From: Paludisphaera mucosa | GTDB taxonomy: Bacteria > Planctomycetota > Planctomycetia > Isosphaerales > Isosphaeraceae | Reading direction: 5' to 3' | Length of the DNA stretch: 64,000 bases | Assembly (NCBI RefSeq): GCF_029589435.1 | Contig: NZ_JARRAG010000002.1 | Span: forward strand, 868,001 to 932,000 | Part shown: in pieces, positions 1-64,000 of the stretch | Numbering within the stretch: position 1 is the first letter of the stretch | How the letters are laid out: every line of letters begins with the position of its first letter | The notes under the pieces: model-generated | The model's input: the letters and a program-made list of their open reading frames with translations, nothing else | The model's database searches: none | What the model was told of the DNA's origin: nothing | Position numbers and translations under genes: made by a program

Positions 1-2
1 TG

Positions 3-398
3 GAGAGCGGGCGGCGGCGCATCCTGATCGTCGACGACGACCAGGGGGTGGTCGACCTGATCGCCGAGGTGCTCTCGACGGACGGCCGGTTCGAGCACAA
101 AGCGGTGAACAACGGCTTCGGGGCGGGGATGCTCGCCAAGGAGTACCATCCCGACCTGATCATCCTCGACGTGATGCTGCCGGACATCAACGGCCAGGCG
201 GTCTGCGAGCTGATCCGCCGCGACCCGAGCATCTCCGACATCAAGATCATCTGCATCTCGGGGATGGTCGAGGAAGACAAGATCGCCGAGCTGAAGGCGT
301 CGGGCGCGGACGATTTCCTGCACAAGCCGCTGGATATCGATGAACTGATCGCCCGGATCTGCCGACACTTGGATATGGAGACCAGCCCCAACGCCTGA
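3..398 (+). CDS. Response regulator receiver protein (5' end outside window)
   Basis: This is the C-terminal part of a CheY-like receiver domain; the frame is open to the window edge, so the start lies upstream. The first visible residues run RRRILIVDDD, which supplies the acidic Mg-binding cluster. The phospho-acceptor Asp sits in LIILDVMLPDINGQ and the conserved Lys in FLHKPLDIDEL. The protein ends right after the receiver fold, so no output domain follows; it may be a single-domain regulator or the tail of a longer protein. A histidine kinase gene starts about 80 bases downstream on the same strand, so it is the obvious candidate partner (inference). Confidence 0.9.
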   Translation, partial: ESGRRRILIVDDDQGVVDLIAEVLSTDGRFEHKAVNNGFGAGMLAKEYHPDLIILDVMLPDINGQAVCELIRRDPSISDIKIICISGMVEEDKIAELKASGADDFLHKPLDIDELIARICRHLDMETSPNA

Positions 399-410
399 GC
401 GCGGGACGTT

Positions 411-447
411 CGCCGTCCATACCCCCATCCATGGGGGGCGACGGGCG
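411..447 (+). terminator. Hairpin after the response regulator
   Basis: A stem CCCCCAT/ATGGGGG (422-428 with 431-437, two-base loop) is extended outward by CGCCGTC pairing with a GACGGGCG stretch. It lies 13 bases after the regulator stop. There is no T tract, so it may only attenuate or stabilise the transcript before the kinase gene. Confidence 0.35.
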
Positions 448-476
448 GGGAGGGGTCGGGAAGGAGCCCGATCGTC

Positions 477-2516
477 GTGCGGTTCCAAACGGGACGAAAA
501 CCGCCGGGAGAGCCGTTGATCGGCCGCCTGAACGGGCTGGCGCGGCTGCCGGTCCGTCCGCGGACGGCCCGCGTGGTCATGGCCTCGCTCGCGTCCGTCC
601 CCGCCGACGGCGACGACGAGGCGGCCCCGGGCGGGATCCCGCGCATGCTGCCGGACCTCGACCCGGGCTGGCTCGTCGCCGAGCGGGCGAAGGGGCGCGG
701 GGGCGTCCTCCGGGCCCTGGCCGATTCCCCCTGGTGGCCCGCGTCGCTCGCCGCCGGGCCGGCCGCCGAGGCGGTCCAGAAGCTCTGGCGGCACGCCGTC
801 GCCGCGAGCTTCGCCTGCCGCACGCTGGCCCGCGAGCACGGCGACCCCGACCCCGCCGGCCTCGTCCGCGCGGGGCTCTTGCACGGCCTGGGGCGTTGGG
901 CCCTCGCGGCCGTCGACCCCGAATGCCTGGCCCGCTGGATGGCCGAGCCCGACCGCGACGCGCGACGACGTCGCGAGGCGATCGAGCTGGGCGGCGACCT
1001 GCGCGACGTCGGCCGTCGGCTCGCCGAGCGCTGGGGGTGCGAGCCCCTGGTCGTCGACGCGGCCTGGCTCCACGGCGAGGACGACGCCGACCTGATCGCC
1101 GCCGCCCGCGAGCCCGCCCGCCTGGCCCTCGTCCGCGAGGCCGTCCGCTGGGCCGAGTCCACCCCCTGGGCGCTCGACGCCCCCGAAGGCCGCGAGGCGA
1201 TGCCCACCGAGCCCCGCCTCCGGATCCTCGTCGCCGAGGTCCAGTCCCGCTGCGGGACGGCGTTCGCGTCCGACGACGCCTCCCCCCACGAAGAACGGGC
1301 GACCCGCGAGAACGCCCGCCTGCGGCTCCAGCTCGTCGACCTCGCCCGCGAGAACGCGACCCAGCGCCGGCTGATCGAGGCGATCGCCGACTCCGAGCCC
1401 GACGAGACGCCCGAGGGCTGGAGCGTCCGCGCCGGCCGGGCGTGGTGCGGCGAGCCCGAGGTCAACGCCGCCCGGGTCGTCTGGCGCGGGCCGTCGACGA
1501 CCGAGCCCGATCCCGGGCCTGGCCTCCCGATCGAGGCCTCGCCCGACGCCGACGACGCGGAGGCGCCGCGACGGGGGGCGTCGTGGACGATCCCGCTGGA
1601 GGCGGCCGGCGGCGTCGCGGGCGAGGTCCAGCTCTGGCTCGACGCCGACGTCGACGCGCTCCGCGAGCGGCTGGGGCCGACCCGGATCGTCGACGCCTGG
1701 AAGGCGTGGGCCTCCCACGTCGCCGACCGCGCCCTGCTCGAACGCCGCCTCCGCGCCGCGGTCGAAGGCAGCCGCGAGGCCTCCCGGTCCGAGCGCCGCC
1801 GCGTCCAGGCCGCCAAACTCGACGCGCTCGCCGAGTTCGCCGCCGGGGCCGGCCACGAGCTGAACAATCCCCTGGCCGTCATCGTCGGCCGCGCGCAGCT
1901 CCTGATGGCCCAGGCGGCGACCCCGGAGGCCGCGCGGTCGCTGGCGATCATCCTCAGCCAGGCCCAGCGGACGCACCGCATCCTCCGCGACCTGATGTTC
2001 GTCGCCCGGCCTTCCGAGCCCCGCCCCCGCCTCTGCCGGCCGGCCGACGTCCTGCAAGCCTGCCTCGCCGAGTTCCAGGCCGAGTGCGCGGCCCGGGGCA
2101 TCCGCCTGACCGGCGAATTCGAGGAGGCCGGGCAGCAGCTCTGGACCGACCCCGAAGGCCTCCGACACGTCGCCGAGGTCCTGATCCGCAACGCCATCCA
2201 GGCCGGCGCCGGCCCCGCCGCCGGCGGCGGGACGATCCGGGTGCGGGCCGACCGCCAGGGCCGCGAGCTGCGCGTCCGGGTCGCCGACTCGGGCAAGGGG
2301 GTGGGCGACGCCGAGGCCGCCCACCTCTTCGACCCGTTCTTCTGCGGCCGCCAGGCCGGCCGGGGCCTCGGCCTCGGCCTCTCCCGCGCCGCCCGGTTCG
2401 TTGAGCGCGCGGGCGGCTCACTGACCTGGGACTCGACGCCCGGCCAGGGCTCCGTCTTCCAGGTCAAGCTCCCCTGGAACCGCCCGCCCGAAGAGCCCGC
2501 CGCGAAGAGCGCGTGA
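477..2516 (+). CDS. HDOD-domain sensor histidine kinase
   Basis: A 679-residue cytoplasmic-looking protein with no clear membrane segment. Residues about 95-220 resemble an HDOD domain (KLWRHAVAASFACRTLA, then AGLLHGLGRWALA). A possible helical linker follows at 270-300 and an uncharacterised GAF-like stretch to about 420. The kinase core begins near 445; the phospho-acceptor is H460 in GAGHELNNPLAV. The ATPase domain shows N (RNAIQAG), DSGKGVGD and GLGLGLS boxes. HDOD domains in signalling proteins are thought to sense or relay signals without HD hydrolase activity. The start chosen is GTG at 477; an in-frame ATG at 579 is the alternative. It is probably co-transcribed with the upstream receiver protein, which may be its target (inference). 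Confidence 0.88.
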   Translation: MRFQTGRKPPGEPLIGRLNGLARLPVRPRTARVVMASLASVPADGDDEAAPGGIPRMLPDLDPGWLVAERAKGRGGVLRALADSPWWPASLAAGPAAEAVQKLWRHAVAASFACRTLAREHGDPDPAGLVRAGLLHGLGRWALAAVDPECLARWMAEPDRDARRRREAIELGGDLRDVGRRLAERWGCEPLVVDAAWLHGEDDADLIAAAREPARLALVREAVRWAESTPWALDAPEGREAMPTEPRLRILVAEVQSRCGTAFASDDASPHEERATRENARLRLQLVDLARENATQRRLIEAIADSEPDETPEGWSVRAGRAWCGEPEVNAARVVWRGPSTTEPDPGPGLPIEASPDADDAEAPRRGASWTIPLEAAGGVAGEVQLWLDADVDALRERLGPTRIVDAWKAWASHVADRALLERRLRAAVEGSREASRSERRRVQAAKLDALAEFAAGAGHELNNPLAVIVGRAQLLMAQAATPEAARSLAIILSQAQRTHRILRDLMFVARPSEPRPRLCRPADVLQACLAEFQAECAARGIRLTGEFEEAGQQLWTDPEGLRHVAEVLIRNAIQAGAGPAAGGGTIRVRADRQGRELRVRVADSGKGVGDAEAAHLFDPFFCGRQAGRGLGLGLSRAARFVERAGGSLTWDSTPGQGSVFQVKLPWNRPPEEPAAKSA

Positions 2517-2552
2517 GCCCCCGGACGGGGCCCGTCGATTCGATCCGGATGC

Positions 2553-2858
2553 TCAGGCGATCGCCTGATGCTGATTCAGGACCATGCCGTCGGCGATGGC
2601 GTGGCAGTCCGGGCAGAGGAACGTGACGTTCAACGGCTCCTCGTAATCCCAGTGGTGGCGCTGGAGCCGCTGGCGGCGGCGGCACCAGGAGCAGCCCTTG
2701 GGGCGTTCGATCAGGCCCAGGCCCTCGGCGAGGGCCGCGGCGTATCGCGCCGAGCGCGTCCGCATCCTGCGGGGCTTCAGCGAGTCGAGGCAGATCTCCA
2801 GATGACGGCCGAGACGGGCGAACAAGGCTTGCTGGCGCTTGCGACGGATTTTTTTCAT
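2553..2858 (-). CDS. Small HNH-like zinc-binding protein
   Basis: A basic protein of 101 residues. The C-terminal half carries a CxxC pair (C56, C59), two adjacent histidines (H68, H69) followed by WDYEEPL, and a second CxxCH (C82, C85, H86). This spacing is typical of the zinc-bound beta-beta-alpha fold of HNH nucleases and their inactive relatives. I chose ATG at 2858; the frame stays open to 3017, but a perfect TATAAT on the minus strand at 3006-3001 falls inside that extension. The N-terminal MKKIRRKRQQ is strongly basic, which suits nucleic-acid binding. It stands alone between the kinase and the molybdoenzyme. Nuclease activity is not shown; a structural zinc protein is equally possible. 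Confidence 0.68.
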   Translation of the reverse strand: MKKIRRKRQQALFARLGRHLEICLDSLKPRRMRTRSARYAAALAEGLGLIERPKGCSWCRRRQRLQRHHWDYEEPLNVTFLCPDCHAIADGMVLNQHQAIA

Positions 2859-3257
2859 CGTTCGCAACCCGTGGAATGGAGTCGGTGGCCACCTCAGATC
2901 GAACGCCGGGGGACGGGACCGTGCGAGTGCGAGCCGACTTGCGGGCTGGATGTGACGTCCTTGAACGGCCTTCCTGGGTCGGCCCGTTCTCGACATCACT
3001 ATTATAGAGCAAACCAAATACCGAGCTTACCCCTCCTAATCTTGTTACGAAGGCGCCCGGAGAGGGGTTCTGCGGATTGAACCGAGAATGCGGGCGAATC
3101 ACCCACCTCGAGCCCCTGGGACGGCGTCGATCCGGGCACCGGCGAGGCTTCGAGGCCACGCGCGGGGGCGAGGGTCCTGGACGCGCAGCGGGCACATCTG
3201 CATAATCTGGACGCAGCCCCGAAGGCCGGGGTTCGCGGGGCCGGGGGGCGAAGGACG
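2859..3257. other. Divergent intergenic region with promoter-like boxes
   Basis: No gene is recognised between the HNH-like gene (minus) and the molybdoenzyme (plus). The stretch 2990-3050 is markedly less GC-rich than its surroundings. It contains a minus-strand TATAAT at 3006-3001, likely the -10 box of the HNH-like gene, but no convincing -35. The plus-strand promoter at 3178-3206 is listed separately. Confidence 0.4.
3178..3206 (+). promoter_or_regulatory. Sigma70-like promoter of the sulfite-oxidase operon
   Basis: TGGACG (3178-3183), a 17-base spacer and CATAAT (3201-3206) match the housekeeping consensus at four and five of six positions. It would give a leader of about 45 bases before the start at 3258. 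It is supported by pattern and position only. Confidence 0.45.
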
Positions 3258-4484
3258 ATGGCTGCGGAATTGGACGATCATCGCGATCGCGACGGCCGCG
3301 CGGGGGCCGCGTCGGACCGTCGCGGGTTCCTCGGGACGGTCTGGGGCGGGATGCTCGGCGCGGGGGGCCTGGCCGGCGGGCTCGGGCGCGCGGCCTCGCC
3401 GTCGGCGCGGGCCGACGAGGCGTCGGCCGGCGTGGACCGGCGCATGATCGTGCGCACGGAACGGCCGCTGAACCTGGAATCGCCGTCGGCCGCGCTCGAC
3501 TCGTTCCTGACGCCCGTCCCCGAGTTCTTCGTCCGCAGCCATCACGGCGCGCCGGCGATCGGCCTGCGGCCCTGGGAGGTCGTCGTCGAGGGCCTGGTGG
3601 AGAGGCCGCTCAAGCTGAGCCTGGCCGACCTGGAGGCGATGGCGTCGACGACGATCCCGGCCGTGCTCCAGTGCGCCGGCAACGGCCGGGGCCTGTTCCG
3701 GCCCCGGATGCCGGGGCTGGTCTGGGAGCGCGGGGCCGTCGGCCACGCCGAATGGGCCGGCGTGCCGCTGGCGGCCCTCCTGGAGCGGGCCGGCGTGAGG
3801 CCGGAGGCGGCCCACGTCCACTTCGTCGGCGGCGACGTCCCGCCCACGCCCAAATCGCCGGCCTTCATCCGGAGCATCCCCGTCGCCCGCGCGAAAGCCG
3901 AGGACACGCTCGTCGCCCTGAAGATGAACGGCGAGCCGCTGCCGGTCCTCCACGGCGGCCCCGCGCGGGTCGTCGTCCCCGGATGGGGCGGCGACTGCTG
4001 GACCAAGTGGATCCGCCGGATCGTGGTCGCGGCCGAGGAGGCGTCGAGCTTCTACATGAAGACCGGCTACCGCATCCCGCGCAAGCCGATCCCCCCCGGC
4101 GTCGCCCCGGATCCGGCCGACCTGGTCCCCGTCGAGTGGATGAACGTCAAGTCGCTGATCACCTGGCCGGGAGCCGGGGCCGCGCTGGCGCGAGGGCCGC
4201 AGGAGGTCCGCGGCGTCGCCTGGACCGGCGAGGGCCACGTCGTGAAGGTCGAGGTCGCGACCGTCCAGGACCCGACCTGGCGCGAGGCCGAGCTGCTCGA
4301 CGGGCCCCGCCAGGGGAGCTGGCGGCGGTTCAAGCTCGCCTGGACGCCGCCGGCCGCAGGCGAGTACGTGCTCCAGGCCCGAGCCACCGACTCCAAGGGG
4401 GAGGTCCAGCCCGAGGTCAGCCCGTGGAACAAGAGCGGCTATCTGTGGAACGGCTACGACCGCGTCCCCTGCACCGTCTCGTGA
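3258..4484 (+). CDS. Sulfite oxidase-family molybdopterin enzyme, Tat-exported
   Basis: A 408-residue protein with a twin-arginine signal (SDRRGFLG, arginines 21-22, then a glycine/alanine-rich hydrophobic stretch), so it should fold in the cytoplasm and be exported with its cofactor. The oxidoreductase molybdopterin domain covers about 95-285. C139 in LQCAGNGR is the expected Mo-ligating cysteine. The C-terminal part (about 300-408) resembles the Ig-like Mo-co dimerisation domain of sulfite oxidases. A dihaem cytochrome follows after 10 bases, a pairing like SorA-SorB sulfite dehydrogenase, in which the cytochrome takes the electrons. Sulfite as substrate is inferred from the family; other small substrates are possible. 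A GAAGGA element precedes the ATG. Confidence 0.87.
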   Translation: MAAELDDHRDRDGRAGAASDRRGFLGTVWGGMLGAGGLAGGLGRAASPSARADEASAGVDRRMIVRTERPLNLESPSAALDSFLTPVPEFFVRSHHGAPAIGLRPWEVVVEGLVERPLKLSLADLEAMASTTIPAVLQCAGNGRGLFRPRMPGLVWERGAVGHAEWAGVPLAALLERAGVRPEAAHVHFVGGDVPPTPKSPAFIRSIPVARAKAEDTLVALKMNGEPLPVLHGGPARVVVPGWGGDCWTKWIRRIVVAAEEASSFYMKTGYRIPRKPIPPGVAPDPADLVPVEWMNVKSLITWPGAGAALARGPQEVRGVAWTGEGHVVKVEVATVQDPTWREAELLDGPRQGSWRRFKLAWTPPAAGEYVLQARATDSKGEVQPEVSPWNKSGYLWNGYDRVPCTVS

Positions 4485-4494
4485 GCACCAACTT

Positions 4495-5268
4495 ATGAGA
4501 ACCATCCTGATCGCCCTGACGCTCGCGGCGATCGCGGCGGCGGGCCTCACGTTCGGATATCGCCTCCAGCAGAGCCGCCGCGCGATCCTCGACCAGGTGC
4601 GGCGGGCGGAGGCGGCGGCCCGCGACGCCTCGGCCTCGGTCACGGCCCAGGCGAAGCTCGACGCCCCGGCCGCCCCCGGCGGCGACGAGGACGACGAGGA
4701 GGCCGCCTATCGCGACGTCATGGCGAAGCGAGCCCTAACCGACAACTGCCTGATCTGCCACGAGGAAGGCATGTTCTCCAGCCAGCGCCTGACCGCCGCG
4801 CAATGGAAGGCGGAGGTCGACAAGATGCTGACCTGGGGCGCCATGCTCCCCGAGTCCGACCGCGCGCCGGTCGAGGAGTATCTGACTCGCCACTTCGGCG
4901 ACAAGTCGCCCGTCCCGCCCCCCGGCCGGGTCGCGCTCGCCGACCTGCCGACGCGCGAGATCCCCGGCGACCCTTCCGAGGGCGCGAGCGGGGCCGACGC
5001 CGCGCGGGGAGGCCAGCTCTACCTGATCGTCTGCGCGAGCTGCCACGGGCCCGCGGCGCTCGGGACCGAACTCGGCCCGGCGCTCGCCGACCGGGCCGTG
5101 CTGACCCACGCGGGCTTCTATAACGAGGTGGTCCAGAAGGGCCTGCGCAAGATGCCGGCGATGAACGCGATGCTCGCCGCCGACCAGCAGCGCGACATCC
5201 TCGGCTGGCTCCGCGGCCTCGACCGCGACGCGGCGTCGAAGGCCGCCCCCGCCGCGCCGAAGCCGTGA
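4495..5268 (+). CDS. Dihaem c-type cytochrome, electron acceptor of the molybdoenzyme
   Basis: A 257-residue exported protein: an N-terminal hydrophobic segment (about 3-20) acts as signal peptide or anchor, then a helical linker and two haem c sites, CLICH (85-89) and CASCH (180-184). Methionines at 111-118 and in KMPAMNAML are candidate axial ligands. The second half looks like a class I cytochrome c domain. It starts 10 bases after the molybdoenzyme stop on the same strand, so the two form an operon. By analogy with SorAB it would accept electrons from the molybdenum centre and hand them to the respiratory chain (inference). Confidence 0.85.
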   Translation: MRTILIALTLAAIAAAGLTFGYRLQQSRRAILDQVRRAEAAARDASASVTAQAKLDAPAAPGGDEDDEEAAYRDVMAKRALTDNCLICHEEGMFSSQRLTAAQWKAEVDKMLTWGAMLPESDRAPVEEYLTRHFGDKSPVPPPGRVALADLPTREIPGDPSEGASGADAARGGQLYLIVCASCHGPAALGTELGPALADRAVLTHAGFYNEVVQKGLRKMPAMNAMLAADQQRDILGWLRGLDRDAASKAAPAAPKP

Positions 5269-5277
5269 GGTCGGCCG

Positions 5278-6258
5278 TCAGCCCTGGGCCATCATCTCGC
5301 GGGCGAAGAGCGACGCGCCGAGGACGCCGGCGTCGTCGCCGAGGGTGGCCTGGACGAACTTGATCGTCTTGTCCGGGTCGGTGATGATCTGCTGGCGGGC
5401 GGAATCGGCGACCATGTCGAGGTACGGCTGGCCCAGGGCCTGGGTCACGCCGCCGCCGATCACCACGACCTGGGGCCCGAAGACGTTGACCAGCCCGCCC
5501 AGGCCCACTCCGAGGTAGAACGCCGCGCGCTCGACTTCGCGGACGGCGACCTCGTCCTTGTCGCGGACGGCCTGCGCCAGGTCGCCGCTCTTGAGGCGTC
5601 CCTTGCGGAGGATCTTCTCGCCCAGCGGGCAGTCGCGCTTCTTGGCGGCCTTGACGAGCCGGTTGGCCATGGCCGTCTTGCTTGCGAAGGCCTCCATGCA
5701 GCCCTTCGAGCCGCAGCCGCAGCGGGGGCCGCCGGCCTTGACGACGACGTGGCCGATCTCGCCGGCGTTGTTGGTCGAGCCGGCGACGATCCGGCCGTTG
5801 AGGATCAGGCAGCCGCCGATGCCGGTGCCGACGAACGCGGTGATCAGGTCGGTGTAGCCCCGGCCGGCGCCCAGCATGAACTCGCCGTAGCCGCCGACCC
5901 GGACGTCGTTCTGGAGCCGCACCGGCACGCCCAGGGCGGCCGACAGCTCGGGGCCGATCGGGTAGTTCTTGACGCTCAGGTTGGCGCTGAAGAGGATCAC
6001 GCCGGCGTCGACGTCGAGCGGGCCGGGCGAGCCGATCCCCGCCGCGACGACGTCGCCCCGCGCCACGCCGGCCTCGGCGAGGGCCTCGTCGATGCACTCC
6101 AGCATGGTCTTCAGGATGGCCGGGCCCCCTTCCTTGGCCGGCGTGTTGCGCTTGCCCCGCCCGAGGATCCGGTTGTCGGGGGCGACCACGCCCGCCATGA
6201 TTTTCGTCCCGCCCAGATCGACGCCGATCACGGGAGGCCCGTCGCCCTGCCCTGCCAT
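5278..6258 (-). CDS. ROK-family sugar kinase (glucokinase-like)
   Basis: A 326-residue kinase of the ROK family, which phosphorylates glucose or another hexose with ATP. The N-terminus carries the phosphate-binding GVDLGGTKIMAG; sugar-site residues lie in LQNDVRVGGYGE and GTGIGG. The ROK zinc motif CGCGSKGCMEAF is intact. The glycine-rich VVIGGGVTQAL lies in the C-terminal lobe. The ATG at 6258 has a GGGAG element 8 bases upstream. No transcription-factor HTH domain precedes the kinase, so it is an enzyme rather than a ROK repressor. It is third in a minus-strand row after the sensor kinase and FtsH-like protease (gap of 89 bases). Substrate is not determinable from sequence. Confidence 0.9.
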   Translation of the reverse strand: MAGQGDGPPVIGVDLGGTKIMAGVVAPDNRILGRGKRNTPAKEGGPAILKTMLECIDEALAEAGVARGDVVAAGIGSPGPLDVDAGVILFSANLSVKNYPIGPELSAALGVPVRLQNDVRVGGYGEFMLGAGRGYTDLITAFVGTGIGGCLILNGRIVAGSTNNAGEIGHVVVKAGGPRCGCGSKGCMEAFASKTAMANRLVKAAKKRDCPLGEKILRKGRLKSGDLAQAVRDKDEVAVREVERAAFYLGVGLGGLVNVFGPQVVVIGGGVTQALGQPYLDMVADSARQQIITDPDKTIKFVQATLGDDAGVLGASLFAREMMAQG

Positions 6259-6347
6259 AGGATGCGCTCCCAGCCCAGATTGCCGCGGCGACGCACGCCG
6301 CCGTCGACGGGTCGATTCTACAGGACGGCCCGGTTTCGCGTAAGCGG

Positions 6348-8192
6348 TCAGGCGGCCAGCAGTTCGTCCAGCTCGACGGCGTTGATGGACTCGCGCTCGA
6401 TGAGGCGGGCGGCCACGCGGTCGAGGGCCTCGCGACGCTCCTCCAGGATGCGCCGGGCCTTGGCCAGGGCCTCGTCGACGATCCGGCGGACCTCCAGGTC
6501 GATCTCGCGGGCGGTCTGCTCGCTGTAGGCGCGGTCGGGGGCCGGGCCGCCGGGGCGGGGCGCGTCGCGCTCGGCCGTGTAGCGGAGGCGGCCCAGGACG
6601 GGGCTCATGCCGAAGTCCAGCACCATCCGCGAGGCGATCTCGGTCGCCCGGCTCAGGTCGCTGGTGCAGCCGTCGGACGTCTCCCCGAGCGCGATCTCCT
6701 CGGCGAGGGTGCCCCCCAGCAGGCAGCAGATCGCGTTCTGCAGGGCCGTGCGGGTGTGCAGGAAGCGGTCGTCCTCGGGGCGGTAGAGCGTGTAGCCCAG
6801 GGCCGCGGCCCCCCGGCCCACGATCGAGACCTTGTGGACCGGGTCGGTCTGGGGGAGGCTGCGCGCGACCAAGGCGTGGCCCGCCTCGTGGTAGGCGATC
6901 CGCCGCTTCTCGTCGGGGAGGAGCAGCCGCTGGCGCTTCTCGGGGCCGGCGATCAGGCGCTCGATGCCGTCCTCGAACTCGGGCTGGCCGACCTGCTCCT
7001 TGCCCCGCCTCGCCGCCAGCAGCGCGGCCTCGTTGACGAGGTTCGCCAGGTCGGCGCCCACGAATCCGGGGGTCATCGCGGCGATCTGGCGGAGGTTCAG
7101 GCCGTCGGCCAGGGGGACGACGCGCGAGTGGACCGCGAGGATCTGCTCGCGGCCGACGAGGTCGGGCCGGTCGACGACCACCTGGCGGTCGAAGCGGCCG
7201 GGGCGCACCAGCGCGGGGTCGAGGGTCTCGGGGCGGTTCGTGGCGGCCAGCAGGATCACGCCCCGGTCGGCGTCGAAGCCGTCCATCTCGACGAGGAGCT
7301 GGTTCAGGGTCTGGTCGCGCTCGTCGTGGCCCCCCGAGCCCCCCGCGCCTCGGGCCTTGCCGATGGCGTCGAGCTCGTCGATGAAGATCAGGGACGGGGC
7401 CTCGGCCTGGGCCCTGGCGAAGAGGCTGCGGACCCTGGCGGCGCCCACGCCGACGAACAGCTCGACGAAGTCCGAGCCCGAGAGCGAGAAGTACGGGACG
7501 CCGGCCTCGCCCGCCACGGCGCGGGCCAGCAGGGTCTTGCCCGTGCCGGGCGCGCCGACGAGCAGGACGCCCTTGGGGATCCGCCCGCCCAGCGAGTGGA
7601 ACCTGCCGGGCGTGCGGAGGAAGTCGACGACCTCGCGCAGCTCGGCGACGACCTCGTCGTGGCCGGCGACGTTCTCGAAGGTGATCCGGCGCTCGTCGGC
7701 GCCGTAGACCCGCGGCCGGCTCTTGCTGAACGCCAGCGCCGAGCCCATCCCCCCCGATCGCGCGACGACCAGCGAGAGGACGGCGATCATCATCAGGAAC
7801 ATGGCCGTCGGCAGGGCCGTCGACCACGCGGCCGAGGGGGCCGACTCGGCGTCGTAGTCGCCGCCGGGGACGTGCGCCTCCAGCAGGCGGATCAGGTCCT
7901 CGTCGTGCTCCATGCCCAGCCGGGAGACCCGGTAGCGGGGCCCCGGGGCGCCGGCCGCGGGCGCGGCCAGGCGGCCTTCGATCGCGGTCGGGCCGACCCG
8001 GGCCGAGGCCACGCCGCCGTCGACCAGCGTCTTGCGGAAGCGGCCGTAGGAGAGGTCCCGGACCGGGGGTTGGAGGAGGGCCGCGAGCCCGAAGGCCGCC
8101 GCCAGGCCGAGCGCGACGGCCGTCGCGAGCAGCCCCAGGTTCCGGCGGCCTCGCCGGTTGCGGTGCGAGAGCAGGTGCGGGAGGCGATTCAT
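6348..8192 (-). CDS. FtsH-like membrane AAA+ zinc metalloprotease
   Basis: A 614-residue relative of FtsH. Membrane segments are at about 19-41 and 127-145, with a short periplasmic domain between. The AAA+ domain shows Walker A GAPGTGKT (213-220), pore loop FVGVGA, Walker [12 protein letters not shown] (268-278) and the second region of homology with [20 protein letters not shown]. The protease domain has zinc motif HEAGH (435-439) and a candidate third ligand Asp in SDLSRAT. FtsH degrades membrane and short-lived cytosolic proteins as a hexamer. Planctomycetes often carry several FtsH copies, and the divergent N-terminus suggests this is an accessory one. I chose ATG at 8192; an upstream in-frame start exists at 8228. 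It lies 52 bases after the sensor-kinase gene and may share its transcript. Confidence 0.88.
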
Positions 8193-8244
8193 GGTGCTCA
8201 CATCGTGGTGTCGACGGGGCGGAATCACAACGGGATCGGGGCGG

Positions 8245-10158
8245 TCAGACGACCGGGGCGTTCTTGCCGAGGCCCCGGAGCGGGTCGGGGCCGAGGCCCC
8301 CGCCCGCCTGGGGACGCGACAGGGGGAGGTGGGGGAACGAAGGCTGGGGCTCGATCCGGCGGGCCTTGGAGAGGTCGACCCGCTCGTCGGTGAGGTTGAC
8401 GTCGAAGCGGTGGTTGCCGGCGAGCTGGAGCGGGATCCGGACCGTGAACGTGCTCCCCCGCCCGAGCTGGCTGCGCAGGTGGACCTCGCCGCCCAGGAGC
8501 CGGGCCAGCTCGCGGACGATCGACAGGCCCAGGCCGGTCCCCTGGTGCTCGCGGGTCAGCACGTCGTCGGCCTGGCCGGGCGCCTTCGCCTGGCGGAACT
8601 TCTCGAAGACCACCTCGCGCTCCTCCTCGGCGATGCCGATGCCGGTGTCCTCGACCTCCAGCACCACGAACCGGCCGTCGGTCCGCGCCCGCAGCGTCAC
8701 GCGGCCCCCCTCGGGCGTGAACTTGATCGCGTTCGAGAGCAGGTTGTAGAGGATCTGGCGGATCTTGCCGGGGTCCTGCCGCAGCAGCGGGATGGCCTCG
8801 TCGAGCCGGCATTCCAGCGCCACGTCCTTGCGGTCGGCCATCGGCCGGGTCAGGTTCGTCAGGGCCTCGCAGACGTCGCGGATCGAGAAGTCCTCGCTGC
8901 GGACCTCCATCTTGCCGCTCTCGATCTTCGCCAGGTCGAGGATGTCGTTGATCATCCCCAGGAGCATCTTGCCCGACGTCTGGATGTTCCCCACGTACCG
9001 CCGCTGGCGATCGTTGAGGTTCTCGTTGCCCCCCAGGACCTCCGAGAAGCCGATGATCGAGTTCAGGGGCGTGCGCAGCTCGTGGCTCATCGTGGCCAGG
9101 AAGTCGCTCTTGATGCGGTTCATCTCGTAGAGCGCCATGTTGGCCTGGGCCAGCTCGTCGACCTTGTGGTCGAGGTCGCCGTTGACGTCGCGCAGCTCCT
9201 GCTGCATGGCCACGAGGTTGTGGAGCATGCGGTTGAAGGCGTGGGAGAGGTCCTCGAACTCGTCGCCGGTCTGGATCTGGCTGCGGATGTTGAGCCGGCC
9301 GGCGGCGATGGCGTCGGAGACGTCGCGCAGGTGCTTGACCGGCTTGACGATCACGTAGCGGACGATCATGTACGACGAGACCATCGCCAGCACGGCCGTC
9401 ACCAGCGCCGCGGCGATCAGCACGGCGCGGTTGTTGTTGATCGCCAGCCGGGTCTGCTTCATCGGCACCCGGACGACGACGGCCCCGGCGAGGTCGCCGG
9501 CCTTGACGCGGACGTTGTGCCTGCCGTCGGCCGCGAGCTTCCAGAGGTGGTGGTTGTCGATGTGGACCGTCCCCCCCCCCTCGAAGCCCTCGCCGCCCGC
9601 ATCCTCGCTGCTGTGGCAGTCCATCAGGCAGCTGGGCTTGAAGGTCACGGCCTGGATGTACTGGTACTGCTGCTGGTCGGGCGTGATCCGCTCGTCCCAC
9701 ATCCTGGTGCCGTCGGCGAAGGTGTAGAAGTTGGGCCGGGGCTTGCCCGTCTTGACGAACGCCTCCTCGTCGACCGACGCCTTCAGGAACCGCGCCATCG
9801 CGGCGCGTTCGAAGTCGTCCTGGGGCTGCTTGGCCGGGTCCTTGTCGGCGTAGGGCCGGATGACCGTCGCCTTGACGTCGGGCATGTCGTCGAGCGGCTT
9901 CAGGTCGCCCCAGAGGACGTCGATGATCCGCTCGAAGAAGTAGTTGCCCAGCTTCTTGTAGTGGATGTCCTTGAGCGTCGGGTTGACGAGCATCCGCGCC
10001 TGCTGGGTCGTCTGGCTCTTGACCAGGCTCTCGGTCTTCAGGCCGTAGAGCAGGAAGCTGACCACGACGAGCAGGAAGATGCCCAGCCCGAAGATGAAGC
10101 GGCATTTGCGCTCCAGGCTGGTCTCGCCGAGCAGGTGCTTGAAGCTGCGATAGGACAC
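8245..10158 (-). CDS. Membrane sensor histidine kinase with DUF3365-like sensor and CX3CH site
   Basis: A 637-residue kinase. Membrane segments are at 21-40 and 246-266, enclosing a periplasmic sensor resembling the DUF3365/Tll0287-like family. That family usually has a haem CxxCH; here the site is C177-LMD-C181-H182, a CX3CH spacing. A HAMP domain (about 267-320) and a coiled linker lead to the kinase core with phospho-acceptor H359 in MSHELRTPL and ATPase boxes NLLSNAIKF, DTGIGI and GTGLGLS. A proline-rich tail follows. The start is GTG at 10158. It probably senses redox state or a ligand through haem or a thiol pair (inference). No receiver domain is encoded beside it; the FtsH-like protease downstream may be in the same operon. 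Confidence 0.85.
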   Translation of the reverse strand: MSYRSFKHLLGETSLERKCRFIFGLGIFLLVVVSFLLYGLKTESLVKSQTTQQARMLVNPTLKDIHYKKLGNYFFERIIDVLWGDLKPLDDMPDVKATVIRPYADKDPAKQPQDDFERAAMARFLKASVDEEAFVKTGKPRPNFYTFADGTRMWDERITPDQQQYQYIQAVTFKPSCLMDCHSSEDAGGEGFEGGGTVHIDNHHLWKLAADGRHNVRVKAGDLAGAVVVRVPMKQTRLAINNNRAVLIAAALVTAVLAMVSSYMIVRYVIVKPVKHLRDVSDAIAAGRLNIRSQIQTGDEFEDLSHAFNRMLHNLVAMQQELRDVNGDLDHKVDELAQANMALYEMNRIKSDFLATMSHELRTPLNSIIGFSEVLGGNENLNDRQRRYVGNIQTSGKMLLGMINDILDLAKIESGKMEVRSEDFSIRDVCEALTNLTRPMADRKDVALECRLDEAIPLLRQDPGKIRQILYNLLSNAIKFTPEGGRVTLRARTDGRFVVLEVEDTGIGIAEEEREVVFEKFRQAKAPGQADDVLTREHQGTGLGLSIVRELARLLGGEVHLRSQLGRGSTFTVRIPLQLAGNHRFDVNLTDERVDLSKARRIEPQPSFPHLPLSRPQAGGGLGPDPLRGLGKNAPVV

Positions 10159-10462
10159 CGGTCAAATCCCTCAACCAGGCTCCGGGGGCCGACCGCGGCG
10201 CGGCGGCGGGGCCGATGCCGAGCGGGTCCATACGACGCGACCGAGCTGCGGTCCTCCTGGGGTCGTCGCGAGAGGAACCTTCACCCTAATCGAAACCGCC
10301 CGCCCTGGCCAGTGCGAGATCCGCTGGGCCCCGGCCCGCGGACTTGCCGTTGACCGATCCCGGCGTTGGGCCTAAGATCCCGCCGATTTCCGGGGGCGTC
10401 CGAGACCGCCCGCACGACCCCCTCGGTCCGCCGACCACCTGGCTCATGGAGGAGCAACGACG
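10159..10462. other. Divergent intergenic region
   Basis: The region separates the minus-strand sensor kinase from the plus-strand methyltransferase. Apart from the plus-strand promoter at 10350-10378 and the Shine-Dalgarno before 10463, I see nothing in it. No clear minus-strand promoter was found. Confidence 0.4.
10350..10378 (+). promoter_or_regulatory. Strong sigma70-like promoter of the methyltransferase operon
   Basis: TTGACC (10350-10355), exactly 17 bases, then TAAGAT (10373-10378). This is five of six at both boxes and the best plus-strand promoter match in the window. It lies about 85 bases before the start at 10463. Confidence 0.6.
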
Positions 10463-11278
10463 ATGCGAGACCACAACAAGGCGTTCTGCCGCCTTGTGGC
10501 CGAGACCTTCGACTGCCCGGCGCCGATCGTGGAGTTCGGCTCGTACCAGGTCGAGGGTCAGGAAGGCTACGCCAATCTTCGGGGCATGTTCGCGGGCAAG
10601 CCCTTCATCGGCTGCGACATGCGGCCCGGGCCGGGGGTCGACCGGATCGAGGACGTCTCGGCCGTGGCCATGCCCGACGCCTCCGCCGGCGCGGTGCTCT
10701 GCCTGGAGACCTTCGAACACGTCTTCGAGGTCCGCCGCGCCTTCGACGAGGTCTTCCGGATCCTCAAGCCGGGGGGCGTCTTCGTCATCACCTCGCCCCT
10801 GAACTTCCGGATCCACGCCTACCCCGACGACTACTGGCGGATGACCCCGAGCTGCCTGAAGCGGATGATGCGGCCCTACGACGCCCGGATCGTCGGCTCG
10901 CAGGGCTTCCGGTCGTTCCCGCACTCGGTCATGGCCATGGGGATCAAGGCCCCCGCCCCGGCCGACTTCCAGGACCGCGCCCGCGACCTGATCGCCGGCT
11001 ACCGCCGCTTCCTCGCCGAGGCCGAGGCCGCGACGCCGTTCGGCCTGAAGATCCGCCGGCGGCTGGGCCGGCTCTACCGCTCCAAGGGCGAGCGCCAGCA
11101 GGCGGCGGGCTACTACCACTCCGAATTCGGCGTGGAGACCGGGGCCGAGTCGGTGGCCGCGACGGCCCCGGCCCAGCGCGAGCTGCGCGTCGACCAGGCC
11201 GTCAACGGTTCCCCCATCCCCATGATCCATGACACCAAGGGCCAAGGCGCATGGCGGCATCCCTCGATCGTGTTCTGA
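10463..11278 (+). CDS. SAM-dependent methyltransferase, class I-like
   Basis: A 271-residue protein of the small Rossmann methyltransferase type. IVEFGSYQVEGQE is a diverged glycine motif I, FIGCDMRPGPGVD holds the acidic residue that binds the SAM ribose, LCLETFEHV is motif IV and RILKPGGVFVITSP is the post-motif strand typical of Methyltransf_11 proteins. The C-terminal third is basic and of unknown role. The ATG has GGAGGAG 8 bases upstream. The 3' end overlaps the next gene by 28 bases, implying coupled expression. Substrate unknown; such genes beside phosphodiesterase-like proteins often belong to surface-glycan or lipid decoration, but that is inference. Confidence 0.8.
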   Translation: MRDHNKAFCRLVAETFDCPAPIVEFGSYQVEGQEGYANLRGMFAGKPFIGCDMRPGPGVDRIEDVSAVAMPDASAGAVLCLETFEHVFEVRRAFDEVFRILKPGGVFVITSPLNFRIHAYPDDYWRMTPSCLKRMMRPYDARIVGSQGFRSFPHSVMAMGIKAPAPADFQDRARDLIAGYRRFLAEAEAATPFGLKIRRRLGRLYRSKGERQQAAGYYHSEFGVETGAESVAATAPAQRELRVDQAVNGSPIPMIHDTKGQGAWRHPSIVF

Positions 11279-12906
11279 TCCTCGGCCTCGACGGCGCCAC
11301 CTGGAACGTCCTCGACCCGATGCGGGCCCGGGGCGTCGCGCCCAACCTCGACGCCCTCCTGAAGGGCGCGGCGCACGGCGTCCTGACGTCGGTCGAGCCG
11401 CCGGTGACGACGGCCGCGTGGACCTCGATGGCCACCGGCTGCACCCCGGCCCGGCACGGCGTCTTCGACCACCGCTACTACGACGCCGCCTCCGACCGCA
11501 TGAAGGTCAACCACTCCGGCCGCGTCCGCGTCCCCAACCTCTGGCGGATCCTGAGCGACGCCGGCCGGCAGGCCGCCTGCCTCAACGTCCCCGGCCTCTT
11601 CCCGCCGCCCGCGATCGATGGCGTCGTCGTCTCGGGCATGGACGCGCCCCACCTCGACGCCGCGCTGCAGGGCTCGCCCGGGTTCGCCGCCCGGCTCAAG
11701 GCCGAGGTCCCCGACTATACGCTCCGCTACTTCTGGAAGCGCGCGCCCCAGTCGCTGGAGGAGCTGCAGGCCAACGCCCGGCTCACCGTCGAGAGCTTCC
11801 AGGGCCGCGCCCGGGGGGGCCTGCTCGCCGACCGGATGTTCCCGAGCTGGTCGGCGCTCATGGTCCAGTTCCAGAACCTGGACCCGTTCCAGCACCGCGC
11901 CTGGCGGTACCTGAACGTGGACGCGACCGGGATCGACTCGCCCGAATGGAACGCCGCCGCCGCGGAGGTGATCCGCGGCCTCGACCGCGCCATCGGCACG
12001 CTCTGCGAGCTGGCCGCGGCGCGGGGGGCGGCCGTGATGGTCGTCAGCGACCACGGCTTCGGCCCGTGCGAGGGCCGGGTGGACGTCAACCGGATCCTGC
12101 TCGACGCCGGGGTCGCCCAGGGGGCGGGGATCGCCCGCAAGCTGGTCCGCCGCGGCCGGCAGGCCGTCGACCACCTCCGCGTCTGGAAGGCCAAGCGCGG
12201 CGACCCGACGGCGCGGTCGGCCTCGTTCGACCAGTCGGTCGCCGCGTCGTTCCCGTTCGACTGGTCGCGGACGCTGGCCTTCGCCCCGCACCAGGACACG
12301 GCGGCGATGATCTACGTGAACTCCCCCGCGCGGCGCGGGACCACCCGCCACGCCGCCCCGCTGTTCACCCCCCGCGAGGTCGACGAGGCCCGCGACGCCG
12401 CCGCCGGGGCCCTCGCCGAGGCCCTGCACCCGGAGACGGGCCGTCGCCTCTTCCCGCGCATCATCGCCACGGCCGACGCCTACGGGATCGACCCGGCCCG
12501 GGAAGGCTACCCCGACCTCATCGCCCTGCCCGACGCCCCCTTCTGGGTCCGCACCAAGCTGGCCGGGACCGGGCCCGGCGACTGGGTCCACGCCGACCCG
12601 AACCTCACCGGCACCCACCGCCCCGAAGGGGTCGTGGCCATCGCCGGCGCGGGGCTCGCGCCCGGCCGAAACCTGAACGCCCAGCTGATCGACGCGGCTC
12701 CGACGGTCCTGAACCTGCTCGGCCTGCCGGTCCCGCCCCACATGGAAGGCTCGCCCATCGGCGTCGGTCGCCCCAGGCCCACCGAACGCCTCGACGAGCC
12801 GACGAAGCAGCCGATCGGCGGCCCCCACCAGCCCGCCTTCGAATACACCGACGAGGAGCAGGCGATCCTCGAACGGCGGCTCGCGGACCTCGGCTACCTG
12901 GAGTGA
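11251..12906 (+). CDS. Alkaline phosphatase-superfamily phosphodiesterase
   Basis: A 551-residue member of the type I phosphodiesterase/nucleotide pyrophosphatase branch of the alkaline phosphatase superfamily. The metal-site Asp is in LILGLDGATWN near the N-terminus, the nucleophile is in PVTTAAWTSMATG, and VVSDHGFGP supplies an Asp-His pair. A second metal-site His is probably in the GTHRPEGV region. No signal peptide is seen, so the enzyme should be cytoplasmic or depend on a partner. The start codon lies inside the methyltransferase gene (28-base overlap), so the two products probably act together on one phosphorylated glycan or lipid (inference). A strong hairpin follows the stop. Confidence 0.85.
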   Translation: MAASLDRVLILGLDGATWNVLDPMRARGVAPNLDALLKGAAHGVLTSVEPPVTTAAWTSMATGCTPARHGVFDHRYYDAASDRMKVNHSGRVRVPNLWRILSDAGRQAACLNVPGLFPPPAIDGVVVSGMDAPHLDAALQGSPGFAARLKAEVPDYTLRYFWKRAPQSLEELQANARLTVESFQGRARGGLLADRMFPSWSALMVQFQNLDPFQHRAWRYLNVDATGIDSPEWNAAAAEVIRGLDRAIGTLCELAAARGAAVMVVSDHGFGPCEGRVDVNRILLDAGVAQGAGIARKLVRRGRQAVDHLRVWKAKRGDPTARSASFDQSVAASFPFDWSRTLAFAPHQDTAAMIYVNSPARRGTTRHAAPLFTPREVDEARDAAAGALAEALHPETGRRLFPRIIATADAYGIDPAREGYPDLIALPDAPFWVRTKLAGTGPGDWVHADPNLTGTHRPEGVVAIAGAGLAPGRNLNAQLIDAAPTVLNLLGLPVPPHMEGSPIGVGRPRPTERLDEPTKQPIGGPHQPAFEYTDEEQAILERRLADLGYLE

Positions 12907-12935
12907 GTCGGCCCTCGAAGAGGGCGAGACGATTG

Positions 12936-12984
12936 GGTCCGATCTGGGTTCGTCCGCCCCACCGACGAACGGACCCATCGGACC
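12936..12984 (+). terminator. Intrinsic-type terminator after the phosphodiesterase gene
   Basis: GGTCCGAT (12936-12943) pairs perfectly with ATCGGACC (12977-12984). Inside it GGG-TTCGTC pairs with GACGAA-(CGGA)-CCC around a nine-base loop. The stem is followed by the T-rich TAAATCGTTTTA. Confidence 0.6.
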
Positions 12985-13168
12985 TAAATCGTTTTACGGA
13001 ATAGCTTTGATGTCGGTTTTTCGACTTCCGACGGCCGATTCCGACTCACCGTTTTCTTGCCGTCGGATCAACTTGCGTACTCCGCGATGGCCTGTTCTGC
13101 GCGTAGCAATACCTTAATAGAACATGGGCCGACATCAGCGATTGCGTGCGCCGATCTCAATGAATGGA

Positions 13169-13212
13169 CGTCGGACTTCGGGGCCAGAGCCGCGAAGGGC
13201 CGAAGTCGGACG
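13169..13212 (-). terminator. Hairpin downstream of the Fur-family gene
   Basis: CGTCGGACTTCGG (13169 on) and CCGAAGTCGGACG (to 13212) form a long stem around an 11-base loop, about 45 bases past the stop of the minus-strand regulator. The T tract on that strand is poor, so termination is only likely. Confidence 0.4.
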
Positions 13213-13255
13213 ACAGGCCCTTCATGACGATGCGCGCCGGCTGTTCCGCTCCCGC

Positions 13256-13756
13256 TCAGATCAGGTCGAGGCGGCGGCGGGGGCTGTGGGAGCGGTCGCA
13301 CTTCGAGCAGACGCCGGTGATGAGGAAGCGGTGGCCGGTGGCGCGGAAGCCGTGGGCGCGGCTGACCTCGTCGCGGAGCTTGAGGATCTCCTCGTTGCGG
13401 AACTCGACCACGCGGTTGCACACGGTGCAGTGCAGGTGGTCGTGCGCGGGGTAGCCGTAGTCGTGCTCGTAGGCCGAGCGGTTGGTCAGCCGCAGCTCGC
13501 GCAGGAGCCCGGCCTCGACCAGCAGGCGGAGGGTCCGGTAGACGGTCGACCGGCTGATGGCGTGGCCGGCGTCGTGGAGGTCGCGTACCAGCTCGTCGGC
13601 GTCGAAGTGCTTGTGGCTGCTGTAGATGTGCCGAACGAGCGTGCGCCGGGGGTCGGTCAGCTTCTCGCCCCGGATCTCCAGGAATTCGCGGAACTTGTCT
13701 TCGGGGGATTCCGGGACGTCGAGCGGGGTCAAGTCGTCGGTCTGGGTCTTCGACAC
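13256..13756 (-). CDS. Fur-family metalloregulator
   Basis: A 166-residue Fur/PerR/Zur-type repressor. The winged helix runs to about residue 85 (ISRSTVYRTLRLLVEAGL is the recognition region). The dimerisation domain has the metal-binding HDHLHCTVCN and a second CxxC, CSKC, giving the structural zinc site. The start is GTG at 13756 with GGAAGG 8 bases upstream. The N-terminal 25 residues are a loose extension. Metal specificity (iron, zinc or peroxide sensing) cannot be decided by eye. It is monocistronic, with no metal-uptake gene beside it, so its targets lie elsewhere. Confidence 0.9.
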   Translation of the reverse strand: MSKTQTDDLTPLDVPESPEDKFREFLEIRGEKLTDPRRTLVRHIYSSHKHFDADELVRDLHDAGHAISRSTVYRTLRLLVEAGLLRELRLTNRSAYEHDYGYPAHDHLHCTVCNRVVEFRNEEILKLRDEVSRAHGFRATGHRFLITGVCSKCDRSHSPRRRLDLI

Positions 13757-13961
13757 GGCCGCGTCCTTCCGTCCAAGCTGCGAGCCTTCCGGGGGTCTTC
13801 GCGCCCTTCGCCCATCAAGAATCGTTCTCCATTGTAGGCGACGGGCGGGCCGAACGCCAGTCCGACGCGGTCGCGCCGCGACGGTCCCGGGGGCGGATCC
13901 GGCCCGGGGGCGGGACGCCTCGCGACGCGGCGCCCCGGGGCCGGGATGGGGGGCGGCGGCG

Positions 13962-14990
13962 TCAGGGCGACCCGGCCGGGGTCAGGGGGATGACCACGCC
14001 GGTCGGGGCGTTCGCCGACGCCGGGGAGGTCGCGGGGGAGAGCGGCGGCAGGACGCGGCCGGTCCCGACGGCCGACGGCGGGATCGCCCCACGGCCGGGA
14101 ACTGCGGCCGGACGCGCCGCGGCCGACGACGGGCTGAAGGCCGACGCGGCCGACGGCGGCGCGATCGCGGGCCCGGCGGCGTGGTCGCCCTCGGCGGCCG
14201 GCGGGGTCACGGCGGCGGCGGCGGGCTGGCCGCTGAGCCGGGCCTGCAGGCCCTCGACCAGGGTGTGGAGCTGCCGCACCGAGGGGTCGCAGCCCTGGGG
14301 GTTGCCGGAGTAGGAGAACGGCTGGGCGGTGAGCCGGCCGAGCCGACGTTCGAAGACGACGACGTGCACTTCCTCGATGTAATCGCTCGACGGGCTGCCG
14401 CAGTGGCCCCGGTTCCGTCCCAGCTCGCCCGAGGCCACCAGGTCGGCGATCGGCTTGAGGTCGGCCGGGGCGAGCCGGTGGACGCCCTCGGAATCGATCA
14501 CGGTCCCGTCGGCGTAGACCTGCAGGAACATGCCGAACTGGCTGCCGTCGTTCGACCGCCCCAGGGCCATGCGGGTCAGGAGCGGGTCGGCGTCGGTCGC
14601 GGCGTTGCTCACCCGCGACCGGGGGGTGATGGGGGGCGCGGCCGGGCCGTGCTCGGAGACGGCGGGGGTCGACGGCCCCTCGCCGATCGGGCCGGCCGTC
14701 GGCGTCGGCGCGGGGCCCCGGGCGGCGGCGGGGGGGATGAAGGCGTCGCCCGGCTCGCGGGCGTGGTCGTGCTCGTGGTTGCGGCCGACGCCGGCCTTCT
14801 CGCCGCCCGAGCCGTACGGCAGGGGGGCCGGGGTCGGCTTGGACTTCGCCGCGTTCGAGGTCCCGCCCAGGCGGAAGAGCCGGCCCAGGAGGCCCGTGTC
14901 GTCGGCCGTCGCGGCCCGAGGCGCGGCCAGCGCCGAGGCCGCGATCAAGCTTGCGGTGGTGATCTGCCTGCGGAGACTTTGCGCGTGCAT
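13962..14990 (-). CDS. Secreted proline/alanine-rich protein of unknown function
   Basis: A 342-residue protein with a classical signal peptide (hydrophobic residues about 10-27, likely cleavage after ATA-DD). Low-complexity Pro/Ala-rich regions (about 45-125 and 235-342) flank a folded core at about 130-230 containing FGMFLQVYADGTVIDSEGVHRL and a pair of cysteines (in GHCGSPSS and NPQGCDPS). No known catalytic motif is recognised. The ATG at 14990 has a perfect AGGAGG 6 bases upstream. It lies 53 bases after the GspE-type ATPase gene on the same strand, so a role on the cell surface linked to that secretion system is possible but unproven. Confidence 0.7.
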   Translation of the reverse strand: MHAQSLRRQITTASLIAASALAAPRAATADDTGLLGRLFRLGGTSNAAKSKPTPAPLPYGSGGEKAGVGRNHEHDHAREPGDAFIPPAAARGPAPTPTAGPIGEGPSTPAVSEHGPAAPPITPRSRVSNAATDADPLLTRMALGRSNDGSQFGMFLQVYADGTVIDSEGVHRLAPADLKPIADLVASGELGRNRGHCGSPSSDYIEEVHVVVFERRLGRLTAQPFSYSGNPQGCDPSVRQLHTLVEGLQARLSGQPAAAAVTPPAAEGDHAAGPAIAPPSAASAFSPSSAAARPAAVPGRGAIPPSAVGTGRVLPPLSPATSPASANAPTGVVIPLTPAGSP

Positions 14991-15043
14991 TGCCGACCTC
15001 CTGTCGGTTCGCCCGGACCTCGTCGTCGATCCGTCGGATCGAT

Positions 15044-16597
15044 TCAGAAGGACACCACGCGGTAGACCTCCTCCACCGTGGTGACCCCTTCCAGAATCTT
15101 ATCGACCGCGGACTGCTTCAAAGTTCGCATTCCCAGATCGACCGCTACACGCCGCAGGACGTCCCGGGGGATCTGCTGGAAGATCAGGTCGCGCAACTCC
15201 TCGCCGATCATCATGATCTCGAAGACCCCGGTGCGGCCGATGTACCCGGTCTGGAAGCAGGCGGGGCAGCCGGTGCCGCGGTAGAGCTGGGCCCCGGCGT
15301 GCTCGTCGGGGTCGAGTTCCAGGGAGAGCAGGAGCTTCTCGTCGGGGGTGTAGCAGACCCGGCAGTTGGGGCAGATCTTGCGGACCAGGCGCTGCGAGAC
15401 GATGGCCAAAAGGCTGCTGGAAAGCTGATAGCCGGGGATGCCGAAATTGTAAAGATTGCTGATCGTGCTGGGGGCGTCCGAGCCGTGGAGGGTGCTGAAG
15501 ACCAAGACGCCGGTGAGCGCCGCGCGGATGCCGATGCGGGCGGTCTCCTCATCGCGGATCTCGCCGATCATGACGATGTCGGGGTCCTGCCGCAGGAGGG
15601 CGCGGAGGCCCTCGCTGAAGGTCATCTCGCCGGGGTTGGAGCCGACCTGGGTCTGGTTGACGCCGGGCATCCGGTGCTCGATCGGGTCCTCGATCGTCAT
15701 GACGTTGCGGAGCGGCGAGTTGATCCGCTCGAGGCAGTTGTAGAGCGTCGAGGTCTTGCCGGCGCCGACCGGGCCGGCGACCAGCACCGCGCCGTAGGGC
15801 TGGACGATGAGGCGGTCCATGACCTCGGCCTGGGACTTGTTCATGCCCAAGTGGTGGAAGCCGACGACGTCGGTGAGCACCTCGTGGATGCGGATGACGA
15901 TCTTCTCGCCGTAGATCGTCGGGAAGGTGGCCACGCGGAGGTCGCGGGGCTTGCTGTTGTACATGATCGTGATGCGGCCGTCCTGCGAGTGCCGGCGCTC
16001 CACGATGTTGAGGTTGGACATGACCTTGACGCGGCTGAGCGCCGCGGCGGCGACGGCCGACTCGATGAAGAGGATGTCCTGGAGCTGGCCGTCGATGCGG
16101 TAGCGGACGCGCAGGCCGTTGTCGAGCGAGTCGAAGTGGATGTCGGTGGCGCGGCAGTCGATGGCGCGCTCGAGGATCTGGCCGACCAGCGCCGGGACGG
16201 GGACCGTCTGGGTCAGGTCCTGAAGCTCCTTGCGGACGTCGCGCTGGACCTGGTTGCGGTCGGGGAGGATGAGGATGGCCGTCGTGCCGGGCCCTTCCGG
16301 GGCCGCCGGGGCGGGGGCCTCGGGCTCGTCGGTCTGGGCCAGGGCCCGCAGCCGCTCGAAGGCGAGCTGGTTGAGCCGCTCGGGGGAGATGAGGTTCATC
16401 TCCAGGATGGCCTGCTTGAGGTCGCGGCGGTGCTCCTCCCCGAAGCGGCGGGCCTCCTGGATCTGGTCGTCGGTCAGGACGCCGTTCTTGACCAGGACGG
16501 CGGCCAGCACCGCGTCCTCGGACGAGAGCGCGGCGGGTTCGGGGGCGGCGCCCGCCGTCGGGGCCGCATGGGACGACGGAGCGTTGGTGGGATGCAT
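15044..16597 (-). CDS. GspE/PilB-type secretion ATPase
   Basis: A 517-residue ATPase of the type II secretion/type IV pilus family. The N-terminal domain (about 25-90) resembles the GspE N-domain, followed by a Pro/Ala linker. The NTPase core carries Walker A GPVGAGKTST (Lys 281), Asp box TIEDPIEHRMPG, Walker B IVMIGEIRDEET and a His box around STLHGSDA. A tetracysteine zinc site (CPNC...CPAC) near 400-440 is typical of GspE and PilB. It drives assembly of a pseudopilus or pilus at the inner membrane. No other core genes lie nearby, so it must work with components encoded elsewhere; it is distinct from the TadA ATPase of the pilus locus further on. Confidence 0.9.
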   Translation of the reverse strand: MHPTNAPSSHAAPTAGAAPEPAALSSEDAVLAAVLVKNGVLTDDQIQEARRFGEEHRRDLKQAILEMNLISPERLNQLAFERLRALAQTDEPEAPAPAAPEGPGTTAILILPDRNQVQRDVRKELQDLTQTVPVPALVGQILERAIDCRATDIHFDSLDNGLRVRYRIDGQLQDILFIESAVAAAALSRVKVMSNLNIVERRHSQDGRITIMYNSKPRDLRVATFPTIYGEKIVIRIHEVLTDVVGFHHLGMNKSQAEVMDRLIVQPYGAVLVAGPVGAGKTSTLYNCLERINSPLRNVMTIEDPIEHRMPGVNQTQVGSNPGEMTFSEGLRALLRQDPDIVMIGEIRDEETARIGIRAALTGVLVFSTLHGSDAPSTISNLYNFGIPGYQLSSSLLAIVSQRLVRKICPNCRVCYTPDEKLLLSLELDPDEHAGAQLYRGTGCPACFQTGYIGRTGVFEIMMIGEELRDLIFQQIPRDVLRRVAVDLGMRTLKQSAVDKILEGVTTVEEVYRVVSF

Positions 16598-16941
16598 GAC
16601 TCGGGGGCCTCTCGGTACGCCGACCTCTCGCCGGGCGGTGCCACGTCATTCCGCGCCCGGGCGTGACGTCGATCCGGGGGGAGGGAGGGTCGCGATCGTC
16701 GCCGTAACGCCTTGAACCGCATTGTTTCCCATATCGCGGGGCGACACAAGACGGAGGTCGCGGGGATTCCCGCCGCGACGGCCCGCCTTGCCGCAAAAGG
16801 TGTTTTCCGGTATCTCGACGCCACGCGCGGCCTCGCGGCCATCCGCGTCACGTCCCCGGCCCCGGCGACCCCGCCGCGCCGACCTCGCGGGCCCCCGGGC
16901 CCCGACGGGCGGCCCGGCTTCGCCGATCAGGATGCCCCGTC
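16598..16941. other. Divergent intergenic region without recognised features
   Basis: The region between the GspE-type gene (minus) and the SGNH gene (plus) must hold both promoters. I could not find boxes good enough to call. A 77-codon plus-strand frame here has no coding character. Confidence 0.3.
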
Positions 16942-18075
16942 ATGAACACGCGCGCCCACGGCCAGACGCCCTCGAAGCCCGCGACCCGGGGCGGGGCCCT
17001 CTCGTTCCTGTCTTGCCTGGCCGTGCTGGCGGCCTCGGCGTTCGGGCCCGAGAACGACTGGCTCCGCGTGGCCCGGGGGAAGACCCGGATCGGCCGCGAA
17101 CTCCGCGGCGTGGAGACGCGGGGCTACTACGAGGCGCTCATCGACGCCAACCGCGGGCCGGCCGCCGAGGCCGTCGCGGAGCCCCCCCCGGGCTGGATCC
17201 CCTTCGGCGCCGCCGGGATCGTCGAGCCGATCCCGACCTACCTCCGCTGGCGGATGCGGCCGAACCTCGACCTCGTCTGGAACGGCGTCCCCTTCCGGAC
17301 CAACTCCCGGGGCTACCGGACGCCCGAGGTCGCCTCGCCCAAGCCCGAGGGGGTCTTCCGCGTCGTGGTCTTCGGGTCCTCGAACACGATGGGCCACGGC
17401 GTCGGCGACGACGACGCCTATCCCCGCCTGCTCGAACGCTGGCTGAACGAATCCTTCGCCACGGGCCGCCGGATCGAGGTCGTGAACCTCGCCGTCTCGG
17501 GCGACTCCCCCTCGCGGCGGCTGGCGCGGATGATCGAGGAGGGCGAGGGATCCGAGCCCGACTGGATCCTCTGCGACGCCACCGTCCTCGACCCGGCCCT
17601 GGAGGCCGCGCACCTGGAGACCGTGGTGCGGGCCGACCCGCCGACGCCCATCCCCCCCGCCCTGCACTTCGTGACCGAGGCGCTCGCGCGGGCGGGCGCG
17701 TCCCCCTCCGACACGGTCGACGCCTTCCGCCTCAAGATCCGCCACGAGGCCGAGCCCCTGCTCGAAGAGGCGTACAAGGGCTGGGCCGAGTACGCGCGGC
17801 GGACCGGCGTCCCGCTGACGGTGGTCGTCATCCCCCGGGCCGACGAGAAGCTGGACAACGCCGTCCTGGACAGGATCATGCACGCGGCGATCCGCCACCA
17901 CCGGCTGGACGTCCTGGACCTCGGCGACGCGTTCCGCGACCTGGCCGCCGAGGAGTTCCGCGTCTCCCCCTGGGACAAGCACCCCAGCGTCCGCGGCCAC
18001 CGCGCGATCTTCGAAGCCTTCCGCTCCGCCCTGCTGGCGCGGGGGACGCTCCCGGGCCTGGACCTGGACGATTGA
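16942..18075 (+). CDS. SGNH/GDSL-like esterase, exported
   Basis: A 377-residue protein with an N-terminal hydrophobic segment (about 18-34) acting as signal or anchor. The catalytic fold starts near 135: VVVFGSSNTMGHGVG is a block I with Ser in a GSS rather than GDS context, NLAVSGDSP is block II-like, and the C-terminal DKHPSVRGH supplies the Asp-His pair of block V. These hydrolases remove or transfer acyl groups on lipids or polysaccharides, usually outside the cytoplasm. The N-terminal 100 residues hold a domain also seen in planctomycete SGNH proteins of unknown role. It is followed by a HEAT-repeat lipoprotein gene after about 145 bases. Confidence 0.75.
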   Translation: MNTRAHGQTPSKPATRGGALSFLSCLAVLAASAFGPENDWLRVARGKTRIGRELRGVETRGYYEALIDANRGPAAEAVAEPPPGWIPFGAAGIVEPIPTYLRWRMRPNLDLVWNGVPFRTNSRGYRTPEVASPKPEGVFRVVVFGSSNTMGHGVGDDDAYPRLLERWLNESFATGRRIEVVNLAVSGDSPSRRLARMIEEGEGSEPDWILCDATVLDPALEAAHLETVVRADPPTPIPPALHFVTEALARAGASPSDTVDAFRLKIRHEAEPLLEEAYKGWAEYARRTGVPLTVVVIPRADEKLDNAVLDRIMHAAIRHHRLDVLDLGDAFRDLAAEEFRVSPWDKHPSVRGHRAIFEAFRSALLARGTLPGLDLDD

Positions 18076-18219
18076 GCGGCCGGGCGCGGGGGCCGATTGG
18101 GATTGCCGCCCCCCCGGACTTCGACTAAAGTCCGCCACGATCCGGGACGATCGCGACGCGCGACCGCGTCGAGGCGACGGCCCCCGGGACCGCTGTTCAC
18201 GGAAGAGCAGTGCCACAGG

Positions 18220-18624
18220 ATGAGACGATCGCTCGGGGCGGCAACGCTGGTCCTGATCCTGGTCGCGGCGCAGGGATGCGGCATGACGACCCCGCGGAAC
18301 TTCCGCAAGATCCAGCATCCCGCGCCCATGGTCCGCGCCCGGGCGCTCAGCCTGGGCGACCGGCGGCCCGGCGCGCAGGTCGTCCCCGCCCTGGTCGGCC
18401 GCCTCGACGACCCCGACCCGGTGGTCCGCCTGGCGGCGCACGAGGAGTTGAAGCAGCGGACCGGCCAGGACTTCGGCTATCTCCCCTGGGAGGAGGAGCC
18501 CGAGCGCCGCGCGGCCGTCGAGCGCTGGCGGGAATGGCTGGGCGGCAAGCCGCCGGCGGCCGTCCCGGCGCCGACGCCCCAGCACCAGCCGACGACGCAG
18601 ATCCGCCGGACCATCCGGAAGTGA
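18220..18624 (+). CDS. HEAT-repeat lipoprotein
   Basis: A 134-residue small lipoprotein. The signal sequence MRRSLGAATLVLILVAAQGC ends in a lipobox-like AQGC (cysteine 20). The core (about 35-75) has HEAT-type helices, including VPALVGRLDDPDPVVRLAA. The tail is Pro/Gln-rich. The frame is open upstream to 18097, but the ATG at 18220 places the signal peptide at the N-terminus. It ends 7 bases before the MlaE-like permease gene, so it is probably the first gene of that operon and may be an accessory of the lipid transporter (inference). Confidence 0.7.
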   Translation: MRRSLGAATLVLILVAAQGCGMTTPRNFRKIQHPAPMVRARALSLGDRRPGAQVVPALVGRLDDPDPVVRLAAHEELKQRTGQDFGYLPWEEEPERRAAVERWREWLGGKPPAAVPAPTPQHQPTTQIRRTIRK

Positions 18625-18631
18625 GGGCCTC

Positions 18632-19495
18632 ATGGCGATGAGCGCGGGCGGGCACGTCTCGGAGTCGCCGGGCTGGCTGGCCCCGATCGGGTGGGTCGGC
18701 CGGACGGCCACCGGGACCCTGAGCTACCTGGGCGCGACGGCCCTGCTGACGCTGTCGGCGGGGGCCGCGATCGTGCGGGGACGCGACGACGACGAGACGA
18801 CGCTCCGCGCGGCCACGACGCACGAGCTGTCGTGGATGCTCTGGGCGGGCTTCCCGCTGGTGGCCCTGGTCCACGTGGCGATGGGCTCGTTCCTGTCGAT
18901 GCAGGCGTACTTCGGCAGCACGTTCGTCGACGGCACCGGGGCCGTGGTGGGCGTCGGCCTGCTGCGCAACCTGGCCTCGATGATGACCGGCCTGACCCTC
19001 GCCGGCCTGCTCCCCGGCCGGATCGTCCCCGAGCTGCGGCGGCTGCGCCGGGGCCCGGCGGACCTCCCCTTCGGGCGGACGGCCGCGGCGCGGATGCTGG
19101 CGGCGGTCGCGGCGACCCCCCTGCTCTCGCTCTGGGGCTGCGTGGTCGGCACGGTCGTGGGCTGGAAGTCGTCGGAGGCCCTGATGGGCCTCTCGACGGA
19201 CATGTACTTCCTGATGCTCGTCCGGATGCTCTGGTATCGCGACGTCGTCGGCGTGCTGGTCAAGGGCGTCCTGTTCGGGCTGGTCACCTCCGCCTTCGCC
19301 TGCGCCGAGGGCCTTCGGGACCTGGAGCCCGAGGCCGACGCCGGCGACGAGGCCGTCGCGACCATGAGCTCGGTCGTGCGGGCGTCGTGCCTGGCGATGG
19401 CGGCGATCCTGCTGCTGAACATGACCTGGTTCCTCTTCGTGTACCACGCGGTCCCGGTCTACGGGCCCTCGCTTCTGCAACCGCCGACCCCGTGA
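18632..19495 (+). CDS. MlaE-type permease of an MCE lipid transporter
   Basis: A 287-residue integral membrane protein with about five hydrophobic segments, matching the MlaE/YrbE permease of ABC transporters that move phospholipids between inner and outer membranes. Typical features are the long amphipathic N-terminal region, AMGSFLSMQAYFG in the second segment, and an internal loop followed by MLVRMLWYRDVVGVLVKGVLFGL, close to the MlaE motif that contacts the ATPase. It is coupled to the upstream lipoprotein (7-base gap) and lies 51 bases before the MCE-domain gene. The expected MlaF-type ATPase is not in the window. Confidence 0.82.
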   Translation: MAMSAGGHVSESPGWLAPIGWVGRTATGTLSYLGATALLTLSAGAAIVRGRDDDETTLRAATTHELSWMLWAGFPLVALVHVAMGSFLSMQAYFGSTFVDGTGAVVGVGLLRNLASMMTGLTLAGLLPGRIVPELRRLRRGPADLPFGRTAAARMLAAVAATPLLSLWGCVVGTVVGWKSSEALMGLSTDMYFLMLVRMLWYRDVVGVLVKGVLFGLVTSAFACAEGLRDLEPEADAGDEAVATMSSVVRASCLAMAAILLLNMTWFLFVYHAVPVYGPSLLQPPTP

Positions 19496-19546
19496 CAGAG
19501 GATCCGGGCCCGCCCGCGAAGGGGGCCTCGACCGGGAGGGAGCCCC

Positions 19547-20833
19547 ATGCGTCCACGTACATCGATGCGGGAAGTCTGGATCGGCCTGGTGGTGCTCGCC
19601 GCGCTCGGCGGCGTGGTCGCGCTGGCGGGGCTGGCGAGCGACGGCCCCGGGTTCCTCGCCCGCCAGGCGACGTTCGACGTCGTCTTCCGCGACGGCCAGG
19701 GGATCCGGGTCGGCAGCCCGGTCCGGATCGCCGGGCTCGACGCCGGCAACGTCGTCGATCTGTCGCTGGTCGAGGTCGAGGGCGCGCTGCGGGCGCGGGT
19801 TCGGCTGTCGCTGCCGGCGAGCCTGCTCAAGAAGCTCCGGCAGGACGTCAAGGTCACGATCGCGCCGGGGCTCACCGGCATGAGCCACGTCAACATCGTC
19901 TCGTCGGGCGCGTCCGACGTCACGCTCGTGGCCGGCCAGAAGATCACCGGGGTCGAGTCGTCGTTCTTCGACCCGATCATCGAGCAGGTCGGGCTGGGGC
20001 CGCAGGAGCGCAACCACCTCAGCCACACCATCGGCGAGATCCGCCAGACGGTCGACGCCGTCGGCCCCCGCCTGCGGCAGATCCTGGCCTCGTTCGAGGA
20101 CGCCTCGGGCAACGTCAAGGAGATGAGCGACTCGCTCCGGCCGGCCATCGAGAACACCGTCGGCCGCGTCGAGGACCTGGCCAAGCGGATCGGCGCGACC
20201 TCGCCCCGGATCGAGGCGGCCGTCACCCGGTTCGACGTCATCACCCGCCTGGTCGAGCTGATCCTCAGCGACAACCGCGAGAACCTGCGGCTGACCATCG
20301 GCTCGGCCAGGGACGCCGTCGGCTCGGTCAAGGACGTCCTGTCCGTCCACCGGCCCAAGATCGACCGCACCATCGAGCAGGTCGACATGCTCGCGGCGCG
20401 GGCCAACCGGGTCGCCTACCAGGCCGACCTGCTGACGACCCAGGGGGTGCAGATCGTCACCAACGGCCGCGCCGACATCGAGCGGTCGATCTCCAACGTC
20501 CGCGACGCCACCGACTGGGGCGACAAGCTCGTCCAGAAGATCTACACCAACCCGTTCGTCCTCAGCCCCTTCTACAAGCCGTCCAACGAGGACCTGCGGG
20601 TGCAGGCCGTCTACGACACGGCCCAGGTCTTCAGCAAGGGGGCCCAGGAGCTGCACGACGCCGCCAAGACCTTCGACGTCCTGCTCGCCCGCCCCGCCAC
20701 GCCCGAACAGCAGCAGGAGATGCAGAAGCTCCAGCAGCGCGTCCAGGCCCTCACCCAGGGCCTGGGCCAGACGTCGCAACAGCTGGCCGAGGGCCTCAAG
20801 GCCCCGGCCCAGTCCGGCCGGCTCCGGCGCTAG
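19547..20833 (+). CDS. MCE-domain (MlaD-like) lipid transport protein
   Basis: A 428-residue protein with one N-terminal membrane anchor (about 10-28). The MCE domain covers about 38-125 (FRDGQGIRVGSPVRIAGLDAG, then VTIAPGLTGMSHVNI). A long, mostly helical C-terminal part (about 150-428) has Gln-rich segments near the end, as in MCE proteins that form a needle or channel across the periplasm. The ATG has GGGAGGG 6 bases upstream. With the MlaE-like permease it would form the membrane part of a retrograde or anterograde lipid carrier. Confidence 0.85.
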   Translation: MRPRTSMREVWIGLVVLAALGGVVALAGLASDGPGFLARQATFDVVFRDGQGIRVGSPVRIAGLDAGNVVDLSLVEVEGALRARVRLSLPASLLKKLRQDVKVTIAPGLTGMSHVNIVSSGASDVTLVAGQKITGVESSFFDPIIEQVGLGPQERNHLSHTIGEIRQTVDAVGPRLRQILASFEDASGNVKEMSDSLRPAIENTVGRVEDLAKRIGATSPRIEAAVTRFDVITRLVELILSDNRENLRLTIGSARDAVGSVKDVLSVHRPKIDRTIEQVDMLAARANRVAYQADLLTTQGVQIVTNGRADIERSISNVRDATDWGDKLVQKIYTNPFVLSPFYKPSNEDLRVQAVYDTAQVFSKGAQELHDAAKTFDVLLARPATPEQQQEMQKLQQRVQALTQGLGQTSQQLAEGLKAPAQSGRLRR

Positions 20834-21078
20834 GCCGGGTTCCCGACGGGAGGTTTTTTCCGGTTTTGACTCAACCGGCGGGGCCGGAGGTCCGATACTA
20901 ACACCATCGACGTTCAACCTCGGACGTCAACGCGGTGGACGAAGACCGGAGCTGAGAATCCCGGCTGACCGTCAGTCGGCTCGCTCTGACGAGATGAATC
21001 TCAGCCGTCCGAATCGAACGGCACCCGGATCCGCTGAAGGCCAGGCCTTCGGCCACGGCACCCAACTGGAGGCGAACG

Positions 21079-21360
21079 ATGGAAATCTTCGGCGCAGGGG
21101 GCGCGCAAGGCCCTCAACCCATTTTCCCGCGACTGGCCCCGTTCAACGTCGACGCCGGCAGCACGGTTCACGCCGGCGCGCCTCGCGACCAGGTCGAAAT
21201 CTCGCCGCTCGGCCAGATGCTCGACGGCATCAGCCGCCTGCCCGAGATCCGGCACGAGCGGGTCGAGGAGATCCGCCGCCAGATCGCCGAGGGGACCTAC
21301 GACACCCCCGAACGGCTCGAGCTGGCCCTCGACCGGATGCTCTCCGAATTCATCGGCTGA
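21079..21360 (+). CDS. FlgM-like anti-sigma-28 factor
   Basis: A 93-residue protein. The C-terminal half (IRHERVEEIRRQIAEGTY followed by an acidic/aliphatic helix) matches the FlgM family, which binds and inhibits the flagellar sigma factor FliA until the hook is built. The N-terminal half is disordered in composition. GGAGG lies 6 bases before the ATG. No flagellar genes are in the window, so it would act on a distant regulon; a role with another sigma factor is possible. A GC-rich hairpin follows the stop. Confidence 0.7.
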   Translation: MEIFGAGGAQGPQPIFPRLAPFNVDAGSTVHAGAPRDQVEISPLGQMLDGISRLPEIRHERVEEIRRQIAEGTYDTPERLELALDRMLSEFIG

Positions 21361-21400
21361 TCCCCCCGGGGACCTCCGACCGAAACAAATCCGTAACGAC

Positions 21401-21446
21401 CAGGCCGGCCTCGGGCGCACCATGCATGGCGCGCCCGGGTCGGCCT
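21401..21446 (+). terminator. Terminator-like hairpin after the FlgM-like gene
   Basis: CAGGCCGGCCTCGGGCGC (21401-21418) pairs, with small bulges, to GCGCCCGGGTCGGCCTG (21430-21446), followed by TTGACGTTTCG. It lies about 40 bases after the stop. Confidence 0.5.
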
Positions 21447-21498
21447 GTTGACGTTTCGAAGGCGCCCGCCCCGAGGCCGTCGGCGTCCGATCCTCTCT

Positions 21499-21640
21499 CC
21501 TTCTCCCCCCGGGAGAAGGCGGCCGGGACGGCCGGATGAGGGTCGCGGCGCTTCAGAAGAGACCCGCGCCCTCCAGCCCCGTCGAACTCCGCCGACCCTC
21601 ATCCGCCGCTGCGCGGCACCTTCTCCCGGCGGGAGAAGGG
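21499..21640. repeat. Long inverted repeat, REP/MITE-like
   Basis: Two arms of about 47 bases, 21499-21545 and 21593-21640, are imperfect inverted copies. The left arm contains TTCTCCCCCCGGGAGAAGG and ends GGATGAGGGTCG; the right arm starts CGACCCTCATCCG and ends with a CTTCTCCC/GGGAGAAGG pair. Each arm is itself palindromic. The arrangement resembles repetitive extragenic palindromes or miniature elements scattered in bacterial intergenic DNA; only one copy lies in this window. Confidence 0.6.
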
Positions 21641-21686
21641 GAAGACGCCCGAACGCCTTCGAACAAATCGGGGCCGCGTCTTGCAT

Positions 21687-21738
21687 CCTACGGGTCGTCC
21701 AGTACGATACCGAAAGTATCTACTATTCGTCCCGTAGG
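21687..21738 (+). promoter_or_regulatory. Nested palindrome upstream of blaI: candidate operator/leader
   Basis: An outer perfect inverted repeat CCTACGGG (21687-21694) / CCCGTAGG (21731-21738) encloses an inner imperfect one, AGTACGATAC (21701-21710) / GTATCTACT (21716-21724). The right outer arm runs into the Shine-Dalgarno AGGAG (21736-21740) of the gene at 21747. The inner palindrome is a good candidate for the binding site of the BlaI-like repressor, since this family autoregulates through short dyads. As RNA, the outer stem would cover part of the ribosome-binding site. Confidence 0.55.
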
Positions 21739-21746
21739 AGACCGTC

Positions 21747-22154
21747 ATGGCCGACGTCGCGCCCACGCCTCGGGAACTGGAGGCGCTGAAGGTCCTTTGG
21801 CGCCGGGGGCCCGCGACCGTCCGCGAGGTGCATCGCGAGATGCAGCCCCGTGACGGGGAGCTGGCCTACACCACGGTGCTCAGCCTGCTGCAGACGATGG
21901 AGCAGAAGGGGTTCGTGGGCCACGAGCCCGCGGGCAAGGCGTACGCCTACTTCGCCAAGGTCCGGCGCGACGGCGTCTTCCGCAAGTTGGCCGGGGGCTT
22001 CCTCGACCAGGTCTTCGACGGCGCGATGGGCGAATACGTCGCCCGCGCGCTCCAGTCGCGAAAGCCGACCGTCGCCGAGCTGGAGGAGATCGAGGCGATG
22101 ATCGCCGAGGCCAAGGCGCTGGCACGGGACCGCGACGCGAAGGGGGGTGCGTGA
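21747..22154 (+). CDS. BlaI/MecI-family transcriptional repressor
   Basis: A 135-residue winged-helix repressor of the BlaI/MecI/CopY family. The N-terminal 75 residues form the DNA-binding domain (TVREVHREM, then YTTVLSLLQTMEQKGFV as recognition helix and wing). The C-terminal helices (about 90-130) dimerise. In the classical system a BlaR-type M56 peptidase inactivates the repressor by proteolysis. Here the M56 gene overlaps its stop codon (TGATG), so the pair is translationally coupled. AGGAG lies 6 bases before the ATG. Targets may include its own operon and genes elsewhere; no beta-lactamase is nearby. Confidence 0.9.
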   Translation: MADVAPTPRELEALKVLWRRGPATVREVHREMQPRDGELAYTTVLSLLQTMEQKGFVGHEPAGKAYAYFAKVRRDGVFRKLAGGFLDQVFDGAMGEYVARALQSRKPTVAELEEIEAMIAEAKALARDRDAKGGA

Positions 22155-25100
22155 TGACCCCCGCGGCCGCATCGCTCGGGTACCGGCTCCTGGACTATTA
22201 CGCCCTGGCGACGTGCGTCCTGCTCGCGGTCGTCCCGATCCTCCTTGGCCTGCGGCAGCCGGCGCGACGGATCGCCGTCGGCCGCGCCGCCCTCGGGGGC
22301 CTGCTCGCGCTCCTCGCCCTCGGCTTCGTGCCGCACTGGCCCAGGGTCGGCCTCGCGGGGCTCCTCACGTCGACGCCGGAGAGGACGACGATTCCACCCG
22401 CCGCGTCGGTCGCCCCGGCCCGGTCCGCCGGACCGCTCCCGGGGGCTTCGGAGTCGTCGCGGCCGGCCCTCGACGCCGGGCGGCCGGACGGGATCGCCCC
22501 CCCTGTCCCGACGGCGCCCGAACGGCCCGTCGCCGGCGTCGTGCGGACGGCGACGACCGCCCCGGACCGGGCCCTGATCGCTGTGCGAGCATTCGTCGTC
22601 GGCTCCGGCGCGATGCTGGCCTGGCTGGCGGTGGGATCGTGGCGGGTGTCCGTGCTGAGGCGTCGCTCCCGCCGGGCGACCCCGGCGGCGGAGGCCGTGC
22701 TCTCCTGGCTGGTGGGGGACGCCCCGACCCCCGCGCTGCTCGTCCACGACGCGCTGGGACAACCGGTGGCGATCGGCGTCTTGCGGCCGACGATCATCCT
22801 GCCGTCGCGGTTCCTCGACGAGCCGACCGCCCGCCTCGAAGCCGCCCTGGCGCACGAGTGGGGGCACATCCGCAACGGCGACCTTCGCCTGATCGCGGCC
22901 TCGCGGCTCCTGCTGCCGATCCTCTTCGCCCACCCGATCTACTGGTGGCTCCGCCGCCTCATCCGGGACGACCAGGAGGCGCTGGCCGACGCGGCGGCGG
23001 CGTCGGCCGTCGGGGGGCGGTTGGGCTACGCGGAGATCCTGTTCGCCTGGTCCAGGACTTCGCCGGACCGGTCGTGGCTCGCGGCGGGGGGTTCCGTCGC
23101 CTTGTTCGAGCGTCCATCCCAGGTCAAGCGGAGGATCGCCATGCTGCTGGACGGAGAATTCCGCGTCGAGCCGACCTGCCCCGCCCGCTGGCGGATCGCC
23201 GCGCGGGCCCTCACGGCGACGGCCGTCGTGGCCGCCTCGTTCCTGACCCTCCGCCCGGCGGCCGGCGGGGCCGACGGCCCCGGAATCCCCCGGCCGGTTG
23301 TGCAGGCCCAGGAGCCGACTCCTCCCGCGCCATCCAAGACCGAGCCGGACGCGATCGAAGCCCGCCTCCTCGACCCGGACGGCAAGCCCGTCGCGGGGGC
23401 CAGGGTGTACCTGGACGAGTCCATGACGTTCGCCGGCCCGAAGCGCCCGGGCCCGACGCTCACGCTCGTCGGGACGACGGGCCCCGACGGCTTGTTCCGC
23501 TACCCCCGAGGCCGGTCGGACGCGTACGTGCGGAGCCGAGTGATCGTGGCGGCCGAGGGCTACGGCCCCACCTTCGTCGACAGGACTCCGGCGGGCGAAG
23601 ACGAGGTCGTCCCGCTGGTCCGCGACGACGTCCCCATCCGGGGCCGCGTTATCGACGCCCGGGGCCGCCCGGTCGCCGGGGCCGCGGTGACGGTCGCCTC
23701 GATCTCCTGGAACCCCAGCGGCGACGTGGACCGGCTGATCGACGGCTTCAGGCCGAGGACCAGCGAGCCCAGGCCGGGCGAAACGGAGCGTTCGTGGTCG
23801 ATCGACGTCCCCTTCCTCCCCTCCGCGGTCGCCGACCAGGACGGCCGGTTCACTATTCGGGGCGTCGGCCGCGGGCGGATCGCCTCGCTCCGGGTCGCCG
23901 GAACGGGGATCGAGACGGCGCAGATCCGGGTTGCCACCCGCGAGATGCCGGCCGTCGAAGTCCTATTCGTCCCGGGCCGGAAGGACGGCCCGAAAGAGAC
24001 CTATTACGGCGCGACCTTCGAGTACGTCGCGCCTCCGGGACGGGAGGTCGTCGGGACGGTGACCGACCTGGAGACGGGACGGCCCGTGGCCGGGGCGACC
24101 GTCGGCTCCTCCCGATGGTCCACGTCGGTGGACCCCGATTTCCAGACGACCACCGACCCCCAGGGCCGCTACCGGCTCGTGGGCCTTCCGGCCAAACCCG
24201 GCAGGTTCAACGGCGACATCGAGGAGATCATCGCCGGAGGGGGTGCCACGCCGCCCTACCTCTCGGCGACGAAGCCGATCGGTCGGTTCGAAGCCGGCAA
24301 GCCCACCATCGTCGACCTCGCCCTCCGTCGCGGGGTCCGGGTCAAGGGGCGGGTCGTCGACAAGCAGACCGGCCAGGGCGTCCGCTCGATCGCCGTCTAC
24401 TTCGTCCTGGCCGGGAACCCCTACTGCACGCCAAACCCCCGGGCCATGTCGAGCAGCCTGCCAATCGGCCCATGGACCGACGACGACGGGAACTTCGAGC
24501 TGGTCGCGTCGCCGGGCCCGGGGGCGATCGCCGTGCGGGCGCGAGGCAAGAGCTTCCTGTACGACGACGAGGGCATGCCCTACCGGCGGGGGACGGGCGT
24601 GGAGACGATCCCGGGGCTGAAGTGGCAGAGCGTGGAGTCGGGCCTCGTCGACACGCTGACCGACATCTTCAAGCCGTACGAGTACCACGGCGTCGCGGGC
24701 GTCGACCCGAAGCCGGGCGATGCGGAGATCACCTGCGAGATCCTGCTCGACCGCGGCCGGTCGGTGCCGGGCCGGGTGGTCGGCCCGGACGGCTCGCCGC
24801 TGGCCGGGGCGGTCGTCCTGGGGGACGAGGATTACATCTTCGACCGAGGGCCCGAGCCGCAGCCGTCGGCCGATTTCGTGGTAGCGACGCTCGTCCCGAA
24901 CGCCCCCCGCACCGTCACGGCCTACCATGCCGAGAAGAACCTCGCCGGGTCCCTCGTGGTCGGGCCCGACGAGGTCGGCCCGGTGGTCCTGAAGCTGGAG
25001 CCGCAGGGCGAGGTGACAGGCCGGCTAATCGACGCCGCCGGGCTCCCGGTGGCCGGCTGGCAGATCATGCACGGCAACCCCCAGTCGTCGAAGCCGTCCG

Positions 25101-25312
25101 ACGCCGGCGGGGGCGCGGTGGTCGCCACGACGGCCGGGGACGGCCGATTCCGCATCCCGAGGATCGTCCCCGGGCGGAGCTACACCTTCACCGTCTGGAG
25201 CCTGCGGCCCAACCCGCAACACCCCAGGAACGTGACCCTGGTCGAGGGCCTGATCGTCCCGAGCGGCGAGACGAAGGACCTCGGCGACGTGTCCCGCGAC
25301 GCGGGCGATTAA
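22154..25312 (+). CDS. BlaR1-like M56 metallopeptidase with carboxypeptidase-regulatory-like repeats
   Basis: A 1052-residue membrane protein. The N-terminal part has hydrophobic segments near 15-35, 48-65, 140-160 and 350-375 around a cytoplasmic M56 peptidase domain whose zinc motif is HEWGH (H234-H238). After the last segment come about six Ig-like repeats of the carboxypeptidase-regulatory type, each opening with a version of VxGRVxDxxGxPVAGAxV (for example GRVIDARGRPVAGAAV and GTVTDLETGRPVAGATV). The usual penicillin-binding sensor of BlaR1 is absent; the repeats are probably extracellular and could be the sensing part. Start taken as ATG at 22154 overlapping the blaI stop; GTG at 22151 is possible. 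It would cleave the BlaI partner on receiving a signal (inference from the family). Confidence 0.85.
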   Translation: MTPAAASLGYRLLDYYALATCVLLAVVPILLGLRQPARRIAVGRAALGGLLALLALGFVPHWPRVGLAGLLTSTPERTTIPPAASVAPARSAGPLPGASESSRPALDAGRPDGIAPPVPTAPERPVAGVVRTATTAPDRALIAVRAFVVGSGAMLAWLAVGSWRVSVLRRRSRRATPAAEAVLSWLVGDAPTPALLVHDALGQPVAIGVLRPTIILPSRFLDEPTARLEAALAHEWGHIRNGDLRLIAASRLLLPILFAHPIYWWLRRLIRDDQEALADAAAASAVGGRLGYAEILFAWSRTSPDRSWLAAGGSVALFERPSQVKRRIAMLLDGEFRVEPTCPARWRIAARALTATAVVAASFLTLRPAAGGADGPGIPRPVVQAQEPTPPAPSKTEPDAIEARLLDPDGKPVAGARVYLDESMTFAGPKRPGPTLTLVGTTGPDGLFRYPRGRSDAYVRSRVIVAAEGYGPTFVDRTPAGEDEVVPLVRDDVPIRGRVIDARGRPVAGAAVTVASISWNPSGDVDRLIDGFRPRTSEPRPGETERSWSIDVPFLPSAVADQDGRFTIRGVGRGRIASLRVAGTGIETAQIRVATREMPAVEVLFVPGRKDGPKETYYGATFEYVAPPGREVVGTVTDLETGRPVAGATVGSSRWSTSVDPDFQTTTDPQGRYRLVGLPAKPGRFNGDIEEIIAGGGATPPYLSATKPIGRFEAGKPTIVDLALRRGVRVKGRVVDKQTGQGVRSIAVYFVLAGNPYCTPNPRAMSSSLPIGPWTDDDGNFELVASPGPGAIAVRARGKSFLYDDEGMPYRRGTGVETIPGLKWQSVESGLVDTLTDIFKPYEYHGVAGVDPKPGDAEITCEILLDRGRSVPGRVVGPDGSPLAGAVVLGDEDYIFDRGPEPQPSADFVVATLVPNAPRTVTAYHAEKNLAGSLVVGPDEVGPVVLKLEPQGEVTGRLIDAAGLPVAGWQIMHGNPQSSKPSDAGGGAVVATTAGDGRFRIPRIVPGRSYTFTVWSLRPNPQHPRNVTLVEGLIVPSGETKDLGDVSRDAGD

Positions 25313-25337
25313 GCCCTACGAGAGCCGATCAGGGCGG

Positions 25338-25364
25338 GCGGCCCTCCCGCTGCGCGAGGGCCGC
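25338..25364 (+). terminator. Hairpin after the M56 gene
   Basis: A perfect nine-base stem GCGGCCCTC / GAGGGCCGC with a nine-base loop lies 26 bases after the stop. The T-rich tail is weak (CCCTTTCGCC). Confidence 0.45.
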
Positions 25365-25509
25365 TCGGCGCCCTTTCGCCCCGCCTGTTCCCTCACCGCC
25401 GACGGTTCCGCTAGAATCGGACCTCGGGACGCCGGCTCGTGCTGCGACGCCCCTCTCTTCTCGACGGCGTCTCACACGACATCACGATCCGCATCCGAGA
25501 GCGACTCCC

Positions 25510-28500
25510 ATGATGATGCGTCTCCTCCTCTTCGCGACGGGCCTGGCGTCCGCCCTCCTCACAGCCCCGATCGCGGACGCGCGGGCCGACTCGCCGCCGA
25601 TCCGCGTCCTCTTTCTGGGCGACCGCGGGCACCACGACCCGGCCGACCGCGAGGCTCAGATCGCGCCCGTGCTGGCCCTCCGCGGGATCGACGTCGCGTA
25701 CACCGAGGACGTCGCCGCCGCGTTGAACCCGGAGACGCTCAAGGGCTACGACGCCCTGATCCTCTACGCCAACATCGACGAGATCGCCCCGGCGCAGGCC
25801 AAGGCGCTCGTGGACTACGTCGAGGGGGGCGGCGGATTCGTGCCGATCCACTGCGCCTCCTTCTGCTTCCGGAACTCGCCCGCGTGCGTCGCCCTGATCG
25901 GCGGCCAGTTCAAGAGCCACGAGACGGGCGTGTTCGAGACCGCCGTCGTCGCCCCCGAGCACCCGATCACCAAGGGGCTCGTCCCGTTCAAGACATGGGA
26001 CGAGACCTACGTCCACGAGAAGCACAACGCCGAGGGCCGCACCGTCCTCCAGGTCCGCCAGCAAGAGCCCTGGACCTGGGTCCGCACCCAGGGGAAGGGC
26101 CGCGTCTTCTACACGGCCTACGGCCACGATTCGCGGACCTGGGAGCAGCCCGGGTTCCAGGCGCTCCTGGAGCGCGGCATCCGCTGGGCGGCCGGCAGGC
26201 CGGTGTTCGACTCGCGGCCGACCGTCGCGCCGGGGCTGAAGCCGGCCGAGGTCGTCGACGCCGGCTCGGACATCCCCAACTACCTGCCGTCGGAGAAGTG
26301 GGGCGTGCAGGGCGAGCCCTACCGCAAGATGCCCGCCCCGCTCGGCCCGGCCGAGTCGCTCAAGCACCTGATCGTCCCCAAGGGCTTCGAGCCCCGCCTG
26401 TTCGCCGCCGAGCCCGAGATCGCCAGGCCGATCTGCATGGCCTGGGACCACAAAGGCCGGCTCTGGATCGCCGAGAGCTTCGACTACCCCAACACCAAGC
26501 AGGGCCGGGGCGCCGAGGGCCGCGACCGCATCAAGGTCTGCGAGGACCGCGACGGCGACGGCCGGGCCGAGACCTTCACCATCTTCGCCGAGGGGCTCAA
26601 CATCCCGACGAGCCTCTGCCATCACGACGGCGGCGTGATCGTCCACCAGGCGCCCGACACCCTGTTCCTCAAGGACACGGACGGCGACGGCAAGGCCGAC
26701 GTGAAGAAGGTTCTGTTCACCGGCTGGGGCACGGCCGACACCCACGCCGGCCCCAGCAACCTCCGCTACGGCCTCGACGGCTGGATCTACGGCATCGTCG
26801 GCTACTCGGCCTTCAAGGGGACCGTCGGCGGCGAGAGGCTCGCGTTCGGCCAGGGGATCTACCGGTTCAAGCCCGACGGCTCCAAGCTGGAGTTCCTCCG
26901 CAGCACCTCGAACAACTCGTGGGGCCTGGGCTTGAGCGAGGAAGGGCTGATCTTCGGCTCGACGGCCAACGGTTGCCCGAGCGTCTTCCTGGGGGTCCCC
27001 AACCGCTACTACGAGTCGGTCCGGGGCTCGTCCCCGAGCGTCCTGCGGATGATCTCCGCGACCAACAACATCTACCCCGAGACCGACAAGGTCCGCCAGG
27101 TGGACCACCACGGCGGCTTCACCGCCGCCGCCGGCCACGCGCTCTACACGGCGCGGGCGTATCCGGCCCCGTACTGGAACAAGACGGCGTTCGTCGCCGA
27201 GCCGACCGGGCACCTGCTGGCCGCGTTCACGCTCCAGCCCAAGGGGAGCGACTTCGCCTCGTACAACGGCTGGAACCTCGTCTCCAGCGACGACGAGTGG
27301 ACCGCGCCGATCATCGCCGAGGTCGGCCCCGACGGCCACGTCTGGGTCGTCGACTGGTACAACTACATCGTCCAGCACAACCCCACGCCCCAGGGCTTCC
27401 AGACCGGCAAGGGGGCCGCCTACGAGACCCCGCTGCGCGACAAGACCCACGGCCGGATCCACCGGATCGTCTGGAAAGACGCGCCCCAGCCCTCGTGGAA
27501 GCCGCTCGACCCGGCCGACGCCGACGGCCTCGTGGCGGCGCTGGGGAGCGACAATCAGCTCTGGCGGCTGCACGCCCAGCGGCTCCTGGTCGAGCGCGGC
27601 AAGGCCGACGTCGTCCCCGCCCTGCTCGCCCTGGCGGCCGACCCCAAGGTCGACGCGATCGGCCTCAACCCCGGCGCGATCCACGCGCTCTGGACGCTCC
27701 GCGGCCTGAAGGCGATCGACGGCGACGCCAAGGCGCGGGGGGCGGCCGTCGCGGCCCTCAAGCACCCCTCGGCCGGAGTGCGCCGGAACGCCTTGCAGGT
27801 CCTGCCGCGCGACGCCGAGACGGTCGCGGCGGTGGTCGCGGCCGGCTCGCTCGCCGACCCCGACGTGCAGGTCCGGCTGGCCGCCCTGCTGACCCTGGCC
27901 GACGTCCCGACCGACCCGGCGGCCGGCGCGGCGATCGCCAAGGCCCTGGTCGCGGGCCTGGGCGCGGGCGACCGCTGGCTGACCGACGCCGCCGTGAGCG
28001 CCGCGGCGGCCCACGCCGAGCCCTTCCTGAAGGCCCTGGCCGCGACCGGGGCCGAGGGCGTGCCGTCGCCCGCCATGCTCCGGGTCGTCGAGCGGGTCGC
28101 CGAGCACCACGCGCGGGGGGGCCCGGTCGACGCGATCGGCGGCGTCCTCGCGGCCTTCGGCGACGTGGCCGCGACCCCCTTCGGCCGTGCGGTCGCCGAG
28201 CGCGTCGTCGTCGGCGAGGCCAGGGGCTGGCCCGCCGACCGCAAGCCGACGCTCGACGCGGCCGCGGAGCAGGCGCTCGCCGGCCTGCTCGACCGGCTCC
28301 CCTCGGAGGGCCGGGGCCGGCTCGTCTTCCTCGGCTCGCGATGGGGGAGCGAGGCCATGAAGCGCGCGTCCGAGGACGTCGCCAAGGCCCTGCTGGCCCG
28401 GGTGGGCGACGACTCGAAGCCCGAGCGCGACCGCATCGAGGCCGCCCGCGAGGTCGTCGAGCTGCGGCCCGAGGACGACGCCGTCGCCGCCGGGCTGGTC

Positions 28501-29847
28501 GCGGCGATCGCCCCCCGGACGCCCCCCGCGCTGGCCGCCGGGCTGGTCGAGGCGCTGGCGAAGGGCCGCGCCCGCGGCGCCGGCCCGGCCCTGCTCGACG
28601 GCCTGCCGCGGATGACCCCCGCGACCCGCACCCTCGCCCTCCGCGCCCTGCTCGGCCGCGGCGACTGGACCGCCGACCTGCTCGACGCCGTCGACTCCGG
28701 CAAGGTCGGCTGGGACGGCTTCTCGCTCGACCAGAAGCAGGCGCTGGCCGCCCATCCCGACAAGGCCCTCGCCGAGAAGGCCGCGCGGCTCATCGCCCGC
28801 GGCGGCGCGCTGCCCGACGCCGACCGTCAGGCGGTCGTCGAGAAGCTCTCGAAGGTCGTCCTCGAAGGGGGCGACCCGGCGCACGGCAAGAAGGTCTTCG
28901 TCGATCAGTGCGTCAAGTGCCACAAGCACTCCGGCGAGGGGGGGAACGTCGGCCCCGACCTCAGCGGCATGGCCTCGCACCCGCGGTCCGAGCTGCTGGT
29001 CCACATCGTCGACCCCAGCCGGAGCGTCGAGGGCAACTTCGTCCAGTACACGCTCGCCACCGCCGACGGCCGCGTCATCAACGGCCTGATGGCGTCCGAG
29101 TCCAAGACGGCCGTCGAGCTGCTCGACGCCGACGCCAAGACCCACGTCGTCCTCCGCGAGGACATCGACGAGATGACCGCCTCCAGGAAGTCGCTCATGC
29201 CCGAGGGCTTCGAAAAGCAGGTGAGCGAGGCCGACCTGAAGGACCTGCTCGCCTTCCTCACCCAGCGCGGCAAGTACCTGCCGCTGGACCTCCGCAAGGC
29301 GGCCGGCGTCGTCACCACCCGAGGCATGTTCTACGCCTCGGAGTCGCCCGTCGAACGCCTGGTCTTCGCCGACTGGGGGCCGAAGGAGTTCCAGGGCGTC
29401 CCCTACCAGCTCATCGACCCCAAGGGGGGCCGCACGCCCAACGCGATCATGCTCAACGGGCCGATCGGCGAGGTCGCGCCCAAGATGCCCAGGGCCGTCG
29501 AGCTGGACTGCAACGCGCCGGCCAGGGCCATCCACATCCTCGGCGGGATCGGCGGCTGGGCGTACAACGGCGGCGAGCCGAGCAAGTCGGTGTCGATGAT
29601 CGTCCGGCTCCACTACGCCGACGGCGAGGTCGAGGACCACCCCCTGCTCGACGGCGTCCACCTCTCGGACTACATCCGCCCGGTCGAGGTCCCCGGCTCG
29701 GAGCTGGCCTTCAACCTGGGCGGCCGCCAGCTCCGGCACGTCAAGGTGGTCCCCGGCCGCGCCGGGCCGATCGCCCGGATCGAGCTGGTCAAGGGCGACG
29801 ACCGCACCGCGCCCGTCGTGATGGCCGTGACGGTGGAAACCGAGTGA
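25510..29847 (+). CDS. PVC-type membrane-bound dehydrogenase with ThuA, HEAT and haem c domains
   Basis: A 1445-residue exported protein with signal peptide (about 1-25). Domains in order: ThuA-like (about 30-235, RVLFLGDRGHHDPADR), then the propeller of the PVC-type or Pirellula-type dehydrogenase family (about 285-655, from IVPKGFEPRLFAAEPEIARP), HEAT-like repeats (about 660-1100), a cytochrome c/haem-binding domain with CVKCH (1134-1138) followed by GGNVGPDLSGMA, and a C-terminal beta-sandwich (about 1290-1445). The family is widespread in planctomycetes and thought to oxidise sugars or related compounds at the periplasmic side; the substrate is unknown. Three consecutive ATGs (25510-25518) make the exact start uncertain. 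A GH2 glycosidase gene follows after 99 bases, consistent with a role in glycan breakdown. Confidence 0.88.
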   Translation: MMMRLLLFATGLASALLTAPIADARADSPPIRVLFLGDRGHHDPADREAQIAPVLALRGIDVAYTEDVAAALNPETLKGYDALILYANIDEIAPAQAKALVDYVEGGGGFVPIHCASFCFRNSPACVALIGGQFKSHETGVFETAVVAPEHPITKGLVPFKTWDETYVHEKHNAEGRTVLQVRQQEPWTWVRTQGKGRVFYTAYGHDSRTWEQPGFQALLERGIRWAAGRPVFDSRPTVAPGLKPAEVVDAGSDIPNYLPSEKWGVQGEPYRKMPAPLGPAESLKHLIVPKGFEPRLFAAEPEIARPICMAWDHKGRLWIAESFDYPNTKQGRGAEGRDRIKVCEDRDGDGRAETFTIFAEGLNIPTSLCHHDGGVIVHQAPDTLFLKDTDGDGKADVKKVLFTGWGTADTHAGPSNLRYGLDGWIYGIVGYSAFKGTVGGERLAFGQGIYRFKPDGSKLEFLRSTSNNSWGLGLSEEGLIFGSTANGCPSVFLGVPNRYYESVRGSSPSVLRMISATNNIYPETDKVRQVDHHGGFTAAAGHALYTARAYPAPYWNKTAFVAEPTGHLLAAFTLQPKGSDFASYNGWNLVSSDDEWTAPIIAEVGPDGHVWVVDWYNYIVQHNPTPQGFQTGKGAAYETPLRDKTHGRIHRIVWKDAPQPSWKPLDPADADGLVAALGSDNQLWRLHAQRLLVERGKADVVPALLALAADPKVDAIGLNPGAIHALWTLRGLKAIDGDAKARGAAVAALKHPSAGVRRNALQVLPRDAETVAAVVAAGSLADPDVQVRLAALLTLADVPTDPAAGAAIAKALVAGLGAGDRWLTDAAVSAAAAHAEPFLKALAATGAEGVPSPAMLRVVERVAEHHARGGPVDAIGGVLAAFGDVAATPFGRAVAERVVVGEARGWPADRKPTLDAAAEQALAGLLDRLPSEGRGRLVFLGSRWGSEAMKRASEDVAKALLARVGDDSKPERDRIEAAREVVELRPEDDAVAAGLVAAIAPRTPPALAAGLVEALAKGRARGAGPALLDGLPRMTPATRTLALRALLGRGDWTADLLDAVDSGKVGWDGFSLDQKQALAAHPDKALAEKAARLIARGGALPDADRQAVVEKLSKVVLEGGDPAHGKKVFVDQCVKCHKHSGEGGNVGPDLSGMASHPRSELLVHIVDPSRSVEGNFVQYTLATADGRVINGLMASESKTAVELLDADAKTHVVLREDIDEMTASRKSLMPEGFEKQVSEADLKDLLAFLTQRGKYLPLDLRKAAGVVTTRGMFYASESPVERLVFADWGPKEFQGVPYQLIDPKGGRTPNAIMLNGPIGEVAPKMPRAVELDCNAPARAIHILGGIGGWAYNGGEPSKSVSMIVRLHYADGEVEDHPLLDGVHLSDYIRPVEVPGSELAFNLGGRQLRHVKVVPGRAGPIARIELVKGDDRTAPVVMAVTVETE

Positions 29848-29886
29848 GCGGCGCGCGACAATCGCCGCTCCAACCCCTCGGAGACG

Positions 29887-29905
29887 CCCCGCCGCCACGG
29901 CGGGG
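29887..29905 (+). terminator. Short GC hairpin between the dehydrogenase and GH2 genes
   Basis: CCCCGCCG-CCA-CGGCGGGG is a perfect eight-base stem with a three-base loop and no T tract. It may be a partial terminator or an mRNA-processing element between two genes expected to be co-transcribed. Confidence 0.35.
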
Positions 29906-29946
29906 GTCGCCGCCGCCCCCGAGATCGATTCGAAAGGAATGACATA

Positions 29947-32181
29947 GTGAGACGCATCCTCTTCGGCGCTCTCCTGGCCGCGTGCCCCGCGGCCGCCCTC
30001 GCCGACGACGCGCCGCCCTGGAAGCCCGCCCCGGGCTCGCTCATGACCCGCTGGGCGGAGCAGGTCGACCCGGCCACCGTGCACTCGGAATACCCCCGGC
30101 CCCAGCTCGTCCGCGAGGCCTGGACGAACCTCAACGGCCTCTGGGACTATGCCGTCCGCCCCGCCGCCGACGCCCGGCCCGAGGCGTTCGACGGCCGGAT
30201 CCTCGTCCCCTTCCCGATCGAGTCGGCCCTGAGCGGCGTGAAGAAGGCGGTCAAGCCCGACGAGACGCTCTGGTACCGCCGCACCTTCCCGCTGGAGAAG
30301 CCGGCCGACGGCGTGCGGCACCTGCTCCACTTCGGGGCCGTCGACTGGGCGGCGACCGTCTACGTCAACGGCGCGAAGGTCGGCGAGCACAAGGGGGGCT
30401 TCGATCCGTTCACGTTCGACGTCACCGACGCGCTCGACTTCGCCAGGCCCGCCCAGGAGGTCGTCGTCGCGGTCACGGACCCGACCGACGCGGGCAGCCA
30501 GCCCCGCGGCAAGCAGGTCCTCAAGCCCCAGGGCATCTTCTACACGGCCGTCACCGGCATCTGGCAGACGGTCTGGATGGAGGCCGTCCCGGCGCGACGG
30601 ATCGACTCCCTGAAGATCGTCGCCGACGTCGACGCCGAGGAGGTCCGCGTCACCCCCGCGGTCGTCGGCGGCGATCCCGGCGCGGCCGTGCGCGTGGTCG
30701 TCTTCGAGGGCGACAAGGTCGTCGCCGAGGCGACCGGGCCGGCCGGGGAGGCGATCAAGATCCCCCTCCCCGAGCCGAAGCTCTGGGGCCCCGATTCGCC
30801 CTTCCTCTACGACCTCAAGGCGAGCGTCGAGGGCGACGGCGGCGACGCGGTCGGCTCGTACTTCGGCATGCGGAAGATCGCGCTCGGCAAGGACGAGGCC
30901 GGCGTCCTGCGGCTGATGCTCAACGGCAAGCCCCTGTTCCAGTACGGCCCGCTCGACCAGGGCTGGTGGCCCGACGGCCTCTACACCGCCCCCACCGACG
31001 AGGCCCTCAAGTACGACCTCGAGGTGACGAAGAAGCTCAACTTCAACATGATCCGCAAGCACGTGAAGGTGGAACCCGCCCGCTGGTACCGCCACTGCGA
31101 CGAGATGGGCCTCCTCGTGTGGCAGGACATGCCCGCCGGCGACAACAAGGACGACGCCTCGAAGGAACAGTTCGGCGCCGAGTGGAAGGCCGTGATCGAC
31201 GCCCTGCACGACCACCCGTCGATCGTCATGTGGGTGCCGTTCAACGAGGGCTGGGGCCAGCACGACACCGAGCGCGTCGTCGCCTGGACCAAGGAGTACG
31301 ACCCGACCCGGCTGGTCGACAACGCCAGCGGCTGGACCGACAAGGGCGTCGGCGACGTCAACGACATGCACAACTACCCCGGCCCCGGCATGCCCGCGCT
31401 CGAAGAGAAGCGCGCGGCGGTCCTGGGCGAGTTCGGCGGCCTGGGCCTGCCGCTCGAAGGCCACACCTTCTCCGAGAAGGACAACTGGGGCTACGTCAGC
31501 TTCAAGAACGTCGAGGACCTGGGCGAACGCTATCTGGGCCTGATCCACCGCCTGAAGGCGCTCTCGGGCCTGGGCCTGTGCGCGGGGGTCTACACCCAGA
31601 CGACCGACGTCGAGGTCGAGGTCAACGGCTTCATGACCTACGACCGGGCCGTGATCAAGCTCCCGGCCGAGGCCGTCGCCGCGGCCCACGCCGGGCTCTA
31701 CGACGCCACGACGCCGCTCAAGGCGACCGTCCTGATCCCCACGGCCCAGGCGGGGCCGCAGGCCTGGAAGTACACGACCGAGGCCCAAGCCGAGGGCTGG
31801 AACCAGCCCGAGTTCAACGACTCCGCCTGGCCGTCCGGGCCCAGCGGGTTCGGCACCAAGGCCACCCCGGGCGCGATCGTGAACACCGAGTGGGCGACCG
31901 CCGACATCCGCATCCGCAAGGACTTCGACCTCGCCGAGGCCCCGACGGGCGAGATCTGGCTGTCCATCCACCACGACGACGAGGCCGAGGTCTTCCTCAA
32001 CGGCAAGTCGGTCGCCAAGCTCGGCAAGTGGACCTCGAGCTACGAGTTCGTCCCCCTCGCCGCCGACGCCGCCCAGGCCCTGAAGGCCGGCAAGAACGTC
32101 GTCGCCGTCTCCTGCCACCAGGACAGGGGCGGCCAGTACATCGACGTCGGGCTGGTCGAGATCAAGCAGGTCAAGCCCTGA
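29947..32181 (+). CDS. Glycoside hydrolase family 2 protein, secreted
   Basis: A 744-residue glycosidase with signal peptide (about 1-19). It has the GH2 order: jelly-roll sugar-binding domain (about 45-215), Ig-like domain (about 215-310) and TIM barrel (about 315-580). The acid/base is probably E434 in PFNEGWGQ; E495 in LGEFGG is the candidate nucleophile. A further beta-sandwich (about 590-744, FNDSAWPSG... then HHDDEAEVFLNG) is an added carbohydrate-binding-like module. The start is GTG at 29947 with AAAGGA upstream. GH2 covers beta-galactosidase, beta-mannosidase and beta-glucuronidase; specificity cannot be read here. Its place after the PVC-type dehydrogenase suggests release of a sugar then oxidised by that protein. 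Confidence 0.87.
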   Translation: MRRILFGALLAACPAAALADDAPPWKPAPGSLMTRWAEQVDPATVHSEYPRPQLVREAWTNLNGLWDYAVRPAADARPEAFDGRILVPFPIESALSGVKKAVKPDETLWYRRTFPLEKPADGVRHLLHFGAVDWAATVYVNGAKVGEHKGGFDPFTFDVTDALDFARPAQEVVVAVTDPTDAGSQPRGKQVLKPQGIFYTAVTGIWQTVWMEAVPARRIDSLKIVADVDAEEVRVTPAVVGGDPGAAVRVVVFEGDKVVAEATGPAGEAIKIPLPEPKLWGPDSPFLYDLKASVEGDGGDAVGSYFGMRKIALGKDEAGVLRLMLNGKPLFQYGPLDQGWWPDGLYTAPTDEALKYDLEVTKKLNFNMIRKHVKVEPARWYRHCDEMGLLVWQDMPAGDNKDDASKEQFGAEWKAVIDALHDHPSIVMWVPFNEGWGQHDTERVVAWTKEYDPTRLVDNASGWTDKGVGDVNDMHNYPGPGMPALEEKRAAVLGEFGGLGLPLEGHTFSEKDNWGYVSFKNVEDLGERYLGLIHRLKALSGLGLCAGVYTQTTDVEVEVNGFMTYDRAVIKLPAEAVAAAHAGLYDATTPLKATVLIPTAQAGPQAWKYTTEAQAEGWNQPEFNDSAWPSGPSGFGTKATPGAIVNTEWATADIRIRKDFDLAEAPTGEIWLSIHHDDEAEVFLNGKSVAKLGKWTSSYEFVPLAADAAQALKAGKNVVAVSCHQDRGGQYIDVGLVEIKQVKP

Positions 32182-32208
32182 CGCCGCCTCGATCCCATCC
32201 CATGACGT

Positions 32209-32252
32209 GAAGCGAAGCGGCCCCGCCATAGCCGGCGGGGCCGCTTCGCTTC
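32209..32252. terminator. Bidirectional terminator between convergent genes
   Basis: A perfect 19-base stem, GAAGCGAAGCGGCCCCGCC (32209-32227) with its complement at 32234-32252, loop ATAGCC. It sits 28 bases after the GH2 stop and faces the minus-strand gene that ends at 32315, so it can serve both transcripts. It is the strongest hairpin in the window, though without a long T tract. Confidence 0.65.
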
Positions 32253-32314
32253 GACCATCCGCCGCCCTTCGCCGCAGAAGGGGGCCGGGCTCGACGGCCC
32301 TGGGCCGTCTCGAT

Positions 32315-32683
32315 TCAGATCAAAGCCGCCGCCGCGCCAGGACGCAGCCACCCCCAGATTCGAATCCGCCCCTCATCGAGGCTGATCGGGGCGCCGATCC
32401 GCTTGAGCGCCTCGACGATCGCTTCGCGTCGGGGGTCCGCATGGATCTCCAGCCACTCGATCGTCTCCCAGGGCCGGGGATGGTAGATCCACTCGCGATC
32501 CCAGGTCGCGAGGGCCGGCTCGGGCCCCTGGATATCCTTGATGCGGAATCCCGGGGGGCCGCCGGACAGCCCGCGCATGGCCTCGACGACTTCACGCCAC
32601 TTGGTGGCGTTCATGGCGGAGACGAGCCGCTCACGCTCGGCGTACCGCCTCCACGCCTCGACCTCCCGACGCCGTTCCCCCAT
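32315..32683 (-). CDS. Small conserved-looking protein of unknown function
   Basis: A 122-residue protein without signal peptide or membrane segment. It has a basic N-terminal helix, then NATKWREVVEAMRG, FRIKDI, a Trp-rich middle (WDREWIYHPRPWETIEWLEI) and a C-terminal region with RIWGWLRPG. The pattern recalls the DUF6678 family of small proteins of unknown function, but I am not certain of this. It ends 131 bases from the GH2 gene and starts 56 bases after the FG-GAP gene on the same strand, so it may be transcribed with it. Confidence 0.6.
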   Translation of the reverse strand: MGERRREVEAWRRYAERERLVSAMNATKWREVVEAMRGLSGGPPGFRIKDIQGPEPALATWDREWIYHPRPWETIEWLEIHADPRREAIVEALKRIGAPISLDEGRIRIWGWLRPGAAAALI

Positions 32684-32738
32684 GGTTCGCCGCCTCCTCG
32701 CGAGATCCGCGACGGCGCCGCACGGCGGCCTCCGCCCG

Positions 32739-35129
32739 TCACTTCGGCGCGGCGGCGGTCTCGGCGGGCTTCTTGTCGTCGGGGCCGGCGTCCTGGCGGA
32801 GGACGACGACGCGGTCGTGGAGGACGAGGACGAGGTCGGTGCGGCCGTCGCCGTCGACGTCGCCGACGGCCATCTCGCGGGGCTCGAACGAGGCTCCGCC
32901 GCCGCCGCGGAACGACTTCCGCTCGTAGAGCTTGAAGGTCAGGGCGTGGAGCAGGTCCTCGGTGCCGTCGTAGCTGGCGACGTCGAGGGCCTGCTCGACG
33001 ACGTCGGTGAAGACGACGTCGGCGACGCCGTCGGCGTTGAGGTCGCCGGCGATCAGGTCGCCGAGCCGGCCCTCGATGGTCCTGGGCTCGTAGCTGGCGA
33101 TGACCTTGAGCCGGCGGCCCCGGCCCCCCGTCTGGAGGACGGCGAAGCGGTCGGTGCCGGCGATCAGGAGGTCGTCGCGGCCGTCGGCGTCGAAGTCGCC
33201 GACGTGCAAGCCCTCGAAGTTGATCGACCCCAGGGCGAGGCTGCCGGCCTGGCGGTAGACGCCGTCCTTGGGGGTCAGGAAGAGGAGCGACTTGGTGCTG
33301 CGGTCGAGCAGGACGACGTCCTTGCGGCCCTCGCCGGTGACGTCGAGCGCGGCGGCGCCCTGGATCTGGGCCGTGCCCCGGGCGGCGTTGTACTGGTCCT
33401 TGATCTGCCACTGCCCCTTGTCGTCGAGCTGGACGCGGCGGCCGAAGGTGTTCTGGGCGACGACCAGGGCGGGGCCGTCGAGGTCCGTCAGGCTCACGCC
33501 GGCCGGGGTCGCCCCGCCGAGCGGGCCGAGGCCGCCGGCGAACGGCTTCAGGCCCTCGTCCTTCTGGCCCAGGAGCAGGATCGGGGCCCCGAAGCCGCTG
33601 AAGACCAGCAGGTCGGTCTCGCCGTCGCGGTCGACGTCGAGGGCGCGGATGGCGGTGGGCGCGCCGGAGAGGCCGGCGAGGGGGACGGCCTCGGCGGCGC
33701 CGAACTTGACCTCGGCGGCCCCGCCCGAGGCGTCCGGACGCACGGCCCGCAGCTCGAAGGCGTCGGCGCCCGGCTTGGTCCTCGCGGCGTAGACGACCGC
33801 GGGCTTGCCCGACTCCTCGACGTCGGCGAGGGCCATGGCGACGGGCTCGCCCTTGATCGCCAGGGCCGTCGGGAAGCTCAGCCGGCCGTCCTCGAAGCGG
33901 CTGCGGCCGATCTGCTTCTCCTGCTCCGAGAGGACGAGGGCCTCGTCGCGGCCGTCGCCGTCGAGGTCGGTCAGGATCACCCCCTTGCCGCCCAGCAGGC
34001 CGGGGAACGACTCGCCGGTGCTCAGGCCGGTCCCGCCCGACTGGCGGTAGACCCACATCTGGGCGTTGGCCGGGTCGGTGACGACCACGTCCTTCTTCTT
34101 GTCGCCGTCGAGGTCGCCCACGGCCAGGCTGCGGCCCCGCTCGTTCCCCTTGGGGAGGCCGAAGAAGGCCAGGCGGCCCCAGCGGTCGTCGGAGTCGGCC
34201 GCGGACTCGTCGAGCTTGTAGACCTTGCCCCGGCCCGACTGCTCCTCGACCGTGAGCACCTCGACCCCCTTGCCGCCGTCGAGCTGGCCGAACGCCAGGG
34301 CTCGCACCTTGGCGATCGCGAACCGCTGCTCGGGCCCGAGCTTCTTGTCGGGCGTGGCGAACCGGACGTGGATCGGGTGGTCGGACTCGCCGTCGAGGAT
34401 CACCAGGTCGGACGCGCCGTCGCCGTCCAGGTCCTGGATCTTGACCATGCTGGGGGTGGCCGCGGTGTGCGGGGCCCGCTCGGGCTCGGACAGCACGCCG
34501 GGTTCGGTCTGTCGGATGAGGACCAGCTCGCCCTCGGTCAGCAGCGCGACGTCGTCGCGGCCGTCCTGGTCGACGTCGCCGACGGCCAGGGCGTTGGAGC
34601 TCTCCAGGGCGTCCCCGCACTTGATCCGCTTCGGCGGCCCGAACTTGCCCGCGCCCTCGTTGTGGAGGATGACGATCTCGGCCGGGGTGCCGTAGAAGAC
34701 CAGGTCGGCCTTGCCGTCGCCGTTGAAGTCGCCCGAGCCCAGGCTGACGACCTCGCGGTCGACCGGGATGTTCGCCGGCCGCATCCGCTTGTCGGAATCC
34801 AGGTCATTGACCTCCTTGCGGAAGGGCCGGGCGTCGGCCGCCCCGGCGGCCTTCTTGGAGGAGAGCAGCAGGTCGATCCGCGACCGGGCGTTGTTGGCGA
34901 CGATCACGTCGTCGACCTTGTCGCCGTCCACGTCCGCGAGCGTCAGGTTGCCGATCCGGTAGTCGAGCTTGTACAGCTCCAGGGGCAGGAAGCCGAAATA
35001 GTCGGCCAGGCGGGCCTTGCCGGCCGGCTTGGGCTCGTCGTCCCCCGCTCCGGCGCGTCCCGCGCCCGCCGCGGCCCCGAGGCAGGCCCACATCAGAACG
35101 AACCCGCGAATCCCTGGCGGCTTGATCAT
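32739..35129 (-). CDS. Secreted FG-GAP/VCBS-repeat protein
   Basis: A 796-residue protein with an N-terminal signal peptide (about 8-28). The rest is built of beta-propeller repeats; I count about eleven calcium-type loops of the form DxDGDGxxD (for example DFNGDGKADLV, DLDGDGASDLV, DVDGDGRTDLV). Such propellers bind calcium and usually act in extracellular adhesion or ligand binding. There is no enzymatic domain. Start: TTG at 35132 is possible, but I chose the ATG at 35129. It diverges from the Tad secretin gene, and could be a surface partner of the pilus, though there is no direct evidence. Confidence 0.82.
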   Translation of the reverse strand: MIKPPGIRGFVLMWACLGAAAGAGRAGAGDDEPKPAGKARLADYFGFLPLELYKLDYRIGNLTLADVDGDKVDDVIVANNARSRIDLLLSSKKAAGAADARPFRKEVNDLDSDKRMRPANIPVDREVVSLGSGDFNGDGKADLVFYGTPAEIVILHNEGAGKFGPPKRIKCGDALESSNALAVGDVDQDGRDDVALLTEGELVLIRQTEPGVLSEPERAPHTAATPSMVKIQDLDGDGASDLVILDGESDHPIHVRFATPDKKLGPEQRFAIAKVRALAFGQLDGGKGVEVLTVEEQSGRGKVYKLDESAADSDDRWGRLAFFGLPKGNERGRSLAVGDLDGDKKKDVVVTDPANAQMWVYRQSGGTGLSTGESFPGLLGGKGVILTDLDGDGRDEALVLSEQEKQIGRSRFEDGRLSFPTALAIKGEPVAMALADVEESGKPAVVYAARTKPGADAFELRAVRPDASGGAAEVKFGAAEAVPLAGLSGAPTAIRALDVDRDGETDLLVFSGFGAPILLLGQKDEGLKPFAGGLGPLGGATPAGVSLTDLDGPALVVAQNTFGRRVQLDDKGQWQIKDQYNAARGTAQIQGAAALDVTGEGRKDVVLLDRSTKSLLFLTPKDGVYRQAGSLALGSINFEGLHVGDFDADGRDDLLIAGTDRFAVLQTGGRGRRLKVIASYEPRTIEGRLGDLIAGDLNADGVADVVFTDVVEQALDVASYDGTEDLLHALTFKLYERKSFRGGGGASFEPREMAVGDVDGDGRTDLVLVLHDRVVVLRQDAGPDDKKPAETAAAPK

Positions 35130-35388
35130 CAAAGCGGTTCCCGACGTGCGGCGATTGGAGGCCGGACGGCCGACGCTTTCGGCCGTTCCCCGCCCCCAGA
35201 CTACGACCCCCGGCCGAGATCGACAAGTGGAGGACTTTTCGGGACGGGGAAACCGTGACGCGCCCCGCCCCGCGCGGGATCGACCCCCGTCCGGGGGCGA
35301 ATAGGCTCAAGCCGGGCCGCCGATCGGGCCGAAGATCTCCACGTTCGGACTTTGACGATTCTTCCGTCCTTGCCACGGCGGCCCGCCC

Positions 35389-37311
35389 ATGAACGATCGC
35401 CCCAGGAAAAGCCGAGCGACGCCGGGTCTCCGGCCCGCGACGAGGATCCTCGTCGCGGCGGCCGCGCTTTTCGCCCGGGGCCTCGCCGCGGCCGCCCAGG
35501 AGCCGCCCCGCCCGGTCGTCGCCCTGCCCCCGCCGCCGCGGGTCGAGGCGGCCGTCCCCGAGGTCGACGCCCTGCCGCCCCCGGCCGACGCGAAGGCCCC
35601 GGTCCTCTCGGGGGACGGCTCGCCGTCGGGGACGATCGAGATCAAGGTCGGCCACGGGCGGTTCCTGACGTTCCCTGAGGACATCGCCCAGCCGAACAAG
35701 GCCGTCCCCTTCCTCGCCGTGGGCGACCCGACCGTGGCCGACTTCTTCCAGGTCGGCCCCCGACGGATCCGGCTGATGGGCAAGCGTCTAGGGACCACCG
35801 ACCTGACGATCGCCACGGCGTCGGGGCGGACGTTCGAATACGAATTGCGGGTCGTCCCGGACCTGGCCGCGCTGGGGGTGGAGCTGCAGCGGCTCTTCCC
35901 CGACGCCCGCCTCACCCTGTCGCCGCTGCGCGACAAGGTCGTCGTCGAGGGCCAGGCCCGCGACGCCAGCCAGGTCGCACGCATCATCTCGACGATCGAC
36001 GGCTACATCCGCAACGTGCAGCGGGTCTCGATCCTCGGGCAGGTGGGCGACGCCCTGAACGTGATGGAAGGCCGCGATCCCAACGCCCCGGAGGAGGCCG
36101 CCAACCCCGACGGCTCGCCGTCCGCCCCCCCGCAACAGGGCGGCTCCCCCGGTTTCTCCGGCGAACTCGCGGGGGCCGGCGGGGGCCTGCTCGGCAGCAT
36201 GGGGCCCGCGGCGGCCGGCATGGGAGGCATGGGCGGCGCCATCATGCCCCCCTCCACGCCGGGGTCGATGACGGCCAATCAGATCGCCGCGAACCAGGTC
36301 CAGGTCATCAACCTGATCCACGTGCCGACCTCGCAGCAGGTGCTGCTGAAGGTCCGGGTGGCCGAGCTGAACCGCACGGCCTTCCGCCAGATCGGGGCCG
36401 ACTTCCTGGCCTCGATCCCCCAGTTCGCCAGCCTGTTCGGCACCCAGATCGGCGGCTCCACGTTCGTCCCCGGCCAGATCGGCCGGACGACGTTCAACCC
36501 GATCCTCCCGCCCGACGCGCGGGACATGACCCTGGGGACGGGGACGACCCTCTTCGGGACGTTCTCCGACGCCCGGTTCAACGCGGTCCTCCAGGCGCTG
36601 AGGCGGAACAACCTGCTGAAGATCCTCGCCGAGCCCAATTTGGTGACGCTCAACGGTCATCAGGCCAATTTCCTGGCCGGCGGCCAGTTCCCGGTGCCGG
36701 TCAACTCGGGGCTGGGGGGCGGGGTCGGCGGCGGCAACGTCCAGGTCGAGTTCAAGGATTTCGGCGTCCGGCTCGCGTTCCTGCCGATCATCGAGGACGG
36801 CGAGACCATCCGCCTGACCGTCGACCCCGAGGTCAGCTCGATCGACTTCTCGCTGGGCACCACCCTGGTCCCCGGCGGGTCGCCCGTGCCCGGCCTGAAC
36901 ATCCGGCGCTCGCACACCACCGTCGAGCTGCGGCAGGGGGAGACGCTGGCCATCGCCGGGCTCATGCAGCTCGCGCTCGACGGCCAGACCCAGCGGATCC
37001 CCGGGCTGGGGGACCTCCCCTACATCGGCGCGTTCTTCAGCAACACCACGAGCAACCGCATCGAGAAGGAGCTGGTGGTTTTGGTGACGCCCTACCTCGT
37101 CGAGCCCATGCGGCCGGGCCAGGTCCCCCCGACGCCCGGCGACGAGGTCGACCAGCCCAACGACCTGGAGTTCTTCCTCATGAACCGGATCGAGGGCCGC
37201 ACCGGCGTCGACGCGCGGGCGACGACGATGTACGACGACCCGCTGCACCTCGTCCGGCCCGCGCTCGTCGAGCGCAAGTACCTGATCGGACCCGTGGGAT
37301 ACTCGAAGTGA
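35389..37311 (+). CDS. cpaC: Tad pilus secretin (CpaC/RcpA)
   Basis: A 640-residue outer-membrane secretin. After a signal region (about 18-40) comes the pilus/BON-type N-terminal domain (IEIKVGHGRFLTFPEDI, then VGDPTVADFFQVGPRRI, typical of RcpA/CpaC), a Gly/Met-rich linker (about 240-300) and the secretin core (about 300-580) with VLLKVRVAELNRTAFRQIG, LAEPNLVTLNGHQANFLAGGQ and the closing VVLVTPYLVEP. It forms the ring through which the Flp pilus leaves the cell. It is the first gene of a plus-strand block with an OmpA-like protein and a TPR lipoprotein. No good Shine-Dalgarno precedes the ATG. Confidence 0.92.
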   Translation: MNDRPRKSRATPGLRPATRILVAAAALFARGLAAAAQEPPRPVVALPPPPRVEAAVPEVDALPPPADAKAPVLSGDGSPSGTIEIKVGHGRFLTFPEDIAQPNKAVPFLAVGDPTVADFFQVGPRRIRLMGKRLGTTDLTIATASGRTFEYELRVVPDLAALGVELQRLFPDARLTLSPLRDKVVVEGQARDASQVARIISTIDGYIRNVQRVSILGQVGDALNVMEGRDPNAPEEAANPDGSPSAPPQQGGSPGFSGELAGAGGGLLGSMGPAAAGMGGMGGAIMPPSTPGSMTANQIAANQVQVINLIHVPTSQQVLLKVRVAELNRTAFRQIGADFLASIPQFASLFGTQIGGSTFVPGQIGRTTFNPILPPDARDMTLGTGTTLFGTFSDARFNAVLQALRRNNLLKILAEPNLVTLNGHQANFLAGGQFPVPVNSGLGGGVGGGNVQVEFKDFGVRLAFLPIIEDGETIRLTVDPEVSSIDFSLGTTLVPGGSPVPGLNIRRSHTTVELRQGETLAIAGLMQLALDGQTQRIPGLGDLPYIGAFFSNTTSNRIEKELVVLVTPYLVEPMRPGQVPPTPGDEVDQPNDLEFFLMNRIEGRTGVDARATTMYDDPLHLVRPALVERKYLIGPVGYSK

Positions 37312-37328
37312 GGGAGGAGCGAACCGCG

Positions 37329-38156
37329 ATGGACCCGACCTTCCGGCGCCGTCGGGCGTCCGCCGCCTGGATCCTCGGGCTGGCGACGGCGACGGCGCGC
37401 GTCGCCTCGGCCCAGCCGGCCGGCGAGGCCCCCGTCTTCATCCCCCATCCCATGCCGCCGGCGATCGCGCCCGCGGCCTACGGGCCGGCCCCGGCCGTCG
37501 TCGAGCCGCCCCTCGTGCGGCCGGCCCCGGTCGCGATCGAGGCCCCCCCCGACGAGATCGAGAACCCTCTGGAGCGGGCCCCGCTCGACCCGGTCGCCGC
37601 CGCGCGGAAGGGGCCGCACTTCTTCTTCAAGAAGATCCGCTCGTGGCACTGGAGGCGGGCGCAGGGGAAGCTGCTGGGCTACCCCGAGGAGTTCAGGCCC
37701 CGCATGCTGGGGTCCTCGGTCTACGCCATGGGCCGGACGATGGCGTCCAACGGGGCCGAGGCCCGGCTGGCCCTGCACGACTACGACTTCGCCCCGGGAT
37801 CCGCCGAGCTGAACGAGCGGGGCCGCGACCAGCTCGCCAAGGCCGCCGCGCAGCTCGCCGCGAGCCCCTACCCGCTGATCGTCGAGCGGACCCCGGACGA
37901 CCCCGAGCTGGCCGGGGCGCGGCGGCGGGCCGTCCTGGACGCCCTGGCCGCCGCGTCGTTCCCGGTCGCCGAGGAACGCGTGCTCGTCGGCCAACCGCTG
38001 CCGTTCGGGATGTCGGGCGTCAACGCCCAGATCGTCAGCGCCAACGCGCTGAACCGGACGCAGCAGTACGGGCCGCCGATCCCGATCAACGCGAACGGCG
38101 TGAACAGCCCGAGCGGCGTCACGAACCAGATGGTGGGCGTGGTCCCCGGCCAGTGA
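37329..38156 (+). CDS. OmpA-like periplasmic protein of the Tad locus
   Basis: A 275-residue protein with signal peptide (about 10-29), a proline-rich region (about 40-85) and a C-terminal domain (about 150-230) resembling OmpA/MotB peptidoglycan-binding folds: LALHDYDFAPGSAELNERGRDQL, then ARRRAVLDALAAASFP. The conserved Asp and Arg of the peptidoglycan site are only partly evident. GGAGGAG lies 9 bases before the ATG at 37329; a GTG at 37308 overlaps the secretin stop but lacks this element. By position it may stabilise the secretin in the wall, as RcpB-type proteins do in other Tad systems (inference). Confidence 0.7.
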   Translation: MDPTFRRRRASAAWILGLATATARVASAQPAGEAPVFIPHPMPPAIAPAAYGPAPAVVEPPLVRPAPVAIEAPPDEIENPLERAPLDPVAAARKGPHFFFKKIRSWHWRRAQGKLLGYPEEFRPRMLGSSVYAMGRTMASNGAEARLALHDYDFAPGSAELNERGRDQLAKAAAQLAASPYPLIVERTPDDPELAGARRRAVLDALAAASFPVAEERVLVGQPLPFGMSGVNAQIVSANALNRTQQYGPPIPINANGVNSPSGVTNQMVGVVPGQ

Positions 38157-38200
38157 GGCGGGGTGGTCCGCCGGCGACGGCGGCGACGGGAGGAGCGATC

Positions 38201-39016
38201 ATGCGACTCGGCCGACCTAACGGGCGGATCCTCGGCGGCTGCCTGGTCCTGACGGCGGTCGCCTGCGCCGGCTGCCGCGGGGGCCCGGGCCGGCGCGGCG
38301 AGCACGCCTCGGCGAGCCTGCTGGACTCGGGGAGGGCGGCGAAGGTCTCGCACCGGCAGGCGGCCGACGTCGAGATCGCGATGGCCCGCTCGCTGGAGCA
38401 GTCCGGCGACCTGGCCGGCGCCGAGGCCGCCTATCGCGACGCCCTGGCCAAGGACCCCCGCCGCGGCGACGCCGAGGCCCGCCTGGCCGTGCTGGCCGAC
38501 GAGCGCGGCGACCTGAAGGGGTCGGCCGAGCACTTCGAGCGCGCGGCGAGGCTGGCCCCCGACGACCCCGAAATCCTCTGCGACCGGGGCTACAGCTATT
38601 ATCTCCAGCGTCGCTGGGCCGACGCCGAGGGCTGCCTGCGCAAGGCCCTGCAGAAGGACCCGCGGCACGCGCGGGCCCACAACAACCTGGGCCTGACGCT
38701 CGCCCGCCAGGGCGACCGCGACGGGGCCCTGGCCGAGTTCGCGAAGGCGGGCTGCGACCGGGCCGACGCCCGGTCGAACCTGGCCCTGGTGCTGGCGATG
38801 GAGGGCCGGGTCGAGGACGCCCGGACGCTCTACGCCGAGGCCGCCGCCGCCAAGCCCGGCTCCGTCGCGGCCCGCGAAGGCCTCCGCGCGGCCGACGCCG
38901 CCCTGGCGGCCCGCGGGTTCGGCGGCGGCGCCCGAGAGTCCCTCGCGGGCGCGATCCCGCCCCCGTCGCGGTTCGACCCCGCCGTGGCCCGGGCCTCAGC
39001 GACGCGGGGCGACTGA
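38201..39016 (+). CDS. tadD: TadD-like TPR lipoprotein
   Basis: A 271-residue lipoprotein. The signal ends at a lipobox-like ACAGC (cysteine 25). Residues about 55-235 contain around five tetratricopeptide repeats, for example GDLAGAEAAYRDALAKDP, RWADAEGCLRKALQKDP and ARAHNNLGLTLARQGD. TadD proteins of Tad loci are TPR lipoproteins needed for secretin assembly or localisation. GGGAGGAG lies 6 bases before the ATG. The 3' end overlaps that of the convergent tadC gene by 21 bases. Confidence 0.82.
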   Translation: MRLGRPNGRILGGCLVLTAVACAGCRGGPGRRGEHASASLLDSGRAAKVSHRQAADVEIAMARSLEQSGDLAGAEAAYRDALAKDPRRGDAEARLAVLADERGDLKGSAEHFERAARLAPDDPEILCDRGYSYYLQRRWADAEGCLRKALQKDPRHARAHNNLGLTLARQGDRDGALAEFAKAGCDRADARSNLALVLAMEGRVEDARTLYAEAAAAKPGSVAAREGLRAADAALAARGFGGGARESLAGAIPPPSRFDPAVARASATRGD

Positions 39017-39955
39017 CGCGGCCGAGGCGGGCCCCGAGGCGTTCCCGAAGGCCGCCATCGTCTGGAAGACCGCCGGCGCCAGCAGGATCACGAAGATCGC
39101 CGGGAAGATGCAGAACAGGGTCGGGAACAGCATCTTCGTCGCCGCCTTCTGCGCAAGCTCCTCGGCCTGCTGCTTGCGGCGCTCGCGGAGCGTCTCGGAG
39201 TGGCTCTTCAGGCTCTTGACCAGGCTGGCGCCGAACCGCTCCGACTGGCCGATGACCGTCGAGAGCGAGAGGGCCTCGTCGAGGTCCGTGCGCTGGGCGA
39301 AGTGCAGCAACGCCTCGCCGGGCGACCGGCCGAGCTGGACCTCGCGGTCGACGATCCTCAGCTCGTAGCCCAGGAGCGCGTGGGCCGAGACGATCTCCTC
39401 GGCGACGCGCTTGAGCGAGCTCTGGAAGCTCAGCCCCCCTTCCAGGCAGATCATCAGGACGTCCAGGGCGTCGGGCAGCGCCCGGCGGAGCTTGATCTGA
39501 CGCTTCTTCTTCCGCCGGTCCAGCCACATGCCCGGGCCGATCATGCCGGCCATGAAGAGGCCCAGCGCCGCGCCCAGCGAGTGCGCCGGAGGCGTCGCCC
39601 CGCTCAACGTCATGACGCCGCCCATCACCAGGGCGAGCATCAGGATCGACAGCTTGACCCCCAGGAACACGTACATCGCCTGGCGGTTGTAGAGGCCCGC
39701 CTGGACGAGGCGGGTGGACAGCCGATTGCGCTCGACCTCGTTGTTGGGGACGATCACCTTGCCCAGCTTCGGCAGCGCCGCGCGCGCGATCTTGCCGACG
39801 CTCTCGGGCTTCTCGGACCGCTCGGCCTTCCCGGACAGCTCGTCGAGCCGGGCCGAGAGCTTCCGCCCGCGGCCGGACAGGGACAGGCCGGCGAACAGGG
39901 CCAGCCCGACCGTCGCCGCGAAGATGCCCAGCATGATGACCGTTTCCGAATCCAT
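38996..39955 (-). CDS. tadC: Tad pilus inner-membrane platform protein TadC
   Basis: A 319-residue GspF-superfamily protein with hydrophobic segments at about 7-25, 95-115, 125-145 and 285-308. The cytoplasmic core has LRRALPDALDVLMICLEGGLSFQSSL, the signature of TadC, and RSERFGASLVKSLKSHSETL-type residues after it. With TadB it forms the platform on which TadA drives pilin assembly. GAGGGG precedes the ATG, and the gene starts 9 bases after tadB, in the same minus-strand operon. Confidence 0.92.
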   Translation of the reverse strand: MDSETVIMLGIFAATVGLALFAGLSLSGRGRKLSARLDELSGKAERSEKPESVGKIARAALPKLGKVIVPNNEVERNRLSTRLVQAGLYNRQAMYVFLGVKLSILMLALVMGGVMTLSGATPPAHSLGAALGLFMAGMIGPGMWLDRRKKKRQIKLRRALPDALDVLMICLEGGLSFQSSLKRVAEEIVSAHALLGYELRIVDREVQLGRSPGEALLHFAQRTDLDEALSLSTVIGQSERFGASLVKSLKSHSETLRERRKQQAEELAQKAATKMLFPTLFCIFPAIFVILLAPAVFQTMAAFGNASGPASAASVAPRR

Positions 39956-39964
39956 GGCCGCCCC

Positions 39965-40939
39965 TCAAAAGTCGAAGTTCACGATCTTCCGGATCCAGAG
40001 GATGCCCAGGACTTCGGCCCCGAAGCTCACGGCCAGCACGTTGGGGTGGTCGAAGAGCACGACCGCGTACTTGTAGTTCATGAACAGCAGGATCACGATC
40101 ATCAGGGGGGGCATCGCCGCCAGGATCCAGCCCTGCATGCGGCCCTCGGCGGTGAGGGTCTGGATCGCCCCGCGGATCCGGTAGCGGTCGCGGACCACGG
40201 CGGCCAGCTTCGTCAGCATCTCGGCGAGGTTGCCGCCGGTCTGCTGCTGGACCAGGACGGCCAGGACGAAGATCTTCAGCTCCACGATCCCGGTCCGCCG
40301 CGTCAGCTCGCGGAACGTGACCTCCGGCGAGAGCCCGAGGTTCTGCTGCTCGTAGCAGTAGGCGAACTCGGTGGAGATCGGCTGGGGGAACTCCTGGGCC
40401 ACGCCGAGGACCGCCTGGCCCAGGCTCTGCCCGGCCCGGACCACCCGCGCCATCAGGTCGAAGGCGTCGGGGAGCTGCGAGCGGAGCCGCTCCATCCGGC
40501 GGTCGCGCCGCTTCTTGACGTAGAAGAGCGGCGCCAGGCCCCCCAGGACGAGGCCGATCGCCGCGTCGAGGGGATGGGTGCGGACGGCGGACCCCACGGC
40601 GGCGAGCACCGCCGCGGCCACGCCCGCGATCATCAGCAGCCGTCCCGGCGTGACGTCCAGCCCCGACTGCTCCACCATCGACTCGAACGCCTGCCTCCAG
40701 GTCGGCGAGCCCTCGCCGGCCCGGACCGCCGCGTCCATCTGGTCGAGGTTCTTGAACAGCGACGCCTTCTTCACCTTGGCGGCCGACGCCGACGCCTTCT
40801 TCTTGAGGAACTCGACGTCGACCCGGTCGTTCACCCGCGCGCGGTCGCGCAGGAACAGGTCGGAGACGACCTGGAAGACCGCGACCACGAAGGCGACCGC
40901 CGACGCCCCCGCCAGCCCCAGGACGATCGTGTCGTTCAC
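39965..40939 (-). CDS. tadB: Tad pilus inner-membrane platform protein TadB
   Basis: A 324-residue GspF-superfamily protein. Hydrophobic segments are at about 5-27, 97-115, 120-138 and 275-310. The core reads LRSQLPDAFDLMARVVRAGQSLGQAV and FVLAVLVQQQTGGNLAEML, typical of TadB. The start is the GTG at 40939, whose GTGA overlaps the tadA stop codon, so translation is coupled. Confidence 0.92.
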   Translation of the reverse strand: MNDTIVLGLAGASAVAFVVAVFQVVSDLFLRDRARVNDRVDVEFLKKKASASAAKVKKASLFKNLDQMDAAVRAGEGSPTWRQAFESMVEQSGLDVTPGRLLMIAGVAAAVLAAVGSAVRTHPLDAAIGLVLGGLAPLFYVKKRRDRRMERLRSQLPDAFDLMARVVRAGQSLGQAVLGVAQEFPQPISTEFAYCYEQQNLGLSPEVTFRELTRRTGIVELKIFVLAVLVQQQTGGNLAEMLTKLAAVVRDRYRIRGAIQTLTAEGRMQGWILAAMPPLMIVILLFMNYKYAVVLFDHPNVLAVSFGAEVLGILWIRKIVNFDF

Positions 40940-42363
40940 GGCGTCCCCTCCCCCTTGCCCCGGCCGAACAGGCCCCAGAGCCGGTCGCCGTTCCGCGGCT
41001 CCTCGGCGTCCGACGGCGGTTCCGCCTGCGGGCGCGACGTCAGGATCCGGCTCTCGAACAGCTCGGGCGCGAGGCCCAGCCCCGCCTCCTCCAGCCGCTC
41101 GAGGCACTTGGGCCTGACCCCCGTGCAGTAGTGGTAGCCCTGCGCGGCGCGGGTGCCGTCGACGCCCGTCTGCTTGAAGACGAAGAGGTCGTGCATGCTC
41201 ACCACCTCCTCCTCCATGCCGACGATCTCCGAGATCTTGATGATCCGCCGTACGCCCCCGGAGAGCCGCGCCGCCTGGACGATGATCTGGACCGCCGAGG
41301 CGATCTGGCGGCGGATGATCCAGATCGGCAGGTCGAAGCCCGCCATGCCGACCATCATCTCCATGCGGCCGATGGCGTCGCGGGTGTCGTTGGCGTGGAT
41401 CGTGGTCATCGAGCCGTCGTGGCCGGTGTTCATGGCCTGGAGCATGTCGAGCGTCTCCGAGCCCCGGCACTCGCCGACCACGATCCGGTCGGGCCGCATC
41501 CGCAGCGCGTTCTTGACGAGCTCGCGGGTGCCGATCGCGCCCTCGCCCTCGATGTTCGGCGGCCGGGTCTCCATCCGGACGACGTGCGGCTGCTGGAGCC
41601 GCAGCTCGGCCGCGTCCTCGATCGTCGCCACCCGCTCGTCCTCCGGGATGAACGCCGAGAGCGCGTTCAGGAGCGTCGTCTTGCCCGATCCGGTCCCGCC
41701 CGAGATCACCATGTTGACCCGCCCCTTGATGCAGGCGGCCAGGAAGTCGACCATCTCCTGGGTGATCGCCCGCTTCTCGATCAGGTCCTGGGTCAGGAGC
41801 GGCGACTTGCCGGCGCGGCGGATCGACAGCAGGGTGCCGTCGAGGGCCAGGGGCGGGATCACCGCGTTGACGCGCGACCCGTCGGCCAGGCGGGCGTCGC
41901 ACAGCGGCGAGGTCTCGTCGATCCGGCGGCCCACGCGGCCCACGATCCGCCGGACGATCTCCACGAGGTGCTTCTCGTCGTTGAAGACGACGTCGGTCTT
42001 GGTCAGCCGCCCCCCGCGTTCGACGTAGACGACCTTGGGGCCGTTGACCAGGATGTCGGAGACGGTCGGGTCGCGCATCAGGCCCTCGAGCGGGCCGATG
42101 CCGAACGTCTCGTCGAGCACCTCCTCGATCAGCTGCTCCCGCTCCGTCAGGCTCAACAGGTCGTCGTGCCGCAGGCAGAGCTGCTCGGCGCCGCGGCGGA
42201 TCTCGTCGCGGATCTCGGACTCGCTCAGCGAGCCGATCGTCGAGAGGTCCATCTCCGAGATCAGCTTCTGGTGCAGGTCCTTCTTGATCCGCAGGTGCCG
42301 CTCCTCGGCCGAGGCCAGCCCGGAACTCCGCCGGTCTTCCTGCACGTTGGTCGTCGGGCTCAT
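40936..42363 (-). CDS. tadA: Tad pilus secretion ATPase TadA/CpaF
   Basis: A 475-residue VirB11/CpaF-family ATPase. The N-terminal region (about 20-190) has the ILVNGPKVVYVERGGRL strand typical of CpaF. The NTPase core shows Walker A GGTGSGKTT (Lys 228), IEDAAELRL (Asp box), Walker B DRIVVGECRGSE and the His box SMTTIHANDTRDA. It powers polymerisation of the Flp pilin. The C-terminal extension (about 410-475) is variable in the family. It overlaps tadB by four bases and follows tadZ by 66. Confidence 0.94.
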   Translation of the reverse strand: MSPTTNVQEDRRSSGLASAEERHLRIKKDLHQKLISEMDLSTIGSLSESEIRDEIRRGAEQLCLRHDDLLSLTEREQLIEEVLDETFGIGPLEGLMRDPTVSDILVNGPKVVYVERGGRLTKTDVVFNDEKHLVEIVRRIVGRVGRRIDETSPLCDARLADGSRVNAVIPPLALDGTLLSIRRAGKSPLLTQDLIEKRAITQEMVDFLAACIKGRVNMVISGGTGSGKTTLLNALSAFIPEDERVATIEDAAELRLQQPHVVRMETRPPNIEGEGAIGTRELVKNALRMRPDRIVVGECRGSETLDMLQAMNTGHDGSMTTIHANDTRDAIGRMEMMVGMAGFDLPIWIIRRQIASAVQIIVQAARLSGGVRRIIKISEIVGMEEEVVSMHDLFVFKQTGVDGTRAAQGYHYCTGVRPKCLERLEEAGLGLAPELFESRILTSRPQAEPPSDAEEPRNGDRLWGLFGRGKGEGTP

Positions 42364-42429
42364 CGGGTTCGTCCGTTCCGGGATGTCGTGGGCCGCGGCC
42401 CGTCGGCCGCGACGGGGTCCACCTCAAGC

Positions 42430-43635
42430 CTAGGGCGCGTTCCGGGGCGCGGGGGGGATCGCGTCGCCGCGACGCCACGGCCGCCAGACCCGACGCGGGA
42501 CTTCCCGGCCGGCCCGCGCGTCGGCGGGGCCGTGCGGCGCGCCGAGGGACTGCGCGAGCTGGACAACGCTCCTCGCGACCTTGGAGGACGGCGACTCGAT
42601 CACGAGCGGGACGCCGTTGTTGTTGGCGCGGGCGACGGTCCGGGCGTCCTCCGGGACCGCGTGCGCGATCTTGCCGCCGAGGGCCTCCTCCGCCTTCGCC
42701 CGGGGGACCTCGCCGGGCTGCCCGGCGCGGTTGACGACCAGGCGGATCCGGTCGCCGCCGACGCCCATCCGGCCCAGGTGCTCGCTCGTCCGGCAGACGT
42801 TGCGCAGCGAGTTGAAGTCGAGCCGGAAGACGACCAGCACGACGTCGGCCAGGCGAAGCGCGACGAGCTGCTCCTCGCGGAACGTGTGGTCGACGTCGAC
42901 GACGACGTGCGGGAAGATCGAGCGGGCCAGGTCCAGCGCGCGGGCGACGCCCTCCGGGCGGACCAGGCCGGCGTCGGCCAGGCGGCGCGGGGCGGCGAGC
43001 AGGCTGACCCCCGACTCGTGGCGCGCGAACGAGCGTTCGAGCATCACCTTGTCGAACGGGACGTCGGTTTTGCAGAGGTCCGCCAGCGTGAACGACGGCT
43101 TGACGTCGAAGAGCGCGGCGAGGTCGCCGGCCTCGAGCTTCAGGTCGAAGAGCCCGGCCGAACCGTGCTCCGCCGCCAGCGCGGCGGCCAGGTTGGCGGC
43201 GATCGTGCTCGAGCCGGAGCCGCCGCTGGGGGCGAGCACGGCGACGATCCGCCCGAGGAGCTTCGCGGCCCTGGGGGCCGCGGCCAGCCGCTCGATCGAG
43301 GCGGCCAGCTCGACCTCCAGGTCGCCCTTGTCCAGGTAGTCGCGGACGCCGATGCGGTGGGCCTGCAGGACGAGCCGGGCGTCCGACGTCGGGCCGACGG
43401 CCAGGAGCCCGCCGCCGGCCGTCGGGACGAGCCGCGACAACAGCTCCAGCGCGGTCGCGGGGTCCGGCGGCAGCACCGCGACCACCACCTCGACCCCCTG
43501 CTCGCGGCCCAGCCGCGCGACCGCCTGGTCGGTCGGCAAGACGTTCGCCCTCGGGCAATCGCGCTTCTGGAAGGCCAGGACGGCCCGGATCCGGGCGGCG
43601 ATCGCCTCGTCGTCGGCGACGATGAAGCAGGACAT
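42430..43635 (-). CDS. tadZ: TadZ/CpaE-like ParA-family localisation protein
   Basis: A 401-residue protein with a receiver-like N-terminal domain (about 1-120) and a MinD/ParA-type domain (about 125-370). The P-loop reads APSGGSGSSTIAANLAAALA, where the two lysines of a normal deviant Walker A (KGGxGKT) are replaced; such degeneration is known in TadZ/CpaE proteins and implies weak or absent ATP hydrolysis. TadZ marks the pole where the pilus machinery is built. I chose ATG at 43635, since MSCFIVADD starts the receiver fold; the frame is open 13 codons upstream. Confidence 0.85.
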   Translation of the reverse strand: MSCFIVADDEAIAARIRAVLAFQKRDCPRANVLPTDQAVARLGREQGVEVVVAVLPPDPATALELLSRLVPTAGGGLLAVGPTSDARLVLQAHRIGVRDYLDKGDLEVELAASIERLAAAPRAAKLLGRIVAVLAPSGGSGSSTIAANLAAALAAEHGSAGLFDLKLEAGDLAALFDVKPSFTLADLCKTDVPFDKVMLERSFARHESGVSLLAAPRRLADAGLVRPEGVARALDLARSIFPHVVVDVDHTFREEQLVALRLADVVLVVFRLDFNSLRNVCRTSEHLGRMGVGGDRIRLVVNRAGQPGEVPRAKAEEALGGKIAHAVPEDARTVARANNNGVPLVIESPSSKVARSVVQLAQSLGAPHGPADARAGREVPRRVWRPWRRGDAIPPAPRNAP

Positions 43636-43683
43636 GGCTAATCCCTTATGAGAAAGACGGCATTCCTTGAGCAACCCCGCCCG

Positions 43684-44610
43684 TCAGCCCGGCCGCCGCC
43701 GCGGCCCGGGCGAGGCGACCGTGGAGACGTCCCCCGGGGCCGGCGGGAGCGGGCGGGCCCGGCCGCCGCGAAGGACCGTGATCTGATCGACGCCGGTCCT
43801 GGTCCCGCGCAGGGTGCGGATCGAGAGGACCACCGGGACCGGCTCGGGATCCGGGGCCGGCGGCGGCGCCGCCGCGACGGGCCCCGGGGACGGCTCAGGC
43901 TTGTGGACGCCGAGGTCGGCGAGCGTGGCCTTCGTCTCCTCCGCGTCCGAGTCGTCCTTGGCGTTGCGCAGCGACAGGTGGAGCGTCCCCTTGTTCTGCG
44001 CCAGGTCCAGGATCGAGGCCTGCCTGGGCGTCACCAGGAGGGTGACCGACCGCGAATCGGTCGGATTGGCGCGGTTGTCGGCCGGCGCGTCGACCATCGT
44101 GTGCACGGCCAGCAGCTCGACGTTCTGAATCAAGGTGGACGTCGTCGCCTCGTCGTCCCCGGTGGATCCGGGCGGGGTGATCGTCAGCAGGACGTCCACC
44201 TTGTTCCCCGGCTGCAGGAACCCGGCCAGGCTCGACGAGAAGGTGGGCGTCTGGATCGTGAAGGCCCGCATCCCCGGCCGGATCATCGCCGCCATCCCCG
44301 CGCGGGTCCCCTTGGGCAGGAGCTTCGGCTCGACGACGAACTCCCCCTTCAACATCGGGATGAACGTCGTCCGCCCGACCGCCTCGGCGATCGAGGGGAG
44401 CGCGCCCTCGGGCGCCTGATCCTTGGCCACCCGGCGGAGCTCGACCATCGACGCGTCGATCGCCTCGTCCCGCCGCAGGTCGACCAGGGCGGCCGCCACG
44501 GGGACCGTCTCCACGACGGTCGGCTTCTTCCAGGTCGAGCGGACGCCCCAGACGGCGCCCATGCCGCTGATCAGGGCGAGCATCACGACGACGAGCGTCT
44601 GCGGCCTCAT
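43684..44610 (-). CDS. cpaB: Tad pilus assembly protein CpaB/RcpC
   Basis: A 308-residue protein with one N-terminal membrane segment (about 5-23). A SAF domain follows (about 35-105: VPVAAALVDLRRDEAIDASMV), then the RcpC/CpaB-type domain with AFTIQTPTFSSSLAGFLQPGNKVDVLLT. The C-terminal 80 residues are Pro-rich. CpaB proteins are periplasmic and may bind peptidoglycan through SAF and the secretin. The gene overlaps the prepilin peptidase stop by four bases (ATGA). Confidence 0.9.
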   Translation of the reverse strand: MRPQTLVVVMLALISGMGAVWGVRSTWKKPTVVETVPVAAALVDLRRDEAIDASMVELRRVAKDQAPEGALPSIAEAVGRTTFIPMLKGEFVVEPKLLPKGTRAGMAAMIRPGMRAFTIQTPTFSSSLAGFLQPGNKVDVLLTITPPGSTGDDEATTSTLIQNVELLAVHTMVDAPADNRANPTDSRSVTLLVTPRQASILDLAQNKGTLHLSLRNAKDDSDAEETKATLADLGVHKPEPSPGPVAAAPPPAPDPEPVPVVLSIRTLRGTRTGVDQITVLRGGRARPLPPAPGDVSTVASPGPRRRPG

Positions 44611-45233
44611 GGCGGGGGTCCTTCAAACGAGGAGGCGGCCGCGACCGCGGGGGCCGAGCCGACGAGGACGCGGGGCTCGTCGAGGCCGGGCCGCCACCAG
44701 AAGACCGTGACGAAGAACCCCAGGCAGGTCGTCGCGGCGAACGGCACCAGCCGACGCCGGCGGTCGCCGCGCGCGGCCTCGACGGCGATCGAAGGCCCCG
44801 CCTGCGATGAGAAGTCGCCCCGACGCATCCGCTGGGTCAGGAACAGCAGGTCCACGGCCGTCGCGGCCAGGCCGCCGCCGAGGATCGACAGCACGAACGC
44901 ATACAGCCCCGCCGCGATCGCCGAGGCGAGGAAGACGTGGACCGTCAGCCAGGGGCCGAGCCAGGCGCCGAGGGCCGTCAGCAGCTTGACGTCGCCCGCT
45001 CCCACGCCCCCCATCGCGAAAAACGCGACGAGCAGGCCGAAGCCGGTCAGGGCCCCGAGCCCGCTCGTCGCCAGCCCCCCCCAACCTCCGACCCACGCGG
45101 ACGCCGCCAGACCGGCCGCCAGCGTCGGGAAGGTCAGGGCGTTGGGGACCTTGAACTTCCAGACGTCGGTCGCGGCGGCGATCACGGTCGCGACGGCCGC
45201 CGCCGAGAGGAATAGCATCTCCGAGCGGTCCAC
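44607..45233 (-). CDS. tadV: TadV/CpaA prepilin peptidase
   Basis: A 208-residue polytopic membrane protein of the A24 aspartic peptidase family. The two catalytic aspartates lie in ATDVWKFKVPN and in the GxGD motif GVGAGDVKLLTALG. It is the short form that lacks the N-methylation domain, typical of Tad loci, and would cleave Flp and the TadE/F pseudopilins at a Gly before the xxxxEY motif. It has about six hydrophobic segments. The start is GTG at 45233; an ATG five codons later is an alternative. Confidence 0.9.
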   Translation of the reverse strand: MDRSEMLFLSAAAVATVIAAATDVWKFKVPNALTFPTLAAGLAASAWVGGWGGLATSGLGALTGFGLLVAFFAMGGVGAGDVKLLTALGAWLGPWLTVHVFLASAIAAGLYAFVLSILGGGLAATAVDLLFLTQRMRRGDFSSQAGPSIAVEAARGDRRRRLVPFAATTCLGFFVTVFWWRPGLDEPRVLVGSAPAVAAASSFEGPPP

Positions 45234-45337
45234 GAGATCATCGCTCCCTCGTTAACGTCGGGCGAGGCGGCCGAGCGCCGGGCCCGAAGACTCCGGAGAG
45301 GACCGTCGTCCTCGGGCCGCGGAGGTGGAGTCCCGGC

Positions 45338-45499
45338 CTACCGGAGTGTTTCCGCCATTCGCTGCAGGCTCGAAGCGAGACTCACGCCGAGTTCCGTCGC
45401 ACCCAGGACCACGGCGGCGGCCACAAACCCGATCGTCATCGCGTACTCGATCATCGTCGCCCCATCGACTTCGAAGGCCAATCGCTTGAGGGCGTTCAT
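45338..45499 (-). CDS. flp: Flp-type pilin 1
   Basis: A 53-residue class IVb pilin. A short basic leader ends at Gly before ATMIEYAM, where Glu at +5 and Tyr at +6 form the Flp cleavage motif. A hydrophobic helix (IGFVAAAVVLGATELGVSL) follows. GGAAGG lies 8 bases before the ATG at 45499. It is next to TadV, its processing enzyme, and may be a minor or alternative pilin beside the second Flp. Confidence 0.88.
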   Translation of the reverse strand: MNALKRLAFEVDGATMIEYAMTIGFVAAAVVLGATELGVSLASSLQRMAETLR

Positions 45500-45671
45500 C
45501 CCCGCGACCTTCCGTCGTTCGAACTGATTCAAAGGAAGGGTCGATAGACGTCCTTGGCCCCCGGAGATCCAATCGGAGGGCTGCTTTCGCGGCCCCCCGC
45601 CGCATCGACGACTCGTCGAGGTGGATGAAAAGCGAGCCGCAATCGTCGATCGACCACACGGCCGATCGCGC

Positions 45672-45740
45672 CGAACTTGCCGCTCAGGGCCGTCAACCGA
45701 TCGCGGTCTTGACGGTGTCGAACTTGCCGCTCAGGGCCGT
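45672..45740. repeat. Direct repeat of 22 bases at the 3' end of flp2
   Basis: CGAACTTGCCGCTCAGGGCCGT occurs at 45672-45693 and again at 45719-45740, 47 bases apart. The right copy encodes TALSGKF near the C-terminus of the second pilin; the left copy starts at the stop codon. This looks like a small tandem duplication of the gene's end. Confidence 0.75.
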
Positions 45741-45857
45741 GCCGAGCGTGGTCACGGCGCCCATGACGACCACGGCGATCAGGGCCACCATCAGGGCGTA
45801 CTCGACCATCGTGGCGCCGTCTTCTTCCGACACGAGGCGGTTCAGGAAGCTACGCAT
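45693..45857 (-). CDS. flp: Flp-type pilin 2, probable major pilin
   Basis: A 54-residue class IVb pilin with leader MRSFLNRLVSEEDG, cleavage before ATMVEYAL (Glu +5, Tyr +6) and hydrophobic helix MVALIAVVVMGAVTTLG. A strong AAGGAG 7 bases before the ATG suggests high expression, so this is the likelier major subunit. The leader is longer and more charged than that of the first pilin. A 437-base upstream region carries its promoter. Confidence 0.9.
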   Translation of the reverse strand: MRSFLNRLVSEEDGATMVEYALMVALIAVVVMGAVTTLGTALSGKFDTVKTAIG

Positions 45858-46294
45858 CGAATGTCTCCTTAAGGAAGGGGGGGGTCGGCGTCCTCGCCGG
45901 TCTTCGGGAGGCGTCGTTACGGCGGATAGGATCGGACGGCGGGACGATCGCTCGATCTCCCACGGCGAGGGTCGGGCCGATCGGCATGGGGCTCGCACGA
46001 GCCCGGAAAGCCGTCGATTCGATCCGAATCGCCTGCGTCCGCATCCTCCGTCGGCAGCCGGCGTCCCGCGTCGGCTCACAAGAGAAGCCAAGGTCGCGGA
46101 TGGGCCCTTGTCAATAAAAACGGCCGCCGCCGGGCGGCCTCCCCCGCGTGCGTCGACGCGACGCATCGCGTGCGCGTCCGGTTCAACTAGCCAGTTTTGC
46201 CGTCGTCCCGGCGAAGGCGAGGCCCGCGACCTAGGATCCACTCAGGGCCGCCACGCATACCGCTCGCGCGGGGACGGCGGCCGGGAGGGACGCC
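45858..46294. other. Divergent control region of the pilus operons
   Basis: The 437 bases between flp2 (minus) and the TadE-like gene (plus) hold no convincing gene. They contain a minus-strand terminator-like hairpin at 46139-46122 and, directly beyond it, TTGACA on the minus strand (46114-46109). No clear -10 box follows that element, so a promoter there is only suspected. Confidence 0.45.
46114..46139 (-). terminator. Minus-strand intrinsic terminator upstream of the flp genes
   Basis: Read on the minus strand, GGCCGCC-(4-base loop)-GGCGGCC (46139-46122) is followed by GTTTTTATTG, a proper U tract. It would end leftward transcripts coming from the tadE side before they reach the flp operon. 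No minus-strand gene between 46139 and the tadEFG genes explains it. Confidence 0.6.
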
Positions 46295-46714
46295 GTGAGA
46301 CGCGGAAGATCTCGAAGACGGAGCCGCCGGGGCGCGGCGGCGGTCGAACTGGCCGTGTTGCTGCCCTTCCTGACCCTCGCCAGCCTGGGGGCCGTCGACT
46401 TCGGCCTGGCCTTCCGCTGCGTCGCGGCCGTCACCGACTGCGCGCGGAGCGGCGCGGCGGCCGCCATCGACCCGGCCGTCGGCGCGGCGGGGCTCGACGC
46501 CGCGATCCGCGCGGCCGCGGCCGGCGCCGCCGCCGACCTGGACGTCGCCCCTACGGTCTCGTGGGCCGCGGGCCAGGACGCGGAGGGGCTCGACTACGTC
46601 GAGGTCACGGCGACCTATGAATACCACGGCATCGTCGGCAGCCTGTCGGGTCTCTCCTCGGCCACGATCGCCCGGACGGTCCGGATGATGCGCGCGCCCC
46701 TGTCGGGGAGTTGA
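46295..46714 (+). CDS. TadE-like minor pseudopilin
   Basis: A 139-residue protein with basic N-terminus (RGRSRRRSRRG), then AAAVELAVLLPFLTLASLGAVDFGLAF, the TadE-type hydrophobic segment with Glu near its start that TadV recognises. The rest is periplasmic. The start is GTG at 46295 with GGGAGGGA upstream. It is first of three pseudopilin-like genes on plus, nearly overlapping the next. Confidence 0.85.
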   Translation: MRRGRSRRRSRRGAAAVELAVLLPFLTLASLGAVDFGLAFRCVAAVTDCARSGAAAAIDPAVGAAGLDAAIRAAAAGAAADLDVAPTVSWAAGQDAEGLDYVEVTATYEYHGIVGSLSGLSSATIARTVRMMRAPLSGS

Positions 46715-46716
46715 AC

Positions 46717-47103
46717 ATGATGACGCGAACACTCGACCGTCGGGCCCGCAAGGGCGCCGTCCTGGTGGAATCGGCGATCGTCTACGCGGTCTTCCTGATG
46801 CTGCTGCTCGGCGGGCTGAGCGTCGGCCTGGGGATCTTCCGCCACCAGGAGATCGCCCACCTGGCGCGCGAGTCGGCGCGATGGTCGTCCCTGCAGGACG
46901 TCTCGATGCGGACCCCGGCGCAGATCATGACGAACGTGATCCGCCCCAACGCGGTCGGCGTGGATCCGGACGACCTGACCGTGACGACGACGCCCGCCCA
47001 GACCGACATGGCGACCGTGACGATCACCTACCCGTGGATCCCGGAAGTCTACCTCGCGCCCGTCACGCTCCGCAGTACGGCGCGGGCCCGCATCGCGTAC
47101 TGA
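46717..47103 (+). CDS. TadE/TadF-like minor pseudopilin
   Basis: A 128-residue protein. After a basic leader (RTLDRRARKG), AVLVESAIVYAVFLMLLLGGLSVG is the TadE/F-type segment with Glu at +5 of the predicted cleavage. A periplasmic domain of about 80 residues ends in LRSTARARIAY. GGGGAG lies 6 bases before the ATG at 46717; a TTG at 46711 overlaps the upstream stop. Minor pseudopilins prime pilus assembly. Confidence 0.83.
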   Translation: MMTRTLDRRARKGAVLVESAIVYAVFLMLLLGGLSVGLGIFRHQEIAHLARESARWSSLQDVSMRTPAQIMTNVIRPNAVGVDPDDLTVTTTPAQTDMATVTITYPWIPEVYLAPVTLRSTARARIAY

Positions 47104-47159
47104 GGTTGCGAGGCGGCCCGCGCCGCCCGCGGGGCGGCCGCCGGAAAGGGGAGTTCGCC

Positions 47160-48440
47160 ATGATCCGCATCTCGTCCTCGCGACCCTGGGCGAAGAAGGG
47201 CGCGGTCGCCGTCGTCGCGGCCCTCTCGCTGATCCCGATGCTCGGCGTCATGGCCCTGGCGATCGACGGCGGCCTGCTGCTCGCCGAGCGTCGCCACGCC
47301 CAGGCCGCCGCCGACGCCGCGTCCTTCGCCGCGATCCGCACGTATCACGTCGTCTCGCAGGCGGGCGGAGACCGCGACCCCATGGCCGCCGCCAACGCCG
47401 CGGCCCTCGCCTACGCGGCCGCGAACGGCTACTCGAACGACGGCGTCGCCTCCACGGTGACCTCGGGCCTCGCATCGCCGCCCGCCCGCTACGGCGCCGC
47501 GGACCTGAGCATCCAGGTCGTCGTCGCGTCGCATCAACCTCGTCTCTTCAGCGCGATCTGGGGCCAGGGCCGCGTCGACGCGGCCGGCCGCTCCCTCTCC
47601 GTGAGGGTGACCAACGCCCCCCCCTCGATCATCCTGCTCAACTCCAGGGACCAGGGGAGCCTCACGGTCGCCGGCGGTGCCAAGGTGATCGCCGCGGGCG
47701 AGATCCAGGTGAAGTCCAACAACGCCAAGGCCGGCGACATCAACAACATGGGGTCCGTCAAGGCGCCGACCCTCAAGGTCGCCGGCAACTACCAGCTCTC
47801 CAGCGGGGGCAAGATCGAGGCCGGCACGGCGATCAAGACCGCGAGCGACCCGTCCGCCATGGTCGACCCCCAGGCGAGCCTCGCCCAGCCCGACCCGACG
47901 GGCTATGCCACCCGGCAGAGCCCCTCGGGGTGGAACGCCACCAACCCTTTCCCCATCTCTCCGGGCCTCTACAACAGCGGGCTCACGCTCAACTCGGGCG
48001 GCATGAACTACACGATGAGCCCGGGGGTCTACTACATCAAGAGCGGCAATTTCACCGTCAGCAACGGCGTGCGCGTCACCGGCGCGGGGGTCATGATCTA
48101 CCTGTACAACGGCAACGTGGACATCCAGGGCGGCCAGGGGATCTCGCTGACGGCCCCGACGAGCGGCGTCTACCAAAACGTCACCATCTTCCAGCGCTCG
48201 CCGCTGAACGTGGCCACCGGCGACTACACCCCCCACACGATCTCGATCGCGAACGGGACGAGCAACACGATCTCGGGCAAGATCTACGCCCCCGGGGCGA
48301 CGATGACCGTGGCGGGCGGTTCGAACAACACCTACGGCACGCAGTTGATCGTCAACAAGCTGAACATCTCCAACAACGCCGTGGTCAACCTCCCCAAGTC
48401 GACCGGCTCCGCCGACGTCGTCTTCCACCTCGCTCAATGA
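47160..48440 (+). CDS. TadG-like pilus protein
   Basis: A 426-residue protein with one N-terminal membrane segment (GAVAVVAALSLIPMLGVMALAIDGGLLLAERRHAQAAADAA is the typical TadG start, here from residue 14). The long C-terminal part (about 150-426) is rich in Gly, Asn, Ser and Thr and reads like a beta-helix (repeated GxVxVxGG-like strands such as GGMNYTMSPGVYYIKSGNF). It lacks the von Willebrand A domain of some TadG proteins. It would anchor or cap the pilus at the surface. GGGGAG precedes the ATG at 47160. Confidence 0.83.
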   Translation: MIRISSSRPWAKKGAVAVVAALSLIPMLGVMALAIDGGLLLAERRHAQAAADAASFAAIRTYHVVSQAGGDRDPMAAANAAALAYAAANGYSNDGVASTVTSGLASPPARYGAADLSIQVVVASHQPRLFSAIWGQGRVDAAGRSLSVRVTNAPPSIILLNSRDQGSLTVAGGAKVIAAGEIQVKSNNAKAGDINNMGSVKAPTLKVAGNYQLSSGGKIEAGTAIKTASDPSAMVDPQASLAQPDPTGYATRQSPSGWNATNPFPISPGLYNSGLTLNSGGMNYTMSPGVYYIKSGNFTVSNGVRVTGAGVMIYLYNGNVDIQGGQGISLTAPTSGVYQNVTIFQRSPLNVATGDYTPHTISIANGTSNTISGKIYAPGATMTVAGGSNNTYGTQLIVNKLNISNNAVVNLPKSTGSADVVFHLAQ

Positions 48441-48465
48441 GCCGAGCCCGTCGCGTCGGGGGGGG

Positions 48466-48494
48466 TTGACAGCCGCCCGCGTCCGCCTCATGCT
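48466..48494 (+). promoter_or_regulatory. Promoter of the tRNA-Leu gene
   Basis: A perfect -35 TTGACA (48466-48471), 17 bases, then CATGCT (48489-48494, three of six). The predicted start would fall a few bases before the tRNA at 48506. The -10 is weak, but position and the perfect -35 support it. Confidence 0.5.
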
Positions 48495-48505
48495 GATCGT
48501 ACCGG

Positions 48506-48588
48506 GCCGAAGTGGCGGAATGGCAGACGCGCCGGACTCAAAATCCGGTGGGGTAACACCCGTGTGGGTTCAAGTCCCACCTTCGGTA
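48506..48588 (+). tRNA. tRNA-Leu (anticodon CAA)
   Basis: A full cloverleaf of 83 bases: acceptor GCCGAAG pairs with CTTCGGT (G-U at the last pair), D arm GGCGGAATGGCAGACGC, anticodon stem CCGGA/TCCGG with loop CTCAAAA (anticodon CAA, reads UUG), a long variable arm (GTGGGGTAACACCCGT region, as expected for class II leucine tRNAs), and T arm GTGGGTTCAAGTCCCAC. CCA is not encoded. Its 3' end is the likely integration target of the element that follows. Confidence 0.93.
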
Positions 48589-48670
48589 CTAACGACTTAC
48601 GGCGAACCGGGCGAGTCGAGCCAGATCCATTTGACAACAAATTGGCAACACCCCGCGGGGGGGTACGCAG

Positions 48671-49957
48671 GTGGCCGGGATCCCGTTCAGAAACGGCAGC
48701 TGGCGGTTGCGGTTTCGGTGAGGCGGGAGCCAACGGACGCTGACCCTGGGACGGGTCGCGGAGGCCGAGGCGAGGGCCAAGGCGGCCCAGGTCGACTACC
48801 TCCTCTTGCGGCTGCGGCAGGGGCTGATCGAGGTCCCGCCGGGCGAGGACGTCGTCGAGTTCCTTCTCCGCGACGGCCGGGCCGCTCCTCCTCGAGAACC
48901 CGAGAGCCCGGCCCTCGTCGCGTTCAGGGACCGCTCCCTCGAGACGCATCGCGCGTCGCTCGAGCCCCGGACCGTCTCCGGCATCGAGCTCCATTTCAAG
49001 CACATCGCGTCTCGGCTGGGCGACGCTTTCCAGATCCGCAAGTTGGGCCTGGCCGACCTGCAAGGCTACGTGGACGCCCGGTCCCGGGCGCGGCACCGCG
49101 GGCGCACGATCAGCCCGGCGACGATCCGCAAGGAGTTCGTGTCGCTCAAGACGGCCTGGAACTGGGCCGTCAGGATGGGCCTGGTCGCGGGGCGTTTCCC
49201 GTCGGACGGGCTCCGTTTCCCTCGATCAAGCGAGAAATCGCCGTTCATGACGCGCGCGGAGATCGAGCGCCGACTGGCCGAGGGCGGCCTGACCGACCGC
49301 CAGGCCGCGGGGGCGTGGGAGGCCTTGTATCTCAAGACCGACGGGATCGTCGAGGCCTTGGAGATCGTGAAGGCCCGGGCGTACCACGCCTGGATCTACG
49401 CGATGGCCTGCATGGCGGCCCACGCGGGGGCCCGACGGTCGGAGCCGATCCGGATGCGGACCAGCGACGTGGAATTCACGGCGGGGTCCGTGCTGGTCCG
49501 CGAGAAGAAGCGGGTGAAGGGTCGGGACAGCACGCGGCGAGTCCCCCTCACCCCTCTCCTGGTCGGCGTCCTCGGCGAGTGGCTGGCCGCCCACCCCGGC
49601 GGGCCCTGGCTCTTCTGCCATTCGTCGGTCGTCGACCGCAGCGGCACGAGGGGCCGGAAGACCCGCGGCCGGGCGGGCTCGCCGTTGTCGCGCGACGAGG
49701 CCCACGACCACCTCAAGAGGACGCTGGCCGGCTCGCGGTGGGCCGTGATCCGGGGCTGACGCGTCTGGCGGCACTCGTTCATCTCGGCCTGCGCCAGCCG
49801 GGGCGTCGACCAGCGGATGCTCCAGGAGTGGGCCGGCCACATGACGGCCGACATGCAGCGCCGCTACGCCCACCCCCACCCCGGCCTGCAGCGCGACGTC
49901 ATCCGGACGGTCTTCCCAGGGCCAGGTCCGGCAGGAGGCCCTCCCGCCCGAACCTGA
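48671..49957 (+). pseudogene. Tyrosine integrase with two in-frame TGA codons
   Basis: One reading frame from GTG 48671 to TGA 49955 encodes a full phage-type integrase but is broken by TGA at 48719-48721 (after SWRLRFR) and at 49757-49759. Between them is an open stretch (usable ATG at 48806, 317 codons) holding the SAM-like arm-binding and core domains and the first catalytic Arg (HAGARRSEPIRM). After the second TGA the frame continues with WRHSFISACAS (second Arg), EWAGHMT and the catalytic Tyr in MQRRYAHPHP. The product of the open part would lack three catalytic residues, so the gene is inactive unless the stops are read through. It lies 82 bases from tRNA-Leu, the usual arrangement for an integrated element. 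Confidence 0.85.
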
Positions 49958-50213
49958 CCAGCTCCTCGTGGGCGACCGACCAGCCTGCGAACTTGCCGCG
50001 GCCGTTCACCTGCTTCCGAGCCCGGACGCGACCGCGGCGGCACCATTCCCGGACCGTCACCTCGGACTTGCCGAGCCCCCTGGCGACCTGCACGGTCGAG
50101 TACCAATCCTGGACGGCCTCGCGCTCGACGAGGGATCGCAGCAGTTCCTCGATCCGGCCCATCCGGGCCTCCATAACATCCCAGGTCTCCGCCTCCCTCG
50201 CCGTCGTGGCCAT
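49899..50213 (-). CDS. Excisionase-like helix-turn-helix protein
   Basis: A 104-residue protein: a helical N-terminus (about 1-40) then a MerR-like/HTH_17 DNA-binding domain with WYSTVQVARGLGKSEVTVREWCRRGRVRARK and a wing. Small proteins of this type act as excisionases or regulators of the neighbouring integrase. Its 3' end overlaps the integrase frame by 59 bases in the opposite direction. The unknown gene on the same strand ends 9 bases before its start, so the two form a small operon. Confidence 0.8.
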   Translation of the reverse strand: MATTAREAETWDVMEARMGRIEELLRSLVEREAVQDWYSTVQVARGLGKSEVTVREWCRRGRVRARKQVNGRGKFAGWSVAHEELVRFGREGLLPDLALGRPSG

Positions 50214-50222
50214 CAGCCTCGG

Positions 50223-50786
50223 CTACTCCTCGGGGTCGCCTCGCGAAGCGCGGGGTCGATGCCCACGACTATCGCGGGCCCGTCGACGGCGCACCAAGAG
50301 GAGCTTGGCGGATTTTCTCCACGCGGCGGCACCACGCCGCGGGCGTCGCGAGGCGACGCGCCCGGCGACGCCGAGCAGGGCGCAGAGCCGATCCCTGATC
50401 GTCTCCTCGAAATCCTCACGCGTGCCAGGCTCCGCAACGCCCAGGAAGTCGCCCTCGACCGCGACGAGGACGGCCGAGGCCTGCGACCGCCCGACCGTCA
50501 GGGCCGCCGCGTAACAGGAACGGCCCCTCGCCGGGACGGGCCGCGAAGCGTCCTCGACGAGGACGTCGGACGCCCGGCCGTCGACCACGCGGTCGATCGC
50601 CTCGATGACGAGGGGCGGCCCGATCGCGACGCGGACGAGCCGCGTCTCGGGCGGCGTCTGAACGACGGATGGTCGCGGCGGGGTTCGATCTCGGCGACGA
50701 AGGGCGTCCGGCTTTGGGGGGCCGATCCGTTTTGGCTCCTTCCCAGCCGCCGACCTACGCCGAGCGAGGCCGCGACGGCCCTCCAT
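50223..50786 (-). CDS. Unknown protein of the integrated element
   Basis: A 187-residue frame that I do not recognise. Codon third positions are strongly G/C in the middle, as in genuine genes here. The central part (about 65-150, LVRVAIGPPLVIEAIDRVVDGRAS... AAALTVGRSQASAVLVAVEGDFLG) alternates hydrophobic strands and helices like a folded domain. Both ends are Arg-rich and less gene-like. It ends 9 bases before the HTH gene on the same strand. The start at 50786 has no good ribosome-binding site, so the true start could be downstream. Confidence 0.5.
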   Translation of the reverse strand: MEGRRGLARRRSAAGKEPKRIGPPKPDALRRRDRTPPRPSVVQTPPETRLVRVAIGPPLVIEAIDRVVDGRASDVLVEDASRPVPARGRSCYAAALTVGRSQASAVLVAVEGDFLGVAEPGTREDFEETIRDRLCALLGVAGRVASRRPRRGAAAWRKSAKLLLVRRRRARDSRGHRPRASRGDPEE

Positions 50787-52400
50787 GACGCGAGGCTGCA
50801 GATCCACCGCAGTCGGGTCGCCCGCGGCGACGCCGGGCGGGGGTCCCATCGGCCGCGATTTCGACGCGGCCGCATCCTCCCCGTCTCCCCGCTGGTATTT
50901 CGGGTTGCGCGTGAAGAACCGAGGGCTGACGATTCGTTTAATTCCGGCCGGCGTCGGCCGCTCACAGGATGGGCCGGCCCGGTCATGGCCCCACCGGTCG
51001 CGGCTTCGGGCCCTCCGGCGACGGGGCGATTGGAGTGCCGTCGCGGTCGTCCCCAGGGGTCGACGGACGGTGGGGTCCTGGAGGAGCGACCAGGGGCCGG
51101 GTACGCTCCAAGGCTGCGCGGAGTCGCCCGCCTCGGCGAGACCGGACTCCCCGATCGGCCCGGGGCCCGCGGCGATCGCATCGTCCTCGGGCCGGGCCGG
51201 CGCCGAATCCAGGCTCCGGGAACATCTCCGGACTCCCACGCGGGCGAGGACGGCCTCGGTGGGCGTCCGGCAGATTAGAGCGACCCACCGATCGACTCGC
51301 GATCGGGACGTCAGGCGACTTGTACGGTTTCGTCTCGTTCCGCGTTCCCGCCGGTTGCGCCGAAGGACCCGGCGAAATCGAGCGCGCCGGGATGGTTCAC
51401 CCGCTCCGAGGGACGGCCTGCGGGCATCACCGCGTCGAGGGCCGGCTTCCGGACCGGGATCGCGAGGCGGCAAGTCCCTCGCGGTCCCGAAGGGTGTGAT
51501 CCGCGGCGTCTCGACGGGCCCGGGTCGCGCGACGAGCGAGGTCGGCGTGTCGAGCGGAACCGCTCGCGACCTCGACTCCGCTCGTCGAGCCGACGACACG
51601 GAGCGTCTCGACGGCCCCGCCGGCGATCGGAGGGTGCGATTCCTTGACGCCGCAGCTCCGTCCAACCTCCTTCAAGGCGTGCGGGAAGAAGCGGCCCTCT
51701 CCAGGCCCGGAAGTCCGACGAATCGATCCGATGTCCGCTCCGCAAGCCCGGGCGCGCCGCGGCCGGGGCGACGGATTCTGGATCACGTGATTCAGTCGAC
51801 GACCGGCCTCGCACGACGTCTCCGGCGCCCGAGTCGCAGCCTGCGGCGCCAAGGCCTAGGGGAGTCGAGGGCGAGCGGATTCGAAAGCCGTCTACCTGCA
51901 GGGGCGACTCCCGACGTAGCCTCCTCCGCGTCGAACTTCCGCTTCTTCGTACATCCGAGCTGGACGCAGTGGCGTCGGGAGCCGTCGTGGATAAGGGACC
52001 CCGGATCATCCGGGAATCGTCGGGGCTGCGGCTCGTCGCCGAGGGCGACGCCGCCGAACGAGAGGACGCGTGTAGCCGCGCCGAATCGGCTCCCGAGACG
52101 GCGAGCCGATCCCCCGATGGGGGCTGCCGGCCCGGCGAGCCTGGAGTCGCACGGGGACGGAGCACGGGGGAGCCGACCTCGGCGCCGCCCTCGGGTCCGC
52201 GGCTCGAAGGCGGGACGGGCGTACCTATCGCCCTCGAGACGTCGACGGCCGCTTCGAGCCTTCTCGAGCGACGTGCGGCTTCGGCAGGGCCCGCCTGTGA
52301 CGCGGCGGGCGTCGTCGCCACCCTCCCGACGGTGGATTATGGATCGGCGGGGGACGATCTGCGGGAGAACTTCGGCCGAGACGTCACGGGCGTTGGATCG
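50787..52400. other. 1.6 kb of the element without a recognisable gene
   Basis: Many frames are open simply because of GC content, and none shows protein-like sequence or biased third positions on either strand. It probably represents decayed coding DNA of the element. The N-terminal zinc-finger part of the primase gene, expected just upstream of 52401, was not found. Confidence 0.45.
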
Positions 52401-54177
52401 AAGACCGTCCACGAATATCGCGACGCCGGGGGGAGGCTTCTCTTCCAGGTCGTCCGAGGGCCGGGCAAGAGCTTCCGCCAGCGTCGTCCCGACCCCGCCG
52501 CCCCGCATCGATGGATCTGGGATGCAGCCGGCGTCGAGCCGACCCTCTATCGCCTCCCGGAACTCCTCGCCGCGGCCCCCTCCCGCCTGGTCTACGTGCC
52601 CGAGGGCGAGAAGGACTGCGACCGCGCCTGGCGAGCCTCGGCCTGCTCGCCACGACCAATCCCATGGGGGCCGGCCGGTGGCGGGACCGGTATAACGAGG
52701 CCCTGAGGGATCGCGAGGTCGTCGTCCTCGCCGACAACGACGACCCCGGCCGCCGCCACCTCCTGTTGCCCGACCTGCCGCCCAAGGGCGACTTCAGCGA
52801 CTGGCTCGACGCCGGGGGCTCGGTCGGGGAGCTGGGACGCCTGGCCGCGGCCGCCCTGGCCGACCCGGGCCCGGCGAGCGCGACCCCGGGCGAAACGGCC
52901 CCGACCGACGCCGCCGCGTCGCGCCGCGGGGCCGAAGGAGACGTCCTGGAGGCCGCCCGGCCGCACTTCGCCGCGCTGGCGATCGAGTTCGGCCTGAGGG
53001 TCGTCTCCGAAAGCCCGAATGAACGGGGCTGGTTGAAATGCCGAGCCGTCGACCGCGACGACGCCCGGCCATCGGCCGGCTTCAACGTGGAGACCGGCGT
53101 CTATCACGACTTCGGCGCGGGGGGCCGTCTTTCGTTCCTCGCACTGGCCACGCGCCTGAAACCCGAAGCGTTCCCCGACGAGCGGGTCGTCCTCGACCAC
53201 CTCGCCGAGCGGTTCGGCGCGGCCCGCCCCGGCGAGGCGTGGGAACCGCCCCTCCCCTTCCACGACGTCGACCCGCCCCCTTTTCCGACCGACGCCCTGG
53301 CCGGCTGGCAGCGGGATTTCATTGAGGCCGAGGCCACGGCCACGCAGACGCCGCCCGACCTGGCCGCCATGCTGGTCCTGTCCGTCACGGCCGCCGCCTG
53401 CGCCGGGAAGGTTGTCGTCGGCGTCAACGGCGGCTACGAAGAACCCGTCAACATCTTCACGGTCACCGCCCAGCCTTCAGCCAGCCGCAAGACCGCGGTG
53501 TTCCGCGACGTCGCCGCCCCGATCGAGGAGCATGAGCGCGACCTGGACGCGCGGTCGGCGCCGGCGATCGCCGAGGCCCGCAACCTGAAGGCGATCGACG
53601 AGAGGGCGCTCGAAGATCTGCAGCGGAGGGCGGCGAAGGCGAAGGGCCCCGACCGGAAGTCCTTGGTCGCCCAGGCGGACGAGCTCGCGCGCCGGCTCGC
53701 CGCGGCCCCACCCCGCCCGCCGCGCCTGCTGGCCGACGACGCCACCGCCGAGAGCCTGGGCTCCTTATTGGCCGAGAACGGGGGCATGATGGGCGTCTTC
53801 AGCCCGGAGGGGGGCAGATCTTCGACCTCATGGCCGGCCGCTACGCCGCGAACAAGGACGCGGCGAAGTACGGCGTCTTCCTCAAGGGGCACGCCGGCGA
53901 CGCCCTCCGCGTCGACCGGAAAGGCCGGCCGTCGGAGTACGTCGCCCGGCCCGCCCTCACCCTCGGGCTGGCCGTCCAGCCGGAGGTCGTCAGGGGGCTG
54001 GGCCGGATCCCAGGCTCGCGGGGTCGCGGGCTCACGGCCCGATTCTTGTTCGCCATGCCCCGCAGCGTCGTCGGCCGCCGGATCGTCGCCCCGCCCGCCG
54101 TCCCCGAAAGCGTCAAGCGGGCGTACCGCGAGAGCGTGCTGGCCCTCCTGGGTCAGCCGTCGGACGCGGACGCCGCG
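52401..54177 (+). pseudogene. Mobile-element primase/DUF3987-type protein, frameshifted and truncated
   Basis: Three frames together encode one protein. Frame one (from 52401): EYRDAGGRLLFQVVRGPGKSFRQRRP and YVPEGEKDCDR, the TOPRIM-like start of primases of integrated elements. At about 52625-52630 a base is missing and frame two continues ASLGLLATTNPMGAGRWRD, VVVLADNDDPGRRH and PPKGDFSDWLDAGG, then a second primase-like zinc-ribbon remnant and a DUF3987-like ATPase part (PVNIFTVTAQPSASRKTAVF is the P-loop-like motif). At about 53811-53817 another base is missing and frame three continues QIFDLMAGRYAANKDAAKYG and RFLFAMPRSVVGRRIV. The sequence ends where the IS5-like element begins. In intact elements such proteins prime or unwind DNA for replication. 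Confidence 0.75.
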
Positions 54178-54179
54178 TC

Positions 54180-55060
54180 TGACGGCGTGTCTCGAAAGTC
54201 GGTTTCCGGACCTGCCGGCGGGTCATCAGGTGGATCATCGCCAGCTCCACGAACGCTTCGCTGCTGCCCGTCGTTTCCTCGTAGCCCTTGCTGAGCCGGC
54301 GCGACCGACCGAGCCAGGCGAAGGTGCGTTCCACCCGCCATCGGAAGGGGATCACCACGAACGTCTTCGCCCCCGGCTTCTTCGTCATCACCTCCAGCCG
54401 GACCTTGTTCCGCGGCCGCAGGTCGCGGAGCCATTCGGCGATCCCGCCGTTGTAGATCGCGTCGGCGACGACCAACCGCAGCCGGCTGAAGCGGCGCCGC
54501 AACGGCTCCAAGACCAGCCTCGCCCCGTCGCGGTCCTGAACGTCGGCGGGATGGACCTCCACTGACGGGATCAACCCCAGTGCGTCGACCAGGATGTGCC
54601 GCTTGCGGCCGTCGACCTTCTTACCGGCGTCGTAGCCCTGCGGCCCCCTTTTTCGGTCGTCCGGGCCGATTGGCTGTCGATGATGGCTGCGGAGGGCTGC
54701 CTCTGCCGCCCGTGGGCGACCCGAAGGTCGCCCCGAAGCAGTTCGTTGAGCCGGTCGAAGGCGCCGTCGGCCTTCCACCGCATGAAGTACCAGTACACGA
54801 TCCGCCAGGGAGCCGGCTGCATCGGGGCGCCGGGTTGGGGGCTCCCTCGTCCCGCCGTGTCCCCAGGGGCGCGCTTTCGCCCCCGAAGGCGGATCGAATG
54901 CCCATCTCCGACTCGATGGGACGCCGATCGCCTCGACCACAGCTGCCGAATCCGCCTCCAGCGGTTGGCCCGCCTGGGGCGATCGCGGCGGCGTGGGCGG
55001 GCCCCGGCCGAGGAAGGCGGCCCCACCTTCCTCAAGGATTCGTCGAAAAGCCGACGGGCC
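54180..55060 (-). mobile_element. IS5-like insertion sequence, transposase frameshifted
   Basis: The minus strand encodes an IS5-family DDE transposase in pieces. The N-terminal part AGQPLEADSAAVVEAIG (near 54985-54931) is in one frame. PWRIVYWYFMRWKADGAFDRLNELL and AAIIDSQSARTTEKGG (about 54840-54650) are in another. GYDAGKKVDGRKRHILVDALGL, VVADAIYNGGIAEWL and RWRVERTFAWLGRSRRLSKGYE (to about 54209) return to the first. The catalytic residues are D in IIDSQS, D in VVADAIY and E in RWRVERTFAW. At least two frameshifts make it inactive. It cuts off the primase-like gene at about 54178. Terminal inverted repeats could not be fixed by eye; the right boundary is approximate. Confidence 0.7.
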
Positions 55061-55791
55061 GGCGACGGCGGCCCCGCGGCCGGATCTCTGCGCGGGCGAA
55101 GGCCGGGCCGAGCCCTCGAGCTGCGGGGCGTCCAGCGGCCCGAGCCCCTCGGCACCGAAAGGGCTCACACCTTGAGCGACTCGGCCGCGCCGTCGTCACG
55201 GCCGGAAGCCGAGGGGCCGCACCGCGACGGCCTCGTCCGCAAGGCCGGCGCGGCACGGCGGATCGCCCGGTCGCCCAGCGGCCCGGAGCACGAGCTGATC
55301 GAGCCGTCGTCCCGACGGGACGAGAAGCCTCGCCCGTAGGCGGAAGAGTCCTGCCGCGTCTTCGGCCGTCCTCCGCGTCAATAGGGCGCCATATCTTCAA
55401 GGAAACCGGTCTAAACTCTAAATGCGATGTCGCCATGTATCTACACTCAGCGGTCGGCGTCATCTTCGATTGTAGATCTCACGGTGCCCGTGAGTGGCAC
55501 GTCCTCTCGGGCGGTCGAGACGGCGTGCGAGGGGCGCGTGCAAGGTCGTGGGCGCCCCCAGCAAGCCGCCGGTGCGAACCCTTGGGCTGAAAATCGTAGC
55601 CGCCAAGTCTTGACTGCCGGGGTGGCGTCCGTATTAATGAAAGTTAACGCATTTCGAAAGGCCTTGGTGCCTCCACGGGTGGACGGGCAGTCTCTGCGGA
55701 AACCACGCTTCCTCGGCTCCGAAGTCAAGTTCCCCTGGTTCGGCCGGGCGCGCCCGGCGGCTGGAAGGGGCTCTTAACTCAAGAGGACCTC
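55061..55791. other. Non-coding stretch right of the IS element
   Basis: No gene is recognised. It includes a low-GC part (55390-55480 and 55610-55660) unlike its surroundings, a perfect hairpin CTCACGG-TGC-CCGTGAG (55478-55494), and a 14-base palindrome CCGGGCGCGCCCGG (55744-55757). A weak promoter-like pair TTGACT (55611) and ATTAAT (55633) with 16 bases between could serve the small gene at 55792. The right end of the integrated element should lie here, but I found no repeat of the tRNA end. Confidence 0.35.
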
Positions 55792-56121
55792 ATGCGGGCA
55801 TCGGCAGGAATCCGCAGGCTCCTGATGACGCTGCTGGTGCTCCGCGTCGTCGCCTGCCCGATCGCCGCCAGCCACGCCGCGGCCCGGTCCGAGGTCCGCT
55901 TCATCGTCCGCGTCTGCGTCTGGCCGGCTCCCAGGGCCGGGCGACCCGCCCTCGTCCTGCAACGTCGCGTCGATCCCGCCGAAACGCCGGGTTCGACCCG
56001 GACCACGCCGTCGGCCGGACGTCGTGAAGGCGGGGCGATCGCCGCCTCGACCTATCGCTCCGGCCTCCTCGCCCGCACCGGCCTCGCTCCGGTCCACGTC
56101 CCCGACCGCCTACGCTGCTGA
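55792..56121 (+). CDS. Possible small secreted protein upstream of the RND pump
   Basis: A 109-residue frame with a signal-peptide-like start (MRASAGIRRLLMTLLVLRVV, then CPIAASHAAA) and GAGG five bases before the ATG. The mature part is Arg/Ala-rich with no known domain. It lies 111 bases before the pump gene on the same strand. Small leader proteins of this kind are found before RND operons in planctomycetes, but composition alone is not decisive, so this may not be a real gene. Confidence 0.4.
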   Translation: MRASAGIRRLLMTLLVLRVVACPIAASHAAARSEVRFIVRVCVWPAPRAGRPALVLQRRVDPAETPGSTRTTPSAGRREGGAIAASTYRSGLLARTGLAPVHVPDRLRC

Positions 56122-56232
56122 GGCGGCCTCAAGCCGGTCCACGCCGTCGTCTCCACGCCCTCGCGCCGCGGCCGCCCTCGCCGGGTCGGCCCGAGCCGGC
56201 GCGCCTTCTCGCCCGTCCTGGGAGACCTCCGA

Positions 56233-59200
56233 ATGAATGGACTGATCCGCGCCTCGCTGCGCAATCCGCACGCGATCGTGGTCTTCTGCCTGACGCTCGT
56301 GATGATCGGGGGCGTCTCGATCTATCTGATCCCGATCGACATCCTGCCTGTCTTCCGCAGCCCGGCGGTGCAGGTGCTGACGTTCTACTCGGGGATGCCC
56401 GCGGCGAGCGTCGAGAAGGACGTCACCAATCGGATGGAACGCTGGGTCGGGCAGGCGAACGGCACGCTGCGGCAGGAGTCGCGGTCGATCGTCGGGGCCA
56501 GCGTCGTCCGGGACTTCTTCCGGAGCGGGGTCGACCCCAACGGGGCGCTGACGCAGGTCAATTCGCTGGCCACGGCGGCCGTCCCGAGCCTGCCGCCGGG
56601 GACGCTGCCGCCGGTGATCCTGCCGTTCGACCCGACGGGGACGACCCCCGTGGGCATCCTCGCCGTCGACAGCCCGGACGGCTCGCAGAACGAGTCGATC
56701 CTCTACGACGTGGGGCGGTACGAGGTCCGCAACATGGTCATGAGCATCAACGGCGCGATCGCCCCGGTCGTGTACGGCGGCAAGATCCGGGCGGTCATGG
56801 CGTACCTCGACCGCCAGAAGCTCGAGGCCCGCCGGCTTTCGCCCCTCGACGTGATGAACGCGATGGACCAGTATAACGTCTTCCTGCCGACGGGGGACGC
56901 CAAGCTCGGCGACGTCGACTACGCCCTCGATTCGAACTCGATGTTCGACTACCCCGCCGAGATGGGGGACATCCCGCTCCGCTCCGAGGTCGGCAACGTC
57001 TCGTACCTCCGGGACGTGGCGACGACCAAGGACGCCTCGTTCATCCAGACGAACGTCGTGCGGATCGACGGCCGCCGCGAGGTCTACATCCCGATCTTCC
57101 GCCAGCTCGGGGCCAGCACCCTGGCGGTCGTCAACAGCGTGCGCGCCAGGCTGGACGAGTTCACCGCCCGCCTCACCCGGGGCGGCATCCAGCTCAAGCT
57201 GGTCATGGACCAGTCGGTGTTCGTCCGGCAGGCCATCTCCAGCCTCGTGCAGGAGGGGGTGCTGGGCGCGATCCTCTGCTCGCTGACGATCCTGCTGTTC
57301 CTGGGCCAGATCCGGATGACGGCCATCGCGGTGATGACGCTGCCGATCGCGGTGCTCTCGGCGTGCATCTTCCTCTACTACGCCGGCCAGACGATCAACG
57401 TGATGACGCTGGCCGGCCTGACGCTGGCCATCGGGCCGATGATCGACAGCGCGATCATCTGCCTGGAGAACACGCACCGGCACCTGGGCCTGGGGGCGAC
57501 GCCGAAGGACGCCGCGTATCTGGGGGCGAGCGAGGTCGCGCTGCCGGAGCTGGTCTCGACGCTCTGCACCTTCCTGGTGCTCGCCCCGCTGGCGTTGATG
57601 CCGGGCATGGGCGAGTTCCTGTTCATGCCGATGACGCTCGCCGTGGCCTTCGCGATGTGCTCGTCCTACATCCTCTCGCGGACCCTCGTCCCGATGTGCA
57701 GCGCCGCCTGGCTCAGCGGCCACGGCCACGGCCACGGCCGCGAGTCGGGCGCCCCGGGCGGCGAGGGGGACGATCGCGACGACGGCCCGCGGCCGGGGTT
57801 CGTGGCGCGGGCCTTCGCGCGGTGGGAGCGGGGGATGGACGCCGCCTTCGCGGCGTACGCCCGCCTCCTGGGCCTGGTCCTGCGGCGCCGCCTGCTCGTC
57901 GTCGGGACGGCCTTCAGCCTCCTCGCCGCGACGCTGATCCTGATGTGGCCGATCATGCGCCGGGAGTTCTACCCCGAGGTCGACGGCGGGGCCTTCGAGA
58001 TGTACCTCCGCGCCCCGAGCGGGACGCGGATCGAGAAGACCGAGGAGAAGGTGGCCCAGCTCGAGGAGTTCATCAAGGCGACGATCCCCCACCACGACCT
58101 CGAGCAGATCGTCTCGGAGATCGGCGTCAACGCGGACTGGTCGGCCGCGTACACGCCCAACGCCGGGCCCATGGACGCGGTCGTCAAGGTACAGCTCCAC
58201 GAGCATCGCGGCAAGTCGGCACAAGAGTATGTGCATCTCGTCCGCACCGGCGTGACCAAGGACCCGCGATTCACCGACTGCGACTTCGGGTTCGACTCGG
58301 GGGGCCTGGTGCGGGGGGCCATGAACGAGGGCAAGTCGACGCCGATCAACATCCGCGTAACGGGCAAGGACCAGCGGACGGCCTGCACACTGGCCGAGCG
58401 GATCCGCGCCCGCTGCGTGAAGGTCGACGGCGTGGTCGACGCCCGGATCATCCAGCGGCTCGACTATCCCGAGTACGTCATCGACGTCGACCGGGCCAAG
58501 GCGGCCGACCTGGGGCTGACGCAGTCGGACGTCATGAAGAACGTGGTCGCGGCGCTCAACTCGTCGATCCAGTTCAACAAGAAGAACTTCTGGATCGACC
58601 CGGTGGGCGGCAACCAGTACTTCGTGGGCGTGCAGTACCCCGAGGGGGACATCAAGTCGATCGAGACCCTGCTGAACATCCCGATCACCAGCAAGGACCA
58701 GCGCAAGGCGATCCCGCTGAGCAACCTGGTCTCGTTGCGGCGGACCACGGTGCCTACGGAGGTCACGCACGACAACATCCAGCCGACGATCGACCTCTCG
58801 ATGGGCGTATACGGCCGCGACCTCGGCCACGTCTCCGACGAGGTGACCCGGGCCCTCGAGGACTTCGGCGAGCGGCGGTCGGACGGCTCGTGGGTGCCCT
58901 TCGACCCTGGGAAGAAGGGCCATTCGCTGCTGAAGGGCTCGAAGATCGTGCTGAGCGGCGAGTACGCGCGGATGCAGGACACCTTCCGCAACCTCGGATA
59001 CGGGCTCGTCGCGGCGTCGGTGCTGATCTACTTCCTGATGGTCGCGCTCGACAAGTCGTGGGTCGTGCCGCTGACCGTCATGCTCATCGTGCCGCTCTGC
59101 CTGATCGGCATCCTGCCGACGCTCTACCTGACGGGGACGGCCGTGAACGTCCAGTCGCTGCTGGGGTTCATCTTCGTCGTCGGGATCAAGGTGGCGAACA

Positions 59201-59520
59201 CGGTGCTCATGACCGACTTCGCGCAGGAGCTGCGGCACGCCGAGAAGCTGACGCCGACCCAGGCGATCTTCAAGTCGGCCTCGATCCGGGTGAAGCCCGT
59301 GACCATGACGGCCGTCGCCGCCTTCTTCGCGCTGATCCCCAGCGCCCTGGCCCTGGAGCGGGGGAGCGAGGCCAACGCCCCGCTGGCGCGCGCGATCCTG
59401 GGGGGGCTCGCGGCCGGCGAGCCGGCGACCCTGTTCGTCCTCCCCTGCCTCTACGCGCTGCTCGTCCGCGACCGCGAGGGCGGGCATGACGACGACGAGG
59501 GCCCCGGCGACGACGGTTGA
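56233..59520 (+). CDS. RND efflux transporter permease (AcrB/HAE1-like)
   Basis: A 1095-residue inner-membrane pump with the RND layout of twelve membrane segments and two large periplasmic domains. The N-terminus NPHAIVVFCLTLVMIGGVSI is the first segment. The proton relay in segment 4 is TLAIGPMIDSAIICLEN: D405 is present but the usual second aspartate is Ser, as in some heavy-metal or divergent subfamilies. The fourth-to-seventh segments are separated by a His-rich loop (H497, H499, H501 within SGHGHGHGRESG) and an acidic stretch. The pump exports small molecules in exchange for protons with the adaptor gene 77 bases downstream and an outer-membrane channel. Substrate is unknown; the histidines could bind metal. 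Confidence 0.9.
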   Translation: MNGLIRASLRNPHAIVVFCLTLVMIGGVSIYLIPIDILPVFRSPAVQVLTFYSGMPAASVEKDVTNRMERWVGQANGTLRQESRSIVGASVVRDFFRSGVDPNGALTQVNSLATAAVPSLPPGTLPPVILPFDPTGTTPVGILAVDSPDGSQNESILYDVGRYEVRNMVMSINGAIAPVVYGGKIRAVMAYLDRQKLEARRLSPLDVMNAMDQYNVFLPTGDAKLGDVDYALDSNSMFDYPAEMGDIPLRSEVGNVSYLRDVATTKDASFIQTNVVRIDGRREVYIPIFRQLGASTLAVVNSVRARLDEFTARLTRGGIQLKLVMDQSVFVRQAISSLVQEGVLGAILCSLTILLFLGQIRMTAIAVMTLPIAVLSACIFLYYAGQTINVMTLAGLTLAIGPMIDSAIICLENTHRHLGLGATPKDAAYLGASEVALPELVSTLCTFLVLAPLALMPGMGEFLFMPMTLAVAFAMCSSYILSRTLVPMCSAAWLSGHGHGHGRESGAPGGEGDDRDDGPRPGFVARAFARWERGMDAAFAAYARLLGLVLRRRLLVVGTAFSLLAATLILMWPIMRREFYPEVDGGAFEMYLRAPSGTRIEKTEEKVAQLEEFIKATIPHHDLEQIVSEIGVNADWSAAYTPNAGPMDAVVKVQLHEHRGKSAQEYVHLVRTGVTKDPRFTDCDFGFDSGGLVRGAMNEGKSTPINIRVTGKDQRTACTLAERIRARCVKVDGVVDARIIQRLDYPEYVIDVDRAKAADLGLTQSDVMKNVVAALNSSIQFNKKNFWIDPVGGNQYFVGVQYPEGDIKSIETLLNIPITSKDQRKAIPLSNLVSLRRTTVPTEVTHDNIQPTIDLSMGVYGRDLGHVSDEVTRALEDFGERRSDGSWVPFDPGKKGHSLLKGSKIVLSGEYARMQDTFRNLGYGLVAASVLIYFLMVALDKSWVVPLTVMLIVPLCLIGILPTLYLTGTAVNVQSLLGFIFVVGIKVANTVLMTDFAQELRHAEKLTPTQAIFKSASIRVKPVTMTAVAAFFALIPSALALERGSEANAPLARAILGGLAAGEPATLFVLPCLYALLVRDREGGHDDDEGPGDDG

Positions 59521-59597
59521 GCGCGTCCGGGGGATGACCGACGCATCGCCGGCTTTAGGGTATTCCAGCGAACGATCCGACGGGAAGGGGTGGGGCC

Positions 59598-61052
59598 GTG
59601 TCGAGCACAGTCGAAGTCGAGGCCGGCGAGGCGTCGCGGGGCGGCAAGCGTTCCTGGAGGAAGCCGATCCTCGCGACCGCCGCGATCGGCCTTGCGGGCG
59701 CCGCCCTGAGCTGGCATTTCGCGAGCCGCCGGGGCGAGGTGCGCCCGGCTCCCACACAGGACGAATCCCGGGCGAGCGTCGAGCCCGTCGCCGTCCGGGT
59801 CGTCCGGCTCTCGGAGGGGGGCATCCAGCGGACCAGCTCGCAGATCGGCACCGTGCAGCCGTACCAGGAGGCCGACCTGTACGCCAAGGTCTCGGGCTAC
59901 CTGGCGAAGCTGCACGTCGACTACGGCGACTCGGTCAAGGCGGGCCAGCTGCTGGCGGAAATCGACGACCCGGAGATCGTGGAGGAGGCGAACCGGGCCG
60001 CCGCCGACCTCGAGCAGGCCGAGGCGGCCGTGGTGCAGGCCGAGGCCTTCGTCGAGTCGGCGGCCGCGGACCGCGCGGCCTTCGCGACGGCCGTGGAGCA
60101 GGCGAGGGCCGAGGTCGACCGCTACGCCTCGATGCGAACCTACCACGAGAAGAAGTTCGCGCGGTACCGCGACCTGGTGGCCAAGCAGGCGATCCCGCAG
60201 CAGATCGCCGACGAGGAGGAGGAAGGCTACGAGTCGGCGCGGGCCTCCGAGCTGGGCTCGCGCAAGGGGGTCCTGAACGCCGAGGCCCAGCTCGCCGCCG
60301 CGGCGGCGCGGGTGAAGAAGTCCCAGGCCGACGTGGTGGAGGCGAGGGCCAACGTCGACGTCGCCCGTTCGAAGCTCGCGAAGGCCCGGGTCCTCGTCGC
60401 CTACACGAAGATCACGGCGCCGTTCGACGGCGTGGTGACCCGGCGGAACGTCTTCCCGGGGGCGTTCATCCGGTCGGCGGAGGAGGGGGGGGTGACGCCG
60501 CTGCTGGCGATCGCGCGGATCGACGAGGTCCGCGTCGTCACCCAGGTCCCCGACCGCGACGTCGCCTGGACGGACGTCGGCGACGCGGCCGAGGTCACGC
60601 TCGACGCGCTCGCGGGCCAGGTCTTCAAGGGGACGGTCTCGCGGTTCGCCCAATCCGAGGATCCGACCACCCGGACCATGCACACCGAGATCGACCTGCC
60701 GAACCCGGAAGGGAAGATCCGGCCCGGCATGTACGGCGTCGCCTCCATCCTGCTCGACCGGGAGTCGAAGGGCTCGACGCTCCCCGCCTCGGTCCTCGTG
60801 GGCGAGTCGAAGGGGGGCAAGGCGGACGTCTACGTCGTCAAGGACGGCGTCGCCCGCAAGACGCGCGTCGAGATCGGCGCCGACGACGGGCTCCGGGTCC
60901 AGATCCTCTCGGGCATGAGCCCCGAGGACCAGGCCATCCTCAACACGGGCGCCGTCGGCGACGGGACGCCGGTCCGGGTCGCTCCGGCAGCGGGACCGAC
61001 CCGCCAGGCGGACTCTCAGGCTGCCGCGGGCGGAGGCCCGCACCACGGCTGA
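59598..61052 (+). CDS. RND efflux periplasmic adaptor (membrane fusion protein)
   Basis: A 484-residue adaptor. The N-terminal membrane anchor (about 27-43) follows a charged cytoplasmic tail. The lipoyl half-motifs lie around EADLYAKVSGYLAKLHVDYGDSVKAGQ and TKITAPFDGVVTRRNVFPGAF, flanking a long coiled-coil hairpin (about 135-270) rich in Ala, Glu and Arg. The beta-barrel and membrane-proximal domains follow. The start is GTG at 59598. The gene order pump then adaptor is the reverse of most operons. Confidence 0.9.
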   Translation: MSSTVEVEAGEASRGGKRSWRKPILATAAIGLAGAALSWHFASRRGEVRPAPTQDESRASVEPVAVRVVRLSEGGIQRTSSQIGTVQPYQEADLYAKVSGYLAKLHVDYGDSVKAGQLLAEIDDPEIVEEANRAAADLEQAEAAVVQAEAFVESAAADRAAFATAVEQARAEVDRYASMRTYHEKKFARYRDLVAKQAIPQQIADEEEEGYESARASELGSRKGVLNAEAQLAAAAARVKKSQADVVEARANVDVARSKLAKARVLVAYTKITAPFDGVVTRRNVFPGAFIRSAEEGGVTPLLAIARIDEVRVVTQVPDRDVAWTDVGDAAEVTLDALAGQVFKGTVSRFAQSEDPTTRTMHTEIDLPNPEGKIRPGMYGVASILLDRESKGSTLPASVLVGESKGGKADVYVVKDGVARKTRVEIGADDGLRVQILSGMSPEDQAILNTGAVGDGTPVRVAPAAGPTRQADSQAAAGGGPHHG

Positions 61053-61174
61053 CGGGGAGGTCGACGCTCGCGCCACGCTCGGTATTCCTGCAGAAAGCCG
61101 GATGGCGGGCCGATCGAACCCTTATGGCGCGCCAGGTCGGGCGTCGCCCCACGTTCCAGGCGAAGGAGGATTCC

Positions 61175-61828
61175 ATGGCCGCCCGATCCCCAGGCGTCGC
61201 CCTCGGTCTCGAGGCCCTCGAAGCCCGGCGGCTGCCCAGCTCGACCCGCCTCGTCCAGGGCCCCCGAGCGGCGGAAGTCGCTCCCGCGTCCCCGGTCGCC
61301 GCCACGACCGCCTTCGGGTCGGCGGGCACGCTGGAGGTCCTCCAGGGGTTCGTCGCGGCCTACCTCAGCTCGGCCGGCGGCCCGCGCTACGATCCCGCCT
61401 ACGACCTGAACCACAACGACCAGATCGGCCAGGACGACGGCCGGATCCTGCTCCGGATCCTGCCGCCGATCAGCCCCAGGATCCCGCTGAACCTGCAGGT
61501 CAAGCTCGCCCCCGAGGACCAGGCCCGGGGCTCGCTGCCGAGCAACAGCGGCGGGACCACGCACAGTCGGACGCCGACCGTCGTCGGCCGCACGACGCCC
61601 GGGGCCCTCGTCTTCTCGGGCGTCGGCGCGACCGACCTCAAGCTCCGCGGGCCGGCCGTCGTGGCCGACGAGCACGGCTATTTCCGCTACTCCACGACCC
61701 TGACCGACGGCATCAACCAGCTCGACTTCCAGGTCGTCGACCCCTTCGGCCGCCAGGTCCTGAGAGCCTTCCCGATCTACTGGCTGGACTTCGCCCAGTA
61801 CGAGGCCGCCCACCCCAGGGACCTGTAA
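61175..61828 (+). CDS. Secreted dockerin-like protein with LEALEARRL motif
   Basis: A 217-residue protein. The N-terminus has GLEALEARRLPSS, the planctomycete-type N-terminal motif (LExLExRxLLS) found in exported proteins of this group. Residues 77-88 (DLNHNDQIGQDD) form one dockerin or EF-hand-like calcium loop with ligands at positions 1, 3, 5 and 12. The C-terminal part (about 100-217) is a beta-rich domain with a VDPFGRQVLRAFPIY strand. Only one loop is evident, where true dockerins have two. AAGGAGG precedes the ATG at 61175. It sits between the pump adaptor and the channel gene, with no known link to efflux. Confidence 0.68.
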   Translation: MAARSPGVALGLEALEARRLPSSTRLVQGPRAAEVAPASPVAATTAFGSAGTLEVLQGFVAAYLSSAGGPRYDPAYDLNHNDQIGQDDGRILLRILPPISPRIPLNLQVKLAPEDQARGSLPSNSGGTTHSRTPTVVGRTTPGALVFSGVGATDLKLRGPAVVADEHGYFRYSTTLTDGINQLDFQVVDPFGRQVLRAFPIYWLDFAQYEAAHPRDL

Positions 61829-62212
61829 GCCCTCCTCCCCAGGGGCGTCGCCCGCCCCATGCGCGGACGAGACCTCCGCCAGGTCGATCGGCTTCGGTTC
61901 GGCTTCCTTCGTCGTCGCGACCAACGAAGCCATCGGACGCAAGTTCAATCACATCATAAGCGTAAGATCGATTTTCAGTCCTGGATCGGCTTGCGCGCCT
62001 CTCGTGATTTTCCGCCCGTTCGAGGGTCTCCGGAACTCGTCGCCATTCGCCCGATCATCGATGACGCTCGCCCGCGCAAGCGATCCCAATATGATCATGG
62101 GCCAGGATCGCCGATCTCGAAACAGCGGCCGGGACGAATCGCGGAGATCGCTCGGCTCCTGGGACGCCTCAAGGCGTAGCTCGGATCGTCGCATGCACCT
62201 CGGCAGGCCGAA
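61829..62212. other. Convergent intergenic region
   Basis: Between the dockerin-like gene (plus) and the channel gene (minus) I see no gene. There is a small hairpin ACGCCT-CA-AGGCGT at 62164-62177, without a T tract on either strand, and a short low-GC patch at 61950-61985. Confidence 0.3.
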
Positions 62213-63979
62213 TCAGCGGGCGGCTTCCCGCCTCGTCGGCATGACCTGGCGCGGGAGGGGGAGCGGCCCCGGGGCGACGAGGCCGGCGAGCGGGGGCAGC
62301 GGCGGCGAGGCGATGGGGGCGGCGGGCATGGGCGCGTCGGCCGGGCCGCTCAGCGGGGGCGGGGAGCCGAGCGCGACGAAGAGCCGAAGCTCGGCCTGGT
62401 TGTAATCGGTCACGGCGCGGATGCGCGCGATGCGGGCGTCGTTCAGCAGCTGGAGGCTGTTGACGACCTCGATGGGCCGGCCGACCGTGCTGCGGATCCG
62501 ATCCAGGTCCTCCCGGAAGCCCTTCTCGGCGCTGGCGAGCTGATAGGTCGTCACGTCGACCTGGCGTCGCGACGCGGCGACCGAGGCGTAGGCGGAAGCC
62601 GCCTCGGCGCGGACGCCGGCGATCGTCCGGGCCCGCTCGCCGACGGCCTGGCCGACCTCGGCCTCGCGACGGCGCTGGAGCGAGAGGTTGCCCATCCCCA
62701 GGTTGCGGACCGTCCAGAAGAGGGAGACGTCGAAGTCGCTCCGTCCGCCGAAGTTCCCGAGCTGGGTGCCGAAGGGGCTGCCGCCGCCGCCGAACCCGCC
62801 GGCGCTGAAGCCGACCCAGAGCGTGGGGAGGAGCGGCCGGAACTGCTCCTGCTTGTGGCGATACTCCGCCGCGTCGATCGCGGCCGATCGCGCCCCGACC
62901 TCGGGCCGTCCGGCCAGCGCGGCCTCCAGCAGTTCGGGGAGCGTCCGCGCCGGATCGACGATCGTGACGACCTCGGCGGCGGGGGCGACCGGCCGGATCC
63001 GCACCGACTGGTCGAGGTGGAGGCGGTGCGCCAGCCGGGCCGCGGCGACGGCGGCCTCCTCCTCGGCCTGGCGGACCTCGACGACGATCAACGCAAGCTC
63101 GGTCGCGGCCCGCTCGGCGTCGGCGTCGCGGCCTTCCCCGGCGTCGGCGTAGGCCCGCGTCAGCCGGGCGACCTCGGTCCCCTGCTCGGCGGTCTCGCGT
63201 CGGACCCGCAGGAAGGCCTCGGTCGCCATCAGCTCGAAGTACTGCTGCGAGACCTCCAGGAGGATGCTGTTGGCGGTCGCCCTGGCGTCGAACCGGGTCC
63301 TCACGACCTGCTGCCGCGCGGCCAGCGGCTCAAAAATGGCGTCGGTCAGCGGGCTGAAGACGCTGACGGCCGGGACCTCCACGGTGCTGGCGGCGAAGAC
63401 GTCCGACCCGCCGCCGAAGTAGAGCGACTGCTCCCGCAGGTCGAGGATCCGCCCCGAGGAGCGCTGGAGGTTCCCGAGGTGGTTGTGGTAGGTCGTCCCC
63501 AGGTTGAGCGACGGGAGCAGCAAGACCTGGGCGCCCTGCAAGGCGGCGGCGGCCTCGCCGATCCGCTGCCGTGCCTCGGCGATGAGCGGGTTCTCGGCCT
63601 CGGCCAGCCGCAGGGCCGCCGTCAGGTCGATCGCGAATTCGGAATCCTTGGGCGGGATCGAGGGGGCCTCGAAATCGGCCGGCGGAGGGGGCGCGGCGTT
63701 CGAGACCGGCACGACCTCGCGATCGATCGGGCCCGCGGCCGAGGCGGCCACCTGTTGAGTGCCGGCTCGGCCCCGACGGCCGGCCCCTCGCGACGCCGCC
63801 TCCCTGGCGGCGCCCGAAGTCGCGGGCGCCGATCCGCCGACCGCGGCCGGCAGCCCCGAAGCGTCCCGGCAGGTGGCGCAGCCGGGGACAAGTGCGGCCA
63901 GCAGGACCGAGGCGCAGGTCCATCGCAGGGGCGTTAGGGGCGTGATCGCCCGCTCTCGTCGACGTCCTGGTTTCGCCAT
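62213..63979 (-). CDS. TolC/OMF-type outer-membrane efflux lipoprotein
   Basis: A 588-residue outer-membrane factor. The signal ends at the lipobox LVPGC (cysteine 34). A low-complexity linker (about 40-115) leads to two OEP domains: the first with ALRLAEAENPLIAEARQRIGEA and SPLTDAIFEPLAARQQV, the second with LPELLEAALAGRPEVGARSAAIDAAEYRHKQEQF. Such proteins form trimeric channels that join RND adaptors. Although on the opposite strand, it is the only such gene near the pump and adaptor at 56.2-61.0 kb and is the likely third component. ATG at 63979 lies close to the window end. Confidence 0.88.
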   Translation of the reverse strand: MAKPGRRRERAITPLTPLRWTCASVLLAALVPGCATCRDASGLPAAVGGSAPATSGAAREAASRGAGRRGRAGTQQVAASAAGPIDREVVPVSNAAPPPPADFEAPSIPPKDSEFAIDLTAALRLAEAENPLIAEARQRIGEAAAALQGAQVLLLPSLNLGTTYHNHLGNLQRSSGRILDLREQSLYFGGGSDVFAASTVEVPAVSVFSPLTDAIFEPLAARQQVVRTRFDARATANSILLEVSQQYFELMATEAFLRVRRETAEQGTEVARLTRAYADAGEGRDADAERAATELALIVVEVRQAEEEAAVAAARLAHRLHLDQSVRIRPVAPAAEVVTIVDPARTLPELLEAALAGRPEVGARSAAIDAAEYRHKQEQFRPLLPTLWVGFSAGGFGGGGSPFGTQLGNFGGRSDFDVSLFWTVRNLGMGNLSLQRRREAEVGQAVGERARTIAGVRAEAASAYASVAASRRQVDVTTYQLASAEKGFREDLDRIRSTVGRPIEVVNSLQLLNDARIARIRAVTDYNQAELRLFVALGSPPPLSGPADAPMPAAPIASPPLPPLAGLVAPGPLPLPRQVMPTRREAAR

Positions 63980-64000
63980 CCTTCGGCCCCTCCTCCCCGG

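Follow-up and report, generated by a model that had tools for sequence, protein, structure and literature searches.

Tandem palindromes before a planctomycete blaI gene: a predicted paired operator that can be read as nested RNA dyads

Introduction

Does a leader that can be drawn as two nested dyads, the outer of which reaches into a ribosome-binding site, act at the level of DNA, of the message, or of both? The question is posed by the leader of a blaI-family repressor gene in the 64-kb stretch of DNA analysed here as a whole (the window). In the first-pass annotation, a single combined element was proposed, in which DNA-level autorepression, with the inner dyad as a plausible repressor site, was joined to an RNA-level block of translation by the outer stem. 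The repressor gene and its partner are:

21747..22154, + strand: blaI-family repressor gene, 135 aa; PF03965 at 90 bits (cut-off 22.6); matches MecI and BlaI structures
22154..25312, + strand: M56 peptidase gene, with a one-base overlap with blaI, encoding carboxypeptidase-regulatory-like domains as well; PF05569 at 59 bits, PF13620 at 112 bits; HEWGH in the translation

Among solved structures, the blaI product matches MecI with an E value of 2.9e-07 and BlaI with one of 4.3e-05. In the M56 protein, carboxypeptidase-regulatory-like domains lie in the place expected for a penicillin sensor. A Pfam search at E 0.001 gave no penicillin-binding sensor domain in this protein but CarboxypepD_reg domains instead, and beta-lactam sensing by the M56 partner was rejected on this result.

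Results

Anatomy of the leader

The dyads that raised the question are the following:

21687-21694, + strand: outer left arm, CCTACGGG
21731-21738, + strand: outer right arm, CCCGTAGG, running into AGGAG (21736-21740)
21701-21710 and 21716-21724, + strand: inner dyad, AGTACGATAC/GTATCTACT

The outer arms are real; as first described, they lie 44 bases apart from start to start, and the right one merges with AGGAG ahead of the blaI ATG at 21747. This pair of arms, with a gap of 20-40 bases between them, occurs at a single place in the 8,211,357-base genome (reversed-pattern controls, 0). The inner dyad sets 10 bases against 9, with one C unpaired. Comparison with relatives (see below) suggests another division of the same stretch:

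21681..21686, + strand: -35-like TTGCAT; TTG at the same place in 13/13 orthologous leaders, the hexamer itself 3/6 against TTGACA
21689..21704, + strand: predicted operator O1, TACGGGTCGTCCAGTA, 16 bp
21703..21708, + strand: -10-like TACGAT, overlapping the right end of O1
21703..21718, + strand: possible third overlapping site, uncertain, TACGATACCGAAAGTA; TACK-N8-MGTA at 8/8 here and in G037, 7/8 in several relatives
21715..21716, + strand: predicted transcription start, placed by promoter geometry roughly 7 bases beyond the -10
21721..21736, + strand: predicted operator O2, TACTATTCGTCCCGTA
21736..21740, + strand: ribosome-binding sequence AGGAG, one base in common with O2

The promoter-like pair of the window thus reads TTGCAT, 16 bp, TACGAT. 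O1 sits in its spacer, and the left half of O1 makes the outer left arm; O2 starts 32 bp past O1, and its right half makes the outer right arm. The inner dyad, in turn, is the right half of the predicted O1 together with the left half of the predicted O2, with the -10 box between them. Any two tandem palindromes whose half-sites follow each other as a-a'-a-a' will inevitably look like one dyad inside another, and we regard the nested dyads as, in all likelihood, a by-product of two such palindromes sharing one half-site type.

A strict sigma-70 scan returned no promoter at the blaI leader, where the window pair has 7 of the 12 consensus bases; relatives such as G006, with TTGACA/TACGAT, are closer to the consensus. 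A genome-wide search for TTGACA-N16-18-TACGAT was rejected as proof of a promoter class, as 3 places against 0 controls are too few. The third overlapping site may be real, as the leader of a BlaI paralogue (L104) has O1 and a site at the same offset, or it may merely reflect the -10 box and the start site. The classical BlaI/MecI/CopY operator core, TACANNTGTA, has 0 matches in the 64-kb window.

Orthologous leaders

Against shuffles, the tandem dyad of the window alone is not significant (p 0.095), and the case for tandem operators rests on relatives. Of the 45 family genomes, 11 contain close orthologues (63-100% identity), at 12 places in all, and a Pirellulales MAG (L085) contributes one more, which gave 13 leaders; L082-L084, taken as repeats of G003, G007 and G005, were left out of the count. 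The leaders were aligned gap-free over 60 bases, with the spacing to the start codon left free and one spacer base omitted in both G014 leaders. All 13 have TTGNNN, 16 or 17 bases, and TANNAT, and in every one TAC-N10-GTA, that is O1, lies inside this spacer. O2, starting 32 bp on, is present in 10 (nine intact, that of G003 with GAC for TAC) and lost in three, namely G027 and both G014 leaders. The window, 9 of the 12 other orthologous leaders and G069, a genome outside the window's class, thus have a pair of inverted repeats of a single half-site ahead of the gene for the repressor itself. In the Pirellulales MAG, O1 and O2 are identical 16-mers. The leader in G005 (L012, 134 bases before the start codon) has sites at -126 and -94 and then at -58 (7/8) and -26, both pairs being spaced by 32 bp; the last of the further sites abuts the ribosome-binding sequence, 68 bp past O2.

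The inner dyad fared less well as a unit. It is present, but its GATAC/GTATC part is poorly kept: four of the five pairs form in 2-6 of the 13 rows and the fifth in 9, and this extra pairing is complete in the window and G037 only. On these grounds the inner dyad by itself was rejected as the operator.

Specificity across genomes

The promoter-plus-O1 pattern gave 20 matches in the 45 family genomes against 2 for reversed controls, and 18 of these immediately precede BlaI genes, ten of them orthologues and eight paralogues; the remaining two fall within long open frames (483 and 587 codons). The tandem pattern was found in 7/45 family genomes, at one place each and always upstream of the orthologue, with the reversed control in 5/45 genomes. 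When the AT of the -10 box was fixed, the tandem pattern occurred in 2 of 392 phylum genomes, those of the window and G069, with 0 controls. The copy in G069 ends 14 bases before a Penicillinase_R gene whose product is 63% identical over 118 residues. In that leader (L086), the whole 50-bp element is near one large palindrome, O2 being almost the exact inverse of O1 (15/16).

Symmetry of the paired sites

One refinement of the operator reading, possible although we hold it to be rather unlikely, is that the element is bound as a single symmetric dimer-of-dimers, in which the two outer half-sites resemble one another, and so do the two inner ones, around a common centre; such binding would explain the match of the outer arms at the DNA level. 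The outer halves match best (70/88, p 0.015) and the inner halves somewhat (58/88, p 0.08) in a comparison that omits G027 and both G014 leaders, and O2 is the inverse of O1 at 15/16 positions not only in G069 but also in G025. However, the sites of the Pirellulales MAG are direct copies (16/16), direct similarity exceeds inverted similarity in G006 (13 vs 10), and many paralogues have O1 only over the 140 bases of leader examined. Moreover, the inner half of O1 is under constraint from the -10 box, and this may by itself explain the pattern.

The outer stem and the message

In addition to the repressor site, the outer arms might pair in the message, masking the ribosome-binding site and preventing translation of blaI. 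The strand over 21680-21760 does fold strongly: its energy is -33 kcal/mol, whereas shuffles average -20.7 (z -3.69), and none of 200 folds as well. In all 13 leaders, however, the left arm lies between the -35 and the -10, upstream of the predicted start, so that a transcript from the predicted promoter would lack it. The outer left arm is probably absent from the normal message, and RNA from the predicted start folds unremarkably (z 0.51). A transcription start inside the dyad that removes the left arm, which the first-pass annotation named as refuting its proposal, is thus what promoter geometry predicts.

Conservation of the stem, whose absence the first-pass annotation also named as refuting, is partial: counting G-U, seven to nine of nine pairs form in 8/13 leaders, and fewer in the other five. 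Some results lean towards pairing. The proportion of cells that are paired and the score for covariation are above those of most shuffles, being matched in the 13 rows by 7 and 14 of 500, respectively, and in 9 rows by 10 and 5 (alignment A2 omits G003, G027 and both G014 leaders). The outer halves, too, resemble each other more inside one genome than between genomes (p 0.015 for 11 rows, p 0.07 for 9). A comparison that involves no pairing, between the left halves of O1 and O2, nevertheless gives p 0.03; the resemblance of the outer halves is thus accounted for just as well if the half-sites drift together or if a dimer-of-dimers binds symmetrically. Likewise, sliding the structure by one column yields as many pairs changed on both sides (8 vs 7). 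Compensatory pairing of the arms was therefore not found, the weak covariation being equalled by the non-pairing comparison. Pairing within each operator, used as a covariation test, showed no excess over shuffles and gives no help to the operator reading.

If the left arm were kept for RNA pairing, it should decay where the right arm is gone. It persists (CTACGG) in G027 and both G014 leaders, which have lost the partner, and this disfavours pairing as its role. Nor is pairing the reason for its retention among paralogues, since a good partner for it is missing from 7 of the 8 paralogue leaders that have O1 (best downstream match 4-5 of 7 bases; 6/7 in L102). The position of the ribosome-binding site in G005, 68 bp past O2, likewise speaks against the stem. 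Taken together, an RNA stem acting on blaI translation is highly improbable. Of the combined element first proposed, DNA-level autorepression is well supported by comparison, with units other than those first drawn, and the RNA-level block is left unsupported.

A variant places the hairpin in read-through transcripts from upstream only. These would contain both arms, their blaI translation would be silenced, and the half-sites would double as a translational insulator, so that repressor would be made from the repressible promoter only. We give this very little credence. A conserved upstream gene as the source of read-through was looked for among frames of at least 70 codons within 625 to 2500 bases upstream, depending on the locus, and rejected, as shared neighbours were seen only between G004 and G003 (together with L082, the duplicate of G003).

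That the nested dyads are a functionless chance feature of one leader would fit the borderline score of the window, but conservation and linkage to BlaI genes across genomes make it the least credible of the readings.

Discussion

The leader is very probably the promoter-operator of an autoregulated blaI-M56 operon, repressed at the DNA level through paired operators. In the mechanism that we infer, a BlaI dimer bound to O1, between the -35 and the -10, would keep RNA polymerase off the promoter, and repression would be reinforced by another dimer at O2, immediately beyond the start. The distance of 32 bp, about three helical turns, would place O1 and O2 on the same face of the helix, where the two dimers might cooperate. 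The M56 partner would sense a signal, upon which BlaI would be removed and the operon transcribed. The overlap of O2 with AGGAG would reflect closeness and no RNA switch.

Paired BlaI operators are already known. In Clostridium thermocellum, as PMC8457756 describes, BlaI_0696 and BlaI_1845 have paired operators, two inverted-repeat pairs for four protomers. The likeness to the present locus extends to a BlaI-family repressor in its own operon with an M56/BlaR1-type partner, two inverted-repeat pairs upstream, and a small, self-centred regulon, the last as predicted here. The half-sites differ, being GTCTAT (five apart) or GACTAT in C. thermocellum and TACK/MGTA with eight between here, and so does the evidence: the clostridial operators come from DAP-seq and gel shift (PMC8457756), whereas those described here are predicted from comparison.

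The cop promoters regulated by CopY/CopR, which are copper-responsive, have a 16-base operator with the core KACANNTGTA, often in two copies; the authors suggested that the distal site blocks the -35 and the proximal site blocks polymerase (PMC7253601). The present system resembles them in the BlaI-like fold family, the 16-base operator and the two copies over promoter elements, but the core KACANNTGTA is absent from the window, and the half-site here differs from TACA/TGTA. In Bacillus licheniformis, dimeric BlaI represses its own operon from operators OP1-OP3 (PMC3305447), and repression of the own operon from several operators is likewise predicted here. The Bacillus system includes a divergent beta-lactamase gene and the penicillin receptor BlaR1 (PMC3305447), whereas here the partner is an M56 protein in which Pfam showed no penicillin-binding domain. 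PMC9834060 gives the general BlaR1 scheme. Among the open-licence papers listed, neither a planctomycete BlaI operator nor a BlaI leader RNA was found.

What the present case adds is a predicted operator code for one planctomycete BlaI group, TACK-N8-MGTA within the promoter spacer, in many cases with a second copy 32 bp on. Such a code makes BlaI regulation testable in a phylum where a single genome may have numerous BlaI genes; there are 11 BlaI-family genes in this 8.2-Mb genome and up to 22 among the 45 family genomes. The case also illustrates that tandem palindromic operators can mimic nested RNA dyads.

When the 110-base leaders of the 10 other BlaI genes of this genome were examined, significant tandem dyads were found in two (L002 and L067; p 0.005 each); in L001, two palindromes of almost the same sequence lie 59 bp apart, beyond the tested range. 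The unrelated paralogue L067 appears, from its sequence, to have the same layout with another motif, which favours the reading as paired operators. The doubled motif, two copies of CAGAC-N5-GTCT, is present in 3/45 family genomes and in 0 controls, each time before a BlaI gene, and in each of these leaders the first site lies, by eye, in a TTGAC-N17-TANNAT-like spacer. This motif is nearer to that of C. thermocellum than is TACK/MGTA (PMC8457756). At L067/L090 (G000:C2:691994-692033), outer arms CTCAGACGG/CCGTCTGAG run into GAGGAGG; they are built from a pair of CAGAC-N5-GTCT sites spaced by 25 bp, of which the first falls within a promoter-like spacer.

A separate palindrome, CCTTCTCCC-SSSN-GGAGAAGG, is present in two copies just upstream of the blaI promoter (21499-21519 and 21619-21639, 120 bp apart). 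It is a dispersed repeat family, with 39 places in the genome against 0 reversed controls and five pairs 120-122 bp apart; one copy lies upstream of another BlaI gene (C2:1607130, L066).
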